Assembly: GCA_030834445.1 (NCBI GenBank)
Contig: JAURFC010000002.1
Location: 72,504-127,491 of the forward strand
Reading direction: 5' to 3'
DNA from: Bacillota bacterium
GTDB lineage: Bacteria; Bacillota_I; Bacilli_A; RFN20; CAG-826
Length of the DNA stretch: 54,988 bases
The notes below the pieces were generated by a model. It was not told where the DNA came from and ran no database searches. It saw nothing but the letters and a program-made list of their open reading frames with translations. The position numbers and the translations under genes are program-made. Positions 1 to 54,988 of the stretch are shown in pieces. How positions within the stretch are numbered: the first letter of the stretch is position 1; each line of letters starts with the position of its first letter.

Positions 1-2
1 TG

Positions 3-884
3 ATTGTTGAATGGATTCAATCCTTTCGTAACGATTTTTTGGATGACTTTTTCCTTTTTATTACAGAATTTGGTGACGAAACGGTCTTTTTAATCGTCGC
101 AGCTATTTTGTATTGGACGGTTGATAAACGCTTCGCCCAACGGTTTATTTTGTTTTTCCTTTACAGTGCTATCCTTAATGGGGTTTTAAAATTTCTCACC
201 CATCGTCCACGACCGCATGTTGCTTCTCCGGAGACCGTGGTTTTAGTTGGAGAGGGAGCGGGGGGAACTTCCTTACCGAGTGGACATGCGCAAAATAGTG
301 CCATGATGGGGCTTGTTCTTGCAGAAAAACCGCTTTTCTTACCCCGCTTTTGGTCAACCTTTTTAACCATAATGGTTGGATTGGTCATGCTTTCTCGTCT
401 TTATTTAGGTGAACATTACTTAAGTGATGTTCTATTTGGTTTAGCGATTGCTTTTAGTTTTTATACGTGGGCCAATACCTTCTTAAAACGACGCAAACTT
501 CCTACATGGGCCCCTTGGCTCGGCGTATTACTGCTAGCCCCTCTTACCTTCCTTGCGAATAACAAAGATTTGTATGTTGCATTGGCGACAATTATTGGGG
601 TTCAATGGGGACTTCCTTGGGAGATAAAACACATTAATTTTCAAGAAAAAACCACCAAAAAGAACGCTCTGTTACGCATTCTTGTTGGCATTTCCGTTGC
701 CTTATTGATCCGCATTGGGTTAAAAGAGATTTTTTCACTTGGACTTTATTCTGCTGATGCAGAACTTAACCCTCTGCTCACCGATCATTTATTAGATTTT
801 GTTCGCTATTTCGCCATTACGTTATGGATGACGATTGGCGCACCTTGGTTCTTTAAACGGTTTCTTTCAACACCGGCGGCTTAA
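3..884 (+). CDS. PAP2-family membrane phosphatase (5' end outside window)
   Basis: This is an integral-membrane lipid phosphate phosphatase of the PAP2 family, cut by the window edge. The frame is open from base 3 (IVEWIQSFRNDF...), which matches the usual N-terminus of this family, so the TTG at 39 is internal and the true start lies upstream. The three family motifs are visible: KFLTHRPRP, PSGH, and SRLYLGEHYLSDV with the catalytic His and its Asp partner. Several hydrophobic helices follow. Relatives dephosphorylate undecaprenyl pyrophosphate, phosphatidic acid or PGP; the substrate cannot be read here. The last 32 bases overlap the convergent MFS gene. Confidence 0.85.
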   Translation: MVEWIQSFRNDFLDDFFLFITEFGDETVFLIVAAILYWTVDKRFAQRFILFFLYSAILNGVLKFLTHRPRPHVASPETVVLVGEGAGGTSLPSGHAQNSAMMGLVLAEKPLFLPRFWSTFLTIMVGLVMLSRLYLGEHYLSDVLFGLAIAFSFYTWANTFLKRRKLPTWAPWLGVLLLAPLTFLANNKDLYVALATIIGVQWGLPWEIKHINFQEKTTKKNALLRILVGISVALLIRIGLKEIFSLGLYSADAELNPLLTDHLLDFVRYFAITLWMTIGAPWFFKRFLSTPAA

Positions 885-2100
885 CGCCCGCTTTCATCAT
901 CGGTCGGTTAATCCAATAAAGCATGCCAAAGATCAGCATGCCAAGACCACTTCCAATCATTAACCAATCGATGGGAATGAGATCCGCAAGCGGTCCAAAA
1001 ACAAGAATACCTATCGGCATTGCGATGGAGTTAATCATCGTCATGATACTCATCACCCGACCCATGTATTGTTTTTCCACTTGTTCTTGAATGATGACAT
1101 TGGTGGGGGTGTTATAAAATGGTAAGACAATCCCTTGAAAAAGCATGGCAACACCATAACCATAAAAATTATTTAGTATGCCTAAGGAAAATACACCAAG
1201 ACCCATCAACGAAATCGCTAATCCCGCCATCACAATGCGATTTTTAAAACCACCCCACCAGGCAACAAGGCCACTGCCAATCACCATGCCTGAGGAAAAA
1301 GCGACCTCCACGACCGTCAAGCGAATGTACTCCGTTTCTATCCCTTGAAAATCTCGAACGACATGAAGAGGCGATAAAAACGCGACGGGAGAAACTAAAA
1401 ATAATACAAAGAAAAGATAAATAAAAAACGGAATTAGGAAGCGATGCGTCTTAATGTAAACTAGACCCTCTTTAAAATCACGGAGACCTTCTCCTTTGAT
1501 GCGAACGTGTTCTTCTCGGCCATGTTTAGGAATTTTTACAAAAATTAATAGTGTTCCAACGCCTAATATAGCCGTTAAAAAATCAATGTAAAATAATGAA
1601 CCTATGTCAAAGGTGGCAATTAAAATGGCCGCAAGGACAGGGGCTAACACATTAAAAGCAGATTCTATGCCCGATTGTATGCCCCGTATGCGCATCAGAT
1701 GTTCTTGAGGAATCATTAAAGGAATCGAAGCAGAAATGGCAGGCCCATGAATGGCTTGACCAATACCGCGGATAAATGTGACCACGATTAGCATCCAAAT
1801 TTCAACTTCCCCGAGGGTAAATAAGATAGCGACAAAAAAAGTGACAAGCGCTATGGATAAATCCGCCGTAATGATTAAAAATTTACGGTTAAGTCGATCA
1901 GCCCACACCCCTGCAAAGGGGGAGAAAATAAGCAAGGGTAAAAAGGAAGCAACGATTGAGATGGATAAAATTAACCCCGATTGTGTTTCTAAATTGATAT
2001 ACCAAAAGATCGCAAATTGTACGAGCAGTGACCCGACAAAGGAGATCATTTGGCCCGTAATAAAAAAAGTAATATTACGCTTCCAGGAGGATGAAATCAT
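853..2100 (-). CDS. MFS transporter, probable drug/metabolite exporter
   Basis: A 415-residue major facilitator superfamily protein with about 12 hydrophobic segments. A motif-A-like loop, GVWADRLNRKFL, lies near residues 64-75 between helices 2 and 3, as in Bacillota drug and macrolide exporters. Polar linkers around residues 195-215 form the central cytoplasmic loop. The start codon shares a base with the stop of the upstream GNAT gene (TAATG), so translation is probably coupled. Its 3' end overlaps the convergent PAP2 gene. The substrate is unknown. A second, distinct MFS protein is encoded at 45242. Confidence 0.85.
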   Translation of the reverse strand: MISSSWKRNITFFITGQMISFVGSLLVQFAIFWYINLETQSGLILSISIVASFLPLLIFSPFAGVWADRLNRKFLIITADLSIALVTFFVAILFTLGEVEIWMLIVVTFIRGIGQAIHGPAISASIPLMIPQEHLMRIRGIQSGIESAFNVLAPVLAAILIATFDIGSLFYIDFLTAILGVGTLLIFVKIPKHGREEHVRIKGEGLRDFKEGLVYIKTHRFLIPFFIYLFFVLFLVSPVAFLSPLHVVRDFQGIETEYIRLTVVEVAFSSGMVIGSGLVAWWGGFKNRIVMAGLAISLMGLGVFSLGILNNFYGYGVAMLFQGIVLPFYNTPTNVIIQEQVEKQYMGRVMSIMTMINSIAMPIGILVFGPLADLIPIDWLMIGSGLGMLIFGMLYWINRPMMKAGVKPPVLKETV

Positions 2101-2666
2101 TAAAAAATTCCTTTACTTAATTGCCAGTCTTTACGAAGAATGGCATACAAATACGCGTCTTGTAAGCCGTTATTCGAACGGTAATATTGCCGTAATAAAC
2201 CTTCTTTTTGCATACCGCATTTTTCCATAACTCGGCCACTGGCAGGATTTTCAATCGCATGATGCCCTTCGATTCGATTAAAACCAACGACGCCAAATGC
2301 ATGATCAAGAATCGCTTGCAATGATTCTGTAACATAGCCTTTTCCCCAAAACGGTTTCGCAAGTGCATAACCCACTTCCCCTCGTAGAAAAGGATCGGAA
2401 ATAGAATGAATGGATATCGTTCCAATGAGTTGTCCACGTTGGAGTTGAATCCCCCAAATATAAAATTTAGGATCAGGGTAGTTGCTAATCCAATAGCTCA
2501 AGATACGTTTGGTTTCATCCAATGATGTATGGGGTCTCCATGACAAATATCGGACCACATCCATATCGGTTGTCCATGAGGTATACATGACCTCCGCATC
2601 CGAAAAGGATAACGGTCTCAACCGTAATCTCGGTGTCTCAAGAAGGAGGGTACCTGTGTGATTCAT
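2100..2666 (-). CDS. GNAT acetyltransferase, RimJ/RimL type
   Basis: A 188-residue GNAT-fold N-acetyltransferase of the ribosomal-protein-alanine acetyltransferase (RimJ/RimL/YdaF) subgroup. It opens with TPRLRLRPL, which is typical of this subgroup. The acetyl-CoA-binding region is GYALAKPFWGKGYVTESL (residues about 110-127), followed by the family pattern around NRIEGHHAIENPAS and EKCGMQKEGLLR. It would transfer acetyl from acetyl-CoA to an amine, either a protein N-terminus or a small molecule. It overlaps the upstream gene by 4 bases and is coupled to the MFS gene by TAATG. The acceptor cannot be inferred. Confidence 0.82.
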   Translation of the reverse strand: MNHTGTLLLETPRLRLRPLSFSDAEVMYTSWTTDMDVVRYLSWRPHTSLDETKRILSYWISNYPDPKFYIWGIQLQRGQLIGTISIHSISDPFLRGEVGYALAKPFWGKGYVTESLQAILDHAFGVVGFNRIEGHHAIENPASGRVMEKCGMQKEGLLRQYYRSNNGLQDAYLYAILRKDWQLSKGIF

Positions 2667-3169
2667 AAACTACGATCGAACACGTCCAAACCATCGATGA
2701 TTACGTCGTATGGGAGCATGTTCCCTTCTAGTGTAGCAAAATTTTGAAAGGTTAAGGTGATGACCCCCGCATCAAGATGATAAACCGGAATGGAAATCAA
2801 TCCTATTTTTTCAAGACGATGAATTTTAAACACCCTCGTACCTTGGTGCAGGGAAAACACAGGCGTTTGAAAAGGATCTCTCTCAATGGTGACTTGAAAA
2901 CCTTGAATTGATAAACGAAATGTCCCTAATGCAATTGGTTTTTCCAGGGTAACAGATAAAGTTTGTCCAATTTCAGAAAAACGAAGAGAATCATCTTCCA
3001 ATTGGGCTGTTGTTTCAGCATTGAAGGGTGAGAAAGTTAACGAAAATATGTTGACTCCATCATTAGTAAATATCCCCAACACAAAAAGGGGAACGATGAG
3101 AAGAAAATGAAAGAATGTTCTACGCTTGATAAGATTTTTTCTCAACGTTTGGGAAATACTCTTTTTCAA
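2663..3169 (-). CDS. hypothetical membrane-anchored protein, TTG start
   Basis: A 168-residue protein I do not recognise. A basic N-terminus (LRKNLIKRR) precedes one hydrophobic segment at about residues 19-34 (FFHFLLIVPLFVLGIF). The remainder is a soluble, beta-rich, presumably extracytoplasmic domain without cysteines. No ATG exists before the hydrophobic segment. TTG codons at 3169 and 3145 are the possible starts, and neither has a convincing Shine-Dalgarno site. With the first, the gene overlaps the end of the upstream VOC gene by 50 bases. The intact frame, N-terminal anchor and 4-base overlap with the next gene support a real gene in this operon. Confidence 0.6.
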   Translation of the reverse strand: MKKSISQTLRKNLIKRRTFFHFLLIVPLFVLGIFTNDGVNIFSLTFSPFNAETTAQLEDDSLRFSEIGQTLSVTLEKPIALGTFRLSIQGFQVTIERDPFQTPVFSLHQGTRVFKIHRLEKIGLISIPVYHLDAGVITLTFQNFATLEGNMLPYDVIIDGLDVFDRSL

Positions 3170-4136
3170 AGGTTAAGTGAGCGCGGCGTGTATCTAACGG
3201 AACAATCATACGCTCGATCAGTTCACGACGATTTCTTAGATGGGGAGGGAGTGCAAGCCGTTCGCCAAGATGCTCAAGATCTTCTTCGTCATCGATAAAT
3301 CCTGGACCATCAGTAGCAAATTCAAATAATATATTGGGATATAAACGGGAATAGAGTGACTCAAAATAAAAGCGGTTAACATAGCCGGAATTCGGAATTT
3401 TCTTTTCATTAAAGTAAATGCGCCATTCGTGTAAGGTGTCCTGATCGGGAATGCGGAAAGCGACATGATGAACCGTGCCAAATCCGGGTTGTGCTTGGGG
3501 AAGAAAGCGTTGAAAATCGACAATCACACTTCCCCCATTACCACCTTCACCCATTTCAAATAAGCTTAAGCTTTCCTCTTTTTTGATGAAGCGCATACCA
3601 AGGTGATTCACAAGACGATCATTCATGATATCGGGATGACTGACACGAAGAAAAATAGGACCTAGTCCTAAAATGGCATATTCGTTTGGAACTGGACCTT
3701 TTTTCCATGGTTGTCCGGAAGGGATTCCCGGAACATTTTCATCGGAAACCAACGCGTAAAGTTGTTCATCAAAATCTTGGAAATATAAAAATTTACGACC
3801 AAAGATCGATTTTATGGGTTCGTGTTTAATTTGGTAATGGGTTAATCTTTTTTCCCAATATGATAACGCTTCATCATCGGCGACACGAAAGCTTGTGCGA
3901 TAAATTTCATTCGTGCCATGGCGCGCTTTTTGGATTCGAGGAAAATGGAAAAACGTCATGTCCGTTCCTGCATTCCCTCCTTCATCGGCAAAAAATAAAT
4001 GATAAGCTTTGACATCATCTTGATTGACGGTTTTTTTCACTAAACGCATCCCTAAGACATAGGTAAAAAATTTATAAATATCTTGTGCTGAACTTGTTAC
4101 CGCTGTGACGTGATGAATGCCGTATAACTGACGCAT
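3120..4136 (-). CDS. VOC-superfamily ring-cleaving dioxygenase-like protein
   Basis: A 338-residue protein with two vicinal-oxygen-chelate modules, similar to the PcpA/LinE hydroquinone dioxygenases and Bacillus MhqA/MhqO/YkcA proteins. The expected iron ligands are visible: His in GIHHVTAVTS (residues 6-15), His in GTVHHVAFRIPD (about 220), and Glu in NILFEFATDGPGF (about 270). Bacillus relatives are induced by quinones and help detoxify them. The start at 4136 is preceded by AAAGGAGAA at good spacing. It follows the thioesterase gene by 12 bases and heads into the 168-residue hypothetical, GNAT and MFS genes. A stress/detoxification operon is plausible but inferred. Confidence 0.85.
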   Translation of the reverse strand: MRQLYGIHHVTAVTSSAQDIYKFFTYVLGMRLVKKTVNQDDVKAYHLFFADEGGNAGTDMTFFHFPRIQKARHGTNEIYRTSFRVADDEALSYWEKRLTHYQIKHEPIKSIFGRKFLYFQDFDEQLYALVSDENVPGIPSGQPWKKGPVPNEYAILGLGPIFLRVSHPDIMNDRLVNHLGMRFIKKEESLSLFEMGEGGNGGSVIVDFQRFLPQAQPGFGTVHHVAFRIPDQDTLHEWRIYFNEKKIPNSGYVNRFYFESLYSRLYPNILFEFATDGPGFIDDEEDLEHLGERLALPPHLRNRRELIERMIVPLDTRRAHLTFEKEYFPNVEKKSYQA

Positions 4137-4148
4137 AAAAATTCTCCT

Positions 4149-4577
4149 TTATTCTAAAGATAAATCGCCAAGGACAAAGAAACTCAATTGAGCCTTGACC
4201 AAACTTTGGTTATTTTGATTAAAAAACTCTACCGTCGTGCGCATGATTGAACGTCCTCGATGAAAGACAAAACCCTTTGCAGTAATAAGGGTATCCGCCG
4301 TCCCCATCTTCAGAAAAGAGATACTCATATCCGTGGTAACAACTCGTTTTCCTAAAGATAACGTTGCAATCGCTCCTACCACATCGACGAGGCCCGCTAA
4401 TGCACCCCCGTGAATTGCGCCATAACGATTCATGGAAACGTCATTGGGTTTCCAATTTATTTCTACCGAACCGGGTTCAAGATGAGTGATATGCGGTTGA
4501 ATCCAATGATCAAATGTTTGCGATTCACCTTTGATTGAGTAGTATTGTTTAATTTTTGTTAAGATTTCCTGGTTCAT
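4149..4577 (-). CDS. PaaI-type hotdog thioesterase
   Basis: A 142-residue acyl-CoA thioesterase of the PaaI/YdiI hotdog-fold family. The signature HGGALAGLVDVVGAIA (about residues 56-71) contains the conserved His-Gly-Gly and the acidic residue on the hotdog helix. TTDMSISFLKMG follows as the characteristic strand. Such enzymes hydrolyse aryl- or acyl-CoA thioesters in the cytoplasm. It is the first gene of the minus-strand run to 853, divergent from the lipoprotein gene at 4634 with only 56 bases between the starts. The substrate is unknown. Confidence 0.8.
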   Translation of the reverse strand: MNQEILTKIKQYYSIKGESQTFDHWIQPHITHLEPGSVEINWKPNDVSMNRYGAIHGGALAGLVDVVGAIATLSLGKRVVTTDMSISFLKMGTADTLITAKGFVFHRGRSIMRTTVEFFNQNNQSLVKAQLSFFVLGDLSLE

Positions 4578-4620
4578 GCCTTACTAAAAGCATATTGAAT
4601 GCATGCTTTCCTCTCATCAC

Positions 4621-4633
4621 TATAATAAACAAT
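4621..4633 (+). promoter_or_regulatory. -10 box of a probable leaderless transcript
   Basis: A perfect TATAAT at 4621-4626 lies 7 bases before the ATG at 4634. A transcript would therefore begin at or next to the start codon, and no Shine-Dalgarno sequence is present. No convincing -35 box is seen at 16-18 bases; TTGAAT at 4595 is 20 bases away. Confidence 0.55.
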
Positions 4634-5251
4634 ATGAAACAAATTGTATGGATTAAGACGCTACTACTTTTCACGCTTGTAAGTTGTGGAACTGCCGTTT
4701 CTTCAACGTCAATTCAATCTGAAAATCTATCCTCCCTCGACCCAACTTCACTGCCTTCGGAATTTTCTTCAGAGTTAATTAGTGTGAGTTCAGAAGAATT
4801 AATGCCTAGCCTAATGACAAAATGGGCAACTTTGTTAAGTATCCCCGAAGCGAATTATACCGAAACCAATTTAGAGTTAACGAATGAATTTACATCAGTA
4901 GATATCATTGAAGTTGCGGCTATCTATTCCCAAAATGATGCCACCTTTTATGGATTAGTGTATGAGGCAAATGTTTTAGGTAACGGGGGACGAATTCGTT
5001 TTCGTATCGGAATCGTTGATGAAACCTTTGCAGGTTTTAATGTTGTCACTCATAGCGAACATACAAGTTTTGGAATGAAAATCATTAACGCTTTAAATAC
5101 AGGACTTGTGGGTCAACCGGCCACGTACGAAGCAGCTGTCAATGTCTTAATTACCAAAAACGTTTCAGTCACTAACATTACAGAAACCTACAGTGCAATG
5201 TACCCCGCTATTGATGCAATGGTAAACCACGCCATGCAATTTCAGGCTTGA
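4634..5251 (+). CDS. lipoprotein with FMN_bind-like domain (first of tandem pair)
   Basis: A 205-residue lipoprotein. The signal peptide MKQIVWIKTLLLFTLVSCG has a lipobox ending at Cys. A Ser/Thr-rich linker follows, then a domain from about residue 75. The domain has the layout of FMN_bind proteins (RnfG, NqrC, PplA): GNGGRIRFRIGIV, then HSEHTSFG where the family has HxETPGxG, then TNITETYSAM where the family has the SGATxTS flavin-attachment motif. The threonine that would carry FMN is kept, while Gly-Ala of the motif is replaced. The downstream gene is a paralogue overlapping by 4 bases. The start at 4634 is chosen because it begins the signal peptide. Confidence 0.68.
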   Translation: MKQIVWIKTLLLFTLVSCGTAVSSTSIQSENLSSLDPTSLPSEFSSELISVSSEELMPSLMTKWATLLSIPEANYTETNLELTNEFTSVDIIEVAAIYSQNDATFYGLVYEANVLGNGGRIRFRIGIVDETFAGFNVVTHSEHTSFGMKIINALNTGLVGQPATYEAAVNVLITKNVSVTNITETYSAMYPAIDAMVNHAMQFQA

Positions 5252-5739
5252 AAAAACTTATTCCGTTTTTTGCTTTCATCTTATTACTAGGTTGTACACC
5301 AAGTACACCATCCGCATGGAATGATTTCCTTAATCTTCCTCAGCATGAAATCCTTCTTTTAGAAGTCCCTAAAAATTTAAATAATTTAGGAATTGAGGAA
5401 ATCATTTTTGCTGCCGAAGAAAATACGATTACCCATTATGGTTATGAAGCATCCGTTCATGGTAATCATGCCACGGTTAAAATTCGTTTTCGCCTTGTTG
5501 TAACGTCAAATGAAATTACCCATTTTTCCGTTCTCCAACATCAAGAACATGCCGGATTTGGTGTGATATTAATCGAGGCTCTCGAAGCTAATATTATTGG
5601 ATTAAGTCCACAGTTAAGTGCCATTGAAAACGTATTACAAACGACCGCTGTACCCAACACTGCATTGACCGAAACCTATGACGGTATGATGCCTGCGATC
5701 GATGCAATGCTACTTCACGCCGCTCAACTCTTCGCATAA
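5248..5739 (+). CDS. lipoprotein with FMN_bind-like domain (second of tandem pair)
   Basis: A 163-residue paralogue of the preceding protein. The start is a TTG whose last two bases begin the TGA stop of the upstream gene, so translation is probably coupled. The signal peptide MKKLIPFFAFILLLGC ends in the lipobox cysteine. The shared core includes KIRFRLVV, HQEHAGFG, and TALTETYDGMMPAIDAM. The C-terminal pattern TETYxxMxPAIDAM is common to both copies and is the strongest evidence for their relationship. The expected FMN-attachment threonine is retained in TALTET. If flavinylated, the pair could be extracytoplasmic electron carriers, but no ApbE or other redox gene is adjacent. Confidence 0.65.
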   Translation: MKKLIPFFAFILLLGCTPSTPSAWNDFLNLPQHEILLLEVPKNLNNLGIEEIIFAAEENTITHYGYEASVHGNHATVKIRFRLVVTSNEITHFSVLQHQEHAGFGVILIEALEANIIGLSPQLSAIENVLQTTAVPNTALTETYDGMMPAIDAMLLHAAQLFA

Positions 5740-5762
5740 AATAACATCAGAGGTAATCGTTT

Positions 5763-5897
5763 ATGCCAAAACCATACATTCCACCGATGAAAGGCCAAAA
5801 GTCACCTTTTCAACCCGGACAAGCCAATAACATTAAACCTCAACAACCAAAAATTCAAAAACCAACCAATCGTCGTCCAGCAGGTCGCAACGGTTAA
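5763..5897 (+). CDS. small proline-rich basic protein, 44 residues
   Basis: A short gene that begins MPKPYIPPMKGQK and ends NRRPAGRNG. An AGAGGT ribosome binding site at 5750-5755 lies 7 bases before the ATG. By direct count it has 10 Pro, 6 Lys and 3 Arg and no Asp or Glu, so it should be disordered and strongly positive. There is no hydrophobic stretch and therefore no signal peptide or membrane segment. It lies 23 bases behind the second lipoprotein and is probably co-transcribed with the pair. I do not recognise the family. RNA, ribosome or acidic-surface binding would fit its composition but is speculation. Confidence 0.55.
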   Translation: MPKPYIPPMKGQKSPFQPGQANNIKPQQPKIQKPTNRRPAGRNG

Positions 5898-5917
5898 AAA
5901 TTTTACACATCTCCTCG

Positions 5918-5955
5918 TTGCCTAATTCCTATTTTTTCTTTATGCTTATGAAAAG
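5918..5955 (+). promoter_or_regulatory. udk promoter, near-leaderless
   Basis: TTGCCT (5918-5923) and TATGCT (5941-5946) are separated by exactly 17 bases. Transcription should begin near 5953, about 3 bases before the udk ATG at 5956. No Shine-Dalgarno site is present. Confidence 0.6.
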
Positions 5956-6588
5956 ATGGAACGAATTATTATTGGCATCGCCGGCGGCACTGCTTCGGGA
6001 AAAACCACGTTAAGTGATGTTCTTCACCGAGAATCAGGACCACAAAACTCGGTCATTTTAAAATTTGATAATTATTATCGCGATCGCCAAGATCTTCCTT
6101 TTGAACAAAGAGCCCAACTCAATTATGACCACCCCGACGCGTTTGATATTCCTTTATTAGTTCACCATTTAACTGCCTTAAAATTGGGTAAAACCATTGA
6201 GCAACCTACGTATGATTATGTTAAACACATACGGGCCAAAGAAACCATCGTGACACCTTCAGCCCCTGTCATCATTCTTGAAGGTATTTTAGTCTTTGCA
6301 ATTTCTGAACTTCTTCAACTGATTGATTTCAAAATTTATGTTGATACACCGTCAGACATTCGAATTCTTCGTCGGGTTAAACGCGACATTGAAGAACGAG
6401 GAAGAACGTTTGATTCCGTGACCGAACAATATTTATCCACAGTTCGTCCGATGCATGACCTCTTTGTAGAACCATCAAAGACCCACGCGGATATTATTGT
6501 TCCTGAAGGAGCATTTAACCCAAAAGCAACGGACCTTTTATTAACAAAGGTCGCTGCCTTGGTCGCTGAATTTAAACAAAGTCATTAA
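5956..6588 (+). CDS. udk: uridine kinase
   Basis: A 210-residue uridine/cytidine kinase that phosphorylates uridine or cytidine to UMP or CMP in pyrimidine salvage. The P-loop GIAGGTASGKTT is at residues 7-18. It is followed by DNYYRD with the catalytic acidic residue, the nucleoside-binding segment NYDHPDAFD, PTYDYVKHIR, and the Walker-B-like VIILEGILVF. The lid segment RRVKRDIEERGR is present. Length and motif order match bacterial Udk. The TAA stop shares the palindromic TTAA at 6585-6588 with the stop of the convergent deoxynucleoside kinase gene, another salvage enzyme. Confidence 0.95.
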   Translation: MERIIIGIAGGTASGKTTLSDVLHRESGPQNSVILKFDNYYRDRQDLPFEQRAQLNYDHPDAFDIPLLVHHLTALKLGKTIEQPTYDYVKHIRAKETIVTPSAPVIILEGILVFAISELLQLIDFKIYVDTPSDIRILRRVKRDIEERGRTFDSVTEQYLSTVRPMHDLFVEPSKTHADIIVPEGAFNPKATDLLLTKVAALVAEFKQSH

Positions 6589-7205
6589 GGAAGCATCGCT
6601 TGGCGATGGGCTTCTTCAATCACTTTTCTGACGCGTTCAAATTCGTGGGGATCATTAAGTTCTTTTAACTCTAAAAATAATACTTTTTTCGCAGGAACTT
6701 TATAGTTTTTATAAATACGTTTTAACACATCATAGTAATGGTCATAATGAAAATTCAAATAGTCTTCTTGACCTTTTTCAATCGTGCGTCCACGTTTACG
6801 TACATAACCAAACAATTCCTCTTTAGGACGAACTAAAATCACTTGTAAATCAAGATCAGGTAAACGCTTTAAGTGGGCGTCTGCAATCGCATACGTTAAG
6901 GCCACTTCCATGGCGGTCATAAAGCCCTCTAAACGAAGCATTTCTGCAAAGACAAGATTGGAATAAAGGGTTGAATCACAAATAACATTCGGTAAATCTT
7001 TTGTTTTCCACATTAATAAAAAGAGGGCACTGTAAAATGCATTTTGGGATAGCAAGGCAAACGTTTCTTTATCTTCATAAAAATACGGAAGATACGGGTT
7101 ATTTTCGACAGGCTCCTCCAAAAGGGGAAACCGATAATAATCGGAAAGCATCTTGGCCAAGGTCGACTTTCCCGAACCAATTGGTCCTAATATTCCTATC
7201 CGCAT
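6585..7205 (-). CDS. deoxynucleoside kinase
   Basis: A 206-residue deoxyadenosine/deoxyguanosine kinase-type enzyme that phosphorylates imported deoxynucleosides. The P-loop GPIGSGKST is at residues 7-15. EEPVENNPYLPYFYED contains the catalytic Glu, and CDSTLYSNLVFAEML occupies the place of the DRS motif (Asp kept, Arg replaced by Ser). VRKRGRTIEKGQEDYL is the arginine-rich lid. The start at 7205 has GAGGTAAG upstream. It lies downstream of phoU on the same strand but has its own promoter. Base preference cannot be decided by eye. Confidence 0.88.
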   Translation of the reverse strand: MRIGILGPIGSGKSTLAKMLSDYYRFPLLEEPVENNPYLPYFYEDKETFALLSQNAFYSALFLLMWKTKDLPNVICDSTLYSNLVFAEMLRLEGFMTAMEVALTYAIADAHLKRLPDLDLQVILVRPKEELFGYVRKRGRTIEKGQEDYLNFHYDHYYDVLKRIYKNYKVPAKKVLFLELKELNDPHEFERVRKVIEEAHRQAMLP

Positions 7206-7229
7206 AAAACTTACCTCTATTCAAAAATC

Positions 7230-7258
7230 ATTATATCGAAAATACCCTATTTTCGATA
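7230..7258 (-). promoter_or_regulatory. deoxynucleoside kinase promoter with 11-bp perfect inverted repeat
   Basis: On the minus strand a TATAAT -10 box lies at 7235-7230. Directly upstream is a perfect inverted repeat, TATCGAAAATA (7234-7244) / TATTTTCGATA (7248-7258), separated by CCC. It covers the -35 to -10 region, so it could be an operator. It also follows the phoU stop and might act as a weak terminator, although the following sequence TAATGATTTTTG is not a clean U-run. Confidence 0.5.
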
Positions 7259-7267
7259 CGTGAATCG

Positions 7268-7909
7268 TTAGCCTAAATCGATTTTTTTACCTTTAATTTT
7301 GAAGATGACTGCTTCACAAATGTTTTTCGTATGATCACCGGCACGTTCTAACGTTCGAATCATATTAAACGTATCTAGAACACTCATAATATTTTCTGTA
7401 TTGGCAATCTTTGGTATATCATTAAAAGCACGTTTTAATTTGGCATCAATGAGTTGATCTTGATTGGATATTTCAAACGTTTTTTCCAAGACAGGGGAAA
7501 AAAATAAATCTGTTGCCGCAATAAACATTTTTATAAAATTGGCATACATATCATCAATGTAATCTTTAAAGGGTACATACATGGGTTTGGCAAGGATGAT
7601 AAACTCAGAAATGGTCTTGGCGTAATCCCCAATTCGCTCGACATCATTGGCTACTCGAATCATCGCCATTGTGGAGCGTAAGTCTTTTGCAACCGGTGCT
7701 TGCGTAGCTAAAAATGTGAGAACCGATTCGTTAATAATTTCATCAAGGTTATTAACTTGCTCATCCCGTTTAATCACAGCGAGTGCTCGCTTTGTATCCA
7801 TGGATTTGAGCGCAACTTGGACATCTTGGTGCATACTAAGCACCAAGGAGATCATTTCTTGAAGATTTTTTTCAATTTCTTTAATTTGATTTTCAATTAG
7901 GGTTACCAT
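7268..7909 (-). CDS. phoU: phosphate-signalling protein PhoU
   Basis: A 213-residue cytoplasmic regulator made of two homologous three-helix bundles. Each carries the PhoU metal-binding pattern: RVANDVERIGDYAKTI in the first half and RTLERAGDHTKNI in the second. PhoU links the Pst transporter to the PhoR kinase and keeps the Pho response off when phosphate is plentiful. It is the last gene of the pst operon, 13 bases after pstB, with a GAGG ribosome binding site. Confidence 0.95.
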   Translation of the reverse strand: MVTLIENQIKEIEKNLQEMISLVLSMHQDVQVALKSMDTKRALAVIKRDEQVNNLDEIINESVLTFLATQAPVAKDLRSTMAMIRVANDVERIGDYAKTISEFIILAKPMYVPFKDYIDDMYANFIKMFIAATDLFFSPVLEKTFEISNQDQLIDAKLKRAFNDIPKIANTENIMSVLDTFNMIRTLERAGDHTKNICEAVIFKIKGKKIDLG

Positions 7910-7922
7910 AGTTGCCTCATTT

Positions 7923-8678
7923 CTAACCGAATCGACCGGTAATATAACTTTCTGAACGTGGATCTTTTGGCGTAGAGAAGAACGATTTTGTATCGCCCAC
8001 CTCGATTAAGTCACCAAGAAGGAAGAACGCTGTTTGATCCGAAATTCGTGCGGCTTGCTGCATGGAGTGGGTAACAATCACAATCGTATAATGTTGCTTT
8101 AATTGTACTATAAGTTCCTCAATTTTCGCGGTGGCAATCGGATCAAGCGCAGAGGTTGGTTCATCCATTAACAACACTTCAGGATTCATCGCGAGCGCAC
8201 GAGCGATGCAAAGCCGCTGTTGTTGCCCTCCGGAAAGTTCTAGGGCCGATTTGTTTAATCGATCTTTCACTTCTTCCCATAACGCCGCATCTTCTAATGC
8301 TTTTTTAACAAGGGCATCCATTTCTTTCTTTTCATAATGACGTTGGCAGCGAGGTCCATAGGCGATGTTGTCATAAATCGACATCGGGAAGGGATTGGGT
8401 TTTTGAAAAACCATACCGACGCGTTTACGAACGTCAATGACATCGGTTTTTTTATCATAAACATCTAACGATCCAAATAGGACTTGTCCGCGAATTGTCA
8501 CATCGGGAATTAAATCATTCATCCGGTTCAACGTTCGTAAAAACGTGGATTTCCCACAGCCAGAAGGACCAATTAAAGCCGTCACACTATGGGAATCAAT
8601 GGATAAATCAATGTTCTTTAGTGCATGATTTTTCCCGTAATAGAGGTTGAGGCCTTTTACCACAAATGTTTTTTCCAT
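7923..8678 (-). CDS. pstB: phosphate ABC transporter ATP-binding protein
   Basis: A 251-residue ATPase of the PstSCAB phosphate importer. Walker A is GPSGCGKST (about 36-44), the signature is LSGGQQQR, Walker B is [12 protein letters not shown], and the switch His is in [11 protein letters not shown]. The NRMNDLIPD region and [21 protein letters not shown] are diagnostic of PstB. It lies one base after pstA on the same strand, between the permeases and phoU. Confidence 0.97.
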
Positions 8679-8679
8679 A

Positions 8680-9918
8680 TTAAACCTGGGCTCCTAACCG
8701 ACCCTTTAAAAAGCGATAACTAATAAATTTGATAAGGAGGTTAAGAATTAACACAATCCCTAAAATAATGATGGCAATGGTTGAAGATAGGGCAATATTG
8801 GCAGGTTCATCCGTCATCATTGAATAAATATGAACTGCAAGAGATGTCGATTTATCCGTTAAAGTGACCTCATCTCGAATAATCGATCCCACGGCAAAAA
8901 TAAGCGCTGCCGACTCACCTACGATGCGACCAATGGCTAATAAGGTGGATGCTAAGATTCCCGGTAAGGCATTAGGAACCACGACTTTAAACGTGGTTTG
9001 GGTTTGACTAGCACCTAATGCGAGGGAGGCATAACGATAATCATTCGGTACGACACGTAAACTTTCTTCGGTGGTACGAATAATCACAGGGAGTAAAATA
9101 ACCGCCAACGTCATGGCACCAGAAATAAGATTACCTCCTGTTGCCGGTGAATTCGTATTCGCGGTGAGCGAAACAACAAGGGGAACAAATACGGCTAAAC
9201 CGAGGAGTCCAAAAATTATGGACGGCACGCCGGTAAGAATTTCGATAAAGGAACGGATAATCCGTGTTGCCTGATTCTTTTTTGCGTATTCATTGAGGTA
9301 AAGGGCCGCGCCGATTCCAATCGGTAGGGCAAACAAAAGCGTTAATCCGATGAGCCATAATGTCGTAATCAATGACCCACGAATGCCACCTCCTTTGGTT
9401 GTCACTTCGAGTTCAAAAATCGAATTAGAGCTGTCGAGTTCTTGAATCATGCGTTCCGCACCTCGACGCGCTAATGAAGTTGCCCGATCATTATAAGATA
9501 TTTTTGAAATGAGATATTCTTTCAGCAAAGGAAATTGCTCCGGTCCCACCGCTGATTTATTCACAAGCGTTTCAAACGGAGAATCAGGATGAATATAAGC
9601 GATGATAATGGAAGGTTGGCCTAAGAGATCAACCCCTTCTTCAATTCCCAAACCCCACTTCTGTGAATAATAAACATTGTCTTCAAGCGATTGCATCGCG
9701 GGAAAATTGCCAGGTTCTTCATAACGTTCGATGGTCGCTAAATACACATTGGATTCATAATCATACGTTAATAAATCCACATTCATTAAACTCCAACCTT
9801 GATTAAATAAAAACACTAAAATCGCGCCAAGGGTAAGAAAAGAAACGGAGGAAAAAAGATACGTCAGTGACTGTAATAAGCCATCAATCCACAAACGAAG
9901 TGAAAAAGGCTTACGCAT
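8680..9918 (-). CDS. pstA: phosphate permease PstA with large extracytoplasmic insertion
   Basis: A 412-residue inner-membrane permease. The usual PstA is near 290 residues, so about 120 extra residues are present. TM1 lies at residues about 19-38. An insertion follows at about 50-175, then [16 protein letters not shown] begins the normal permease core with [17 protein letters not shown] as the EAA loop that docks on PstB. Within the insertion, WGLGIEEG (88-95), [12 protein letters not shown] (104-115) and the later [11 protein letters not shown] and FELEVTT are arranged like a PDZ domain. It overlaps pstC by 8 bases. The permease call is firm; the PDZ assignment is inference. Confidence 0.93.
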
Positions 9919-10843
9919 ACATACGACCCACTTTGCGTTTGATAAAGTTTAAGGTTAAATTGGTTAATAAAATGATAACCATCAAGACAAGTCCAATGGA
10001 GAAACGTATCGTGTAATCCAAACCCACCGTTTCTTTCATCCCTAATAACATCGTGGATGTTAACGTCGCAGTGGTGTCAAATAAGTTAAAGGTAATTCCA
10101 GAACGGCGTGATCCCGCGACTAACGCAACCGCGGTAGCTTCACCAAGCGCACGACCTACGCCAAGAATGGCAGCTGTGAAAATCCCAGATTTAGCCGCAG
10201 CAAGAACAACTTTAAATTGCGTTTGGGTTTGCGTAGCACCTAAAGCGAGCGATCCTTGAATTAGACTTTTATCGACCGATCGAATCGCCACTTCCGCGAT
10301 GACGGTCATTGTAGGAATAATCATGATTGCTAAGACAATCACGGTCGATAAAACCGAAAAACCTGCCGCTGATTGCACCCCAAATGAAACCGATAGATTA
10401 TAAACCACATTTAAAATAAAACCCGCACCAAATAATCCATAAACTATCGAAGGAATTGCTGCGAGAATTTCAATGATCGTTCGTAACAAATTTCCAAGCC
10501 ATCTCGGGGCGATTTTGGCAATAAAAAGTGCGGTTAAAGTTGCGATCGGTGCCGCAATCAATAATGCTAAAAAGGCATTGTATAATGTGCTGATAATTAA
10601 GTAGCCGATGCCGTAAGCATTTGATAAAAAGGTGGGACCATCTAAATAGACAATACCTGTCAGAAATCGTAATAAATTGACTTGTCCTAAGCCATCGTTA
10701 TCCGAGATAAAGGGAGTAATGCCCCGCTCAAAGATGACAATGACAATCAGTACGATAAAAGATGCAGATAAAATCGCTGTTCCAAACAAGATATTTTCAA
10801 CAATTTTATCAACCACTTTTTTTAAAGTATTTTTTGATTTCAT
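9911..10843 (-). CDS. pstC: phosphate permease PstC
   Basis: A 310-residue permease subunit of PstSCAB with about six membrane helices. The EAA loop is GSLALGATQTQTQFKVVL, followed by GRALGEATAVALVAG, a PstC hallmark. I start it at the ATG at 10843 (MKSKNTLKK). An in-frame TTG at 10861 would add six residues, but neither has a good ribosome binding site. A terminator-like hairpin separates it from pstS, which suggests lower expression than the binding protein. Confidence 0.94.
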   Translation of the reverse strand: MKSKNTLKKVVDKIVENILFGTAILSASFIVLIVIVIFERGITPFISDNDGLGQVNLLRFLTGIVYLDGPTFLSNAYGIGYLIISTLYNAFLALLIAAPIATLTALFIAKIAPRWLGNLLRTIIEILAAIPSIVYGLFGAGFILNVVYNLSVSFGVQSAAGFSVLSTVIVLAIMIIPTMTVIAEVAIRSVDKSLIQGSLALGATQTQTQFKVVLAAAKSGIFTAAILGVGRALGEATAVALVAGSRRSGITFNLFDTTATLTSTMLLGMKETVGLDYTIRFSIGLVLMVIILLTNLTLNFIKRKVGRMYA

Positions 10844-10864
10844 AAGTTTTTTTAACAACAAAAA

Positions 10865-10895
10865 TTATACCGAGACCACTAAGGTCCCGGTATAA
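10865..10895 (-). terminator. intrinsic terminator/attenuator between pstS and pstC
   Basis: A hairpin with 13-base arms (10865-10877 and 10883-10895) has one A-C mismatch and loop ACTAA. On the minus strand it is followed by TTTTTGTTGTT. It lies 18 bases past the pstS stop and 22 bases before the pstC ATG, so it should cut transcription after the binding-protein gene while letting some read into pstCAB-phoU. Confidence 0.85.
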
Positions 10896-10913
10896 CATTA
10901 ATGTAAATAATTG

Positions 10914-11930
10914 TTAAAGCGCGGCTTCTGCATCCAAAGCATCTTGCCATGTCCGAATCGGATTGGCCGCTGCTTTTTCATACATACGTTTTAATAGATC
11001 AGCATCGACATTGCTTAAGGGATTGTCATTGTGAACAATCGCCACAATGGCATCCCAGGCTAATTGTCCAAGTTGTTCAGAGGGAAGTGCGGTTCCATTA
11101 AGATCGACTTGTTCGGCAGCGGTAAAGTTACGTGAGGCAAATCCAACGTCCTTACCTACTGCTTCGTCTTTCTGAGCACCATTAGTACGTTTCCAAGCAT
11201 CCCCCGAACCAGTGTGTTCGTGTTCAGCTACAAAATTTCCGCATCGTGGACGGAAGGAAGCAGTCACAGCTTTTGCGACTTTTTCAATGGAATCCGATCC
11301 ACCGAAACGAACCGTGATCGCAGAGTTATCTTGATCACAGACGGGATATTGGGATTTAATATCATCCCAACGGGTATTGGTTGCTAAGGCTACAGCTCCG
11401 GCACCCGCAATCGTATCTTCACCTTCAATGGTGGTCATAAACGCGACAAATGCTTTGGCAATATTTTCAACCGTGTCTGATGGGAAATCACCATCGGCAC
11501 GTAACATCCAATTAAACGGACGTTTTAACCCATAAGAATTATCTAAAACAGTATCTTCACTCGCTTCGATTCCATTAAAGGTTAAGCCTTTCACATTGGC
11601 ATTAAGCGAAGATAATGACACGTAACCGATACCATATTTGTCCGATCCACTCATGGCGGTTAAAATCGCGGTGTTATCAGCGATAATAAAACCTTCTGTT
11701 AATAAATTGTCATCTTTCGCCGCCGCAGAAAAACCTATGCCACCCATAAATCCATCGCGTGTTCCAGATGTCGTGTCGCGAGTGTAGAGAACAATATTGT
11801 TTTCTGCATTGAAGCTCGGAACTTGAGAACTGGCAGTGGATGAGGCAACGCTACTTGAGGTTCCTCCACAGGCGGCAAGTAAGGTGGCAAACCCTGTAAG
11901 CCAAATTCCTTTTTTAAAGTGCATGTTCAT
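10914..11930 (-). CDS. pstS: phosphate-binding lipoprotein PstS, circularly permuted
   Basis: The phosphate-binding subunit of the Pst importer, 338 residues. Signal peptide and lipobox LLAAC place the lipid cysteine at 21, then a Ser/Ala-rich linker. Residues 46-182 match the canonical C-terminal half: TRDTTSGTRDGF (50-61), YGIGYVSLSSLN (99-110), then FVAFMTTIEGEDTI. Residues 205-330 match the canonical N-terminal half: ITVRFGGSDSIEKV, HTGSGDAW (239-246), DVGFASRNF (261-269), AIVHNDNPLSNV and the Trp-containing RTWQDA. The phosphate loops are all present but in order 4-1-2-3. The start at 11930 follows GAGGAGGAAAG; an upstream ATG at 11957 lies before that ribosome site and is rejected. Confidence 0.9.
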   Translation of the reverse strand: MNMHFKKGIWLTGFATLLAACGGTSSSVASSTASSQVPSFNAENNIVLYTRDTTSGTRDGFMGGIGFSAAAKDDNLLTEGFIIADNTAILTAMSGSDKYGIGYVSLSSLNANVKGLTFNGIEASEDTVLDNSYGLKRPFNWMLRADGDFPSDTVENIAKAFVAFMTTIEGEDTIAGAGAVALATNTRWDDIKSQYPVCDQDNSAITVRFGGSDSIEKVAKAVTASFRPRCGNFVAEHEHTGSGDAWKRTNGAQKDEAVGKDVGFASRNFTAAEQVDLNGTALPSEQLGQLAWDAIVAIVHNDNPLSNVDADLLKRMYEKAAANPIRTWQDALDAEAAL

Positions 11931-11982
11931 TCGTTTTCTTTCCTCCTCATGATTCATACAACATTACCATAGAGGATGAAAT

Positions 11983-12018
11983 CGTTAAGATGATGAACTT
12001 TAGGTTAAGTTTTGTTAA
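11983..12018 (-). promoter_or_regulatory. putative Pho box upstream of pstS
   Basis: On the minus strand TTAACA (12018-12013), TTAACC (12008-12003) and TTAACG (11988-11983) are spaced by 10 and 20 bases, on one face of the helix. This resembles the TTAACA direct repeats bound by PhoP/PhoB-type regulators. The first repeat overlaps the phoR stop codon. They lie 53-88 bases upstream of the pstS start. Confidence 0.6.
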
Positions 12019-13232
12019 CGCAGGTTGGGAAGACTTAAAATAAAGGTCGTTCCCCGACCTAATTCACTTTTCACTTCGATGGTCCCTTTATGTGCTTCAA
12101 TGATGGCGCGCGTAATAGCCAATCCCAAGCCACTGCCACCTTCAACGCGATTACGAGCGAAGTCCGTCCGATAAAATCGATCAAAAATGCGTGGAAGGTT
12201 TTGAGGTTCAATACCTGCACCAGAATCGGAAAAGATGATAATCGTATATTTATCAGCTATCTCACAATGGATCTTCACGCCGCCTTTTGTGGTATATCGT
12301 ATCGCATTGGATAGAAGATTAGAAAAAATTTGAAATGTCTTATCACGATCAAGAAAAACAACGGTATGACAGGAGGGGTGAACATCAACCGACAAACCTT
12401 TCTCTCGTAGAGAGGTTTGATGGACTTGAAGTACATCTCCAAGTAATTCATCAAAATAAAATTCTGATTTGATTAAGGTAGAAAATAGTTGATTATCGAG
12501 TTTAGATAAATTGGTAAGTTCATCCATTAATCGTTGCATTCGTGCAGATTCTTTATCGATAATTTCTAGAAAACTTTGTCGTTCGCGAGGAGATAATTTT
12601 GCCCCAGGTCGATTGAGGATATCCGAAGCCCCCATAATCGCCGCCAAAGGTGTTTTTAATTCGTGCGATATGTCGGCCAAAAATTCCGTTTGAACTTGGT
12701 CTAAGTTATGTTGATGCGAAATATCCACGGAAAGCACTAACACCCCGAAGAAAGTTGATTCAAATTCTAACCGTATGATGCGTGTTTGGATCCTTTTTTT
12801 ATCCAAATCCCATTCAAAGGTAGCTCCCGTTTCGATCGCTAAGGATTGTTGCAAACTTCCCCATAATGTCGGATATGGTTTTAGTGCATCAATTGTTGTC
12901 CATGTGTCACCGATTAAGGCTTTTTGCCGGGACGACGATAAAAAGATTTGACCCGAAGGCAGTACAAGAAAAAATGCTTGATCAAGATGTTTTGTCAGTT
13001 GATCCAAGAGAAACTCGTCTTGTAACGATTGACTCGACACAATGGGGATCTTGGGTGGTCCTTCTATCGAGCCAGGCATCCATAAAAATATAATAAAAAT
13101 AAATGCGGTTAAAAAAAAGATAAATATACTTAAAAAAGTCCCATTATTACGAAAGAAAAAGGTTACTAACAAGGAAATTAAAAGAAAAAATAGTCCGAGC
13201 ATCACGCGTCCGAGAAGTGTTTTCTTTTCCAT
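12015..13232 (-). CDS. phoR: PhoR-type sensor histidine kinase
   Basis: A 405-residue membrane sensor kinase. Two N-terminal hydrophobic helices (about 9-27 and 33-51) are followed by a PAS-like segment at about 70-175. The dimerisation/phosphoacceptor box is ADISHELKTPLAAIMGAS. The N box is SNLLSNAIRYT, G1 is DSGAGI, F is IFDRFYRTD, and G2 is GGSGLGLAI. It should phosphorylate the PhoB-like regulator encoded 18 bases upstream and read Pst/PhoU status. Compared with B. subtilis PhoR it lacks a large extracellular domain, in line with sensing through PstSCAB-PhoU. Confidence 0.92.
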   Translation of the reverse strand: MEKKTLLGRVMLGLFFLLISLLVTFFFRNNGTFLSIFIFFLTAFIFIIFLWMPGSIEGPPKIPIVSSQSLQDEFLLDQLTKHLDQAFFLVLPSGQIFLSSSRQKALIGDTWTTIDALKPYPTLWGSLQQSLAIETGATFEWDLDKKRIQTRIIRLEFESTFFGVLVLSVDISHQHNLDQVQTEFLADISHELKTPLAAIMGASDILNRPGAKLSPRERQSFLEIIDKESARMQRLMDELTNLSKLDNQLFSTLIKSEFYFDELLGDVLQVHQTSLREKGLSVDVHPSCHTVVFLDRDKTFQIFSNLLSNAIRYTTKGGVKIHCEIADKYTIIIFSDSGAGIEPQNLPRIFDRFYRTDFARNRVEGGSGLGLAITRAIIEAHKGTIEVKSELGRGTTFILSLPNLR

Positions 13233-13250
13233 GCCTTACATTATATAAGG

Positions 13251-13931
13251 TTACTTAAGTAATAAGGAATAACCCACACCACGAACCGGTTTAAAGAAAC
13301 ATTCTGCATCAATAAGTTTTCGTTTTAGATTGTAAACATGGACATCAACAATCCGTGTTGTTCCATCATATTCAAAACCCCAAATCGCATTAAGTATGGT
13401 ATCGCGAGATAAGGCTTGTTCTTTGTTAACGATGAAAAATTTTAGTAAATCAAATTCCATCTTCGTGAGTTCGATGGGTTTTTGATTCACAAACACTTTA
13501 AATTGCTTTAAATCTAAAAGAATATTTGAAAAATCGAGGGTATCTTCTTCGTGATTTTTGTCGGGTTGGAAGTGACCGAGTAATGCTTTTACTTGAGCAA
13601 TGAGTTCACGATTTGAGATGGGTTTTTTTAAATAAAGATCAGCCCCAGAACTTAATCCTTCAATCGCATCAAATTCAGACGTTTTTGCGGTGAGCATGAC
13701 AAACAAACCTTTATTTTTTTCCGCCCTTAACTTTTTCACTAATTCTAAGCCTGACATGTTTGGAATCATCCAATCAATAATAAAACAATCAAATTTTTCC
13801 TTTTGTACCATCCGGTATGCTTCCGTTCCGTTATTCGCGTTTTTAACAACAAATCCGGCGGTTTCAAGGTCAAATTTTAATATTTTAGCTAAAGATGGTT
13901 CATCTTCGACGACTAAAATCTTCTTTGCCAT
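13251..13931 (-). CDS. phoB: PhoB/PhoP-type response regulator
   Basis: A 226-residue OmpR/PhoB-family regulator. The receiver domain (1-120) has the acidic pair in VVEDEPS, the phosphoacceptor Asp in IIDWMIPNMSG, Thr in MLTAKTS and Lys in YLKKPIS. The C-terminal winged helix contains LTKMEFDLLKFF and the recognition/wing part RIVDVHVYNLKRKL ending in RGVGYSL. AAAGGAGAT precedes the start. It begins the minus-strand run phoB-phoR-pstS-pstC-pstA-pstB-phoU and is the likely activator of pstS and phnD. Confidence 0.93.
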   Translation of the reverse strand: MAKKILVVEDEPSLAKILKFDLETAGFVVKNANNGTEAYRMVQKEKFDCFIIDWMIPNMSGLELVKKLRAEKNKGLFVMLTAKTSEFDAIEGLSSGADLYLKKPISNRELIAQVKALLGHFQPDKNHEEDTLDFSNILLDLKQFKVFVNQKPIELTKMEFDLLKFFIVNKEQALSRDTILNAIWGFEYDGTTRIVDVHVYNLKRKLIDAECFFKPVRGVGYSLLLK

Positions 13932-13961
13932 GAAGGATCTCCTTTCAATCGGTTTGAAACG

Positions 13962-14010
13962 ATTGTTAAGACCTTATTATCTTAAAGGCATTTTATCAAA
14001 TAATTGTTAA
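13962..14010 (-). promoter_or_regulatory. putative Pho box upstream of phoB
   Basis: On the minus strand CTTAACAAT (13970-13962) and TTAACA (14010-14005) flank a weaker TTTAAG (13985-13980). The 9-mer CTTAACAAT recurs upstream of phnD at 27555. This suggests autoregulation of phoBR. Spacing is less regular than upstream of pstS. Confidence 0.45.
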
Positions 14011-14074
14011 AGAAATGTAAATTATCTTTCTTCAAAATTTACAATTGGGGGGGAACGCCACTTCGTAAAGCGAC

Positions 14075-14159
14075 TATAATGAAATTAGTCTAGAATCAAT
14101 TTCTTAATCGGCTATTAAGAAAACGATTCAAAAAGGTATTTTTGTTCAAGGAGGATAAC
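14075..14159 (+). promoter_or_regulatory. promoter and structured 5' leader of the nucleoside-binding lipoprotein gene
   Basis: TATAAT at 14075-14080 gives a leader of about 75 bases. It contains a stem-loop at 14093-14129: outer pairs GAATC/GATTC, a 2x2 internal loop, then nine inner pairs TTTCTTAAT/ATTAAGAAA around loop CGGCT. AAGGAGGA follows at 14149-14156, before the ATG at 14160. The leader does not match the purine riboswitch as I know it. It could stabilise the mRNA or control initiation. The rest of the 13932-14159 spacer holds the phoB promoter region. Confidence 0.5.
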
Positions 14160-15272
14160 ATGAAAAAACTTACCACTGTTGCGATGTTAGCTGTGGCGGG
14201 ATTTTCCTTGTTGCTTTCTGCATGCGGTACCACATCCTATGAAATCGCCCTTGTCACGGATATTGGTGACATCGACGATAAGTCCTTTAACCAAGGCGCA
14301 TGGGAAGGTGTGGTTGAATATGCGGAAGCCAACAATAAATCTCACCAATATTACAAACCTGCGGCCGTTGACAACACTGAATATGTCAACACCATCGACT
14401 TAGCCGTCGAAGGTGGTGCTAAAGTCATTGTCACCCCAGGATTCTTATTCGAAACACCGATCTTCTTAGCCCAAGATGCGCATCCAGATGTGAACTTCAT
14501 CTTGTTAGATGGTGTTCCACACAATGCGGATTATTCCGAATTCCGTCAAGAAGATAACGTTTTATCCATTCTTTATGCCGAACAACAAGCAGGTTACTTA
14601 GCCGGGTATGCTGCGGTTGCTGATGGCTTTACATCCTTAGGTTTTATGGGGGGTCTTGCTGTTCCTGCCGTTGTTAAATTTGGGGTCGGGTTCTTGCTCG
14701 GTGCTCAAGATGCTGCTGCAGACTTAAGTGTTGAAGGTGTGACCTTACGTTACCACTATACGGGTGACTTTGCCGATACACCTAAAAACGCGACAACTGC
14801 ACAAACCATGTTCCAACAAGGCGTTGAAGTGATCTTCGCAGCCGGTGGTGCTGTTGGTTTATCGGTCATGAAGGAAGCTGAAGCTGCTGGTAAAAAAGTT
14901 ATTGGGGTTGACGTAAACCAAGGTCCAGGTGGTGCAAACCTCTCGGATACGGTCATCTCCTCTGCGATGAAAGGCTTAGGAACCTCCGTTGTTCAAGCCT
15001 TAACCGCGTACTATGATGGTGAATTCCCTGGTGGTGAAGTTTGGGTTCTTGACGCCTCCAATGATGGTGTCGGCTTACCAACTGACGAAGCCTCATGGGG
15101 TTTTGAAACCTTCACGGTTGCTGAATACGATGTGATTTATGCAGAGCTTGCCGATGGTGAACGAACCGTTGCTTTAATCGAAGCCAACGGTGGAATCACG
15201 GGCGCGACCGAAACAGAAATTCAAGCGTATGATAATGCTGCAGGTAACATTTCTGTTACTTGGGTTGCTTAA
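14160..15272 (+). CDS. BMP-family nucleoside-binding lipoprotein
   Basis: A 370-residue solute-binding lipoprotein of the BMP/PnrA/NupN family, which captures purine and other nucleosides outside the membrane. The signal peptide ends in LLSACG. The mature part starts with YEIALVTDIGDIDDKSFNQ, the family hallmark whose DKSFNQ segment contacts nucleoside. Further conserved parts are EQQAGYLAGYAA, GFMGGLAVPAVVKF, VIFAAGGAVGLSV and VIGVDVNQ. The start at 14160 has a near-perfect AAGGAGGA. It is followed by a terminator and then by the matching ATPase and permeases. Confidence 0.93.
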   Translation: MKKLTTVAMLAVAGFSLLLSACGTTSYEIALVTDIGDIDDKSFNQGAWEGVVEYAEANNKSHQYYKPAAVDNTEYVNTIDLAVEGGAKVIVTPGFLFETPIFLAQDAHPDVNFILLDGVPHNADYSEFRQEDNVLSILYAEQQAGYLAGYAAVADGFTSLGFMGGLAVPAVVKFGVGFLLGAQDAAADLSVEGVTLRYHYTGDFADTPKNATTAQTMFQQGVEVIFAAGGAVGLSVMKEAEAAGKKVIGVDVNQGPGGANLSDTVISSAMKGLGTSVVQALTAYYDGEFPGGEVWVLDASNDGVGLPTDEASWGFETFTVAEYDVIYAELADGERTVALIEANGGITGATETEIQAYDNAAGNISVTWVA

Positions 15273-15285
15273 TACCTAGCCAAAC

Positions 15286-15319
15286 AAAAAGCACAGGGGG
15301 TTAAATCCCTGTGCTTTTT
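15286..15319 (+). terminator. intrinsic terminator after the BMP lipoprotein gene
   Basis: AAAAAGCACAGGG (15286-15298) pairs with CCCTGTGCTTTTT (15307-15319) around loop GGTTAAAT. The eight-base GC-rich core followed by Ts is a textbook rho-independent terminator. The ATPase gene downstream has its own -10 box. Confidence 0.92.
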
Positions 15320-15323
15320 AATG

Positions 15324-15336
15324 TAAAATTTAAACA
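15324..15336 (+). promoter_or_regulatory. -10 box of a probable leaderless transcript for the nucleoside ABC importer
   Basis: TAAAAT at 15324-15329, immediately behind the terminator, lies 7 bases before the ATG at 15337. No Shine-Dalgarno site is present. No clear -35 box is seen. Confidence 0.45.
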
Positions 15337-16869
15337 ATGAAACCTGCAAAACGTCCCATCATCGACATGCAACATATCACCAAGGTTTTTCCTGGTATTG
15401 TTGCTAATGATGATATTTCTCTTTCCTTGATGGAAGGCGAAATTCATGCGCTACTTGGTGAAAATGGCGCAGGAAAATCAACCCTCATGAGCGTACTCTT
15501 TGGTTTGTATACCCCCGAAGGTGGGCAAATCAAAAAGTATGATGATGTCATTCAAATCAAAGATCCGAATGACGCCAATCGTTATGGTATTGGGATGGTC
15601 CATCAGCACTTTAAATTGGTCGAAGTATTTACCGTTCTCGACAACATTCTTCTTGGGGCAGAACCGATGGAAAATGCCCTCTTCATTGACCGTAAAAAAG
15701 CCAAAGAAGACATTGTGGCACTTTCCAATCGTTACAAATTAAAAATTGATGTTGATGCCAAGATTGAAGATATCTCCGTGGGGATGCAGCAACGCGTGGA
15801 AATCCTTAAAATGTTATACCGCAAAAATAACATTCTCATTTTTGATGAACCAACGGCCGTATTAACCCCACAAGAAATCGAAGAATTAATGAAGATCTTG
15901 AACGACCTTAAAAACGAAGGCAAGTCCATTTTATTTATTTCTCACAAACTGAACGAAATCATGGCGATTTCCGACCGTGTGACAGTTTTACGGAAAGGGA
16001 AAGCAGTGGGAACGTTTATCACCAAAGAAACCACCCCCAAAGCGTTATCCACCCTTATGGTGGGACGTGATATTACGTTTGAAGTGGCTAAAACACCCGT
16101 AACTATTGGGGACGCACAACTCGAATTAAGTCATCTTAGTTACATTTCACCCCGTACCAAAAAAGCATTGTTGAATGATGTGTCTTTCTCGGTTCGTTCA
16201 GGGGAGATCGTTGGTATTGCTGGCATTGAAGGAAATGGTCAATCCGAATTAGCCTACCTCATTGCCGGACTCCTTCACCCTTCGGATGGTCACATCCACT
16301 TAAAAGGGCAAGATATCTCCCATCGTTCCGTTCGTTATCGTAACGATGCAGGACTCGCTCATATTCCTGAAGACCGGCATAAATATGGTTTGATTCTTGA
16401 TGATCCACTTTTTTCGAATTTATCGATGAAAAAATATCATAAAGAACCGTTTCAAAAAAATGGCATCTTGAATAAAAAAGCCTCCCTTGAACTTGCGGAG
16501 TCCTTAATCCATTCCTTTGATGTCCGTTCCGGTCAGGGTATTTATTCACTGACCCGTAGTTTGAGTGGTGGCAATCAACAAAAAGCAATCATTGCTCGAG
16601 AAATTGATACGAACTCTGACGTCATGCTTGCGGTTCAATTGACCCGCGGCCTCGATGTGGGTGCGATTGAATACATTCACCAACACATGCTACGGCAACG
16701 GGAAGAAGGCAAAGCCATTCTAATGATTTCCTTAGAACTGGATGAAATTATGAAATTATCCGACCGAATTCTTGTGATGTACAACGGTCAAATCGTCGCC
16801 GAATTAAAACCCAAACAAACCACGAAAGAAGAAATTGGTCTTTACATGGCAGGAGGACACCCTTCATGA
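15337..16869 (+). CDS. nucleoside ABC transporter ATPase, two NBDs
   Basis: A 510-residue tandem ATPase of the NupO/YufO (sugar/nucleoside CUT2-like) family. In the first domain Walker A is GENGAGKST (about 42-50), the signature is ISVGMQQRVE and Walker B is ILIFDEPTAVLTP. In the second domain Walker A is degenerate (GIEGNGQSE), the signature is LSGGNQQK and Walker B is DVMLAVQLTRGLDVG, the inactive-site form normal for this family. It would energise uptake of nucleosides delivered by the BMP lipoprotein. The next permease overlaps by ATGA. Confidence 0.93.
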   Translation: MKPAKRPIIDMQHITKVFPGIVANDDISLSLMEGEIHALLGENGAGKSTLMSVLFGLYTPEGGQIKKYDDVIQIKDPNDANRYGIGMVHQHFKLVEVFTVLDNILLGAEPMENALFIDRKKAKEDIVALSNRYKLKIDVDAKIEDISVGMQQRVEILKMLYRKNNILIFDEPTAVLTPQEIEELMKILNDLKNEGKSILFISHKLNEIMAISDRVTVLRKGKAVGTFITKETTPKALSTLMVGRDITFEVAKTPVTIGDAQLELSHLSYISPRTKKALLNDVSFSVRSGEIVGIAGIEGNGQSELAYLIAGLLHPSDGHIHLKGQDISHRSVRYRNDAGLAHIPEDRHKYGLILDDPLFSNLSMKKYHKEPFQKNGILNKKASLELAESLIHSFDVRSGQGIYSLTRSLSGGNQQKAIIAREIDTNSDVMLAVQLTRGLDVGAIEYIHQHMLRQREEGKAILMISLELDEIMKLSDRILVMYNGQIVAELKPKQTTKEEIGLYMAGGHPS

Positions 16870-17945
16870 AAAAAGAAGGCTTAACAGGTTCCCTAATTGC
16901 CATTAGTATCGGGCTTGTTTTTGGATTGGTTATTATGGTGATTGCCAACCCATTCCAAGCGATACCTGGTTTCTTTACCATGATTGGGGGTTGGCTTATT
17001 CACCCGGATTTCTTACGCCGTGTCGGAGATTTATTTTACATCGCCGGTCCATTAATTATGACAGGCTTATCCGTCGGTTTTGCCTTCAAAACAGGATTAT
17101 TTAACATCGGGGCAACAGGACAATACACGATGGGCATGTTCGCCGGCATTTATGTCGGTGTTTACGGAGACTTTTTCGGACCGACTCAATGGATTTTTGC
17201 CTTCCTAGCAGCGATTGTTTTTGGGGCATTATGGGGTTTAATTCCCGGTTTATTGAAGGCGTACTTTAATATCCATGAAGTCATTGCCTCGATCATGCTC
17301 AATTATATCGCCATGTACACCGTGAATATGTGGGTGCAAACCAATCCCACCTTATTCAATGTTCAATTTGCAAAAACCGTCACCATCGACGCTAATGCGT
17401 ATTTACCCACCACTTTCTTGCGCGATATTTTTGCGCGGAGCGGGATTGACATTGGCATTCTTCTTGCGATTGGGTTTTCGCTGCTCATGTATTTTGTCTT
17501 AGAAAAAACAACGTTTGGTTATGAACTTAAATCCGTCGGGAGTAATCGTTTTGCTTCAAAATATGCCGGGATTAAGGAAAACCGAAGTTTAATTCTTTCC
17601 ATGACGATTGCCGGAGCGCTCGCAGGCATTGGCGGTGCGCTCTATTTCCTTTCCCGCGGATCCATTAATTCGGGTAATCAATATCCTGTCGCCAACGAAC
17701 TCATGAGCGCGGGTTTTGATGGGATTGCCGTCGCATTACTTGCACAATCGAATCCTGTTGCAACGATTTTCTCTGCCCTCTTCATTTCCTTTATCCAACG
17801 CGGTGGTTTCTTCATGCAAACGTTGGGAATTAAAATCGAAATTATTGATGTGATTGTGGCTGCGATTATTTATAGTTCCGCGATGTCGATGTTAGCCAAA
17901 GATAAATTAACGTCCTTCTTGAAAAAATGGAGGACAAAAGCATGA
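16866..17945 (+). CDS. nucleoside ABC transporter permease (NupP type)
   Basis: A 359-residue BPD_transp_2 permease with roughly 9-10 membrane helices. Landmarks are FKTGLFNIGATGQYTMG and FNIHEVIASIMLNYIA, the pattern of nucleoside permeases YufP/NupP. The core ends with a loop containing ANELMSAGFDGIAVALLAQ. It overlaps the ATPase gene and the next permease by 4 bases each (ATGA), showing a tightly coupled operon. Confidence 0.93.
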   Translation: MKKEGLTGSLIAISIGLVFGLVIMVIANPFQAIPGFFTMIGGWLIHPDFLRRVGDLFYIAGPLIMTGLSVGFAFKTGLFNIGATGQYTMGMFAGIYVGVYGDFFGPTQWIFAFLAAIVFGALWGLIPGLLKAYFNIHEVIASIMLNYIAMYTVNMWVQTNPTLFNVQFAKTVTIDANAYLPTTFLRDIFARSGIDIGILLAIGFSLLMYFVLEKTTFGYELKSVGSNRFASKYAGIKENRSLILSMTIAGALAGIGGALYFLSRGSINSGNQYPVANELMSAGFDGIAVALLAQSNPVATIFSALFISFIQRGGFFMQTLGIKIEIIDVIVAAIIYSSAMSMLAKDKLTSFLKKWRTKA

Positions 17946-18910
17946 ACTTCTTTGAATTGTTTATTTTGCTCGCGAATTCAACCATGTTTTTTGCCGTTCC
18001 TCTACTCATTACAGCCTTAGGAGGAATGTTTGCAGAAAAAAGCGGTGTGGTGAATATTTCTCTTGAAGGGACGATGGTGTTTGGATCCTTCTTTTCGATT
18101 GGTTTTATTAACATCATGCAAACAAATGTTCCAGATTTTAACCCTACCCTTTTACTCCTCCTCGCCGCGGTTATTGCGGCAATAACCGGTGCGCTATTAT
18201 CCAGTTTACTGGCCTTGTCTGCGATTAACTTCAAAGCCAATCAAGTCATCGGTGGTACTGCGATCAATCTTTTTGCGGCCCCGATGGTTATCTTTATTGC
18301 CCGAACACTCAATAACGTGAAAAACATCCCTTTTGATCAAACCTTCAATATTCAGAAAGTTCCTTTACTTGGTGATATCCCTTTCCTAGGTGATATCTTT
18401 TTCCAAGACATCAATATTCTTAGCTTCTTAGGTTATTTCATCGCCATCGTAGCCATTATCACGATTTATAAAACGCGTTTTGGTTTACGATTGTCTGCGG
18501 TGGGTGAACATCCTTCTGCTGCGGATTCTGTCGGGATCAATGTCTATAAAATGCGCTGGATTGGCACCTTAATTTCTGGCGCGCTTGCCGGGATTGGTGG
18601 TTTAGTTTTTGTGGTTAGCAGTTCGGTGACCTTCTCGGGTCAAGTCAGTGGTTATGGTTTCCTTGCGCTCGCTGTCATGATTTTTGGCCAATGGAAACCC
18701 GAAAAAATATTTTATGCAAGTATCTTCTTTGGTTTTGCCAATGCCTTAAGTGTGAAATACACCTTAATTCCGCTTTTTGATGGCTTGTCTCTTGGGTACT
18801 TCTTCCGCATCCTACCGTATGTGGCCACGTTAGCGGCATTGATGTTAACCAGTAAAAAATCCCGGGCTCCCAAAGCAGAGGGTATTCCTTACGATAAAGG
18901 GAGTCGTTAA
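17942..18910 (+). CDS. nucleoside ABC transporter permease (NupQ type)
   Basis: A 322-residue second permease of the importer. AEKSGVVNISLEGTMVFG and INFKANQVIGGTAINL match YufQ/NupQ. The C-terminal part has MIFGQWKPEKIFYASIFFG. The start at 17942 is preceded by GGAGGAC at 17929 within the upstream gene, so I use it rather than an earlier in-frame codon. The stop overlaps the convergent CAT-like gene by 4 bases. Confidence 0.93.
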   Translation: MNFFELFILLANSTMFFAVPLLITALGGMFAEKSGVVNISLEGTMVFGSFFSIGFINIMQTNVPDFNPTLLLLLAAVIAAITGALLSSLLALSAINFKANQVIGGTAINLFAAPMVIFIARTLNNVKNIPFDQTFNIQKVPLLGDIPFLGDIFFQDINILSFLGYFIAIVAIITIYKTRFGLRLSAVGEHPSAADSVGINVYKMRWIGTLISGALAGIGGLVFVVSSSVTFSGQVSGYGFLALAVMIFGQWKPEKIFYASIFFGFANALSVKYTLIPLFDGLSLGYFFRILPYVATLAALMLTSKKSRAPKAEGIPYDKGSR

Positions 18911-19536
18911 AGTTCGTTGAATCGTTGTTCAAGCAACGTTAGCCATTGCGCCACGTGAACACCATCGACCAGTCCATGATGAACTTCCACGGATAAGGTC
19001 AAAATTTTTCGGTCTTTTAAGGTTTCAAATTGGCTCCAACTAATACGGGGAACAGAATCCTTGGGGCCAAGTAACGTCGCATGGGAGAAGTGATGAAAGC
19101 GGCGCCACGGAAACGAGGTCACATAGAGGGTATTTAAAACCGTTTCACTTGCCGGAACGAAAAAAATATCCCCTTGTTTTTCCGAAGTTTTCTTTGCATG
19201 GTTAATGAAGGTCAAACAGTCGTCATCCACTTCACAAAATACCATTTTAAACAAATCATCCGAGATGCGTTTATCTGTGAAGGAAACGTACCGAATTGGT
19301 TCATGGAATACCCCTTTTTCATCGATACGATATTGAAAGTTTTCAACCTGATTTAAACTCTGAATGACATGATGCATCAAGGCTAAGTAAAAACTCACAT
19401 TTTCTTTTTTTACCCATTGATACAGTTTGGTTACATCCAAATCAAAGGTCATATTAAATCGTGGGATTTCATAGTGCGAAAAGAAAGAAAAATGGTCTCT
19501 TCGATTCCATGTCTTTACATCAATATAACGTTTCAT
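18907..19536 (-). CDS. chloramphenicol acetyltransferase-like protein
   Basis: A 209-residue acetyl-CoA-dependent acyltransferase of the type A CAT fold, close to the usual 210-220. The catalytic block is EVHHGLVDGVHVAQW, containing His of HHxxxDG and the structural Asp. The N-terminus YIDVKTWNRRDHFSFF has the CAT pattern IDxxxWxRxxHF. The start at 19536 has AAGGAGC and a TATAAT -10 box upstream; an ATG at 19566 lies before both and is rejected. Whether it acetylates chloramphenicol or a native substrate is open, since many chromosomal homologues are not resistance genes. Confidence 0.82.
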   Translation of the reverse strand: MKRYIDVKTWNRRDHFSFFSHYEIPRFNMTFDLDVTKLYQWVKKENVSFYLALMHHVIQSLNQVENFQYRIDEKGVFHEPIRYVSFTDKRISDDLFKMVFCEVDDDCLTFINHAKKTSEKQGDIFFVPASETVLNTLYVTSFPWRRFHHFSHATLLGPKDSVPRISWSQFETLKDRKILTLSVEVHHGLVDGVHVAQWLTLLEQRFNEL

Positions 19537-19630
19537 ATGCTCCTTATTATAGACCATATGCATCATAACTATACGAACTCTTTACATTCAATAAAACTCA
19601 TCAAACGTATAATAAAAACGGAGAAAAACA
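19537..19630. promoter_or_regulatory. divergent promoters, CAT-like gene and ArsC-like gene
   Basis: The minus-strand -10 box TATAAT is at 19551-19546, followed by AAGGAGC for the CAT-like gene. The plus-strand -10 box TATAAT is at 19608-19613, with CGGAGA at 19619-19624 before the ArsC-like ATG. No clear -35 boxes are seen at standard spacing. Confidence 0.55.
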
Positions 19631-20086
19631 ATGATGAAAACCCGTGTCCTCTTCGTTTGTATTCACAATTCTGCCCGGAGCCAAATGGCAGAAACCTTTC
19701 TTAATGATTTAGGAAAAGAAACATTTATCGCGGAAAGTGCAGGCATTGAAGCTGGAACGCTCAACCCCATCGTCGTGGAAGCGATGAACGAAATTGGTTA
19801 TGACATTTCAAAAAATGAAACCAATTCCGTTTTTGAGTTTTTTAAAGCCGGCAAACATTATGATTTAGTCGTCAAAGTGTGTGACACGGTCAATGGGCAA
19901 TTATGTCCGGTGTTCCCAGGCACAAAAGCAGAACTTTATTGGAATATTACCGATCCAAGTTCCCTCGCTGGATCCAAAGAAGAAAAATTAAACGAAATTC
20001 GAAAAATTCGTGATCTCATCCGTGTTAAAGTCGAAGCCCTCATTCAAGATTTTAAATTGATTCGCCCGTTGCCACTTGATTTATAA
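19631..20086 (+). CDS. low-molecular-weight phosphatase/arsenate reductase (ArsC) family protein
   Basis: A 151-residue protein with the phosphate-binding loop CIHNSARSQ at Cys10 (CX5R plus Ser), as in thioredoxin-linked ArsC. Two further cysteines lie in VKVCDTVNGQLC, where ArsC has its relay pair, so an arsenate-to-arsenite reductase role fits. The downstream ITDPSSLAGSKEEKL corresponds to the DPA region. No ars regulator or pump is adjacent, so detoxification is inferred from the family. Two adjacent ATGs (19631, 19634) follow CGGAGA. The 3' end overlaps the convergent dehydrogenase gene by 35 bases. Confidence 0.8.
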   Translation: MMKTRVLFVCIHNSARSQMAETFLNDLGKETFIAESAGIEAGTLNPIVVEAMNEIGYDISKNETNSVFEFFKAGKHYDLVVKVCDTVNGQLCPVFPGTKAELYWNITDPSSLAGSKEEKLNEIRKIRDLIRVKVEALIQDFKLIRPLPLDL

Positions 20087-20978
20087 GTCGTTCCCCTTGT
20101 TGAAACAACGTTAGATTTGTAACGAGCGCGTCAAACATCCGTTCAAGATTTTTTGGACTCGTAAAGGAAATATGCGGCGTCACTGTAACATTGTCTAAGG
20201 TCCAAAAAGAATGATCTTTGGCAAGCGGTTCTTGCTGGAAAGTATCCAGAATGGCATGACGAATTTTCTTGTTTTGTAATAATTCTATTAACGCAGTTTC
20301 ATCGAGAATTTCTGCACGCGCAATGTTCACAAAGACGGCTTGTGGGGATAAGTTTTGGAGGATTGAGGAGGTTAATAGCCCCTTTGTTTGCGGTGTTAAG
20401 GCAAGACATACGACGACGATATCATAACCCCCAATTTTTTCTTGGAGATCAGAAAGTGGATAAACATTTTTTACATAAAACGATTCTTTCTTTCGACGAT
20501 TAAACGCATCCACTTGACATCCCATAAAGGAGAGCGTTTTAGCAACCGCTTGACCAATTTGGCCAAGACCAATGACTGCTGCTTTTTTATCCGTGAGTTC
20601 TTCGCCATGGCGAGAAGGTCGCCATTGTTGAGCGGCTTGGGTTGTTTGATAAAATCCAAAATGACGATAAAAGCGAATAAGTTGACCCAAGACATATTCA
20701 GCCATGGAGGCATTAAAAACACCCCGTGATCCGGACACCGTAACCCCTTTTAAATTCGGGTGATTCAAATCAATTAAATCTGTTCCCGATGTTGCCACTT
20801 GCAAGTAGTGGAGTTTGGGTAGTTGCTGGACGTTTTGCTCAATAAAAAATTGATCGGAAAAAATCGCATTAACTTCTGGTGTTAAGGTCTTACTCACCGT
20901 GACATGCAGTGATTTTAATTGTTCGATTTGTTCCGGCTTGAGTGTTAAAAAACGAGAAAATAACGTAAGTTCTTTCAT
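20052..20978 (-). CDS. D-isomer-specific 2-hydroxyacid dehydrogenase
   Basis: A 308-residue NAD(P)-dependent dehydrogenase. The Rossmann motif GLGQIG is at about residues 137-142. The catalytic triad is visible as Arg in VNIARAEI, Glu in TFQQEPL and His in TPHISF. Substrate-domain landmarks are VATSGTDLIDL and the AEYVLGQLI helix. It reduces a 2-keto acid or oxidises a D-2-hydroxy acid; the specific substrate is not readable. AGAGGAAAA precedes the start. It lies 33 bases behind the amylase gene on the same strand. Confidence 0.88.
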   Translation of the reverse strand: MKELTLFSRFLTLKPEQIEQLKSLHVTVSKTLTPEVNAIFSDQFFIEQNVQQLPKLHYLQVATSGTDLIDLNHPNLKGVTVSGSRGVFNASMAEYVLGQLIRFYRHFGFYQTTQAAQQWRPSRHGEELTDKKAAVIGLGQIGQAVAKTLSFMGCQVDAFNRRKKESFYVKNVYPLSDLQEKIGGYDIVVVCLALTPQTKGLLTSSILQNLSPQAVFVNIARAEILDETALIELLQNKKIRHAILDTFQQEPLAKDHSFWTLDNVTVTPHISFTSPKNLERMFDALVTNLTLFQQGERLINQVATGESI

Positions 20979-21011
20979 AAATTTTCCTCTATACCAAGTA
21001 TAAAGAAGGTT

Positions 21012-22595
21012 TTAAGGGATTGCGATGATGGTGCTTGAGTAGGCGGGGAGTATCACAGTATTTCCATTACGCGATGCCGGTGTCCAAGAAACACTAATGC
21101 CATCTAGGATATCACCGAGGGTAATGGGAGAATTAAAGGTATAACTACTTGAACTGCCATTGTGTATCACGAGTTTTGTAACGCCTTCATACGTCATCGT
21201 ATGCGCAGAAACCACAGGGCTACCCGAATTAACAACCCCGACGGTTCCTGCACGGAGCTCGAAATGCTCGTGTTTTAAGCGAATGGCTTGTTGGTAATAA
21301 ATGAATAAGGAACTCGGATCGGATAGTTGTCCATGGGCGGACAAACCGGATACAGTGTTCGACGTTAAATTGTTACCATTTCCATAACTGCCGGAATCGG
21401 TGACATAATCATCGCCCCATGGCATCGGTGTACGATATACACGGTCAGGAATCGAAGAAGTTCCTTCCGCGCGTAAGCCCACTTCTTCACCGTAGTAGAT
21501 AAAGGAATTCCCGGGCGCTAAAACGGTCATCGCACCGAGCATTTTTAAAATATTTTGGTTCGATAAAGAGGTGGATAAGCGCGGTTTATCATGATTACTT
21601 AAAAAATTGGCCTCAATGGCATCGGCTTGACGTTGACGAATATTGCGTTGATGCGAATCAAACCCAACTGCAAGAGAAGCGGTTCCAAACAATTGACCTT
21701 GAGCACGTGTCGCGTGGTCAAAGTTAAATAAGGAGTCAATGTTCGTCGCATAATAACTTTCTAATTTGGGTTGCGCCGTCCAAACTTCTCCGACCATGTA
21801 GAAATTGGGATAATCTTTGGCAACTTCTGTTTGAAATTCTGTCCAAAATTCTACATTCTTGGATAAGATATCTCCATTCCATTTGTCACCACCGGAGTAA
21901 TCGGTAAAAATATGCATGGCCGCATCAAGGCGGAATCCAGCAATGCCTTTTGCCATCCAGTATTTTCCAATCTTAATAAATTCTTCTCGCACTTCAGGAT
22001 TATCAAAGTTAAAGTCAGGCATACTGGAGGAGAAGATGCCTTCATAGTAGCGATTGGTAGAACCCCAAGGATGCTTAGCATCTTGCGTTTTGGAAAAGTT
22101 ATACCAATCAATATACGGATTCGGTTCATCACGGCCATAGGCATCTTGGGCTTGATAAAACCAAAGGTGATTAACACCAGAATGATTAAAAACCATATCC
22201 AAAATAATTACGATATCAATAGCTTTCAGATCATCGACAAGATTTTGAAAGGTATAACCGTCCACTTCATAAAGGGAGCGCACACCATAATAATCGGTGA
22301 CATCATATCCATGATAAGCACTGGCAGGATGAATTGGAGATAAATAAAGACCTTCTACTCCTAATTCTTTGAGATAGGGTGCTTTGTCAGCAATGCCTTT
22401 AAAATCACCGATGCCATCGCCATTACTATCGGCAAACGCATACACTAAAATTTGATAATACGTCCGATACTTTAATTCGTGATTATACGTTTCCACTGGT
22501 TCACTCGTAGTTCCACTAGAGATGGGGGTAACGAGATCACACGAACTGATAAGAAGGCTTGCGAACAAGGTCGCCATTAATAATTTATATTTCAT
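21012..22595 (-). CDS. GH13 alpha-amylase family lipoprotein
   Basis: A 527-residue glycoside hydrolase tethered outside the cell by a lipid cysteine (LLISSC, Cys19). The (beta/alpha)8 regions are in order: region I DMVFNHSG, region II GFRLDAAMHIF with nucleophile Asp near 225, region III MVGEVW with acid/base Glu near 270, and region IV FLSNHDKPR with Asp near 337. A calcium-type loop, DSNGDGIGDF, sits near residue 60. A small C-terminal beta domain closes the protein. It should cut alpha-1,4-glucans to oligosaccharides. No maltose importer is in the window. It is divergent from the MarR gene. Confidence 0.93.
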   Translation of the reverse strand: MKYKLLMATLFASLLISSCDLVTPISSGTTSEPVETYNHELKYRTYYQILVYAFADSNGDGIGDFKGIADKAPYLKELGVEGLYLSPIHPASAYHGYDVTDYYGVRSLYEVDGYTFQNLVDDLKAIDIVIILDMVFNHSGVNHLWFYQAQDAYGRDEPNPYIDWYNFSKTQDAKHPWGSTNRYYEGIFSSSMPDFNFDNPEVREEFIKIGKYWMAKGIAGFRLDAAMHIFTDYSGGDKWNGDILSKNVEFWTEFQTEVAKDYPNFYMVGEVWTAQPKLESYYATNIDSLFNFDHATRAQGQLFGTASLAVGFDSHQRNIRQRQADAIEANFLSNHDKPRLSTSLSNQNILKMLGAMTVLAPGNSFIYYGEEVGLRAEGTSSIPDRVYRTPMPWGDDYVTDSGSYGNGNNLTSNTVSGLSAHGQLSDPSSLFIYYQQAIRLKHEHFELRAGTVGVVNSGSPVVSAHTMTYEGVTKLVIHNGSSSSYTFNSPITLGDILDGISVSWTPASRNGNTVILPAYSSTIIAIP

Positions 22596-22645
22596 ATTTA
22601 TAACCTTATCAAATTTGCTAAAATATTTCCAAGTAGAGCGAACAA
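22596..22645. promoter_or_regulatory. divergent amylase/marR promoter region with CAAATTTG palindrome
   Basis: On the plus strand TGCTAAAAT (22616-22624) is an extended -10 box for marR. The palindrome CAAATTTG (22610-22617) abuts it and is a candidate site for the MarR protein, whose family often binds TTTGA/TCAAA-type palindromes. The amylase gene reads the other way from 22595, with GATAAG and TTATAA as possible -10 boxes. Confidence 0.4.
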
Positions 22646-23140
22646 ATGTTTAAAATCTTTAAAGACCAATTTAATGACGTTTTCTTAAAATTTTACTTTC
22701 AATCGTATTTATTGATGGAACGTTCATTACGTATTCGTTCTAAAAATCAAATTACCATTCGGGAAATGATGATGATTAATCTTGTGGATCGTCTCAAAGA
22801 AAACAATAACAATACACTTTCCAACATTGCTGCCTACCTACAAGTTTCAACGCCTGTCGTTTCTGTCTCTGTGAAGTCCTTAATTCGCAAAGGTTATTTA
22901 ACCAAACGCCTCAATCTCGATGATAACCGGGTTTTTTATCTCGAACTCACACCCAAAGGTGCGATGCATATCAAAAATGCACTTGCCTTTTCCGAACGTT
23001 TACTTAAACAAGGGATGAAAAAACTCTCTCCCTTTGATATTGCCGCCTTAAAAAAAGCATTTAATGCCGCGGAACTCGCAGTCGATGAAGAAAATAAACA
23101 ATTAGATATTGAAGAAAAACTTCTCTCAGAAGAAAAATAA
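22646..23140 (+). CDS. MarR-family transcriptional regulator
   Basis: A 164-residue winged-helix repressor. SNIAAYLQVSTPVVSVSVKSLIRKGYL (as two helices, about residues 53-79) is the DNA-recognition part, and RLNLDDNRVFYLELTPKG is the wing, with the Asp-Arg pair typical of MarR. It lies 16 bases before fabV. FabT, a MarR protein, controls fatty-acid synthesis in streptococci, so control of fabV by this protein is a reasonable inference. Confidence 0.87.
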   Translation: MFKIFKDQFNDVFLKFYFQSYLLMERSLRIRSKNQITIREMMMINLVDRLKENNNNTLSNIAAYLQVSTPVVSVSVKSLIRKGYLTKRLNLDDNRVFYLELTPKGAMHIKNALAFSERLLKQGMKKLSPFDIAALKKAFNAAELAVDEENKQLDIEEKLLSEEK

Positions 23141-23156
23141 AAGAAGGAGTTTAATC

Positions 23157-24350
23157 ATGCAAATTAAACCATCCATCCGTTCTAACATCTTCACGAATAG
23201 TCATCCTTTAGGATGTGAAGCTTACATCCAATCCTTATTTCGGGAAGCCAAACAATTTTCATCGTTTGAAGGGCCAAAAAATGTGTTAATTATTGGTGGA
23301 TCTTCTGGCTATGGCTTATCTAGTCGTATAACTTTAGCCGTGAATGCTCACGCAAATACATGGAATGTATCATTTGAATCACGTCCGAAAGGTGAACGTA
23401 CCGGGTCTGCAGGCTGGTGGAATAACATTTATTTTCAACAAGAAGCTGACAAAATAGGAACGTTTCATAAAGATTTTGTTGGCGATGCCTTCTCGCAAAC
23501 GATGAAAGAAAGTGTCATTGATGATTTAAAAAAACGCAACGTAAAAATCGATCTCATCATTTATTCACTTGCAGCAGGTGCTCGCAGTCATCCGGTAACT
23601 GGAGAACTCGTTCGCTCTACCCTTAAGGCCATTGGTGATCCTGTTCAAGGAAAAACTATTGATATCGCAGAGCGTGCTGTCAAGGAATTAACGGTGGCAG
23701 CGGCTAGCGAACAAGAAATCGCGGATACCGTCTTCGTCATGGGGGGTTCAGATTGGGAAGATTGGGTTCGTCAATTAGCCGATGCGGATGTACTCAACCA
23801 TGGTGTAAAAGCCATTTCCTACACCTATATTGGTAGTAAAAATAATGCAAAAATTTATCGTGAAGGAACGATCGGACGTGCCAAAGATGATTTAGAAAAA
23901 CATGGCAAGTCGATTGACACCTTTTTAAAAAATCGTCTTCATGGCGAAGGTCTAATCTCCGTTTCCAAAGCCGTTGTTACAAAAGCGAGTGTCTTTATTC
24001 CCCGAATTCCTTTTTATGTTTCCGCCATGTTTGAAGTCATGAAAAAACACGGGGTTCACGAAACCATTACCGCCCACAAACACCGACTCTTTGCCGATAT
24101 GGTATATGGTAATAAACGCCTCCTTGATGACCAAGGGCGCATCCGCATTGACCATTATGAGATGCAAGATAATATTCAAAAAGATATTCAAGCACTTTCC
24201 GACAAGCATGAAAACGAAAGCATTTTTTCGTTGAAAGGCACTCAACAATTTATCGACGAATTTTATCAGATTAATGGTTTCAATATTCCAGACGTTGATT
24301 ATGAAGCTGACATTGATTTAGATCAACTCGCCCTCAAAGAACCTCGCTGA
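23157..24350 (+). CDS. fabV: enoyl-[acyl-carrier-protein] reductase FabV
   Basis: A 397-residue FabV/TER-type trans-2-enoyl reductase. The NADH motif VLIIGGSSGYGLSSRI lies near the N-terminus. The active-site YX8K is YREGTIGRAK, and SYTYIGSK precedes it. SLAAGARSHPVTGE and SAGWWNNIYF are conserved FabV segments. It would catalyse the last step of fatty-acid elongation or reduce crotonyl-CoA. The start at 23157 has AAGAAGGAG upstream. It is co-directional with marR and overlaps the DUF998 gene by TGATG. FabV is typically insensitive to triclosan. Confidence 0.95.
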   Translation: MQIKPSIRSNIFTNSHPLGCEAYIQSLFREAKQFSSFEGPKNVLIIGGSSGYGLSSRITLAVNAHANTWNVSFESRPKGERTGSAGWWNNIYFQQEADKIGTFHKDFVGDAFSQTMKESVIDDLKKRNVKIDLIIYSLAAGARSHPVTGELVRSTLKAIGDPVQGKTIDIAERAVKELTVAAASEQEIADTVFVMGGSDWEDWVRQLADADVLNHGVKAISYTYIGSKNNAKIYREGTIGRAKDDLEKHGKSIDTFLKNRLHGEGLISVSKAVVTKASVFIPRIPFYVSAMFEVMKKHGVHETITAHKHRLFADMVYGNKRLLDDQGRIRIDHYEMQDNIQKDIQALSDKHENESIFSLKGTQQFIDEFYQINGFNIPDVDYEADIDLDQLALKEPR

Positions 24351-24955
24351 TGAAAGGCATTCGTTTCAGTAATCTTTATCTTGTTCTTGTGATCTTTTTG
24401 AGTCATTTCTTTGCCCCTGAAGGCTATCTTTTTTATCAACATACGATGAGTGAAATGGCCGCGCAATATGCACCTAATGCATGGATTTTAACCCTAGGTT
24501 TTGTGGGTGCTGGCTTAGGTTATCTTGTCTTTTCGTACCGTTACTTCCAACGAAAAGAACTTCCGTTATGGCTCACTCTACTTACGATGCTCAACGGATT
24601 AAGCCTAATTCTTCTAGCCGTGTTTCCAACGTCCTATGATGGCTATTCCATACCACCCAATGAGACCATAGTGGTGATTCATCGTTACATTGCCTACGTT
24701 TCAAACATTATCACGATGGTTTCTTTGGCTATACACGCCGTAAAGTCAAAAGAAAATTTGCGACTCATTCACAGTCTCTTTTTAATAACCGCTTTTGTCT
24801 TCTCGGGATTCTTTATTTATTACAATCAGGACGTTCGTGGCCTATTTCAACGTCTTATTTTATTAACAACGTCGTCCTGGACATGGTTTTATTACGCTAA
24901 ATTTCATCCTTCGTCAAAAACAACAAAACCAAACCCGATTGTACAAGAATCTTAG
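24350..24955 (+). CDS. DUF998-family membrane protein
   Basis: A 201-residue protein with about six hydrophobic helices, of the DUF998 family. The periplasmic-facing segment with HTMSEMAAQYAPNAW and the later VFPTSYDGYSIPPNE and HRYIAYVSN are typical. No biochemical role is known to me. Its ATG shares a base with the fabV stop, so it is translationally coupled to fabV. Its last 59 bases overlap the convergent thiamine pyrophosphokinase gene, the longest convergent overlap in the window. Confidence 0.72.
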   Translation: MKGIRFSNLYLVLVIFLSHFFAPEGYLFYQHTMSEMAAQYAPNAWILTLGFVGAGLGYLVFSYRYFQRKELPLWLTLLTMLNGLSLILLAVFPTSYDGYSIPPNETIVVIHRYIAYVSNIITMVSLAIHAVKSKENLRLIHSLFLITAFVFSGFFIYYNQDVRGLFQRLILLTTSSWTWFYYAKFHPSSKTTKPNPIVQES

Positions 24956-25523
24956 CCGACTGGTTTTTCAACCAAGTATTCGATAAGCCTAAAGGATGAT
25001 GGGTTTCCAAGCGTTTTGCTTGTAAAGGATAGACCGCATTTTCAATTGAAATCATCGCTTCTTCGATGGCAAATAATGAAAAGTAATTATGGGTTTTTTC
25101 AAGTTCATAAAGTCCAGGCTGTAAGACGCGAATAAGATGCTGCGAATCCATGATTTGAATGGGGTAATCGGCAAAGACATGAAGCAACTGTAATAAACTA
25201 AAGAAATGATCTTGGCGACCATGAATCCCACCCAGGAGAATGATCGAAGTATAGCCTTGCTCGATGGCAAAACGAATCGCAGCCTCCGCATCCGATTGAT
25301 CTTTTGCTTTAGGAAGTTCCACCCAGCGGCTTTTGTATACGTCGAATAAGGCTGATTTTTCTTCTTGAGTAATGGAATCAAAATCTCCGACCGCAAAAGC
25401 TAAAGGGATGTTGTGGGTAAGGGCAAAAAAAGCGCCACGATCGACGCCAATGCAGTCCCCTTGAAGGAAAGGAATATCTTCTTTTTTTGTTAACGAAAGG
25501 AGTAAAGTAACCGTCTTATTCAT
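24897..25523 (-). CDS. thiN: thiamine pyrophosphokinase
   Basis: A 208-residue enzyme transferring pyrophosphate from ATP to thiamine to give TPP. Motifs in order are GVDRGAFFAL, AVGDFDSI, LPKAKDQSDAEAAI and GGIHGRQDHFFSLL, which together make the TPK active site; a C-terminal beta domain ends with the GLSN loop. Length matches bacterial ThiN/YloS. It overlaps the upstream pyruvyltransferase-like gene by 8 bases. No TPP riboswitch-like leader was seen. Confidence 0.93.
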   Translation of the reverse strand: MNKTVTLLLSLTKKEDIPFLQGDCIGVDRGAFFALTHNIPLAFAVGDFDSITQEEKSALFDVYKSRWVELPKAKDQSDAEAAIRFAIEQGYTSIILLGGIHGRQDHFFSLLQLLHVFADYPIQIMDSQHLIRVLQPGLYELEKTHNYFSLFAIEEAMISIENAVYPLQAKRLETHHPLGLSNTWLKNQSAKILVQSGLVLLFLTKDEI

Positions 25524-26499
25524 CGAGGAATTGTTGTTTCCAAGCTTGAATGCGATCGATCGGAATTTGAATATCCGTTTTGAAGGTGTCGTGAATCATA
25601 CCTTCTAATAAATCCACGTCATGGCGATCAATGACGGTTAAATTGAAGTCTTTTTTCTTTTCTAAAGCGCGATGATCTACGGCTAAGATAATCGTACGTT
25701 TCTTTTTTTGTAAAGCGCGAATACCCGCATGAAGACGTGTCCCTACGTAATCGATGTCCCCCGATTCTAAAATCGCGTCATAATCTTCTAAATTCGGATT
25801 AATGAGTTCCACATTTTCCGGGAGGTGAAGTAAGGCAGCATAGTTAAAGTCATTCACACCTTGCAACCATAAATAAACTTTTTGATAAGCCCGACTCAGG
25901 GTGTTAATCATCTTTTGATCTTCTACAGGATTCTTATCATAGTCTGTTAAGGTTGTCACAACGCGGGACGCTTTTCCAGTGGGGATATCCTTACAATGAT
26001 CTTTTGTCAATTTCCACATGGTTGGGCAAGACGTATTAATGATGTTTTTAAATCCCATGGATTGGAATTGGGTTAACGTGTAGTTATCGCGTACCGAGTG
26101 AAGTTTTTTCTTATCTAATAAGCGAGAATAGAGGGCTTTGGAATATTGATTGGGTTGGTCGCCTTTTTTCCACCAACCTACACCCACAAGGATGAGTGGG
26201 GAGATAATACGGGCTGATTGTAAGTTCACATCCCAAAGTTTCATGATGGAGTTCATCTTGCCGCGGATTAAGTTTGATCCACAGACAAATCGATAATCAA
26301 AGTCATAACTATAAAAAATATTTTTTAAATACATCGTCACAGGAAGGTGGGTGGACGCATCCACCACAAAACTAAAATCCATGAGTGGTTTAATGTGTTC
26401 GCGAACGGATTGAGAAATAATCTTATCGCCCACATTAAAGGTAGCAATGGAGGGATCTAAAAATAAGATACGCTTGAGTTCTTTCATTGACCTATTCAT
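25516..26499 (-). CDS. polysaccharide pyruvyl transferase-family protein
   Basis: A 327-residue protein resembling the CsaB/WcaK pyruvyltransferase family, which adds pyruvate ketals from PEP to glycans. Supporting pieces are the N-terminal FNVGDKIISQSV, ILVGVGWWKKGD, VRDNYTLTQFQSMG (the family RDxxSxxxL element) and DYVGTRLHAGIRALQKKKRTIILAVDHRALE (read as two parts), which is the RxHAGIxAL signature. The acceptor glycan is unknown and no glycosyltransferase cluster is adjacent. The second in-frame ATG, 26487, is an equally plausible start. Confidence 0.72.
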   Translation of the reverse strand: MNRSMKELKRILFLDPSIATFNVGDKIISQSVREHIKPLMDFSFVVDASTHLPVTMYLKNIFYSYDFDYRFVCGSNLIRGKMNSIMKLWDVNLQSARIISPLILVGVGWWKKGDQPNQYSKALYSRLLDKKKLHSVRDNYTLTQFQSMGFKNIINTSCPTMWKLTKDHCKDIPTGKASRVVTTLTDYDKNPVEDQKMINTLSRAYQKVYLWLQGVNDFNYAALLHLPENVELINPNLEDYDAILESGDIDYVGTRLHAGIRALQKKKRTIILAVDHRALEKKKDFNLTVIDRHDVDLLEGMIHDTFKTDIQIPIDRIQAWKQQFLDE

Positions 26500-26521
26500 C
26501 TTACTACTTATCGGTCAAAAA

Positions 26522-26536
26522 TGATAGAATGAACCT
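26522..26536 (+). promoter_or_regulatory. extended -10 promoter, leaderless, for tsaC
   Basis: TGATAGAAT (26522-26530) is an extended -10 box. Six bases (GAACCT) separate it from the ATG at 26537, so the transcript should start at or beside the A of the start codon. No Shine-Dalgarno site is present. Only 37 bases separate this start from the divergent gene. Confidence 0.6.
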
Positions 26537-27544
26537 ATGAAATCGGTCATAATTCAAAATCCAATCGCCCAAAGTACCTTCATTCGTAAAGCGATTGATC
26601 ATCACGGTTTAATCGTTTTTCCAACCGAAACAGTTTATGGTATCGGTGCATCCATTTATGACCCCATTGCCATTCAATCCATTTTCACCACCAAAGGGCG
26701 TCCTCAAGATAACCCTCTGATTGTCCATATTGCGGAACAATCGCAGCTGGATGAACTCGTGACCGAAGTGAATATGTATGCGAAAAAACTTATGGCTGCC
26801 TTTTGGCCAGGGCCCTTAACGCTCGTTTTGCCTAAATCTGCAAAAGTTCCTTCGATTATTACTGCAAATTTACCCACTGTCGGTGTTCGAATGCCAAAAG
26901 ATCCTTTAGCACGTGATGTCATTCGTGCCGCGGGTGTCCCTTTATGCGCTCCAAGTGCGAATTTATCTGGAAAGCCTTCGGGAACTGATTTTAAATCCGT
27001 TTATGAAGATTTTTTCGGAAAAGTTTCGATTTTTATCGAAGGTGGCATTCCCGAATTTGGGATTGAATCGACGGTGATTGATTTAACAAGCCAAATTCCA
27101 ACGATTCTTCGTCCAGGAGCAATCTCTGCCGAGGAAATTGAACAAGTTCTTGGCATGGTCATCGTCTCGTCTTCACAAGCCGAGAATGCCCCCAAAGCAC
27201 CCGGTATGAAATATCAACATTACAAGCCTTTTGGTGATGTCGTTATTTTAGACGGACCCACCCCCAAACTTATTGAATTTTTAAGAAATTTACCCGATCA
27301 AGATGCTGTCTTTATGGGAGCCAATGAAGTGTGTGGAGACTTGCTTGAACTTCCGATAAATACCTTTGCATTAGGCCCACAAAATCAGGTCGATGTCATC
27401 GCTCGTGCATTGTATCGAACCCTACGCACGTTAGATAACTTAAAAGTGAAAACCATTTATACTCATACCTTTTCAAAAAAAGGCATTGGTACAGCTTTAA
27501 TGAACCGTTTGGAAAAAGCAGCTAGCCGCACCATTTCTCTCTAA
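26537..27544 (+). CDS. threonylcarbamoyl-AMP synthase, long (Sua5) form
   Basis: A 335-residue Sua5/YwlC-type enzyme that makes threonylcarbamoyl-AMP from threonine, bicarbonate and ATP for t6A37 of tRNA. The YrdC domain (about 1-205) contains VFPTETVYGIGA, KGRPQDNPLIVH, FWPGPLTLVL, VGVRMPKDPLAR and PLCAPSANLSGKPSGT. After STVIDLTSQIPTILRPGAI, the C-terminal Sua5 domain starts with APGMKYQHYKP. Both domains are intact. Confidence 0.95.
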   Translation: MKSVIIQNPIAQSTFIRKAIDHHGLIVFPTETVYGIGASIYDPIAIQSIFTTKGRPQDNPLIVHIAEQSQLDELVTEVNMYAKKLMAAFWPGPLTLVLPKSAKVPSIITANLPTVGVRMPKDPLARDVIRAAGVPLCAPSANLSGKPSGTDFKSVYEDFFGKVSIFIEGGIPEFGIESTVIDLTSQIPTILRPGAISAEEIEQVLGMVIVSSSQAENAPKAPGMKYQHYKPFGDVVILDGPTPKLIEFLRNLPDQDAVFMGANEVCGDLLELPINTFALGPQNQVDVIARALYRTLRTLDNLKVKTIYTHTFSKKGIGTALMNRLEKAASRTISL

Positions 27545-27554
27545 CTTTACAAAA

Positions 27555-27614
27555 CTTAACAATTGTATTTCGTTGATTTTTTTGGCATTTATTAACATAG
27601 TTAATGTATATAGT
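27555..27614 (+). promoter_or_regulatory. phnD promoter with putative Pho boxes
   Basis: CTTAACAAT (27555-27563) is the same 9-mer found before phoB. A second TTAACA is at 27592-27597 and TTAATG at 27601-27606. TTGGCA (27582-27587) and TGTATA (27605-27610) are spaced 17, with TATAGT (27609-27614) as an alternative -10. TTTAGGAG precedes the ATG at 27650. Confidence 0.5.
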
Positions 27615-27649
27615 GCCGGTACTTAAAACGGAGAATATTTAGGAGAAAT

Positions 27650-28690
27650 ATGAAGAAATCATTCCTTCCTCTTTCTGCCGCTGCCTTAATCGCTTTAGCA
27701 GCGTGTGGTGGAACCCCACTCAAAACAAATTTAAGCGTCTTTTTTGTTCCCTCACGTGACAACGCAACTTTAGTCCGTGGGATATCATTCTTACCTGCTG
27801 TGTTAAAAGCCGAACTTGCTGAATTAGGTTATGAATTTGAAACCGTCTCTGCCTATGTGGGTACATCCTACGAAGCCGTTGGTGAAGCCCTCGATGCCGG
27901 GACCGCTGACGTTGGTTTAATTCCAGGTGGAACCTATGCGGTTTATGCCGATGGGGAAAACATGGATGCAGCGTTAACCGCCACCCGTGCCGGTTTAAAT
28001 AAAGACTCTGAAGTTGCTGCTGAATGGAACGATGGCGAACCTACTTTAGGCGATTCATCGAACCAAGTCACCTATTACCGCTCCTTAGGAATTGCCGGTA
28101 CCTCCGAACGTGGCCGTGAACTTGCGGACATTATCAATGGTGGTGGTGAAATTACATGGGAAGATCTCCAAGATGTTAAGATTGGTGTTCAATCCGCAAC
28201 CTCCTCAGCAGGTCGTGTTTACCCAACCCTCTTATTCATGGAATTATTTGATAAAAAGTTAACCGATTTACCCGCAGAAAATGTCATTCAAGTTTCGGGT
28301 TACGGTGGTGCTGCTGCTGCCTTAGCCTCCGGACAAGTTGACATTGCCTTTGGTTATGCCGACTTCCGTCGTGACTACGCCGATGAATGGGTCGGTGACT
28401 ATGGTCGTGCCAATGAAATCTGGGACGAAACCGATGTTGTCTTCGTTACAGAAGGTATTTATAACGATACGGTGACTGTTTCAAAACGTACCGTGGATAA
28501 CGATTTACAAGCGGCGATTGAACAAGCCTTTATCAACTTAGTTCAAGATACGACCGATCTTCCAGGTGATGATGAAACCTTTGCGGTTGTAAAAGACATC
28601 TTCTCGGTCTATTCTCACGAAGGTTATGCCCTTGCTGATGACTCGGATTATGATGGTGCCCGCGCTGCGAATGCCCTCATCAATTCCTAA
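27650..28690 (+). CDS. phnD: PhnD-family substrate-binding lipoprotein
   Basis: A 346-residue binding protein of the phosphonate/phosphite/phosphate PhnD family, lipid-anchored through LIALAACG. After NLSVFFVPSRDN it has AGTADVGLIPGGTYAVY, VGVQSATSSAG-like segment KIGVQSATSSAGRVYP, and ASGQVDIAFGYADFRRDY, the usual PhnD order. Ligand cannot be read: phosphonate, phosphite, phosphate and even thiamine phosphates are known for relatives. No C-P lyase or phosphonatase gene is nearby. Pho-box-like repeats lie upstream and a terminator follows, before phnC. Confidence 0.87.
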   Translation: MKKSFLPLSAAALIALAACGGTPLKTNLSVFFVPSRDNATLVRGISFLPAVLKAELAELGYEFETVSAYVGTSYEAVGEALDAGTADVGLIPGGTYAVYADGENMDAALTATRAGLNKDSEVAAEWNDGEPTLGDSSNQVTYYRSLGIAGTSERGRELADIINGGGEITWEDLQDVKIGVQSATSSAGRVYPTLLFMELFDKKLTDLPAENVIQVSGYGGAAAALASGQVDIAFGYADFRRDYADEWVGDYGRANEIWDETDVVFVTEGIYNDTVTVSKRTVDNDLQAAIEQAFINLVQDTTDLPGDDETFAVVKDIFSVYSHEGYALADDSDYDGARAANALINS

Positions 28691-28712
28691 TTCTATTCGC
28701 TAAATTTTGTAT

Positions 28713-28747
28713 AATAAGGCTTGGGGTTTTACCCAAGCCTTATTTTT
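28713..28747 (+). terminator. intrinsic terminator/attenuator between phnD and phnC
   Basis: Arms 28713-28725 and 28732-28744 (core AAGGCTTGGG / CCCAAGCCTT, loop GTTTTA) run into TATTTTT. The phnC ribosome binding site AGGAG begins right behind it at 28748. Partial read-through would express the binding protein above the membrane components. Confidence 0.9.
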
Positions 28748-28757
28748 AGGAGAAACT

Positions 28758-29537
28758 ATGATTTCATTTCAAAACGTTGGCAAAACTTATCCCAACGGAA
28801 CTAAAGCACTCACAGACGTTACCCTCACCATTGAACAAGGTGAATTTATTGCCATTATTGGTTTAAGTGGTGCCGGTAAATCAACGCTGATTCGTTTGGT
28901 GAACAAAATGATTCCGTTAACGGAAGGAACATTAAATGTGGATGGGATTGATGTTGGATCATTGAAAGGAACTTCTCTTCGACAATATCGTCGTAAAATT
29001 GGAATGGTCTTTCAATCGTTCAATTTAATCAATCGAACCACGGTTTTGAATAATGTGCTTGCAGCCCGCGTTCCTGATTTGGGATTCGTTCGATCTTTAC
29101 TGGGCCTTTATAGTAAAAAAGACAAGTTACTTGGTTTAGAATCGCTTTATAAAGTCGGTATTTTAGAAAAAGCCTATACCCGTGTCGATCAGCTCTCCGG
29201 AGGACAACAACAACGTGTCGCCTTAGCGCGAACACTAACACAAAAACCAAAGATTATTCTTGCCGACGAACCTGTTGCCTCGCTTGACCCTATTACCGCG
29301 AATCAAATCATGAAAGATTTTCGTCGAATTAACGACCAAGAAAACATTACCATCATCGTTAACATGCATCACGTTGACTTGGCGTTAAAATACGCCAAAC
29401 GTGTGATTGGTATTAACAAAGGTAAAATTGTTTTTGATGGCCCAAGTTCCCAGATTACAGAAGCGTTATTAAAGGATATCTACGGTCGCGACATTAATGA
29501 CGAAGATATTATGTTCAAAGATGAAAAATTGGTTTAA
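28758..29537 (+). CDS. phnC: PhnC-type ABC transporter ATP-binding protein
   Basis: A 259-residue ATPase of the PhnCDE importer. Walker A is GLSGAGKST, the Q loop is GMVFQSFNLI, the signature is [13 protein letters not shown] and Walker B is IILADEPVASLDP; VNMHHVDLAL holds the switch His and is characteristic of PhnC. The start at 28758 has AGGAG; an in-frame ATG at 28707 lies inside the terminator region and is rejected. The 3' end overlaps the first permease by 17 bases. Confidence 0.93.
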   Translation: MISFQNVGKTYPNGTKALTDVTLTIEQGEFIAIIGLSGAGKSTLIRLVNKMIPLTEGTLNVDGIDVGSLKGTSLRQYRRKIGMVFQSFNLINRTTVLNNVLAARVPDLGFVRSLLGLYSKKDKLLGLESLYKVGILEKAYTRVDQLSGGQQQRVALARTLTQKPKIILADEPVASLDPITANQIMKDFRRINDQENITIIVNMHHVDLALKYAKRVIGINKGKIVFDGPSSQITEALLKDIYGRDINDEDIMFKDEKLV

Positions 29538-30372
29538 TCAACTCACGTTAAAAACACGAACAACCCGTCTAGCGGATGGGACGTTATCGATACGACCCGT
29601 ATCCCTAACATGGTTTTATACTTTGCTTGTTGTGGTGATCGTTGTTTATTTTTTCAACCTAATTGTCCTTAATTACTTTCGCCAAATTAGTTTTAGTTTT
29701 TTTGTCTCACGCATTCCTAATTTTTTCACCATCCTTGCCCAGATGGTAACCCAACTCGACGTAGACTATTTATCGAACACACTCACCCCCTTATTAGATA
29801 CATTAAAGATGGCTTATCTCGGCACGTTAATTGGTTCTCTTATCGCGTTACCGATTGCATTTTTAGCCTCACAAAATATCGTTAAAAATCGTTATTTATC
29901 GATAACGATGAAACTCATTTTGTCGCTGTTTCGTACCTTACCATCGATTCTTTATGCCTTGATTTTTGCCTTTGTGTTCGGTTATGGAACCTTTGTCGGT
30001 ACGATTTCTTTAGCTGTTTTTACCCTCGCTATCTCCAGTAAAATCTTGTACGAAAATATCGAAACACTCGATATGGGAGCGTTTCAGGCGATTGAATCGA
30101 CCGGTGCGACCAAACTTCAAGCTTTTACCGTATCGATTCTTCCCCAAATTTATGGAAACTTTGTTTCAACGGCTCTTTATAGTTTTGAAATTAATATTCG
30201 CTATTCCGCCATTCTTGGTTTCGTCGGGGCGGGTGGCATCGGAATTCTTTTAAATGATGCGATGAGCTTGCGCGATTATGGAAAAGTTTCTGTCATGTTG
30301 TTAGGCTTACTCTTTTTAGTCCTCATCACCGAAAACGTGTCCCGTTATGTGAGAAAGCGAGTCAATGCATGA
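29521..30372 (+). CDS. phnE: PhnE-type permease 1
   Basis: A 283-residue permease with about six membrane helices. The inner-face coupling loop is GAFQAIESTGATKLQAFTVSILPQ (as two parts), and GFVGAGGIGILLNDAM follows, both characteristic of PhnE. The start inside the phnC 3' end at 29521 lacks a strong ribosome binding site. It is one of two adjacent PhnE paralogues, which probably form a heterodimer. Confidence 0.9.
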   Translation: MKNWFNQLTLKTRTTRLADGTLSIRPVSLTWFYTLLVVVIVVYFFNLIVLNYFRQISFSFFVSRIPNFFTILAQMVTQLDVDYLSNTLTPLLDTLKMAYLGTLIGSLIALPIAFLASQNIVKNRYLSITMKLILSLFRTLPSILYALIFAFVFGYGTFVGTISLAVFTLAISSKILYENIETLDMGAFQAIESTGATKLQAFTVSILPQIYGNFVSTALYSFEINIRYSAILGFVGAGGIGILLNDAMSLRDYGKVSVMLLGLLFLVLITENVSRYVRKRVNA

Positions 30373-31178
30373 ACCCGATCATTCTTGAAAAATATAAACA
30401 ACGACCCCAGTCATGGTTAAGAAATATAATTCTTTTTACCTCGTTAATCCTGGTTGCTTTTTGGAGTTGGGATGTCATGAATTATCAAGGGGTTTCTGAA
30501 AATGGGGCAATCATTGCCCAAAACATCTTACGTTCTTTATTTAATCCAACGTGGTCCCTTTTAACATCTTTTGCGGTCGATAGTATTTGGTATTTAATGT
30601 TTGAAACGGTGGGTATTGCCGTTTTGGGAACTATTCTTGGGGCCATTCTTTCATTGCCCTTATCCATCCTAACCGCACGCAATATTGTCGGTGATCGTTG
30701 GAGTTTAGTGGGCACAACCGTGCTGACAACCATTCGCACCTTCCCCTTCTTTATTCTTGGGATTATGTTTGTCCGTGTGACCGGACCTGGCCCTTTTGCG
30801 GGGGTCTTTACCATTGCCGTCTTATCCATCGGGATGACGTCAAAATTGTTTATCGAAGCCATTGAAGATATTGACAAAGGGATTCTTGAAGCGCTCGATG
30901 CCCAAGGGGCAACCACGCTTCAAAAAATTCAATATGGCATCATGCCGCAATTATCCGCTTCGTTTATTTCTGTGATGATGCACCGGTTTGAAGTTAATGT
31001 TAAAAATGCCACCGTTCTGGGTTTAGTCGGTGCCGGTGGTATCGGGTTTACTCTTATCTCTGCCATGACTGCTTTCCGTTGGCAGGACGCGGCAGCTGCC
31101 TTATGGGGTATCATTTTCTTTGTCATGATCATTGAAGGCCTTTCTAACTATGTCCGAGAAAAATTAGTACGAGGTTAA
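30369..31178 (+). CDS. phnE: PhnE-type permease 2
   Basis: A 269-residue paralogue of the preceding permease. It shares the coupling loop EALDAQGATTLQKIQYGIMPQ (as two parts) and GLVGAGGIGFTLISAM. The start overlaps the upstream stop as ATGA. Heterodimeric PhnE pairs are common in Bacillota and Mycoplasmatota importers of this family. Confidence 0.9.
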   Translation: MNPIILEKYKQRPQSWLRNIILFTSLILVAFWSWDVMNYQGVSENGAIIAQNILRSLFNPTWSLLTSFAVDSIWYLMFETVGIAVLGTILGAILSLPLSILTARNIVGDRWSLVGTTVLTTIRTFPFFILGIMFVRVTGPGPFAGVFTIAVLSIGMTSKLFIEAIEDIDKGILEALDAQGATTLQKIQYGIMPQLSASFISVMMHRFEVNVKNATVLGLVGAGGIGFTLISAMTAFRWQDAAAALWGIIFFVMIIEGLSNYVREKLVRG

Positions 31179-31183
31179 ATGCG

Positions 31184-31708
31184 TTGAAAAAAGGCATCCT
31201 CGTCATCATTTCGGGTCCAGCATTAACGGGTAAATCCACCTTCCTAGGCGGGCTCATGAAGGGGATTTCCTCTTTACTTGTAATCTCGACCGATGATATT
31301 CGCCAAGAGCTTTATGGAAGTTATGAATTTAAACCAGAGCGGGAAAAAGAAATTTGGCAAACTGCCTACCAACGCGTGGAAGACGCGTTAAAGAAAGGTA
31401 GAATTGTTTGTCTGGATGCCACCCTTCGGACACCAGAAAATCGCGGAGCAGTCATCAATCGATTTCGCGGATGGCCCATCGTTTATTTTGCCTTTGAAAA
31501 GCCCCCGTTATCGTTACTCTTAGAACGTAATCAAAAAAGAACGTGGAAACAATTCCCAGAAGACGTAATCAAAAAAATGCATGAGGATTACCAATATCCA
31601 ACTGAAAGTGAAAAAACATATTATTATAAAGTCTATGAGGTTACACAAACGAACTTCAACGTTATAATAGAAAAAGGAATTGCCGATCTCGTACAACTCA
31701 ATGGATAA
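31184..31708 (+). CDS. P-loop kinase (AAA_33/polynucleotide-kinase-like)
   Basis: A 174-residue nucleotide-binding protein. Walker A is GPALTGKST (about residues 11-19). ISTDDIRQELYGS resembles the substrate-binding acidic element of T4 PNK-like and zeta-like kinases, and RIVCLDATLRTPENR is the Walker-B-like strand. KRTWKQFPEDVIKKMHEDY is the lid/C-terminal helix seen in this group. The TTG start at 31184 has GAGG 9 bases upstream; the nearby ATG at 31179 hits a stop after one codon. It follows phnE by 5 bases, so it belongs to that operon. The substrate is unknown. Confidence 0.7.
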   Translation: MKKGILVIISGPALTGKSTFLGGLMKGISSLLVISTDDIRQELYGSYEFKPEREKEIWQTAYQRVEDALKKGRIVCLDATLRTPENRGAVINRFRGWPIVYFAFEKPPLSLLLERNQKRTWKQFPEDVIKKMHEDYQYPTESEKTYYYKVYEVTQTNFNVIIEKGIADLVQLNG

Positions 31709-32090
31709 AAACCAACACCCACAAGATTGTGAAGAAGTCCAAGCTTTAATGGAAATGTTCCTTGAAGATGTTATTTTTGAATATCGTGAAAACGAAATTC
31801 ATGATTGGTTACAAGGCTTACAACCCCAACAAATTGATGGGATCCTTCATCGTGAAAATCACGAATTATTACTTCAAAATAGTTTTGTTGTTCCTTTTGT
31901 CTACTTAAAATATCGCGTGGTTCCGAATCCAAATGTGGTTGGTTATTTAGAAAACCTAATGGAACATAACGAGCTTATTGAAGAAGAAAATGTCGTTTTA
32001 CAAAACACCAAAAAATATTTCAAGCGTATTTTTTCGGGTAAAACGGAATATATTTATTTTGCTAATACTGACGAGTCAAAATCGTATTAA
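31701..32090 (+). CDS. hypothetical acidic protein
   Basis: A 129-residue protein that I do not recognise. It is rich in Glu, Asn and Gln with predicted helices and no membrane segment or signal peptide. Distinct segments are EEVQALMEMFLEDVIFEY, EIHDWLQGL and VVPFVYLKYRV. The ATG at 31701 lies within the last codons of the kinase gene (overlap 8 bases), so translation may be coupled; an in-frame TTG at 31680 is an alternative. Its 3' end overlaps the convergent ispA gene by 29 bases. Confidence 0.6.
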   Translation: MDKNQHPQDCEEVQALMEMFLEDVIFEYRENEIHDWLQGLQPQQIDGILHRENHELLLQNSFVVPFVYLKYRVVPNPNVVGYLENLMEHNELIEEENVVLQNTKKYFKRIFSGKTEYIYFANTDESKSY

Positions 32091-32910
32091 TTAAATCGAT
32101 AATCGTTGATGATGACAAAGATATTCGTTGAATATCTTTTTTTATTTTTGTCGTTAATGAAGCAATCTTCTGCTGACTTGCATCAAGGCCAAGAATTTTG
32201 ACAAAGGTTGCTTTTTCAAGAAGATCATCAGATTTTGATTTGCCCATTTTATCACTTGACGTCGTCGCCTCTAAGACATCATCTTGTATTTGAAAGAGGA
32301 GTCCTAAATCATGCCCTATTTCTTCCCATATTGCTGCATTTTGAGGGTTCCCCACAAGGGCACCGAGTTGAAATGCGGCCGATAAAAGCATGCCGGTTTT
32401 GTGGCGACTAATCGCTTGGAGTTCCTCTTGATTCGGGGTTCTTTTTTCAAATAGTAAATCGAGGTGTTGTCCATAAATCATCCCAGACAAGCCTGCATGA
32501 CTCGAAAGGATTTGAATGACCTTTACCTTTTGAGCATCGTTTATGCACGTTGTTTTGGCAATGATTTCAAAGGCTAAGGTTAAAAGACCGTCTCCAACAA
32601 GAATGGCATTTGCTTCATCAAATGCAAGATGGAGTGTGGGTCTACCATGTCGAAGGGAATCATCATCCATCGCAGGTAAATCATCATGAATAAGCGAGTA
32701 GACGTGGATCATCTCTAACGCTACAGCAATATCAAGATATAGAAAGGGATCAAGACCGTAGGATTCTATGAGGCGCAAAACAACTAAAGGCCGAAAACGC
32801 TTTGCTTTTCCTTGTAGCGCATATTGGGTTGCCACTTTAAGAAGTGAGGATGGAATGGTTTCCGTCCATGCCATGAGCTTTTGCTCAATGGCTTGCTTTA
32901 ACGAATCCAT
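32062..32910 (-). CDS. ispA: polyprenyl (farnesyl/geranylgeranyl) diphosphate synthase
   Basis: A 282-residue prenyltransferase condensing IPP with DMAPP/GPP. The first Asp-rich motif is DDLPAMDDD with the two-residue insertion of type II bacterial enzymes, preceded by YSLIH; the second is QIQDDVLE. GKAKRFRPLVVL is the IPP-binding N-terminal element. Chain length is probably C15, which fits a C30 carotenoid route, but C20 cannot be excluded by eye. It is the last gene of the mevalonate operon and overlaps fni by 13 bases. Confidence 0.9.
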   Translation of the reverse strand: MDSLKQAIEQKLMAWTETIPSSLLKVATQYALQGKAKRFRPLVVLRLIESYGLDPFLYLDIAVALEMIHVYSLIHDDLPAMDDDSLRHGRPTLHLAFDEANAILVGDGLLTLAFEIIAKTTCINDAQKVKVIQILSSHAGLSGMIYGQHLDLLFEKRTPNQEELQAISRHKTGMLLSAAFQLGALVGNPQNAAIWEEIGHDLGLLFQIQDDVLEATTSSDKMGKSKSDDLLEKATFVKILGLDASQQKIASLTTKIKKDIQRISLSSSTIIDLINTILTRQY

Positions 32911-33887
32911 AATCCATCTTCAAGGTGATATTCGACTTCAGGGAGTTTATCAATCGTATTGACATTAAGGGTCACCATGATCGCTTTGATTTCTTCGATA
33001 AACGTCTGTAATAATGCCACTGCATCTTCATGCGAGTTTTCTGTCACTAATCGTAAAAAATAACGAGACATCCCTACGATTTTTGCTCCTAAAACGAGTG
33101 ATTTAACAACCTCCATAGGGGTTTGTATCCCACCGCTGGCAATTAAGGTTAATGGAGTTATGGCCTTCCCTCGTAAAAGACTCTCGGGGGTTGTATATCC
33201 TACTTCATTAAGCCCTTGTAAAGGGATAGTGCGGCGTTGATTTTCAATCCACGCAAAATTCGTGCCTCCTCGACCGCCCACATTGACATAATCAACACCC
33301 CATTGATGTAATCTTTTCATCGTATGTTCATTCATCCCAAAGCCTACTTCCTTCACGATGAAAGGTATTTTTAAAGTTTTTGCGGCGACTTGAATGTTTT
33401 TAGACCAGGAAATAAAGTGGCGATCCCCTTCCGGCATCGCTAATTCTTGGGCGACGTTTAAATGATATTCAAACGCATTAGGTTTTAATATTTGAATCAC
33501 TTTTTCGACATTTTCAATCGGATGATGCGCGCCAAGGTTGGCGATTAGAAACCCTTCAGGGTTGACCTTTTTCACAATCGAGAATGTCTCAACCATTTCG
33601 GGATTTTCAAAAAGCGTGGAGGCAGAACCTAATGCCATAGGAAGGTTAAAGGCGTTGGCAAGCATTGCTAAACGTTCATTGATTTTTTTTGCGTTTTCAC
33701 TACCCCCTGTCATCGCATTAATAAAGATGGGGTAAGGAAAGGTTTGACCAAAGATGGAAACGTCGGTTTTTATGTCGCTCACATTGAATAAAGGTAAGGC
33801 TTCATAAGAAAGACGTATTACAGAAAAAGGACTCTCTTTTTGAGGTTGTTCTAATGCATAACGAATATGATCATCTTTACGGTTCAT
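32898..33887 (-). CDS. fni: type 2 isopentenyl-diphosphate isomerase
   Basis: A 329-residue FMN- and NADPH-dependent IPP isomerase. Conserved pieces are FINAMTGGS, MALGSAST, IANLGAHHP, HLNVAQELAMPEGDR, FIVKEVGFGM, VDYVNVGGRGGTNFAWIE and IASGGIQTPMEV, covering the FMN site and the catalytic Gln/Glu region. It converts IPP and DMAPP. It overlaps mvaK2 by 4 bases but also has its own TATAAT 6 bases before the ATG. Confidence 0.95.
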   Translation of the reverse strand: MNRKDDHIRYALEQPQKESPFSVIRLSYEALPLFNVSDIKTDVSIFGQTFPYPIFINAMTGGSENAKKINERLAMLANAFNLPMALGSASTLFENPEMVETFSIVKKVNPEGFLIANLGAHHPIENVEKVIQILKPNAFEYHLNVAQELAMPEGDRHFISWSKNIQVAAKTLKIPFIVKEVGFGMNEHTMKRLHQWGVDYVNVGGRGGTNFAWIENQRRTIPLQGLNEVGYTTPESLLRGKAITPLTLIASGGIQTPMEVVKSLVLGAKIVGMSRYFLRLVTENSHEDAVALLQTFIEEIKAIMVTLNVNTIDKLPEVEYHLEDGLWIR

Positions 33888-34873
33888 ACGGATATTATAG
33901 CTTTTAACACTTGATATGGGGGTAGTATGGTTCTGAGAGCTTCTTTTTGTCGAGCTTTAGGGATACGAATAATGACACAATCACCCCCACCAGCCCCAGA
34001 AAATTTACCGTCCCATGAGTTGGCTTTCGCCCAAGTGAGCAATTGTTCAATTTCGGGGGTAAACATTTCCACATTAGCATGTGTGGCTAGTGCTCTTAAA
34101 TGCATTGAAAAAAGAGTGAGTGAACAAGAAGGATCGACTAACCACGCATCAATGAGAGTGTTGGATGCCTGCACCCATTCCTCCGATAAATGCGGTTTTA
34201 CCTGCGAAATCAAGGGGGTTGAATCGCTGGAAACTCCAGAAAAAATTACAACAAAATCCTTCGTTGGAATCGGAATCGGTTGAATAACCAATCCTTCCCA
34301 ATGATTTTGGATAAGGGTCGGGATGTGATTGGTATTAAGCATCATATCGACTTTTTCGTTAAACCGTGAATAAAGTAAAGGGACTTTAAAACTACTAATC
34401 GCTAAATCCGCAAACGAACTATCCATCATCACATCATGATTCGCTTTGACCGCTAATTTGAATAACGTTAATGCATCAAACTCAAGCGAAAAAAGTGATA
34501 AAATCGCACCGATGGTGGCGACAATGACGGCCCCACTACTTCCCAAACCATACTTCATATCTTGGGATGAAATGTTTGATTGAATGATGAGGGAAAAAGG
34601 CTGCCATGGATGACCTTGGGATTCAAGATAAAGGCGACTTACCTCCACAGCCAAACGGACCCGTGGATTTATAATTTCGGAGGTCGATGAAAATGATTGG
34701 TTTTCTTTCGGTCGTTGCGCATTACGAATGCGAAACCGTTTGCGAAATGCGGCTTGAACACGAATGCCTTTTTTAACGGGAACAAGAATCGCTTTTCCCT
34801 CCGGCTTTAAAACCGCATATTCACCGGCAATAAAGAGTTTTCCAGGTGCAAAATAACGCGCACTAGATTTCAT
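33884..34873 (-). CDS. mvaK2: phosphomevalonate kinase
   Basis: A 329-residue GHMP kinase converting mevalonate 5-phosphate to the diphosphate. APGKLFIAGEYAVL is motif 1, MKYGLGSSGAVIVATIGA is motif 2 with the ATP-binding GLGSSGA, and KFSGAGGGDCVI is motif 3. Together with FADLAISSF this matches Gram-positive MvaK2. GGAGG precedes the start at good spacing. It overlaps mvaD by 11 bases. Confidence 0.95.
   Translation of the reverse strand: MKSSARYFAPGKLFIAGEYAVLKPEGKAILVPVKKGIRVQAAFRKRFRIRNAQRPKENQSFSSTSEIINPRVRLAVEVSRLYLESQGHPWQPFSLIIQSNISSQDMKYGLGSSGAVIVATIGAILSLFSLEFDALTLFKLAVKANHDVMMDSSFADLAISSFKVPLLYSRFNEKVDMMLNTNHIPTLIQNHWEGLVIQPIPIPTKDFVVIFSGVSSDSTPLISQVKPHLSEEWVQASNTLIDAWLVDPSCSLTLFSMHLRALATHANVEMFTPEIEQLLTWAKANSWDGKFSGAGGGDCVIIRIPKARQKEALRTILPPYQVLKAIISV
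33888..33899 (-). promoter_or_regulatory. internal leaderless promoter for fni
   Basis: On the minus strand a perfect TATAAT (33899-33894) lies within the last codons of mvaK2. Six bases (ATCCGT) separate it from the fni ATG. A secondary transcript would start at the start codon. A chance match in coding sequence cannot be excluded. Confidence 0.4.
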
Positions 34874-35792
34874 CGGCTTTTCCTCCTATTTGTGAGACCA
34901 TAGTGGTACAGGAGAACGTTTGTTCGAGCAAACGTTGAACATGTTCTACGTTTTGAGCTTGGACAAGAATTTTCACATTCGGCCCTGCGTCCATCGTGGT
35001 ATATAAAAAGGGAATAGTTTTTCGTAACGATTTGATAAACGCTAAAATCACCAAGGATGACGATTGTTGATAAATAATGGACGGTTGACTATCTTTCATA
35101 ACTGCATGAAGGGCTTCACTATTGCGTTCCATGATTTGACCTACCGCATGGAAATCTTTTTCTTGAATCGCTCCGAGCATTTCTTTTAAATCCACATTGG
35201 ATTGTTGGATCCATCTCGGATAACTTGGTGCGGTTTGTTGCGTGATTTTCATAGCATCTCGGCTCGAGATTGCTTTCTTCTTTTTAGAAACGACCACAAT
35301 GAGCATACGCCAATCAGAAAAGGGATTTGGGAGCGATGAAACATGCCCATCTTGATGCCAAAGTGCGAAACCATCGACTAAACTTCGGACGGCAGATCCC
35401 GAACCAACTCGTGTAATTTCGACAAGTTGATCGAAAGAATAACCAGTTTTGAAAAAGCGATCAAGGGCGACCGTTAAGGCGGCAACTCCCGAGGCAGAAG
35501 AAGCGAGGCCGGCTGCTGTCGGAAAATTATTGAATGTTTCCAAGGAAAATGAGGTGTTGGGAAAGTGCGATAATACCGGTTTTAATCGTTGTATTTCATC
35601 CGCTTTCATCGGTTGATTATTAAGAGTGAAAATTGTTCTTTCACTAGGAGAAATTGCTGTCTCCGTCCATAAATCAGACAGGGTTAACGATAACGAGGTT
35701 GTCGTTGGTAATACGCGTTTTTCATCCGCTTTACCCCAATATTTTATGAGCGCAATGTTAATGGGACTTCGGACACGAATGACTTGATTCAT
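34863..35792 (-). CDS. mvaD: diphosphomevalonate decarboxylase
   Basis: A 309-residue GHMP-fold enzyme that makes IPP from mevalonate diphosphate. Diagnostic parts are NIALIKYWGKAD, TTTSLSLTLSD, FPTAAGLASSASGVAAL, GSGSAVRSLVDGFALWH and TTMDAGPNVKIL with the catalytic Asp. The ATG comes one base after the mvaK1 stop, so the two are coupled. Confidence 0.96.
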   Translation of the reverse strand: MNQVIRVRSPINIALIKYWGKADEKRVLPTTTSLSLTLSDLWTETAISPSERTIFTLNNQPMKADEIQRLKPVLSHFPNTSFSLETFNNFPTAAGLASSASGVAALTVALDRFFKTGYSFDQLVEITRVGSGSAVRSLVDGFALWHQDGHVSSLPNPFSDWRMLIVVVSKKKKAISSRDAMKITQQTAPSYPRWIQQSNVDLKEMLGAIQEKDFHAVGQIMERNSEALHAVMKDSQPSIIYQQSSSLVILAFIKSLRKTIPFLYTTMDAGPNVKILVQAQNVEHVQRLLEQTFSCTTMVSQIGGKADEI

Positions 35793-35793
35793 G

Positions 35794-36696
35794 TTACATC
35801 ACCCAAACCTTCAAATGATGCGATTCAAAATACGATTGAATCGCTTTTGCATCGTTTATTACGGGAACATAAAGTAGGACCGAGCCCCCTAGTCCTCCCC
35901 CGGTGATTTTGGCCCCTGTTGCTCCCCGCTTCAAACTTTCTTCGATAATCCATTCCACTTTCTCATGAGAAAGGTTTAATTCTTTGAGATGATAATGCGT
36001 TTGATTCATTAAACGAGCAAGATCATTTTCATCATTTTGCATAATAGCCTCTTCTAATAGAGGAACCATAAGTCCAATGGATTCCAAGTGAACTTGTGCG
36101 ATATTTTTCATGTATAAACCGGCGACATTGGCAACCGCTTGTTTCGTCTTTCCGGCCACACCCGAATCGATAATGACGAATGATCCTTTTAGATTCATGG
36201 AGATCGACTTGGGTTGTTTTCCCTTCGCAAACCAAAAAGGGGTCATCGATTGTACCATCAACGCATCAATTCCCGATGGATTTCCATGCACCATTTTTTC
36301 ACTTTTTTGGGTCCATTCAAAGCGTTCTCCCGGTGAAAGGGGGACCTCCATCCAATCATAGAGAGCCATCGTAATTGCACTTGCAAACGCAGCACTACTC
36401 CCTAATCCCGCCGAGGTTGGGATATCGTTATGGATTTGAACATGAACCTGGGGAAATTTTAATACTTCTCGCAACGCATTCACCTGGGCCAATAAAAATA
36501 ACAACTCATCAGGGAGCTGTTCCATAAAACCTTTAAAAAAAGGCGCCGTTAGATGATCTTGTTGTGCCATTTCCACTTCAACTTGAACTGTTAATGGAAT
36601 AAATGGAATGGCAATGCCTGGATGGCCATAGACAACAGCGTGCTCACCAATGACGATGACCTTCGCGTGCGCTTTTCCTTGCCCTTTTGCTTTCAT
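35794..36696 (-). CDS. mvaK1: mevalonate kinase
   Basis: A 300-residue GHMP kinase phosphorylating mevalonate. Motifs are KVIVIGEHAVVYGHPGIAIP, PTSAGLGSSAAFASAI (ATP loop), GNPSGIDALMVQS with catalytic Asp, and GATGAKITGGGLGGSVL. It is the first gene of the mvaK1-mvaD-mvaK2-fni-ispA operon. HMG-CoA synthase and reductase are not in the window. Confidence 0.95.
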   Translation of the reverse strand: MKAKGQGKAHAKVIVIGEHAVVYGHPGIAIPFIPLTVQVEVEMAQQDHLTAPFFKGFMEQLPDELLFLLAQVNALREVLKFPQVHVQIHNDIPTSAGLGSSAAFASAITMALYDWMEVPLSPGERFEWTQKSEKMVHGNPSGIDALMVQSMTPFWFAKGKQPKSISMNLKGSFVIIDSGVAGKTKQAVANVAGLYMKNIAQVHLESIGLMVPLLEEAIMQNDENDLARLMNQTHYHLKELNLSHEKVEWIIEESLKRGATGAKITGGGLGGSVLLYVPVINDAKAIQSYFESHHLKVWVM

Positions 36697-36790
36697 GGTA
36701 TTTATTTTACCTTAATTCTTTACAAAATAGGGGTTTGAACTCATGAAGCAGATGTAGAAAAATATGCGATAATATAGGCGAGGAAAAAAT
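36697..36790. promoter_or_regulatory. divergent promoters, mevalonate operon and lipoprotein gene
   Basis: On the minus strand TAAAAT (36709-36704) lies 7 bases before the mvaK1 ATG, with no Shine-Dalgarno site, so the operon transcript looks leaderless. On the plus strand TGCGATAAT (36766-36774) is an extended -10 box, followed by GAGGA and the ATG at 36791. Confidence 0.5.
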
Positions 36791-37894
36791 ATGAAAAAAT
36801 CCATTTTTTTAACAACACTTGCACTCTTCGCCCTTGCAGCCTGCGATACACCCGTTACATCAAGTTCCCCTTTGCCCCAAGAAACGATTGACGAAGCGCT
36901 CAGTAATCCGAATCGGATGTTACTCGATACGATGATGAAAATGGCCACTGCCCATGATATGGCCACAGAGACGCGCTTTGAAACGAACGGTTCCTTCCGT
37001 CAATCGAGTCGGGAAACGACTGCGACCACACAGTCAATCATGACCTCCTTGTTTTCCTTTGACATTGATGCCACGCTTGAAACTAACGATTTACTCGGCA
37101 GTACACCTCAAGCTCTTTTAGAGGTGAACATTAACGAACTTCGTATGCTCCAATCGATGTCCATGATGGGCCAATCGATGACCCAAGACGTTTCTTTCGC
37201 CGATCAAGTCCTCGCTGCCTATTACGATGAGGGAATGGCCTATATTGATTTGTCGGGTGCAGAAGACTTATTAAGTTCACTAGCCATGGGACAACTTCCC
37301 CAATATAAATTAAAGTTCCCGGTAGAAACGCCTGCGGAGCTTGGCTTATCGCCCCAAGAAATGACTAGCGAAGATCAAGAAGCATTCATCAATGATTGGT
37401 TGCCCTTCGTGGATACCATTCCTGGTTTAGAAGCGACCATTTCTGGAACTTTCTTGAATATCGCTTATGAAATTACCCAAGAAGATTTCAATCAAATGGT
37501 TCGCGATATGTTCTTAGAAGGAACTGAAAATATCACCTTAACCTCCGAAGAAAGTGCCTTCTTAGAAATGGTCATCGAAGATACGATTGCCATGGTCACA
37601 ATCAACAAGATGATCTTCTCGTTATCCCTCAACTTATTAACGAGTCAACTAACTGCGTTATTAGTGGACATTGACGTGGAAATAAATGATACCTTTACTT
37701 CATCCATGATTGTGGACTATGATCCAGAAAACCCCAATGCAGACGAAGACGGTTGGGTTTGGGAAGACATGACCATTGAATCCTTAACCGTTATCGATGT
37801 TTTTGCCCAATTGACAATGGAATCATTTGCCGAAAGTCGTCCGCTTGCCATCCTCATCAACAAGGATGAATACGAACTCATTGACGTTCAATAA
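36791..37894 (+). CDS. hypothetical lipoprotein
   Basis: A 367-residue lipoprotein with signal peptide and lipobox ALAACD. I do not recognise the mature domain. It is acidic, Met- and Thr-rich, with a central block (QSMSMMGQSMTQDVSF; YYDEGMAYIDLSG) and a C-terminal beta part including SSMIVDYDPENPNADEDG. The general layout of a surface beta-sheet protein with a text-like YxxxGMxYID segment resembles DUF6612/LppX-like lipoproteins, but this is weak. GAGGAAAA precedes the start. It is followed by the MATE gene 48 bases later. Confidence 0.7.
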   Translation: MKKSIFLTTLALFALAACDTPVTSSSPLPQETIDEALSNPNRMLLDTMMKMATAHDMATETRFETNGSFRQSSRETTATTQSIMTSLFSFDIDATLETNDLLGSTPQALLEVNINELRMLQSMSMMGQSMTQDVSFADQVLAAYYDEGMAYIDLSGAEDLLSSLAMGQLPQYKLKFPVETPAELGLSPQEMTSEDQEAFINDWLPFVDTIPGLEATISGTFLNIAYEITQEDFNQMVRDMFLEGTENITLTSEESAFLEMVIEDTIAMVTINKMIFSLSLNLLTSQLTALLVDIDVEINDTFTSSMIVDYDPENPNADEDGWVWEDMTIESLTVIDVFAQLTMESFAESRPLAILINKDEYELIDVQ

Positions 37895-37912
37895 TCTTCT
37901 TTAAAAACAAAA

Positions 37913-37934
37913 AAATAAGTATACAATCTTATTT
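37913..37934 (+). promoter_or_regulatory. MATE gene promoter inside a small inverted repeat
   Basis: AAATAAG (37913-37919) and CTTATTT (37928-37934) flank TATACAAT, whose TACAAT (37922-37927) is a good -10 box. The ATG follows at 37943 without a Shine-Dalgarno site. The repeat could be a regulator site or chance in AT-rich DNA. Confidence 0.35.
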
Positions 37935-37942
37935 GGTTCCTT

Positions 37943-39325
37943 ATGGTTCCAAATCTCACACGTATTCAATCGACTCGCTTTCTTAAACTGTCGCTTCCCC
38001 TCATCCTGGAAGTGACTTTTGTTATTATCGTCAGTAATTTAGTCGTTTGGATGTTATCAAATTATTCTGACCGTGTCGCCGCAGGCGTTGCCATTGCGGG
38101 TCAAGTCAACAATACTATCTTCTTGTTTTTTGCAATCGTTTCGATGGGAACCGGCATTTTAATGGCTCAATCTGCAGGCAACAAAAATAAAACCAAGATG
38201 CAATCTATTTTTTCGAATGCCTTGTTTTTCGCGCTACTTTTCTCACTTGTCGGAACTGTGCTTTTCTTTCTTTTTTATCGCGATATATTCTCGTTTTACC
38301 AACTCGATGCCGATGTCCAGGCGTATGCTGAAGAATATGGTCTTTGGTTGGCCCCCTTCTTCGTTCTCAATGCCATTTTTCTTGTCTTTAACCAAACCTT
38401 GTACGCTAATGGGAAAACATTACAAGCGTTTTACGCCTTATTTCTGTGTGACATAACCATTCTTTTAGGATCGGCAATATTTATTTTTGGGGTGCCTTGG
38501 CTTGGCATTCCTTCCCTGGGGGTATTCGGAGCCGCTTTTGGCATCATTCTCGGTCGTTTTGTTTACTTTTTCTCCCTCGCGCTTTTTATTCACAAAGAGT
38601 TAAAACTTCGTTTTGTTTTTCCCAAGAAAAATCCATTCAAACAAACCATTACTGGCCTGATTTTTAAAGTTGGTGCCCCTGCAACGTTAGAAAATTTAAG
38701 TTACAGTCTTTTCATGATTTTGATTACCCGATTGATTGCAAGTTATGGTACCGAGGCGATTATTGCGAAAGCCTACTTTGATTCCCTTGCCATGTTTACC
38801 TTTTTTATCGCCTCCGCATTTGCGAACTCTGGGGCTATTCGTGTCGGACAATTGCTGGGCGAAGAAAACTATATCGAAGCCCAAAGCACGATTCGTTATT
38901 CGGTAAAAATCGCATTTCTCTCAACGATGATTCCATCCGCCTTATTAGCCTTCGGTATGAGTGTGATTGCCACGTGGTATACCTCAAACCCTCAAGTCAT
39001 TGAATATTTGATTTACATTGCAATGGCTGACGTTTTATTGGAATTGGGACGCGTTTTCAACCTGGTGGTTAACCGGGCCATTAAAGCGAGTGGCGATGTA
39101 CGCTATCCCCTTCTTTCAATCATATTTATTCAATGGATTATCGTGTTACCACTCGCCTTATTCTTTGGGGACTTTCTTGGTTTAGGCGTGATTGGCATTT
39201 GGATTGCACTTGCCTTAGATGAAGCGATTCGTGGTCTTAACTTATGGTTACGTTGGCGTGGTTTACGTTGGCAAAGAAAAGCCAAGAAGTTATTTCATTC
39301 GATGGCGAATCATCACGAGGAGTAA
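37943..39325 (+). CDS. MATE-family efflux transporter
   Basis: A 460-residue multidrug/toxic compound extrusion protein with twelve hydrophobic segments in two homologous halves. Evidence includes the N-terminal LPLILEVTFVIIVSNLVVWM, the half-start GAPATLENLSYSLF and repeated GAxxGR/GxLLG-type loops (FGAAFGIILGRF; IRVGQLLGEENY). It would export cationic compounds using Na+ or H+. The ATG at 37943 has no ribosome binding site. Confidence 0.88.
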   Translation: MVPNLTRIQSTRFLKLSLPLILEVTFVIIVSNLVVWMLSNYSDRVAAGVAIAGQVNNTIFLFFAIVSMGTGILMAQSAGNKNKTKMQSIFSNALFFALLFSLVGTVLFFLFYRDIFSFYQLDADVQAYAEEYGLWLAPFFVLNAIFLVFNQTLYANGKTLQAFYALFLCDITILLGSAIFIFGVPWLGIPSLGVFGAAFGIILGRFVYFFSLALFIHKELKLRFVFPKKNPFKQTITGLIFKVGAPATLENLSYSLFMILITRLIASYGTEAIIAKAYFDSLAMFTFFIASAFANSGAIRVGQLLGEENYIEAQSTIRYSVKIAFLSTMIPSALLAFGMSVIATWYTSNPQVIEYLIYIAMADVLLELGRVFNLVVNRAIKASGDVRYPLLSIIFIQWIIVLPLALFFGDFLGLGVIGIWIALALDEAIRGLNLWLRWRGLRWQRKAKKLFHSMANHHEE

Positions 39326-39330
39326 CAATT

Positions 39331-39345
39331 TGGTATAGTGTACGT
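39331..39345 (+). promoter_or_regulatory. extended -10 promoter, leaderless, for pgpA-like gene
   Basis: TGGTATAGT (39331-39339) is an extended -10 box and lies 6 bases before the ATG at 39346. No Shine-Dalgarno site is present. It sits in the 20-base gap behind the MATE gene. Confidence 0.6.
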
Positions 39346-39822
39346 ATGAACCCCTTTACAGAAAAAGCATTAGCGATGCTCGAAAAACGCGGCGTCACCC
39401 TATCCGATATTGTTGATTGTGTTTATTATTTACAAAAACCTTATCATCAAAATCTCCAACATAAAGATCTAGAAGAATCGGTTTTAAAAGTGTTAGACAA
39501 ACGCGAAGTTTGGCACGCTTTGATGACCGCGATTGAACTCGATGTTCTAGCCGAACAAGATCGTTTTTCCAATAAAGAGCTTGAGAAAATTGTTCAAATG
39601 GATGAGGGACTTTATGGAATGGATGAAGTACTCGCCTATGGCATTTGTAATCTCTACGGTTCAATTGCGATGACCAACTTTGGTTTCATCGACAAAACCA
39701 AATATGGTATTGTTGGAAAACTCAATGAAGATGGCAAAAAACCAGGCATCTGTCACACCTTCCTTGATGACATGGTTGGTGCGATTGCTGCGGCGGCGGC
39801 AAGTCGCTTTGCACATCGTTAG
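39346..39822 (+). CDS. pgpA: phosphatidylglycerophosphatase A (PgpA/YutG) family protein
   Basis: A 158-residue protein closely resembling B. subtilis YutG, the PgpA-family enzyme proposed to release phosphate from phosphatidylglycerophosphate. Characteristic stretches are IVDCVYYLQKPYH, KREVWHALMTAIELD, DEGLYGMDEVLAYGI, YGSIAMTNFGFIDK and HTFLDDMVGAIAAAAASR. The start at 39346 is used because it begins the YutG-like homology and sits at the promoter; an in-frame upstream start would lie inside the MATE gene. Confidence 0.85.
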   Translation: MNPFTEKALAMLEKRGVTLSDIVDCVYYLQKPYHQNLQHKDLEESVLKVLDKREVWHALMTAIELDVLAEQDRFSNKELEKIVQMDEGLYGMDEVLAYGICNLYGSIAMTNFGFIDKTKYGIVGKLNEDGKKPGICHTFLDDMVGAIAAAAASRFAHR

Positions 39823-39833
39823 AAAGGATTTTT

Positions 39834-41297
39834 ATGAACAAAATACATTCGTTGGTAACCCCACTTATTCTCGTCTTGGCTGCATGTGATGGCATTACCT
39901 TCCCTTCGATTAGCGTTCCTGATTCTTCGGTCACGTCAGAAACAACTTCAGAAGCAACCTCGGTAGTGAGCTCAACTTCTGTTGCTTCGAGCACCACAGA
40001 AAGTAGCACCACACCTTCTTCCTCTTCGTTACCTTCTAGTTCAGAAACGAATAACGCAGCTCCATTTGTTCCTACTAACTTACAATATGTTCAAGATTTA
40101 GCAGATTTTTGGAGTATTCCTTCCATCGGCAATCCGAAAGTTCTTGTCGTTCCTGTGGAGTTCCCCGATTACATTTACGCAAATGCTTCCAGTGTTAAAG
40201 CAAATATCAATACCGCATTTAATGGAGCGGGGAGCAGTTCCTTTCAATCCTTAAATAGTTTTTATAAAACCTCATCGTTTAACAAACTTGATCTTGAAGG
40301 GGTTGTTTTAGATCCTTTCCGTACGCAATTTCAATCCAGTTATTATGAAAATCTAACAAATGCCGACCCCAACACAGTCATCATCGATGAAATCATGAAT
40401 TTTTATAATGGCACCATTGATTTTAGTGATTTTGATTACAATAGTGATGGCTATCTCGATGGCATTTACATGATTTACAACCACCCTGCCGGCGCATGGG
40501 CATCCTTTTGGTGGGCTTATTTATACTCTTATTTTGGTTCAAGTACTTATGATGGTATTCGTCCTACAAGTTATATTTGGATGCCTTATGAATTTGTTTA
40601 CTACAACAACACAATTGATTCCGTCACGTTCATTCATGAAACGGGGCATATGCTCGGCTTAGAGGATTATTATGATTACGCTGAAGGTGATGGTTCTAAT
40701 AATGAACACGGACTTGGTGGTGCAGACATGATGGACTATAACGCAGGTGATCATAATCCGTGGTCCAAAATGATCTTAGGATGGATTGATCCACTGGTTG
40801 TAAACACCTCCATGAGTACCACGCTTCTCCCTTATATTTCTTCGGGTCAAGCGCTCATCATTACCAATCAATGGAACGGAACCTTATTCGATGAATTTTT
40901 GGTCGCGATGTATTACACGCCGACTGGTTTTTATACCGGTCATAATGACTTTTATTTTGATGGTCAACCCGGTCTCGTCTTATATCACGTCGATGCCCGA
41001 CTCGGATTTAACAATTCTCAAAATTATCCAACCATGTACGTCAATAACAATACAGACACGACCTACAAGCTTATCAAATACATCGAAGCCGATGGCAATA
41101 ACTCCCTTTACAATGGAAGTCCCGTGGGTTGGATGTGGGCGGCGGATGTTTATCGACCCGGTAATATTTTCCGACAAAACCGCAATGCCAATTATGCCTG
41201 GAATCAAGGTAGTAAACCGGCGATGAACTTTACGATTAACTTTGTTTCGGAAGCAGCCAACTATGGAGGCATCAATCTCTCCATTCTATTTAGCTAA
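39834..41297 (+). CDS. M6-like zinc metalloprotease lipoprotein
   Basis: A 487-residue secreted, lipid-anchored protein. The signal peptide ends in LVLAACD. A Ser/Thr linker of about 60 residues follows, then a protease domain from about residue 75. The zinc site is HETGHMLGLEDYYDY, giving HExxHxxGxxD as in immune-inhibitor-A/M6 peptidases. DFDYNSDGYLDGIY is a probable calcium-binding DxDxDG loop, and VLVVPVEFPDY is the usual first strand. It would degrade external proteins for nutrition or defence. AAAGGA precedes the start. Confidence 0.85.
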   Translation: MNKIHSLVTPLILVLAACDGITFPSISVPDSSVTSETTSEATSVVSSTSVASSTTESSTTPSSSSLPSSSETNNAAPFVPTNLQYVQDLADFWSIPSIGNPKVLVVPVEFPDYIYANASSVKANINTAFNGAGSSSFQSLNSFYKTSSFNKLDLEGVVLDPFRTQFQSSYYENLTNADPNTVIIDEIMNFYNGTIDFSDFDYNSDGYLDGIYMIYNHPAGAWASFWWAYLYSYFGSSTYDGIRPTSYIWMPYEFVYYNNTIDSVTFIHETGHMLGLEDYYDYAEGDGSNNEHGLGGADMMDYNAGDHNPWSKMILGWIDPLVVNTSMSTTLLPYISSGQALIITNQWNGTLFDEFLVAMYYTPTGFYTGHNDFYFDGQPGLVLYHVDARLGFNNSQNYPTMYVNNNTDTTYKLIKYIEADGNNSLYNGSPVGWMWAADVYRPGNIFRQNRNANYAWNQGSKPAMNFTINFVSEAANYGGINLSILFS

Positions 41298-41300
41298 TTC

Positions 41301-41882
41301 ATGGAACATCTTCAATCGCTCGATGGACTTAATCTTGTATTCTATCTCGCGAATGGGTTATGGCTTTTTGAATTCATTGTCTTTCGAAATCGTAAAAGAA
41401 AAGGTCAATTTAATGACCCTTTTTCTTTTTATGGTCTTACCGCAGTCATCGGAATCACCATCCTGAGTACGATTGTACTAAACCGTGAGGGGATTGGCCG
41501 GATGGCTGAAACTTCCCTTTATCCTTGGTTTCAAATTAGCGGAATCATCTTTTATATTCTTGGTTTATACCTTCGTTATCACGCGTCGATGTTGTTAGGC
41601 GGGGCTTTTACCCGTCATGTTGCGGTGGAAAGTACGATGAATCTTGTCTCAAAAGGACCCTATACCTATTTAAGACATCCCCTTTACTTGGGATTATTTT
41701 TACTCGTGATCGCGTTTCCTTTGTATGCGGGAAATTGGATCGCAGTGTTCGTCTTTTCACCTCTTAATTTATTTGGCCTACTCATACGTATTCGAATTGA
41801 AGAAAACGCGTTAGAAAAAATACTACCTCATTACAAAGCATGGAAAAAATCGCGCTACCGCATCATTCCATTCCTTTATTAA
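41301..41882 (+). CDS. isoprenylcysteine carboxyl methyltransferase-like membrane protein
   Basis: A 193-residue protein with about five hydrophobic helices, of the ICMT/PEMT-like family. LVSKGPYTYLRHPLYLGL is the SAM-binding signature (GPYxYxRHPxYxG) and RIEENALEKILPHY is the C-terminal Glu-containing motif. Bacterial members methylate small lipophilic or carboxyl substrates; the substrate here is unknown. It starts 3 bases after the protease gene and ends 1 base before tag. Confidence 0.82.
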   Translation: MEHLQSLDGLNLVFYLANGLWLFEFIVFRNRKRKGQFNDPFSFYGLTAVIGITILSTIVLNREGIGRMAETSLYPWFQISGIIFYILGLYLRYHASMLLGGAFTRHVAVESTMNLVSKGPYTYLRHPLYLGLFLLVIAFPLYAGNWIAVFVFSPLNLFGLLIRIRIEENALEKILPHYKAWKKSRYRIIPFLY

Positions 41883-41883
41883 G

Positions 41884-42456
41884 ATGGATTCAAAGATTCG
41901 TTGTGGTTGGGTCAATCTAAAGAATCCTCGTTCGATTCGTTATCACGACGAGGAATGGGGAAGACCTCTTCATGATGAACAAAAACACTTTGAATTTCTG
42001 ATGCTTGAAAGCTTTCAGGCAGGACTAAGTTGGGAAACCATTTTAAATCGACGTGAAGGTTTTCGAAATGCATTTGCGGATTTTGATGCGCAAAAAATTG
42101 CCAAATATACCGATAAGGAAGTGAAACAACTTTTAGAAAACCCTAACATTATTCGTTCGCGATTAAAGATTGTAAGTGCCATTGAAAACGCGAAAATATT
42201 TTTGATGATTCAAAAAGAATGGGGATCATTCGATCGATACATTTGGCACTTTACTGAAGGAAAGATAATAGATCATCATCCTAAGACCCTGAAAGACCTT
42301 CCCGCGCGTAATTTGCTATCTGAAATAATCAGTCAAGACTTAAGAAAACGCGGGATGAAATTTATCGGTCCAGTGATTGTCTATGCGCATTTACAAGCCA
42401 TTGGTGTTGTCAACGATCATGTAGAACAATGTTTTTGTAGAAGCGCTAAAGTTTAA
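41884..42456 (+). CDS. tag: 3-methyladenine DNA glycosylase I
   Basis: A 190-residue base-excision repair enzyme of the Tag family. RCGWV and RYHDEEWGRPLHD near the N-terminus and NDHVEQCFC near the C-terminus carry the Cys/His/His/Cys zinc ligands. ESFQAGLSWETILNRREGFRNAF (as two parts) is the Tag substrate pocket. It removes 3-methyladenine from alkylated DNA. Its end overlaps the convergent small gene by 11 bases. Confidence 0.94.
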   Translation: MDSKIRCGWVNLKNPRSIRYHDEEWGRPLHDEQKHFEFLMLESFQAGLSWETILNRREGFRNAFADFDAQKIAKYTDKEVKQLLENPNIIRSRLKIVSAIENAKIFLMIQKEWGSFDRYIWHFTEGKIIDHHPKTLKDLPARNLLSEIISQDLRKRGMKFIGPVIVYAHLQAIGVVNDHVEQCFCRSAKV

Positions 42457-42682
42457 TAAAAACCTTGGTTCCATCTTTTGAAGTGATATCAGCGATGACA
42501 AGATTTTTATGGTATTTGCGTATTTTTTTGTATGTTTCAATAAGACGATCCCGTAAATCCTTCGACAACTTTCTCCCATTGTCAATCGGAGCAAACCTCA
42601 AAATAAATCGCAACATCGCCGGGCCAGACGGAACCCAAATATTGACAATCGTTTTTTCTTCTTCACGAACAAGAATGCGCAT
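42446..42682 (-). CDS. small protein coupled to XRE regulator
   Basis: A 78-residue basic protein of unknown function. It has a beta-rich start (MRILVREEEKTIVNIWVP) and a lysine-rich middle, ending IADITSKDGTKVFIKL. Its ATG shares a base with the stop of the XRE gene (TAATG), so the two are translated together. Its strand pattern and SKDGTKVFIKL ending resemble the C-terminal part of the XRE protein (SKEGDIVEIVVE), which suggests a duplicated domain. Its role may be to bind or modulate the regulator; that is inference. Confidence 0.65.
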   Translation of the reverse strand: MRILVREEEKTIVNIWVPSGPAMLRFILRFAPIDNGRKLSKDLRDRLIETYKKIRKYHKNLVIADITSKDGTKVFIKL

Positions 42683-43173
42683 TATTCAACCACGATTTCG
42701 ACGATGTCGCCTTCCTTAGATTCAATTTCAACAATTTTTCCGATGATACCTTGTTCAACCATTTCAATGATCTTCTTAAAATCGATATCCTTTAGAACAT
42801 CACGGCCGTCAACTTTTGGTGTAAATCCTGTTTCTAATGCAATCATCACAAGTGGAAACGGTAAATTGACTTTCACTTTGTCACCGTCTGTGGACCGAAT
42901 ATTAATACGGAAAACAAGTTTATTTAAATCCCTTTTGTTTTCAGGTGAGACCGTGACAACAGAGGCAGGAACCTTACCTAACAATTCATCGGTTGTAGTT
43001 TGATATATGTCTGCAAGTGCGACTAACATTTCCAAATCAGGCATCGAGCTATCATTTTCCCATTTACTGACTGCTTGGGCAGATACATTTAATTTCGTTG
43101 CCACATCTTCTTGTGTCCATTTTCGACTTTTACGTAAACCCGCCAATCGCTTTCCAAAACTTTCTTTCATCAT
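42682..43173 (-). CDS. XRE-family regulator with C-terminal beta domain
   Basis: A 163-residue repressor-like protein. The N-terminal HTH (FGKRLAGLRKSRKWTQ, LNVSAQAVSKWENDSSMPD) spans residues 6-65. The C-terminal half contains DGDKVKVNLPFPLVMIALE and ends SKEGDIVEIVVE, similar in style to YvlB/LiaX-type N-terminal modules linked to envelope stress, though I hold this weakly. AAAGGAGA precedes two adjacent ATGs (43173, 43170). GTTGAG repeats in the upstream spacer are candidate self-binding sites. Confidence 0.8.
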   Translation of the reverse strand: MMKESFGKRLAGLRKSRKWTQEDVATKLNVSAQAVSKWENDSSMPDLEMLVALADIYQTTTDELLGKVPASVVTVSPENKRDLNKLVFRINIRSTDGDKVKVNLPFPLVMIALETGFTPKVDGRDVLKDIDFKKIIEMVEQGIIGKIVEIESKEGDIVEIVVE

Positions 43174-43404
43174 TCGTCTCCTTTTCTACACTTAGTATGG
43201 CGCTTACCCATTCATAATTGTAGCGATATTTAGTTGAGTTTTTATGATTGCCTCAACCATAACGATAGTTTTTATCTCTTATTTGTTGAGTTGTCCTTAA
43301 CTTTAAGTTTGATAGTGAATCTTTTATAATGAGTTAATCATTGTTTTATTAAAAACACAAACAATGGAAATGCTTCACGACGAAAGGTATGGTGATTACG
43401 CGTT
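43174..43404. promoter_or_regulatory. divergent spacer between XRE regulator and hpt
   Basis: This 231-base spacer holds GTTGAG at 43233-43238, its inverse CTCAAC at 43252-43257 and GTTGAG again at 43285-43290, possible operators. TATAAT at 43325-43330 is a candidate hpt -10 box, giving a leader of about 70 bases with a weak ATTGTTT/AAACAAT hairpin. TATGGT at 43388-43393 is a closer alternative. No gene-sized reading frame with a ribosome site is visible. Confidence 0.4.
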
Positions 43405-43989
43405 ATGAATTCCCCACTGCATCCTGATTTCGAGTCCGTTGTCTTAACCGAAGAAGACATTTCCCAACACATCCTAAAGCTAGCCGATCAACTTAACAAC
43501 GACTATCGCAATAAATGTCCTGTTATCCTCGCTGTCTTGAAGGGTGTTTATCCCTTTTTATCCGATCTCACCAAACATCTAAACTTTTATTGTGATGTTG
43601 AATTTATTGCGGCCAGTAGTTACCACGGCGGAACCGCCACTACGGATTGGGTGGAAATATACCTCTGGCCAAGAATGAGCTTAAAAGGAAAGGATGTCAT
43701 TATCGTAGAAGATATTATTGATTCGGGTTTAACCTTGAAAAAGATTAAACAAAAAGTCATATCTGAAGGTGCTAATTCTGTGAAATTGGTCACACTGCTT
43801 GATAAACCTTCTGGACGAAAAACGCGTCTTGAAGTCGATTATGTTGGAACGACGGTCAAACCACTCTTTTTAGTCGGATATGGATTAGATTTCCAAGAAA
43901 AATATCGCAATGTTCCTTACATCGGTGTTCTAAAAAAAGAAATTATTACGATGAATGCAAAAGATTATCCCTGGAGGAATGAAGACTAA
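43405..43989 (+). CDS. hpt: hypoxanthine-guanine phosphoribosyltransferase
   Basis: A 194-residue purine salvage enzyme making IMP/GMP from base and PRPP. The PRPP loop is VIIVEDIIDSGLTL, the first flexible-loop region has AASSYHGG, and LLDKPSGRKT plus FLVGYGLDFQEKYRNVPYIG form the purine site. Length is near normal. It is coupled to apt by TAATG. Confidence 0.94.
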   Translation: MNSPLHPDFESVVLTEEDISQHILKLADQLNNDYRNKCPVILAVLKGVYPFLSDLTKHLNFYCDVEFIAASSYHGGTATTDWVEIYLWPRMSLKGKDVIIVEDIIDSGLTLKKIKQKVISEGANSVKLVTLLDKPSGRKTRLEVDYVGTTVKPLFLVGYGLDFQEKYRNVPYIGVLKKEIITMNAKDYPWRNED

Positions 43990-44507
43990 TGGATTTAAAG
44001 AAATTTATCGCTGAAGTTCCCAATTGGCCAATTGAAGGTGTCTCCTTTAAAGATGTCACCCCACTTTTAGGAAATGGTGAGGCTTTTCGTGCTTCCATTG
44101 ATGCGCTCGCTAACCTTGTTAGTGCCATAAAGCCTGACGTGATTGTCTCTCCAGAGGCACGAGGGTTTATTTTTGGTGGCGCTGTCGCTGCCCAACTTAA
44201 AATTCCTTTTGTTCTTGTTCGCAAAGCCGGTAAATTACCTCGTCCTGCCATCCAAGAAGGTGTCGTTTTAGAATACGGTACAACCCAATTATTTATGCAC
44301 GAAGATGCTATTCTTCCTGGTCAAAAAGTTGTCATTCTCGATGATGTTTTAGCGACAGGAGGGACCTCGCTTTCGATTGCTAAGCTTGTTCAACGCCTTG
44401 GAGGCAATGTCCTAAGCTTTGTCTTTTTAATTAATTTAAGTTATTTGCCGGGTTATCAACGATTAAAAAATGAAAACTTTAACGTTGCCTGTGCCTTAGA
44501 TTATTAG
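43989..44507 (+). CDS. apt: adenine phosphoribosyltransferase
   Basis: A 172-residue enzyme converting adenine and PRPP to AMP. Hallmarks are NWPIEGVSFKDVTPLL, SPEARGFIFGGAVA, VLVRKAGKLPRPAI and the PRPP loop VVILDDVLATGGTS. GGAGG lies upstream in the hpt coding end. The stop overlaps the convergent upp stop by 4 bases. Confidence 0.96.
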   Translation: MDLKKFIAEVPNWPIEGVSFKDVTPLLGNGEAFRASIDALANLVSAIKPDVIVSPEARGFIFGGAVAAQLKIPFVLVRKAGKLPRPAIQEGVVLEYGTTQLFMHEDAILPGQKVVILDDVLATGGTSLSIAKLVQRLGGNVLSFVFLINLSYLPGYQRLKNENFNVACALDY

Positions 44508-45136
44508 TCTTCTTTACCGTATAAACGATCGCCACAATCTCCTAAGCCTGGAACAATAAAGCCATGTTGATTAAGACCGCGATCAAGTGCGGCCAAAAAT
44601 ATTTTGACATCGGGGTGTTTTTCATGGACCGCTTGTATGCCTTCTAAAACACCCACCAAACCTAGATAAATAATGTTTTTTGCCCCTTTTTCCTTCACTT
44701 TATCAATGGCATAATTCAACGATCCACCTGTTGCTAACATGGGGTCTAAGATGAATACTTGGGTTTCAGGGTTTATTTTTGGTAATTTCACAATATACGC
44801 TTTCGGTTGAAGGGTTTCTTCGTTCCTAGCCAGACCAATGTGACCAACGCCTGCCGAAGGAATCATATCCGTAAACGCATCTAACATTCCTAAACCTGCT
44901 CTTAAAATGGGTATGACCATCACATCGGTTGCAAGGGTGTGTCCCACCATGCCTTCTACAGGCGTCACAATCCCTTTTTTTTGCAGTTCTAGATGATGGG
45001 TTGCTTGAAACATCATTAAGGTCGTAATCTCTTTGACGAGTGTTCTAAAATAATTATTCGCAGTGTCTTTTTCTCGAAGAATCGTCATTTTATGATCGAT
45101 GAGCGGATGCTTAATTAAAAAATATGCATTATCCAT
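44504..45136 (-). CDS. upp: uracil phosphoribosyltransferase
   Basis: A 210-residue pyrimidine salvage enzyme making UMP from uracil and PRPP. HPLIDHKMTILREKDT, PILRAGLGMLDAF, FILDPMLATGGSLNYAI (PRPP loop) and the C-terminal uracil-binding GLGDCGDRLYG are all present. AGAGGTA precedes the start at 45136. Convergent with hpt-apt, it completes a base-salvage cluster. Confidence 0.96.
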   Translation of the reverse strand: MDNAYFLIKHPLIDHKMTILREKDTANNYFRTLVKEITTLMMFQATHHLELQKKGIVTPVEGMVGHTLATDVMVIPILRAGLGMLDAFTDMIPSAGVGHIGLARNEETLQPKAYIVKLPKINPETQVFILDPMLATGGSLNYAIDKVKEKGAKNIIYLGLVGVLEGIQAVHEKHPDVKIFLAALDRGLNQHGFIVPGLGDCGDRLYGKED

Positions 45137-45226
45137 TTTAATACCTCTTTTTAATCATACGAAATCCTCGGTCATTGTAATGTAAAATTTCAACAATCAT
45201 TCTCTTTCTATTTTAAGTTAAAAACG

Positions 45227-45241
45227 TATATTGATAATCGT
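45227..45241 (+). promoter_or_regulatory. -10 box, probable leaderless start for MFS gene
   Basis: TATATT (45227-45232) lies 9 bases before the ATG at 45242; GATAAT (45233-45238) is a nearer alternative. No Shine-Dalgarno site is present. Confidence 0.4.
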
Positions 45242-46531
45242 ATGAATAAACCATTCCTGATTAATCGCGATTTTGCCTTATTGTTCTTCGGGCGCCTCGT
45301 TAGTGATATTGGCCATCATCTCTATTCGTTTGCCATTGGTTGGTACATCTTATCGTTGACAAATTCAGCTGCGCAAGCAGGATATTATATGGCGTTTGGC
45401 GGTATCGTTTATGTGATTCTTACCCCCTTAGCAGGTGTTTTGGTTGACCGCCTTGACCGGATAAAGATTATTTACATGACTGACTTTATTCGCGGTATCT
45501 CAATTCTGCTCGCAGGATTATTTATCTTACTCAAACCTCAATGGACCTTCGGCTCATTTTCAATCGATATGAATTTACCTTCTCATCAATTAGTGGTTTT
45601 ATACATCACCGCATTTATCTTTTCGGCAAATGGTGCTCTGTTCGCACCGGCCGTGACCGCCTCCGTTCCCTATTTGGTCAACGATGATGAACTGCAAAAA
45701 GCGAATAGTTTACACGCGGGGCAACAAGCCTTTATTTCCATCGTTGGCGCGTTAAGTGCCGGGGTTTTATACGGAGCACTTGGTATTGGTTTCATCTTTA
45801 TCCTTACGAGTGTTAGTTATATTGCTTCTGCAATCTCTGAGATGTTTATTCGCACACAAAGTCATGAAAAAAATAGTCAAAAGTTAACGTTGTCTCTCGC
45901 CCTCAAAGAATTTGCTGATGGTTTTCGTTTTATCCTTCAAACGCAAGGGATGTTCGCATTTGTTTTAGTTGTTTTAACAGTAAATATGTTTGCGTCACCG
46001 TTATTTGGGGTTGCTCAACCGTACTTTTTTAATCAAATTGTTCAAACCGATCCTATTTATTACTCTTTTGTCGGTCTGGCTTTTTCCGTGGGTAGTATCG
46101 TCATGGCGATTTATCTCTCGGGTCGTGCTTCCCCTCCAAAAGTTTATCAACCCTTGCGAAGAGGTTTACTTGGATTTTCGATGGGTATTTCTTTATTAGG
46201 CATCATCGTTTTATCCTATACCGAAAACTGGCTCAGTTTTTGGCCGATGTATCTTTTATTGATGGTTGTGTCTGTTATCATTGGATTGGTGATCACTTCT
46301 ATTAATACGCCAATTGGTGTCGCTTTACAACGGTATGTTCCCAAAGATAAATTAGGACGCGTTAATGCCATTATAAATTTACTAGCTCAAGGTGTTATTC
46401 CTTTTTCAACTGCGTTAGCAGGGGTGATGATTGAACATCTTAATCTCGCTTTGTTTTATTTTATCGTGGCCATCGGGATGTTACTTACGACCCTAGCAGC
46501 CTATGCTTCCAAAACTTTGAAAGCATTTTAA
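45242..46531 (+). CDS. MFS transporter
   Basis: A 429-residue major facilitator protein with twelve hydrophobic segments, similar in style to enterobactin/macrolide-type exporters (MFS_3). RDFALLFFGRLVSDIG opens the protein; GVLVDRLDRIKIIYMTD is motif A. Its layout parallels the transporter at 853-2100 (both have the same first-half pattern), so the two are distant paralogues. The substrate is unknown. Confidence 0.85.
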   Translation: MNKPFLINRDFALLFFGRLVSDIGHHLYSFAIGWYILSLTNSAAQAGYYMAFGGIVYVILTPLAGVLVDRLDRIKIIYMTDFIRGISILLAGLFILLKPQWTFGSFSIDMNLPSHQLVVLYITAFIFSANGALFAPAVTASVPYLVNDDELQKANSLHAGQQAFISIVGALSAGVLYGALGIGFIFILTSVSYIASAISEMFIRTQSHEKNSQKLTLSLALKEFADGFRFILQTQGMFAFVLVVLTVNMFASPLFGVAQPYFFNQIVQTDPIYYSFVGLAFSVGSIVMAIYLSGRASPPKVYQPLRRGLLGFSMGISLLGIIVLSYTENWLSFWPMYLLLMVVSVIIGLVITSINTPIGVALQRYVPKDKLGRVNAIINLLAQGVIPFSTALAGVMIEHLNLALFYFIVAIGMLLTTLAAYASKTLKAF

Positions 46532-46554
46532 CGCTATTTCGCGATTGTATTTTA

Positions 46555-46567
46555 TACAATTTTAATC
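46555..46567 (+). promoter_or_regulatory. -10 box, leaderless start for hslO
   Basis: TACAAT (46555-46560) lies 7 bases before the ATG at 46568. The gap TTTAATC has no Shine-Dalgarno sequence. It sits in the 36-base space after the MFS gene. Confidence 0.5.
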
Positions 46568-47458
46568 ATGAAAAAGAATATGTTAATTGGTCTTGCCTAT
46601 GGTCGGCAATGTCGGGTTGTTGTGCTGGATTCCCGTGACATTGTTCAAGAAGTCACATCCAAACACGGAACCAAACCCACGGCATCTGCGGCATTAGGTC
46701 GATCCCTAAGTGCCGGTTTGTTGCTCGCAAGCTCACTGAAAGGTGAAGAAAAATACACGATTCGTTTATCGGGAAATGGACCCATCCAAGAAATTGTGGT
46801 TGATGCTACAGCAAAGGGAACCGTTCGTGGTTATGTTTCCCAACCCCAGGTTCATCTTCCTCCCAAAGCAAACGGTAAGCTTGATGTTTCTGGTGCCATC
46901 GGAACCCAAGGTTTATTAACGGTGGTAAAACATACGGAAAATGATTTAAACTTTACCGGCCAAACACCGTTTGTTTCCGGAGAAATTGCAGAGGATTTTA
47001 CACATTATCTTGTCACATCGGAACAAATTCCTTCCGCGATGGGACTTGGGGTTCTTGTTCATCCTGATGAAAGCATACTCGAAGCAGGTGGGTTTCTTGT
47101 TCAAGCATTACCTGGTGTTCAAGAATCAACCTTAGAAACCTTAGAAAAACACCTCCCCAATGTACCAACCATTACACAATTATTGAAAGATGATCATGAT
47201 TTATTATCCCTCGCACAAAAAATCACGGGCGATGCCCATTTTGAACCGCTTGAATCTCGACATGTTCACTTTCAATGCACGTGTTCATTAAATCGTACCG
47301 AAGAAACCCTCATGTTACTTGGTCAAAAGGAACTCGAATCGATGATCGCCGAACAACATGGTGCCGATGTCCATTGCAATTTTTGTAATGCGCATTACAC
47401 CTTTGATGAGACTGACTTAAAGAAGTTAATTCAAGAATTAAATCGTCATCTTGCTTAA
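46568..47458 (+). CDS. hslO: redox-regulated chaperone Hsp33
   Basis: A 296-residue cytoplasmic holdase activated by oxidation. The zinc centre near the C-terminus is CTC ... CNFC, four cysteines in the CxC-x(n)-CxxC order typical of Hsp33. The N-terminal domain has SAALGRSLSAGLLLASSLK and IRLSGNGPIQEIVVDA, followed by RGYVSQPQV. Disulfide formation unfolds the linker and exposes the client-binding surface. Confidence 0.96.
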   Translation: MKKNMLIGLAYGRQCRVVVLDSRDIVQEVTSKHGTKPTASAALGRSLSAGLLLASSLKGEEKYTIRLSGNGPIQEIVVDATAKGTVRGYVSQPQVHLPPKANGKLDVSGAIGTQGLLTVVKHTENDLNFTGQTPFVSGEIAEDFTHYLVTSEQIPSAMGLGVLVHPDESILEAGGFLVQALPGVQESTLETLEKHLPNVPTITQLLKDDHDLLSLAQKITGDAHFEPLESRHVHFQCTCSLNRTEETLMLLGQKELESMIAEQHGADVHCNFCNAHYTFDETDLKKLIQELNRHLA

Positions 47459-48355
47459 GGCAACCGCAAGTTGACTGGCGACTTTGGCGTTATTAAAAAC
47501 TAAGGCAAGGTTACTCTCTACCGACTCTCCGTGAGAAAGCGTTTTTAAGCGGCCTAATAAAAAGGGTGTGAGTTGATAACCCGATATATTTTGTTCGTTT
47601 GCTTCATGAATCGCTTGTTGAATGAGTTTTTCGACGTCTTCTTTGGGGAGAGCATGCTCCTTCGGAATCGGATTCGCGACTAAAACACCCGTGCTTGTAT
47701 CAATGTGCGATTGAATGGCTACCGTCCTTGCGAGTTCTTCCACGGATTGAACAGAACTTTTTAACACAATTCCTGAGTCCGAATAGTAAAAGGCGGGAAA
47801 GACCTTGGTTTGGTATCCAATCACAGGAACTCCCTTGGTTTCAAGATATTCCAGTGTTTTGGGTAAATCTAAGATGGCTTTGGCTCCTGCCGAAACAACC
47901 GCAATCGGTGACCGGGTAAATTCCTCTAAATCACTTGAAATATCCATCGTTTGTTCAGCACCGCGATGCACGCCCCCAATGCCGCCTGTCGCAAAGACGC
48001 GAATGCCAACCTTGTGGGCAATCCACATCGTTGTGGCCACAGTCGTACCACCAGAACGTTTTTGGGAAAGTACCGTTGACACATCTCGGCGCGAAACTTT
48101 TTCCACATTTTTTTCTTGGGCAAGTACTTCGAGTTGTTGATCCGTCAGGCCAACATGAATCATGCCCTTTAAGAAGGCAATCGTGGCCGGAACCGCTCCT
48201 TGATCACGAACAATACGTTCAACGTTGCGCGCCATCGTTAGATTTTCAGGATACGGAAGCCCGTGCGTAATAATCGTCGATTCTAAGGCGACGACTGGGC
48301 GATGATGACGAAGTGCTTCTTCAACATCATGATGGAGAATAATCCAATTTTTCAT
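47438..48355 (-). CDS. psuG: pseudouridine-5'-phosphate glycosidase
   Basis: A 305-residue enzyme that splits pseudouridine 5'-phosphate into uracil and ribose 5-phosphate. VALESTIITHGLPYPEN contains the catalytic Glu, SAGAKAILDLPKTLEYLET the catalytic Lys, and ATGGIGGVHRGAE and ESNLALVFNNAKVASQLA the remaining conserved sites. The pseudouridine kinase PsuK is not adjacent, so the phosphorylated substrate must come from elsewhere. Released uracil could feed Upp. Confidence 0.95.
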   Translation of the reverse strand: MKNWIILHHDVEEALRHHRPVVALESTIITHGLPYPENLTMARNVERIVRDQGAVPATIAFLKGMIHVGLTDQQLEVLAQEKNVEKVSRRDVSTVLSQKRSGGTTVATTMWIAHKVGIRVFATGGIGGVHRGAEQTMDISSDLEEFTRSPIAVVSAGAKAILDLPKTLEYLETKGVPVIGYQTKVFPAFYYSDSGIVLKSSVQSVEELARTVAIQSHIDTSTGVLVANPIPKEHALPKEDVEKLIQQAIHEANEQNISGYQLTPFLLGRLKTLSHGESVESNLALVFNNAKVASQLAVALSKMTI

Positions 48356-48367
48356 TACTTTATTTTA
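48356..48367 (-). promoter_or_regulatory. -10 box of psuG overlapping the upstream stop codon
   Basis: On the minus strand TAAAAT (48367-48362) lies 6 bases before the psuG ATG. Its first three bases are the stop codon of the ABC permease gene. No Shine-Dalgarno site is present. Confidence 0.5.
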
Positions 48368-49945
48368 TACCGAAAAACCACGAAATAAACGTGGTGCCCA
48401 TTTTTTAATGGCAAAAAGCATCGCCAATGTCGCGCTCACAAAGACCCCAATAAGAAAAAGATGTCGTTGAAAGGATGGCCAAGCACTTAACCATTCTGTA
48501 TAGGAGATGACGAGGATTACCGTCCAACCTATACCACCAAAGACACCAATTAAAGCAGCAAGACTTTGTTTAACCACCTCAACATCTTGTTGAAAATCGA
48601 ACCGAGGGAATAATAGATTAATCCAAAAATAAAACGTACTTAAACATATCACGAAAACCGCAAGAAGCATGAAGCTCATTAAACCTTCCAAAAAAGGCAC
48701 AAGGAAGACAACCATGAATATAAGGTGACTGATGACTAAAACGGGAAATGTAATGAGAAGGTTAAAGAGAATTTTCCCAATCGATAAGGTCATAATGGAT
48801 AACGGTAAACTTTTTATCGTATTAATATTTTTTCCTTCTAACGATAAACTTACCGCAGGCGTATACACTGTAGCCATTGTAAACCCAACAATGGCAAACC
48901 AAAGACTTTCAACCGGAATAGGAATCTCTATTTGAATCGCTTGAATAATCATCGGAATATCGGGGATAAAGAGTAAAGCGGTCGACGCTAGTAATAACAT
49001 TAAAACCCCGAAACCCGTATTCAGAATATATATCGGAGAATGAATAAATCGTTGCCATTCCATTCCCAATAAATGACGCCACAAGGAAAGGGGTTGATAG
49101 TCAATTGCTTTTGCTAGTTGAAACCGTTGATTGTTTTGAGTTTGGTTTAAACGATATAACCAGGGACTAATAAGAACTAAAACAGTCACCATCACACCCC
49201 CATGGGTCACAAAAAGTAGTAGAAAGGGAACGGTTTGGTTTTGAAATGCCCCAATCACCCATTGTTCAGGGACGTACCATTCAAAAAGTGGATTAGTTGT
49301 CAAATTGTTATTCAATCCTTGCGTCTGTTGATACTGAAAAAATGTAAAGACGAGGAGAAATAAAATCATTAAAATGGACTGCAAAACTTTGGGATTCAGA
49401 AAACGAGAAACAAGGCGATATATTCCCATAGAAATAAGTGTTCCTGCTAGCATCCATGGCAGGGGTAACATCAAAAGTGATAGGATTCCAAAGACCCAAC
49501 CACTCCACGGAACCGATGCAAAAAGACCATACACAAAGAGTATAGGGACACTAAGAACCAGACTAAAGACCATGATGAATACATACATCACAGACCATTT
49601 TGCAAATGTTAACGTGACTTTCTTAATCGGTAATGATCCAAGAAAATCAAAATCTTTGTAGGCAAATAGAGAGCCTCTCGCTTGGAAAAAACTAAATAAA
49701 AAGGCAATGCCGATGACATAAGAAGAAACCTGCTGTAACAAGGGCGTAAAATCATTGGAGGTTTGCAAAACTAAGGCGAGTTCATAATGTAAAAATCCTA
49801 ATGAAAAAAAGGTTACGCCAAGCGCATATATCAAGAGACCGATCATCAAAAATTTTTTTACGGTCGACTGAGAAATCGAGCGACCAAAAAGACGTTGAAT
49901 ACCAAATCGTTCTTTTAAAAAGACACCTAATAAGCGCCAATACAT
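48365..49945 (-). CDS. ABC-2 type transporter permease
   Basis: A 526-residue membrane protein with about 12 hydrophobic segments and no ATPase motifs. The segment FFQARGSLFAYKDFDFLGSLPIKK (as two parts; residues about 85-108) is typical of Bacillota ABC-2 exporter subunits of the YthQ/SkfF type, and VSLSLEGKNINTIKSLPLS repeats the pattern in the second half. Its start overlaps the ATPase gene stop by one base. Exported substrate is unknown; lipid, peptide or antibiotic are possible. Confidence 0.8.
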   Translation of the reverse strand: MYWRLLGVFLKERFGIQRLFGRSISQSTVKKFLMIGLLIYALGVTFFSLGFLHYELALVLQTSNDFTPLLQQVSSYVIGIAFLFSFFQARGSLFAYKDFDFLGSLPIKKVTLTFAKWSVMYVFIMVFSLVLSVPILFVYGLFASVPWSGWVFGILSLLMLPLPWMLAGTLISMGIYRLVSRFLNPKVLQSILMILFLLVFTFFQYQQTQGLNNNLTTNPLFEWYVPEQWVIGAFQNQTVPFLLLFVTHGGVMVTVLVLISPWLYRLNQTQNNQRFQLAKAIDYQPLSLWRHLLGMEWQRFIHSPIYILNTGFGVLMLLLASTALLFIPDIPMIIQAIQIEIPIPVESLWFAIVGFTMATVYTPAVSLSLEGKNINTIKSLPLSIMTLSIGKILFNLLITFPVLVISHLIFMVVFLVPFLEGLMSFMLLAVFVICLSTFYFWINLLFPRFDFQQDVEVVKQSLAALIGVFGGIGWTVILVISYTEWLSAWPSFQRHLFLIGVFVSATLAMLFAIKKWAPRLFRGFSV

Positions 49946-50649
49946 TATAAACTTTCCAAAAATAACGCTTCGAGGTTCTTATCTTTCACGATGGTCTTTG
50001 TTTCCCCTTGAGCGATGATTTTTCCTTGTTTAATAATCGCAATTCGATTGGTAATTTTTTCAACGACTTCAAGGACATGGCTCGAAAATAAAATCATGCT
50101 GCCTTGCTGTGTCAGTTCTTTAAACATTTCTTTGAGTGTGAAGGCCGCTTTGGGATCAAGACCCACAAATGGCTCATCCAATAAAAGGAGTTTCGGTTGG
50201 TGAATCAACGCCGCAATCAAGGCTGCTTTTTGCTTCATCCCATGAGAATACGTTTGAATCGGTTGTTTTAGAGCGATTTCCATATCAAAACGTTGGCCCA
50301 ATTCCTGAATTCGTTGAACACGATGGTCAGCAGGAACGCCATAAACGTCGGCGATAAAGTGAATAAATTGTTGACCTGATAATGATTCATACAGATCAGG
50401 GTGGTCGGGGATATAGGCTATTTGTTGTTTTACCTTTAATGGGTCTTTTGCCACATCATAACCAAAGAGGGTGATGGTTCCTTGGTTCAATTCGTGGATA
50501 CCAGCAATGGCTTTAATTAGTGTTGTTTTTCCCGCACCGTTGTGGCCCACAAAACCGAGCATATCACCCGGTTGGAGTGTTAAATCAATGCTTTGTATCG
50601 CTTGTTTTTTTCCATCATAGGATTTAGTCGCGTTGGAGATGACTAACAT
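49945..50649 (-). CDS. ABC transporter ATP-binding protein (exporter)
   Basis: A 234-residue ATPase of the ABC-2 exporter group. Walker A is GHNGAGKTT (about 36-44), the signature is YSHGMKQKAALIAAL and Walker B is LLLLDEPFVGLDP, followed by LFSSHVLEVVEKI with the switch His. The SHGMKQK form of the signature is typical of YthP/EcsA-type exporters. It pairs with the permease gene directly downstream. Confidence 0.92.
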   Translation of the reverse strand: MLVISNATKSYDGKKQAIQSIDLTLQPGDMLGFVGHNGAGKTTLIKAIAGIHELNQGTITLFGYDVAKDPLKVKQQIAYIPDHPDLYESLSGQQFIHFIADVYGVPADHRVQRIQELGQRFDMEIALKQPIQTYSHGMKQKAALIAALIHQPKLLLLDEPFVGLDPKAAFTLKEMFKELTQQGSMILFSSHVLEVVEKITNRIAIIKQGKIIAQGETKTIVKDKNLEALFLESL

Positions 50650-50652
50650 AAT

Positions 50653-51126
50653 TTACAAAAGCTTTTCAATGTAGGATGTCATTTGTGCAGGTTGGAAGAC
50701 AGGACTAAAGCGTTTGACGATGCGCCCTTGTCGATCCACTAAAAACTTCGTAAAATTCCACTTAATATCCGCACCTAAGAGTCCGGCTTTCCCTTTTTTT
50801 AACCAACGATAAAGAGGATGGGTATCCGGACCATTCACATTTAATTTTCCAAAGGGTTTGAAAGAATTTTTCAATTTTACTTCACAAATTTGCGCAGTTT
50901 CTTCATCGCTTTCTGGCGATTGATTCCCAAATTGGTTGCAAGGAAAATCAAGAACTTCTAAGCCCTTTTCATGATAGGTTTGAAAAAGTTTTTCTAACCC
51001 TTCGTATTGCGGAGCTAATCCACAATGAATGGCTGTGTTCACGATTAAAACAACTTTCTCTTTGTATTTATCTAAAGAAATGTGTTGTCCTAAGTGGTTT
51101 TGCACGGAAAAATCGTAAAGTTTCAT
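50653..51126 (-). CDS. glutathione peroxidase-family thiol peroxidase
   Basis: A 157-residue peroxidase of the GPx/BsaA family, reducing peroxides through a thiol relay. NTAIHCGLAPQYEGLE holds the peroxidatic Cys (usual form NTASKCGFTPQY), LDFPCNQFGNQSPES supplies the Gln region and the second Cys, and KWNFTKFLVD the Trp-Asn of the active site. It is the Cys, not selenocysteine, form. GAGGT precedes the start. Confidence 0.93.
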   Translation of the reverse strand: MKLYDFSVQNHLGQHISLDKYKEKVVLIVNTAIHCGLAPQYEGLEKLFQTYHEKGLEVLDFPCNQFGNQSPESDEETAQICEVKLKNSFKPFGKLNVNGPDTHPLYRWLKKGKAGLLGADIKWNFTKFLVDRQGRIVKRFSPVFQPAQMTSYIEKLL

Positions 51127-51144
51127 CGTTTTACCTCAACAATT

Positions 51145-51150
51145 ATTATA
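51145..51150 (-). promoter_or_regulatory. -10 box of the glutathione peroxidase gene
   Basis: On the minus strand TATAAT (51150-51145) contains the TAA stop codon of mutY as its bases 3-5. About 18 bases with GAGGT separate it from the ATG at 51126. Confidence 0.5.
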
Positions 51151-52129
51151 CGCTTTTCTTGGCTAACAAAATGGTTTTAACAATTTTTTTGTGGGCTTGT
51201 GGAATCGGAATTGAATCGACTTTATCGCGGTGAATCCATTGAATGTCCTGATCCTCAAAATCGTCAACCTCTACGACATCCATCGTCCATCTTTGATGCG
51301 AAAATACATGAAAGAATGTATCAATCAATGTTTCGTCTTGTTTTCGTTCACGTTCAACTTGGGGCAACAAATACATCCCTTCCAGAAGCGCATTTTTGGA
51401 AGGGATGAAGGCAAGATGATCATCCCGCCAAATGATGAAGGTGACAAACTTTCTTTGTTTGATTTTTACAACTTTATCACTGTTGGGTATGCGGTGAATC
51501 AATCCCGCTTTTAACGCGAGACATTCTGTTTTTAATGGACACTTTTCACAAAGGGGGGTCTGCGGTTTACAAATAAGTGCACCCAGTTCCATGACGGCTT
51601 GGGTGTAGATACGTGGAGTGGCTTGTTCTATGAAATTTTGGTGTATCGATTGAATTTTTTTTCGGGTGCTAGTGACGGACGTGTTTTCCTCGATTCCTAA
51701 AAGTCGGGTGATGACCCGAATGACATTACCATCCATCGCGGCATAAGGTTGATTGAAGGCGATACTCATGATTGCACCCGCAGTATATACACCCACCCCA
51801 GGAATCGAACGAACCTCTTCATATGTTGTTGGAAAAATTCCTTGATGAACGTGAAGGAGATGTTGGGCTCCGAGATGGAGTAGTTTAAATCGTCGATAAT
51901 AACCGATGCCTTGAACAAGCGTTAGGACGTCTTCTAACGTTGCTTTCGCCAGAGATTCTACATTCGGAAAACGCCTCATAAACCGAGCATAATACGGTAA
52001 TACCGTCTCCATTTGTGTTTGCTGTAACATGACTTCACTCACCCAAATAGCATAAGGATCCTTCGTATGACGAAAGGGGAGATCACGTTGATGATCTTGA
52101 TACCATTGTTCAAGTGTGCCAATATTCAT
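51146..52129 (-). CDS. mutY: A/G-specific adenine glycosylase MutY
   Basis: A 327-residue DNA repair enzyme removing adenine opposite 8-oxoguanine. VSEVMLQQTQ has the catalytic Glu, IPGVGVYTAGAI is the HhH, AAMDGNVIRV has the catalytic Asp, and CKPQTPLCEKCPLKTEC gives the 4Fe-4S cysteines (C-x6-C-x2-C-x5-C). A NUDIX-like C-terminal domain recognises 8-oxoG. The start is set at 52129 (MNIGTLEQW), where family homology begins; in-frame ATGs at 52168/52165 would extend into the crtP promoter region. Confidence 0.94.
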   Translation of the reverse strand: MNIGTLEQWYQDHQRDLPFRHTKDPYAIWVSEVMLQQTQMETVLPYYARFMRRFPNVESLAKATLEDVLTLVQGIGYYRRFKLLHLGAQHLLHVHQGIFPTTYEEVRSIPGVGVYTAGAIMSIAFNQPYAAMDGNVIRVITRLLGIEENTSVTSTRKKIQSIHQNFIEQATPRIYTQAVMELGALICKPQTPLCEKCPLKTECLALKAGLIHRIPNSDKVVKIKQRKFVTFIIWRDDHLAFIPSKNALLEGMYLLPQVERERKQDETLIDTFFHVFSHQRWTMDVVEVDDFEDQDIQWIHRDKVDSIPIPQAHKKIVKTILLAKKSV

Positions 52130-52195
52130 GATTCTTAGTATAAATCGCAAGGGGGTTTCGCGCATCACTTGAATGTTTCTCGGTATAATAAACCT
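52130..52195. promoter_or_regulatory. divergent leaderless promoters, mutY and crtP
   Basis: On the minus strand TATACT (52142-52137) lies 7 bases before the mutY ATG. On the plus strand TATAAT (52184-52189) lies 6 bases before the crtP ATG at 52196. Neither gene has a Shine-Dalgarno site. Both promoters share 66 bases. Confidence 0.55.
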
Positions 52196-53701
52196 ATGAA
52201 GAAAACCAAAGTTGTCATCGTTGGGGCCGGTTTAGGCGGAATGTCTGCTGCCATATCTTTAGCCGCGCACCCCCAATTTGAAATTATTCTCTTAGAGAAA
52301 AATAACCATTTAGGAGGGAAACTAAATTTAAAAGAAACCCAAGGCTTTTCTTTTGATTTAGGTCCCTCCATTTTAACGATGCCGCATTTGTTTGAACGTC
52401 TTTTCCTGATGCACGGCAAAGCGATGCACGATTATATCCCCATCGAACCCGTTCGTCCGCATTGGCGAAATTTCTTTGAAGATGGCACGGTCATTGATTT
52501 AACCCATAAGATCGACCACATGCTCGTCAACCAATCCTTATCCCCGATGGATGTGGAGGATTTAAAACGTTTTTACGCGTATACTGAGCAAATTTATGAA
52601 CTAGCAAGTTTTGTTGTCTTTGACAACCAACTCGAAAATACCGCCGCGGTGATCAAGAAAAAACCTTCGTTAAAACTGTTTTTGAAAATGGATTATTTTT
52701 CCACGATGGATCAAGGAGTACGTCGTTATATTAAAAACCCTTATATGATTGATATATTAAACTACTTTATCAAATACGTAGGCTCTTCCCCCTATGATGC
52801 ACCGGCTTTAATGAACTTACTTCCTTATATTCAATGGAAGTTTGACTTATGGTACGTCAAAGATGGGATGTTTAATATTTCTAGAGGTTTGAAAAAACTC
52901 ATCGATACATTGCCACAAATTCAAATTAAATACCAAGCCGAGGTTCTCAACGTCACCAAACACGGTAACCATTTATCCCATGTACATCTTAAAGATGGCA
53001 CGACACTAGAAGCAGATATCGTCATTTCCAACATGGAAGCCATCCCTTTTTACGAAAAAATAACGAAAGAATCCCCGCGATTCATCCAAAAATACAATCA
53101 AAAATTTCATCCAGCCTGTTCCGGTTTCGCCTTGCACTTAGGAACGGATAAAGTTTATCCACAACTTGCCCACCATAATTTCTTTTATTCGAAGGATTCC
53201 AAAACCAATTTTAAAAATATCTTCCATCGGCATCGCCTGAATGAAGATCCGACGATTTATCTTGTCGCACCGATGCGAACCGATCCTTCACAAGGTCCCA
53301 AAGGTGGGGATATTATCAAAATCCTTCCTCATATCCCTGTGATTGATCCTAAAAAACCTTTTACCCAAGAAGAATATGCGACCTATCGTGATCACGTGCT
53401 CACCAAATTAGAACGGATGGGATTAACCGATCTACGAAAACACATTGTCGTCGAAGAGTTATGGGTCCCCGAAACGATTCAAGATATGTATAACTCGAAC
53501 ATGGGTTCGATTTATGGAGTGGTTTCTGATCGTCGCCGTAACATGGGCTTTAAAATCCCTAAGAAATCCGTTCTTTACGATAATCTTTACTTTGTCGGTG
53601 GCTCGGTGAATCCCGGCGGAGGCATGCCGATGGTCGTCTTAAGTGGTCAACAAGTCGTGGAACAAATTTTACAAAATGATGCGTTAAAGGTGGCTGAGTA
53701 G
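52196..53701 (+). CDS. crtP: 4,4'-diaponeurosporene oxidase-like (CrtP/CrtNb) carotenoid enzyme
   Basis: A 501-residue FAD-dependent carotenoid enzyme. The dinucleotide motif VVIVGAGLGGMSAA is at residues 5-18. FSFDLGPSILTMPHLFE, FIKYVGSSPYDAPALM, YPQLAHHNFF and LYFVGGSVNPGGGMPMV match remembered S. aureus CrtP better than the CrtN desaturase, so I call it the oxidase acting on the terminal methyl group. A CrtN-type desaturase is the alternative. The start at 52196 begins the FAD motif. CrtO and CrtQ homologues follow on the opposite strand. Confidence 0.83.
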   Translation: MKKTKVVIVGAGLGGMSAAISLAAHPQFEIILLEKNNHLGGKLNLKETQGFSFDLGPSILTMPHLFERLFLMHGKAMHDYIPIEPVRPHWRNFFEDGTVIDLTHKIDHMLVNQSLSPMDVEDLKRFYAYTEQIYELASFVVFDNQLENTAAVIKKKPSLKLFLKMDYFSTMDQGVRRYIKNPYMIDILNYFIKYVGSSPYDAPALMNLLPYIQWKFDLWYVKDGMFNISRGLKKLIDTLPQIQIKYQAEVLNVTKHGNHLSHVHLKDGTTLEADIVISNMEAIPFYEKITKESPRFIQKYNQKFHPACSGFALHLGTDKVYPQLAHHNFFYSKDSKTNFKNIFHRHRLNEDPTIYLVAPMRTDPSQGPKGGDIIKILPHIPVIDPKKPFTQEEYATYRDHVLTKLERMGLTDLRKHIVVEELWVPETIQDMYNSNMGSIYGVVSDRRRNMGFKIPKKSVLYDNLYFVGGSVNPGGGMPMVVLSGQQVVEQILQNDALKVAE

Positions 53702-54172
53702 CCGGATAAATCGCAAACGGTTATACCGTTGTAACCAAATAAGCGGTAGATTAAATGCCAACGCATACATCACCATGATAAGCGCGACCCACCAGACATT
53801 AAAAATAAAGAAAACGAGACACGGAAAAATTTGGAGAACATGGGTAAATTCTGCTCGTCGTGTTTCAAGAATGAATGTTTCAATATAATGTCTTTGTGTA
53901 CTCGATAACGATTTCTTTTTGAAACCTTCGTTAAAGATCGTGGCCCCATCCGGAATCCATTTTTTCCATGACCGAATGCGAAGGCGTTGTGTAAAAAACG
54001 TGCCGTCTTGTTCGTACACTTTTAAGCGATACATTCCTTTATCGTGCATAAAATGGCGGTCATTCATATGTAAGGTAATCTTGGAAATTCCGAGATGAAA
54101 AATCGGCCACAGAATGACATTCAAAATCAGCACCCAAATATCCGGTATTTCAAGCAGAGGAAATATCGTCAT
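53684..54172 (-). CDS. crtO: glycosyl-4,4'-diaponeurosporenoate acyltransferase
   Basis: A 162-residue membrane acyltransferase like staphylococcal CrtO, which esterifies the glucosylated carotenoid with a fatty acid to finish staphyloxanthin. Family landmarks are SWKKWIPDGATIFNEGFKKK, FILETRRAEFTHVLQI, and MYALAFNLPLIWLQRYNRLR at the C-terminus. Hydrophobic segments lie at about 12-28 and 112-140. It overlaps crtQ by 4 bases and the convergent crtP by 18. Confidence 0.88.
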   Translation of the reverse strand: MTIFPLLEIPDIWVLILNVILWPIFHLGISKITLHMNDRHFMHDKGMYRLKVYEQDGTFFTQRLRIRSWKKWIPDGATIFNEGFKKKSLSSTQRHYIETFILETRRAEFTHVLQIFPCLVFFIFNVWWVALIMVMYALAFNLPLIWLQRYNRLRFIRLLSHL

Positions 54173-54988
54173 AATTCAATTTTTCTTCCTTTCCAAATGA
54201 CACCTTTTTTTGACTTCTTCAACAAACTGGAACGGACAAAAATAAAGACAAAAAACACAAGATAAAGCGGATAAAGCACGAATGTAAGGATCGAAAAAGA
54301 TCCCACTTTTCGGGCCATCATCATGGTGATTAGTCCCCCTACACCATAACCAATTCCATACACGTTATCTTGCCACATAAAGGGAGCAACGCCACTTAAA
54401 ACGAAGATAAATAGACCGGTAATCCATACGCATACGAGCATGAGCATCCATCCCGGCATCAGACTCGCACCGGACGCAAAATTTTTACTCCATCCTTCGA
54501 TCAAGTCACGCCATCCGTTCTCATACATTCGAAACGAAATCATCGACTTTCCACCCACTGCTCTAATGGCTTTCCCCGTTTTTTCTTGCAACGCTCTCCC
54601 CATAGCAATGTCTTCAAGAATGGCGTTTTTAGCAGCAGCATGACCCTCACTTTTCCAGTAATCCTCTGCGGCGATGACTTGACAAGGACCAAAATAGGAT
54701 TGCGAGATAATGTGTTTTTGTAAGGGGGTAAACAAACCTGTTGTCATTATCACGATGAGGTTGAAAAACAGCGAAAATTGTTCGTGAAATCTTCGAACAC
54801 GGTGATAAGGTTGTACCGATAGAGGCGTGTTATTTTCGAAATACAAGGATATTAATCGCGCGAGTCCGCCTTTTTCGAATGATGTATCTGCATCCAAAAA
54901 GAGAAAATGGTCTCCTTGAGCCTGTTGAGCTCCTTGATAGCATGCCCATGGTTTTCCTAACCAACCGTGAGGAAGCGGGGCTGCAGAA
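54169..54988 (-). CDS. crtQ: 4,4'-diaponeurosporenoate glycosyltransferase-like GT2 (5' end outside window)
   Basis: A family 2 glycosyltransferase reading through the right edge, so its N-terminus is missing. The visible frame starts with APLPHGWLGKPWACYQGAQ, then HFLFLDADTSFEKGG with the DxD-type metal site, VIAAEDYWKSEGHAA and the acceptor motif AILEDIAMGRALQEKTG (ED in place). Three C-terminal hydrophobic helices follow. The pattern and the coupled CrtO gene indicate CrtQ, which glucosylates the carotenoid acid. A TTG at 54897 is internal, not a start. Confidence 0.86.
   Translation of the reverse strand, partial: SAAPLPHGWLGKPWACYQGAQQAQGDHFLFLDADTSFEKGGLARLISLYFENNTPLSVQPYHRVRRFHEQFSLFFNLIVIMTTGLFTPLQKHIISQSYFGPCQVIAAEDYWKSEGHAAAKNAILEDIAMGRALQEKTGKAIRAVGGKSMISFRMYENGWRDLIEGWSKNFASGASLMPGWMLMLVCVWITGLFIFVLSGVAPFMWQDNVYGIGYGVGGLITMMMARKVGSFSILTFVLYPLYLVFFVFIFVRSSLLKKSKKGVIWKGRKIEL

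Follow-up and report, generated by a model that had tools for sequence, protein, structure and literature searches.

A circularly permuted phosphate-binding protein in the pst operon of a Bacillota bacterium, and its tandem, re-cut and apparently reverted relatives

Results

The pst locus and the pstS reading frame

The window, i.e., the whole stretch of 54,988 nucleotides that was analysed, contains an intact pnpRS-pstSCAB-phoU locus, with all the genes around pstS on one strand. The genes and the parts of pstS are as follows, with the evidence for each in brackets.

7268..7909, minus strand: phoU (TIGR02135, 147 bits, above cut-off)
7923..8678, minus strand: pstB ATPase (TIGR00972, 404 bits, above cut-off)
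8680..9918, minus strand: pstA permease, its core preceded by a long extra segment (TIGR00974, 219.5 bits, above cut-off, match at residues 172-403)
9911..10861, minus strand: pstC permease (TIGR02138, 221 bits, above cut-off)
10914..11930, minus strand: pstS, circularly permuted phosphate-binding lipoprotein, 338 aa from the preferred start (open reading frame, family matches, doubled-profile match, AlphaFold2 model)
10938..11315, minus strand: canonical N-terminal half of PstS, placed second, with the GGSDS, TGSGDA and ASR loops (canonical profile 4-105; PF12849 11-126)
11316..11375, minus strand: linker from the canonical C-terminus to the canonical N-terminus, W..IK..YP...DNS (between the profile matches)
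11376..11798, minus strand: canonical C-terminal half, placed first, about residues 54-194, with the R60-x3-S64-G65-T66 loop (canonical profile 115-242; TIGR02136 154-291)
11799..11867, minus strand: Ser-rich tether from the lipid anchor to the folded domain (sequence; low pLDDT in the model)
11868..11930, minus strand: signal peptide ending in the lipobox LAAC, Cys30 in the 347-aa numbering (sequence)
11942..11947, minus strand: AGGAGG, ribosome-binding-like, 5' of the ATG at 11930 (read off the sequence)
12015..13232, minus strand: PnpS/PhoR-like histidine kinase (NF046044, 251 bits, best match, below its cut-off)
13251..13931, minus strand: PnpR/PhoB-like response regulator (TIGR02154, 191 bits, best match, below its cut-off)

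The pstS frame is open and continuous over 10914-11957, and an upstream ATG at 11957 would give a product of 347 aa. We preferred the ATG at 11930 as the start because the AGGAGG motif lies between the two. This start also reproduces the residue numbers of a preliminary description of the locus; those used here are counted from the ATG at 11957 and are 9 higher. Inspection of the sequence agreed with the open reading frame and the motifs that had been reported there. Within an alignment of 95 homologues, Cys30 of the lipobox was nearly invariant, and the linker motif W..IK..YP...DNS was conserved in the consensus of the A2 group.

Order of the two halves

The preliminary description had also claimed that the half of PstS that is normally C-terminal stands first in this protein, and had asked for the halves to be searched separately. 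Three profiles agreed on the swap. TIGR02136 matched residues 45-187 at model positions 154-291, and Pfam PBP_like_2 (PF12849) matched residues 215-340 at model positions 11-126. Our own profile, built from 15 canonical PstS and 244 positions long, placed residues 51-190 at 115-242 and residues 215-329 at 4-105 (the query frame starts two residues earlier here). When this profile was doubled end to end, it was covered over about positions 116-349 of 488, with each half found once. The match of the whole protein had an E-value of 3e-24, far from chance. Both halves are, then, homologous to PstS, their order is not the canonical one, and the chain is cut just before the R-x3-SGT loop.

The protein scored 42.2 bits against PF12849, above the cut-off of 27, and 85.6 bits against TIGR02136, far below the cut-off of 206.6; a permuted chain is expected to lose score against a linear model. 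Since the C-half comes first, we classed it as a permuted variant and not as a canonical PstS.

Structure prediction and comparison with solved structures

AlphaFold2, with the 95-sequence alignment as input, gave a confident two-lobed model (pLDDT 91.7, near 97 in the folded part; pTM 0.82). Only 4H1X came close to this model in a Foldseek search of the PDB (TM 0.85 by target length, E 1.1e-20); the runner-up had an E-value of 3.8e-05 and a TM of 0.34. 4H1X is the S. pneumoniae protein SP_2084, released in 2012 as 'Phosphate-binding protein pstS 2', and its halves stand in the same order as those of the window PstS. The two proteins differ in that the identity in the structural alignment is about 24%, the linker of 4H1X is shorter, and 4H1X belongs to a different region of the PstS tree.

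In agreement, phmmer aligned residues 51-321 of the window protein to 7-249 of 4H1X in one stretch, and a profile of the permuted family searched against PDB sequences also matched 4H1X in one stretch, whereas the other listed PstS chains were matched in pieces or by one half. Canonical PstS (TIGR02136/PF12849; 4GD5, 4Q8R, 1TWY) share with the window protein two homologous halves, the phosphate loops and the operon partners, but they have the halves in the opposite order, and Foldseek found no high-TM sequential match to them. In a control search of the same library, the model of L087, a relative whose order is mostly canonical (the second-cut form described below; pLDDT 89.2), had canonical PstS as its top matches.

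The model is one bilobed protein, collinear with the permuted 4H1X, and neither two complete PBP domains nor an unrelated fold; these, and profile matches in canonical order, were the findings that had been named as refuting the swap, and none of them was obtained. The doubled profile, the AlphaFold2 model and 4H1X show the hallmarks of a circular permutant: the parent fold, a shifted start, and every element once. Collectively, the order of the halves, the structure prediction with Foldseek, and the collinearity with a solved permuted homologue support that the window pstS product is a circularly permuted PstS, and that the permutation is real.

Phosphate loops and function

The residues expected to hold phosphate are kept. 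R60, S64, S221 and S223 were invariant in the alignment of 95 permuted homologues, and G65, T66, G250, S251, S275 and R276 were present in at least 90% of them. The contact-loop motifs R-x3-SGT, GSxS, GSG and SR are all found in the window protein, as the preliminary description had it, and we take the conserved residues to correspond to the phosphate-holding loops of E. coli PstS.

Along the chain, the lipid anchor is followed by the canonical C-half, a linker of about 20-30 residues replaces the old termini, and the canonical N-half comes last. From these two halves the usual bilobed phosphate trap is predicted to form, with the loops of one half meeting those of the other at the cleft. The anchored PstS would bind phosphate between these loops, dock on PstCA and pass the phosphate on.

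The low TIGR02136 score (85.6 vs. 206.6 bits) could also be read as that of a permuted substrate-binding protein that has lost phosphate binding or has another oxyanion as its ligand. However, this loss of score is expected from the swapped order, the phosphate-loop residues are conserved, and the gene is the only PstS match in the genome and lies within pnpRS-pstSCAB-phoU, so that we regard a change of ligand as quite improbable. The permuted protein is very probably functional, a view that draws on the family, the operon and the conserved residues for phosphate binding and transport. We give a probability of roughly 0.85 to the reading that it is the working PstS of the phosphate ABC importer of this genome, with a permuted chain, taken jointly with the evolutionary account given below.

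The lipid anchor is shifted to another point of the bilobed PstS, a natural experiment on how tethering geometry bears on delivery to the permease.

Distribution of the permuted form

About 790 genomes were searched in all; many were MAGs, and Clostridia were sampled thinly, only through plasmid records. In the order of the window genome, TIGR02136 matched in 80 of 279 genomes. According to our reading of the match order in the TIGR02136 table, these comprised 53 permuted, five N-C with a tail, one with a second cut, two canonical, 16 with other PBP proteins and three unclear. Large PBP-domain proteins of 318-475 aa matched by the same model in this order (e.g., L041-L049 and L054-L062) were set aside as not PstS. 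The permuted form is the usual one in the order, found in 53 of the 61 genomes with a recognisable PstS; the rearrangement given in the preliminary description is real, but common in this lineage and not unusual.

Over all loci, the C-N order was found in 144 distinct open frames. Named carriers include Acholeplasma laidlawii, A. oculi, Peloplasma aerotolerans and Paracholeplasma vituli, with collinear matches and the pst gene order. Plasmid records of Monoglobus pectinilyticus (Clostridia) and Treponema saccharophilum contain collinear permuted genes directly before pstC, annotated just as 'substrate-binding domain-containing protein'. Because linear profiles break on permuted chains, and the PstS name was lost in the reference annotation of these two homologues, too few phosphate-uptake genes are probably being called in Mollicute-like Bacilli, in Clostridia and in some spirochaetes. 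Among viral contigs, no close relative of the permuted PstS was found with the patterns tried.

Many of the surveyed genomes being MAGs, and one relative (L256) having a probable single frameshift, we considered whether the swapped order stems from faulty gene prediction, a frameshift or a wrong assembly. The window frame is open, however, and the same order recurs in the 144 distinct frames, in named isolates (A. laidlawii, A. oculi), in complete plasmid records and in the 4H1X crystal structure. The isolates and 4H1X refute this explanation, whose chance we regard as negligible.

Tandem, re-cut and apparently reverted relatives

Several other forms of PstS were found among the relatives, and wherever the gene neighbourhood of a form was examined, pstC followed immediately downstream within a pst operon. 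In-frame C-N-C-N tandems are encoded by four genes, of 593-678 aa (L085, L088, L090, L091), and a C-N-C-N-C-N tandem by one of 910 aa (L224). Their repeats are 65-97% identical to each other, and the N-halves are too diverged for assembly duplicates. The tandems found are copies of the already permuted unit, on about four branches. In L087 and L019, the canonical C-terminal helix comes first, followed by the linker, the N-half and then what remains of the C-half; this is a second permutation, cut near canonical position 213.

Five proteins have the halves in N-C order with a C-terminal tail absent from canonical PstS. When the tail of L017 was aligned to the linker between the halves of L088, a tandem relative, the score was 93, against a maximum of 49 in 200 shuffles, and this tail is clearly a scar of the former C-to-N linker. 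The tails of L018, L036, L037 and L038 had their best match mostly in the permuted sister L114, with scores near the shuffled maximum.

Two further loci were noted. In L256 (G609), a tandem pstS lies directly before pstC on a long contig of a MAG; it was rejected as an N-C-N intermediate, the first C-half running on in another frame after one apparent frameshift, which sequencing error or decay would both fit. In L129 (G325), two separate permuted pstS genes with frames of 302 and 335 aa are adjacent, tandem but not fused.

Tree and route of the permutation

For the tree, each chain was put back into canonical columns. The window PstS shared a clade (support 100/99) with the tandems, the tailed N-C forms and the second-cut forms, and canonical PstS lay outside it. 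A constraint that united every N-C protein, tailed or canonical, was rejected (p 7e-6; 4e-82 with only the N-half and 2e-4 with only the C-half), and so was a single clade of the tailed N-C proteins (p 4e-4). As the N-C proteins are nested within the permuted clade and do not form one tailed clade, the N-C order was regained at least twice from permuted ancestors. If the tailed N-C form were ancestral in the clade instead, the permuted order would need to have arisen many times on the tree.

A single origin was not rejected for the permuted order (AU p 0.35), the second-cut forms (p 0.095) or the tandems (p 0.106). The free tree scatters the permuted proteins over several clades, and several independent origins were considered; this was dropped, since the AU test allows one origin, though without requiring it.

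The most likely route is an in-frame tandem duplication of pstS, after which loss of the first N-half and the last C-half would have left the permuted chain. The same process would have continued in the lineage, giving the C-N-C-N and C-N-C-N-C-N tandems as well as the second cut of L087 and L019. A return to N-C order would have taken place in at least two lineages, one of them clearly with the former linker as a tail. Fission and fusion, in which pstS would have split into two genes that later joined the other way round, is an accepted route to permutation (PMC3320104), and none of the roughly 790 genomes searched showed an N-C-N-C tandem of the kind that duplication would place at the root of the permuted clade. 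On the other side, no split pstS was recognised in the survey, which was not aimed at split genes, in-frame tandems occur on about four branches, and end-trimming of tandems is all that the second cut and the N-C returns require. We therefore consider fission and fusion unlikely, and favour duplication and trimming.

The preliminary description had asked where in related genomes the permutation arose; the survey places it as the usual form of the order, and not as one frozen event. It is probable that permutation of PstS is both reversible and recurrent, duplication and trimming in one orthologous operon slot having given permuted, re-cut and at least two reverted forms, with the reverted told from the ancestral by tree position and once clearly by the linker scar.

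Discussion

Permuted substrate-binding proteins, and permutation by duplication with intermediates, are already known. TpMglB-2 (Tp0684) of Treponema pallidum is a natural circularly permuted substrate-binding protein, proposed as 'Type Ic / Cluster Bc'; like the permuted PstS it has a rearranged chain, with both termini in one lobe, and it still binds its ligand, but it has a glucose-binding Type I fold, belongs to another family and is cut at another point (PMC4990184). CPSARST found a glycine-betaine/molybdate-binding family related by circular permutation, again among bacterial substrate-binding proteins, though between distant families of <24% identity and not within one orthologous operon position as for PstS (PMC2395249). 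Tandem duplication with end-trimming is the explanation given for the permutations of DNA methyltransferases and saposin/swaposin, with intermediates reported for the methyltransferases (PMC3320104); in PstS, by comparison, tandem, permuted, re-cut and reverted forms share one operon slot in related genomes.

What appears to be new is this within-operon series of PstS forms, together with the returns to the original order. Circular permutants are mostly known as isolated pairs whose route is inferred, while a series in one operon slot allows direct tests of the duplication model, of its intermediates and of whether it can run in reverse. The preliminary description knew of no published account; we found no paper on a permuted PstS or on 4H1X in the searchable literature (most subscription journals lie outside it), but the topology itself has been public since 2012 as 4H1X. 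SP_2084 is presumably the PstS of the S. pneumoniae pst1 operon, in which case there is already one permuted PstS with a known function in vivo. The pst1 operon, beside pnpRS, is induced >100-fold at low phosphate and is needed for full uptake under this condition (PMC4913102).

Three further observations were made around the locus. The closest PstS outside the genus are in MAGs of Acholeplasmataceae/Tenericutes, with 57-62% identity, and the best from a genome of the same family has 48%; this pattern suggests that the pst locus may have been horizontally transferred. The window PstA (8680-9918, minus strand) has about 120 extra residues ahead of its permease core (172-403 of 412). This segment is common to the pst operons of most of the permuted clade and apparently absent from canonical (L286) and Clostridia/Treponema (L254, L255) operons, and it may be an extracytoplasmic domain meeting PstS. 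Finally, two adjacent, similar small lipoproteins of 231 and 163 aa, with a 4-base overlap, are encoded at 4556-5739 on the plus strand, an apparent tandem duplication.
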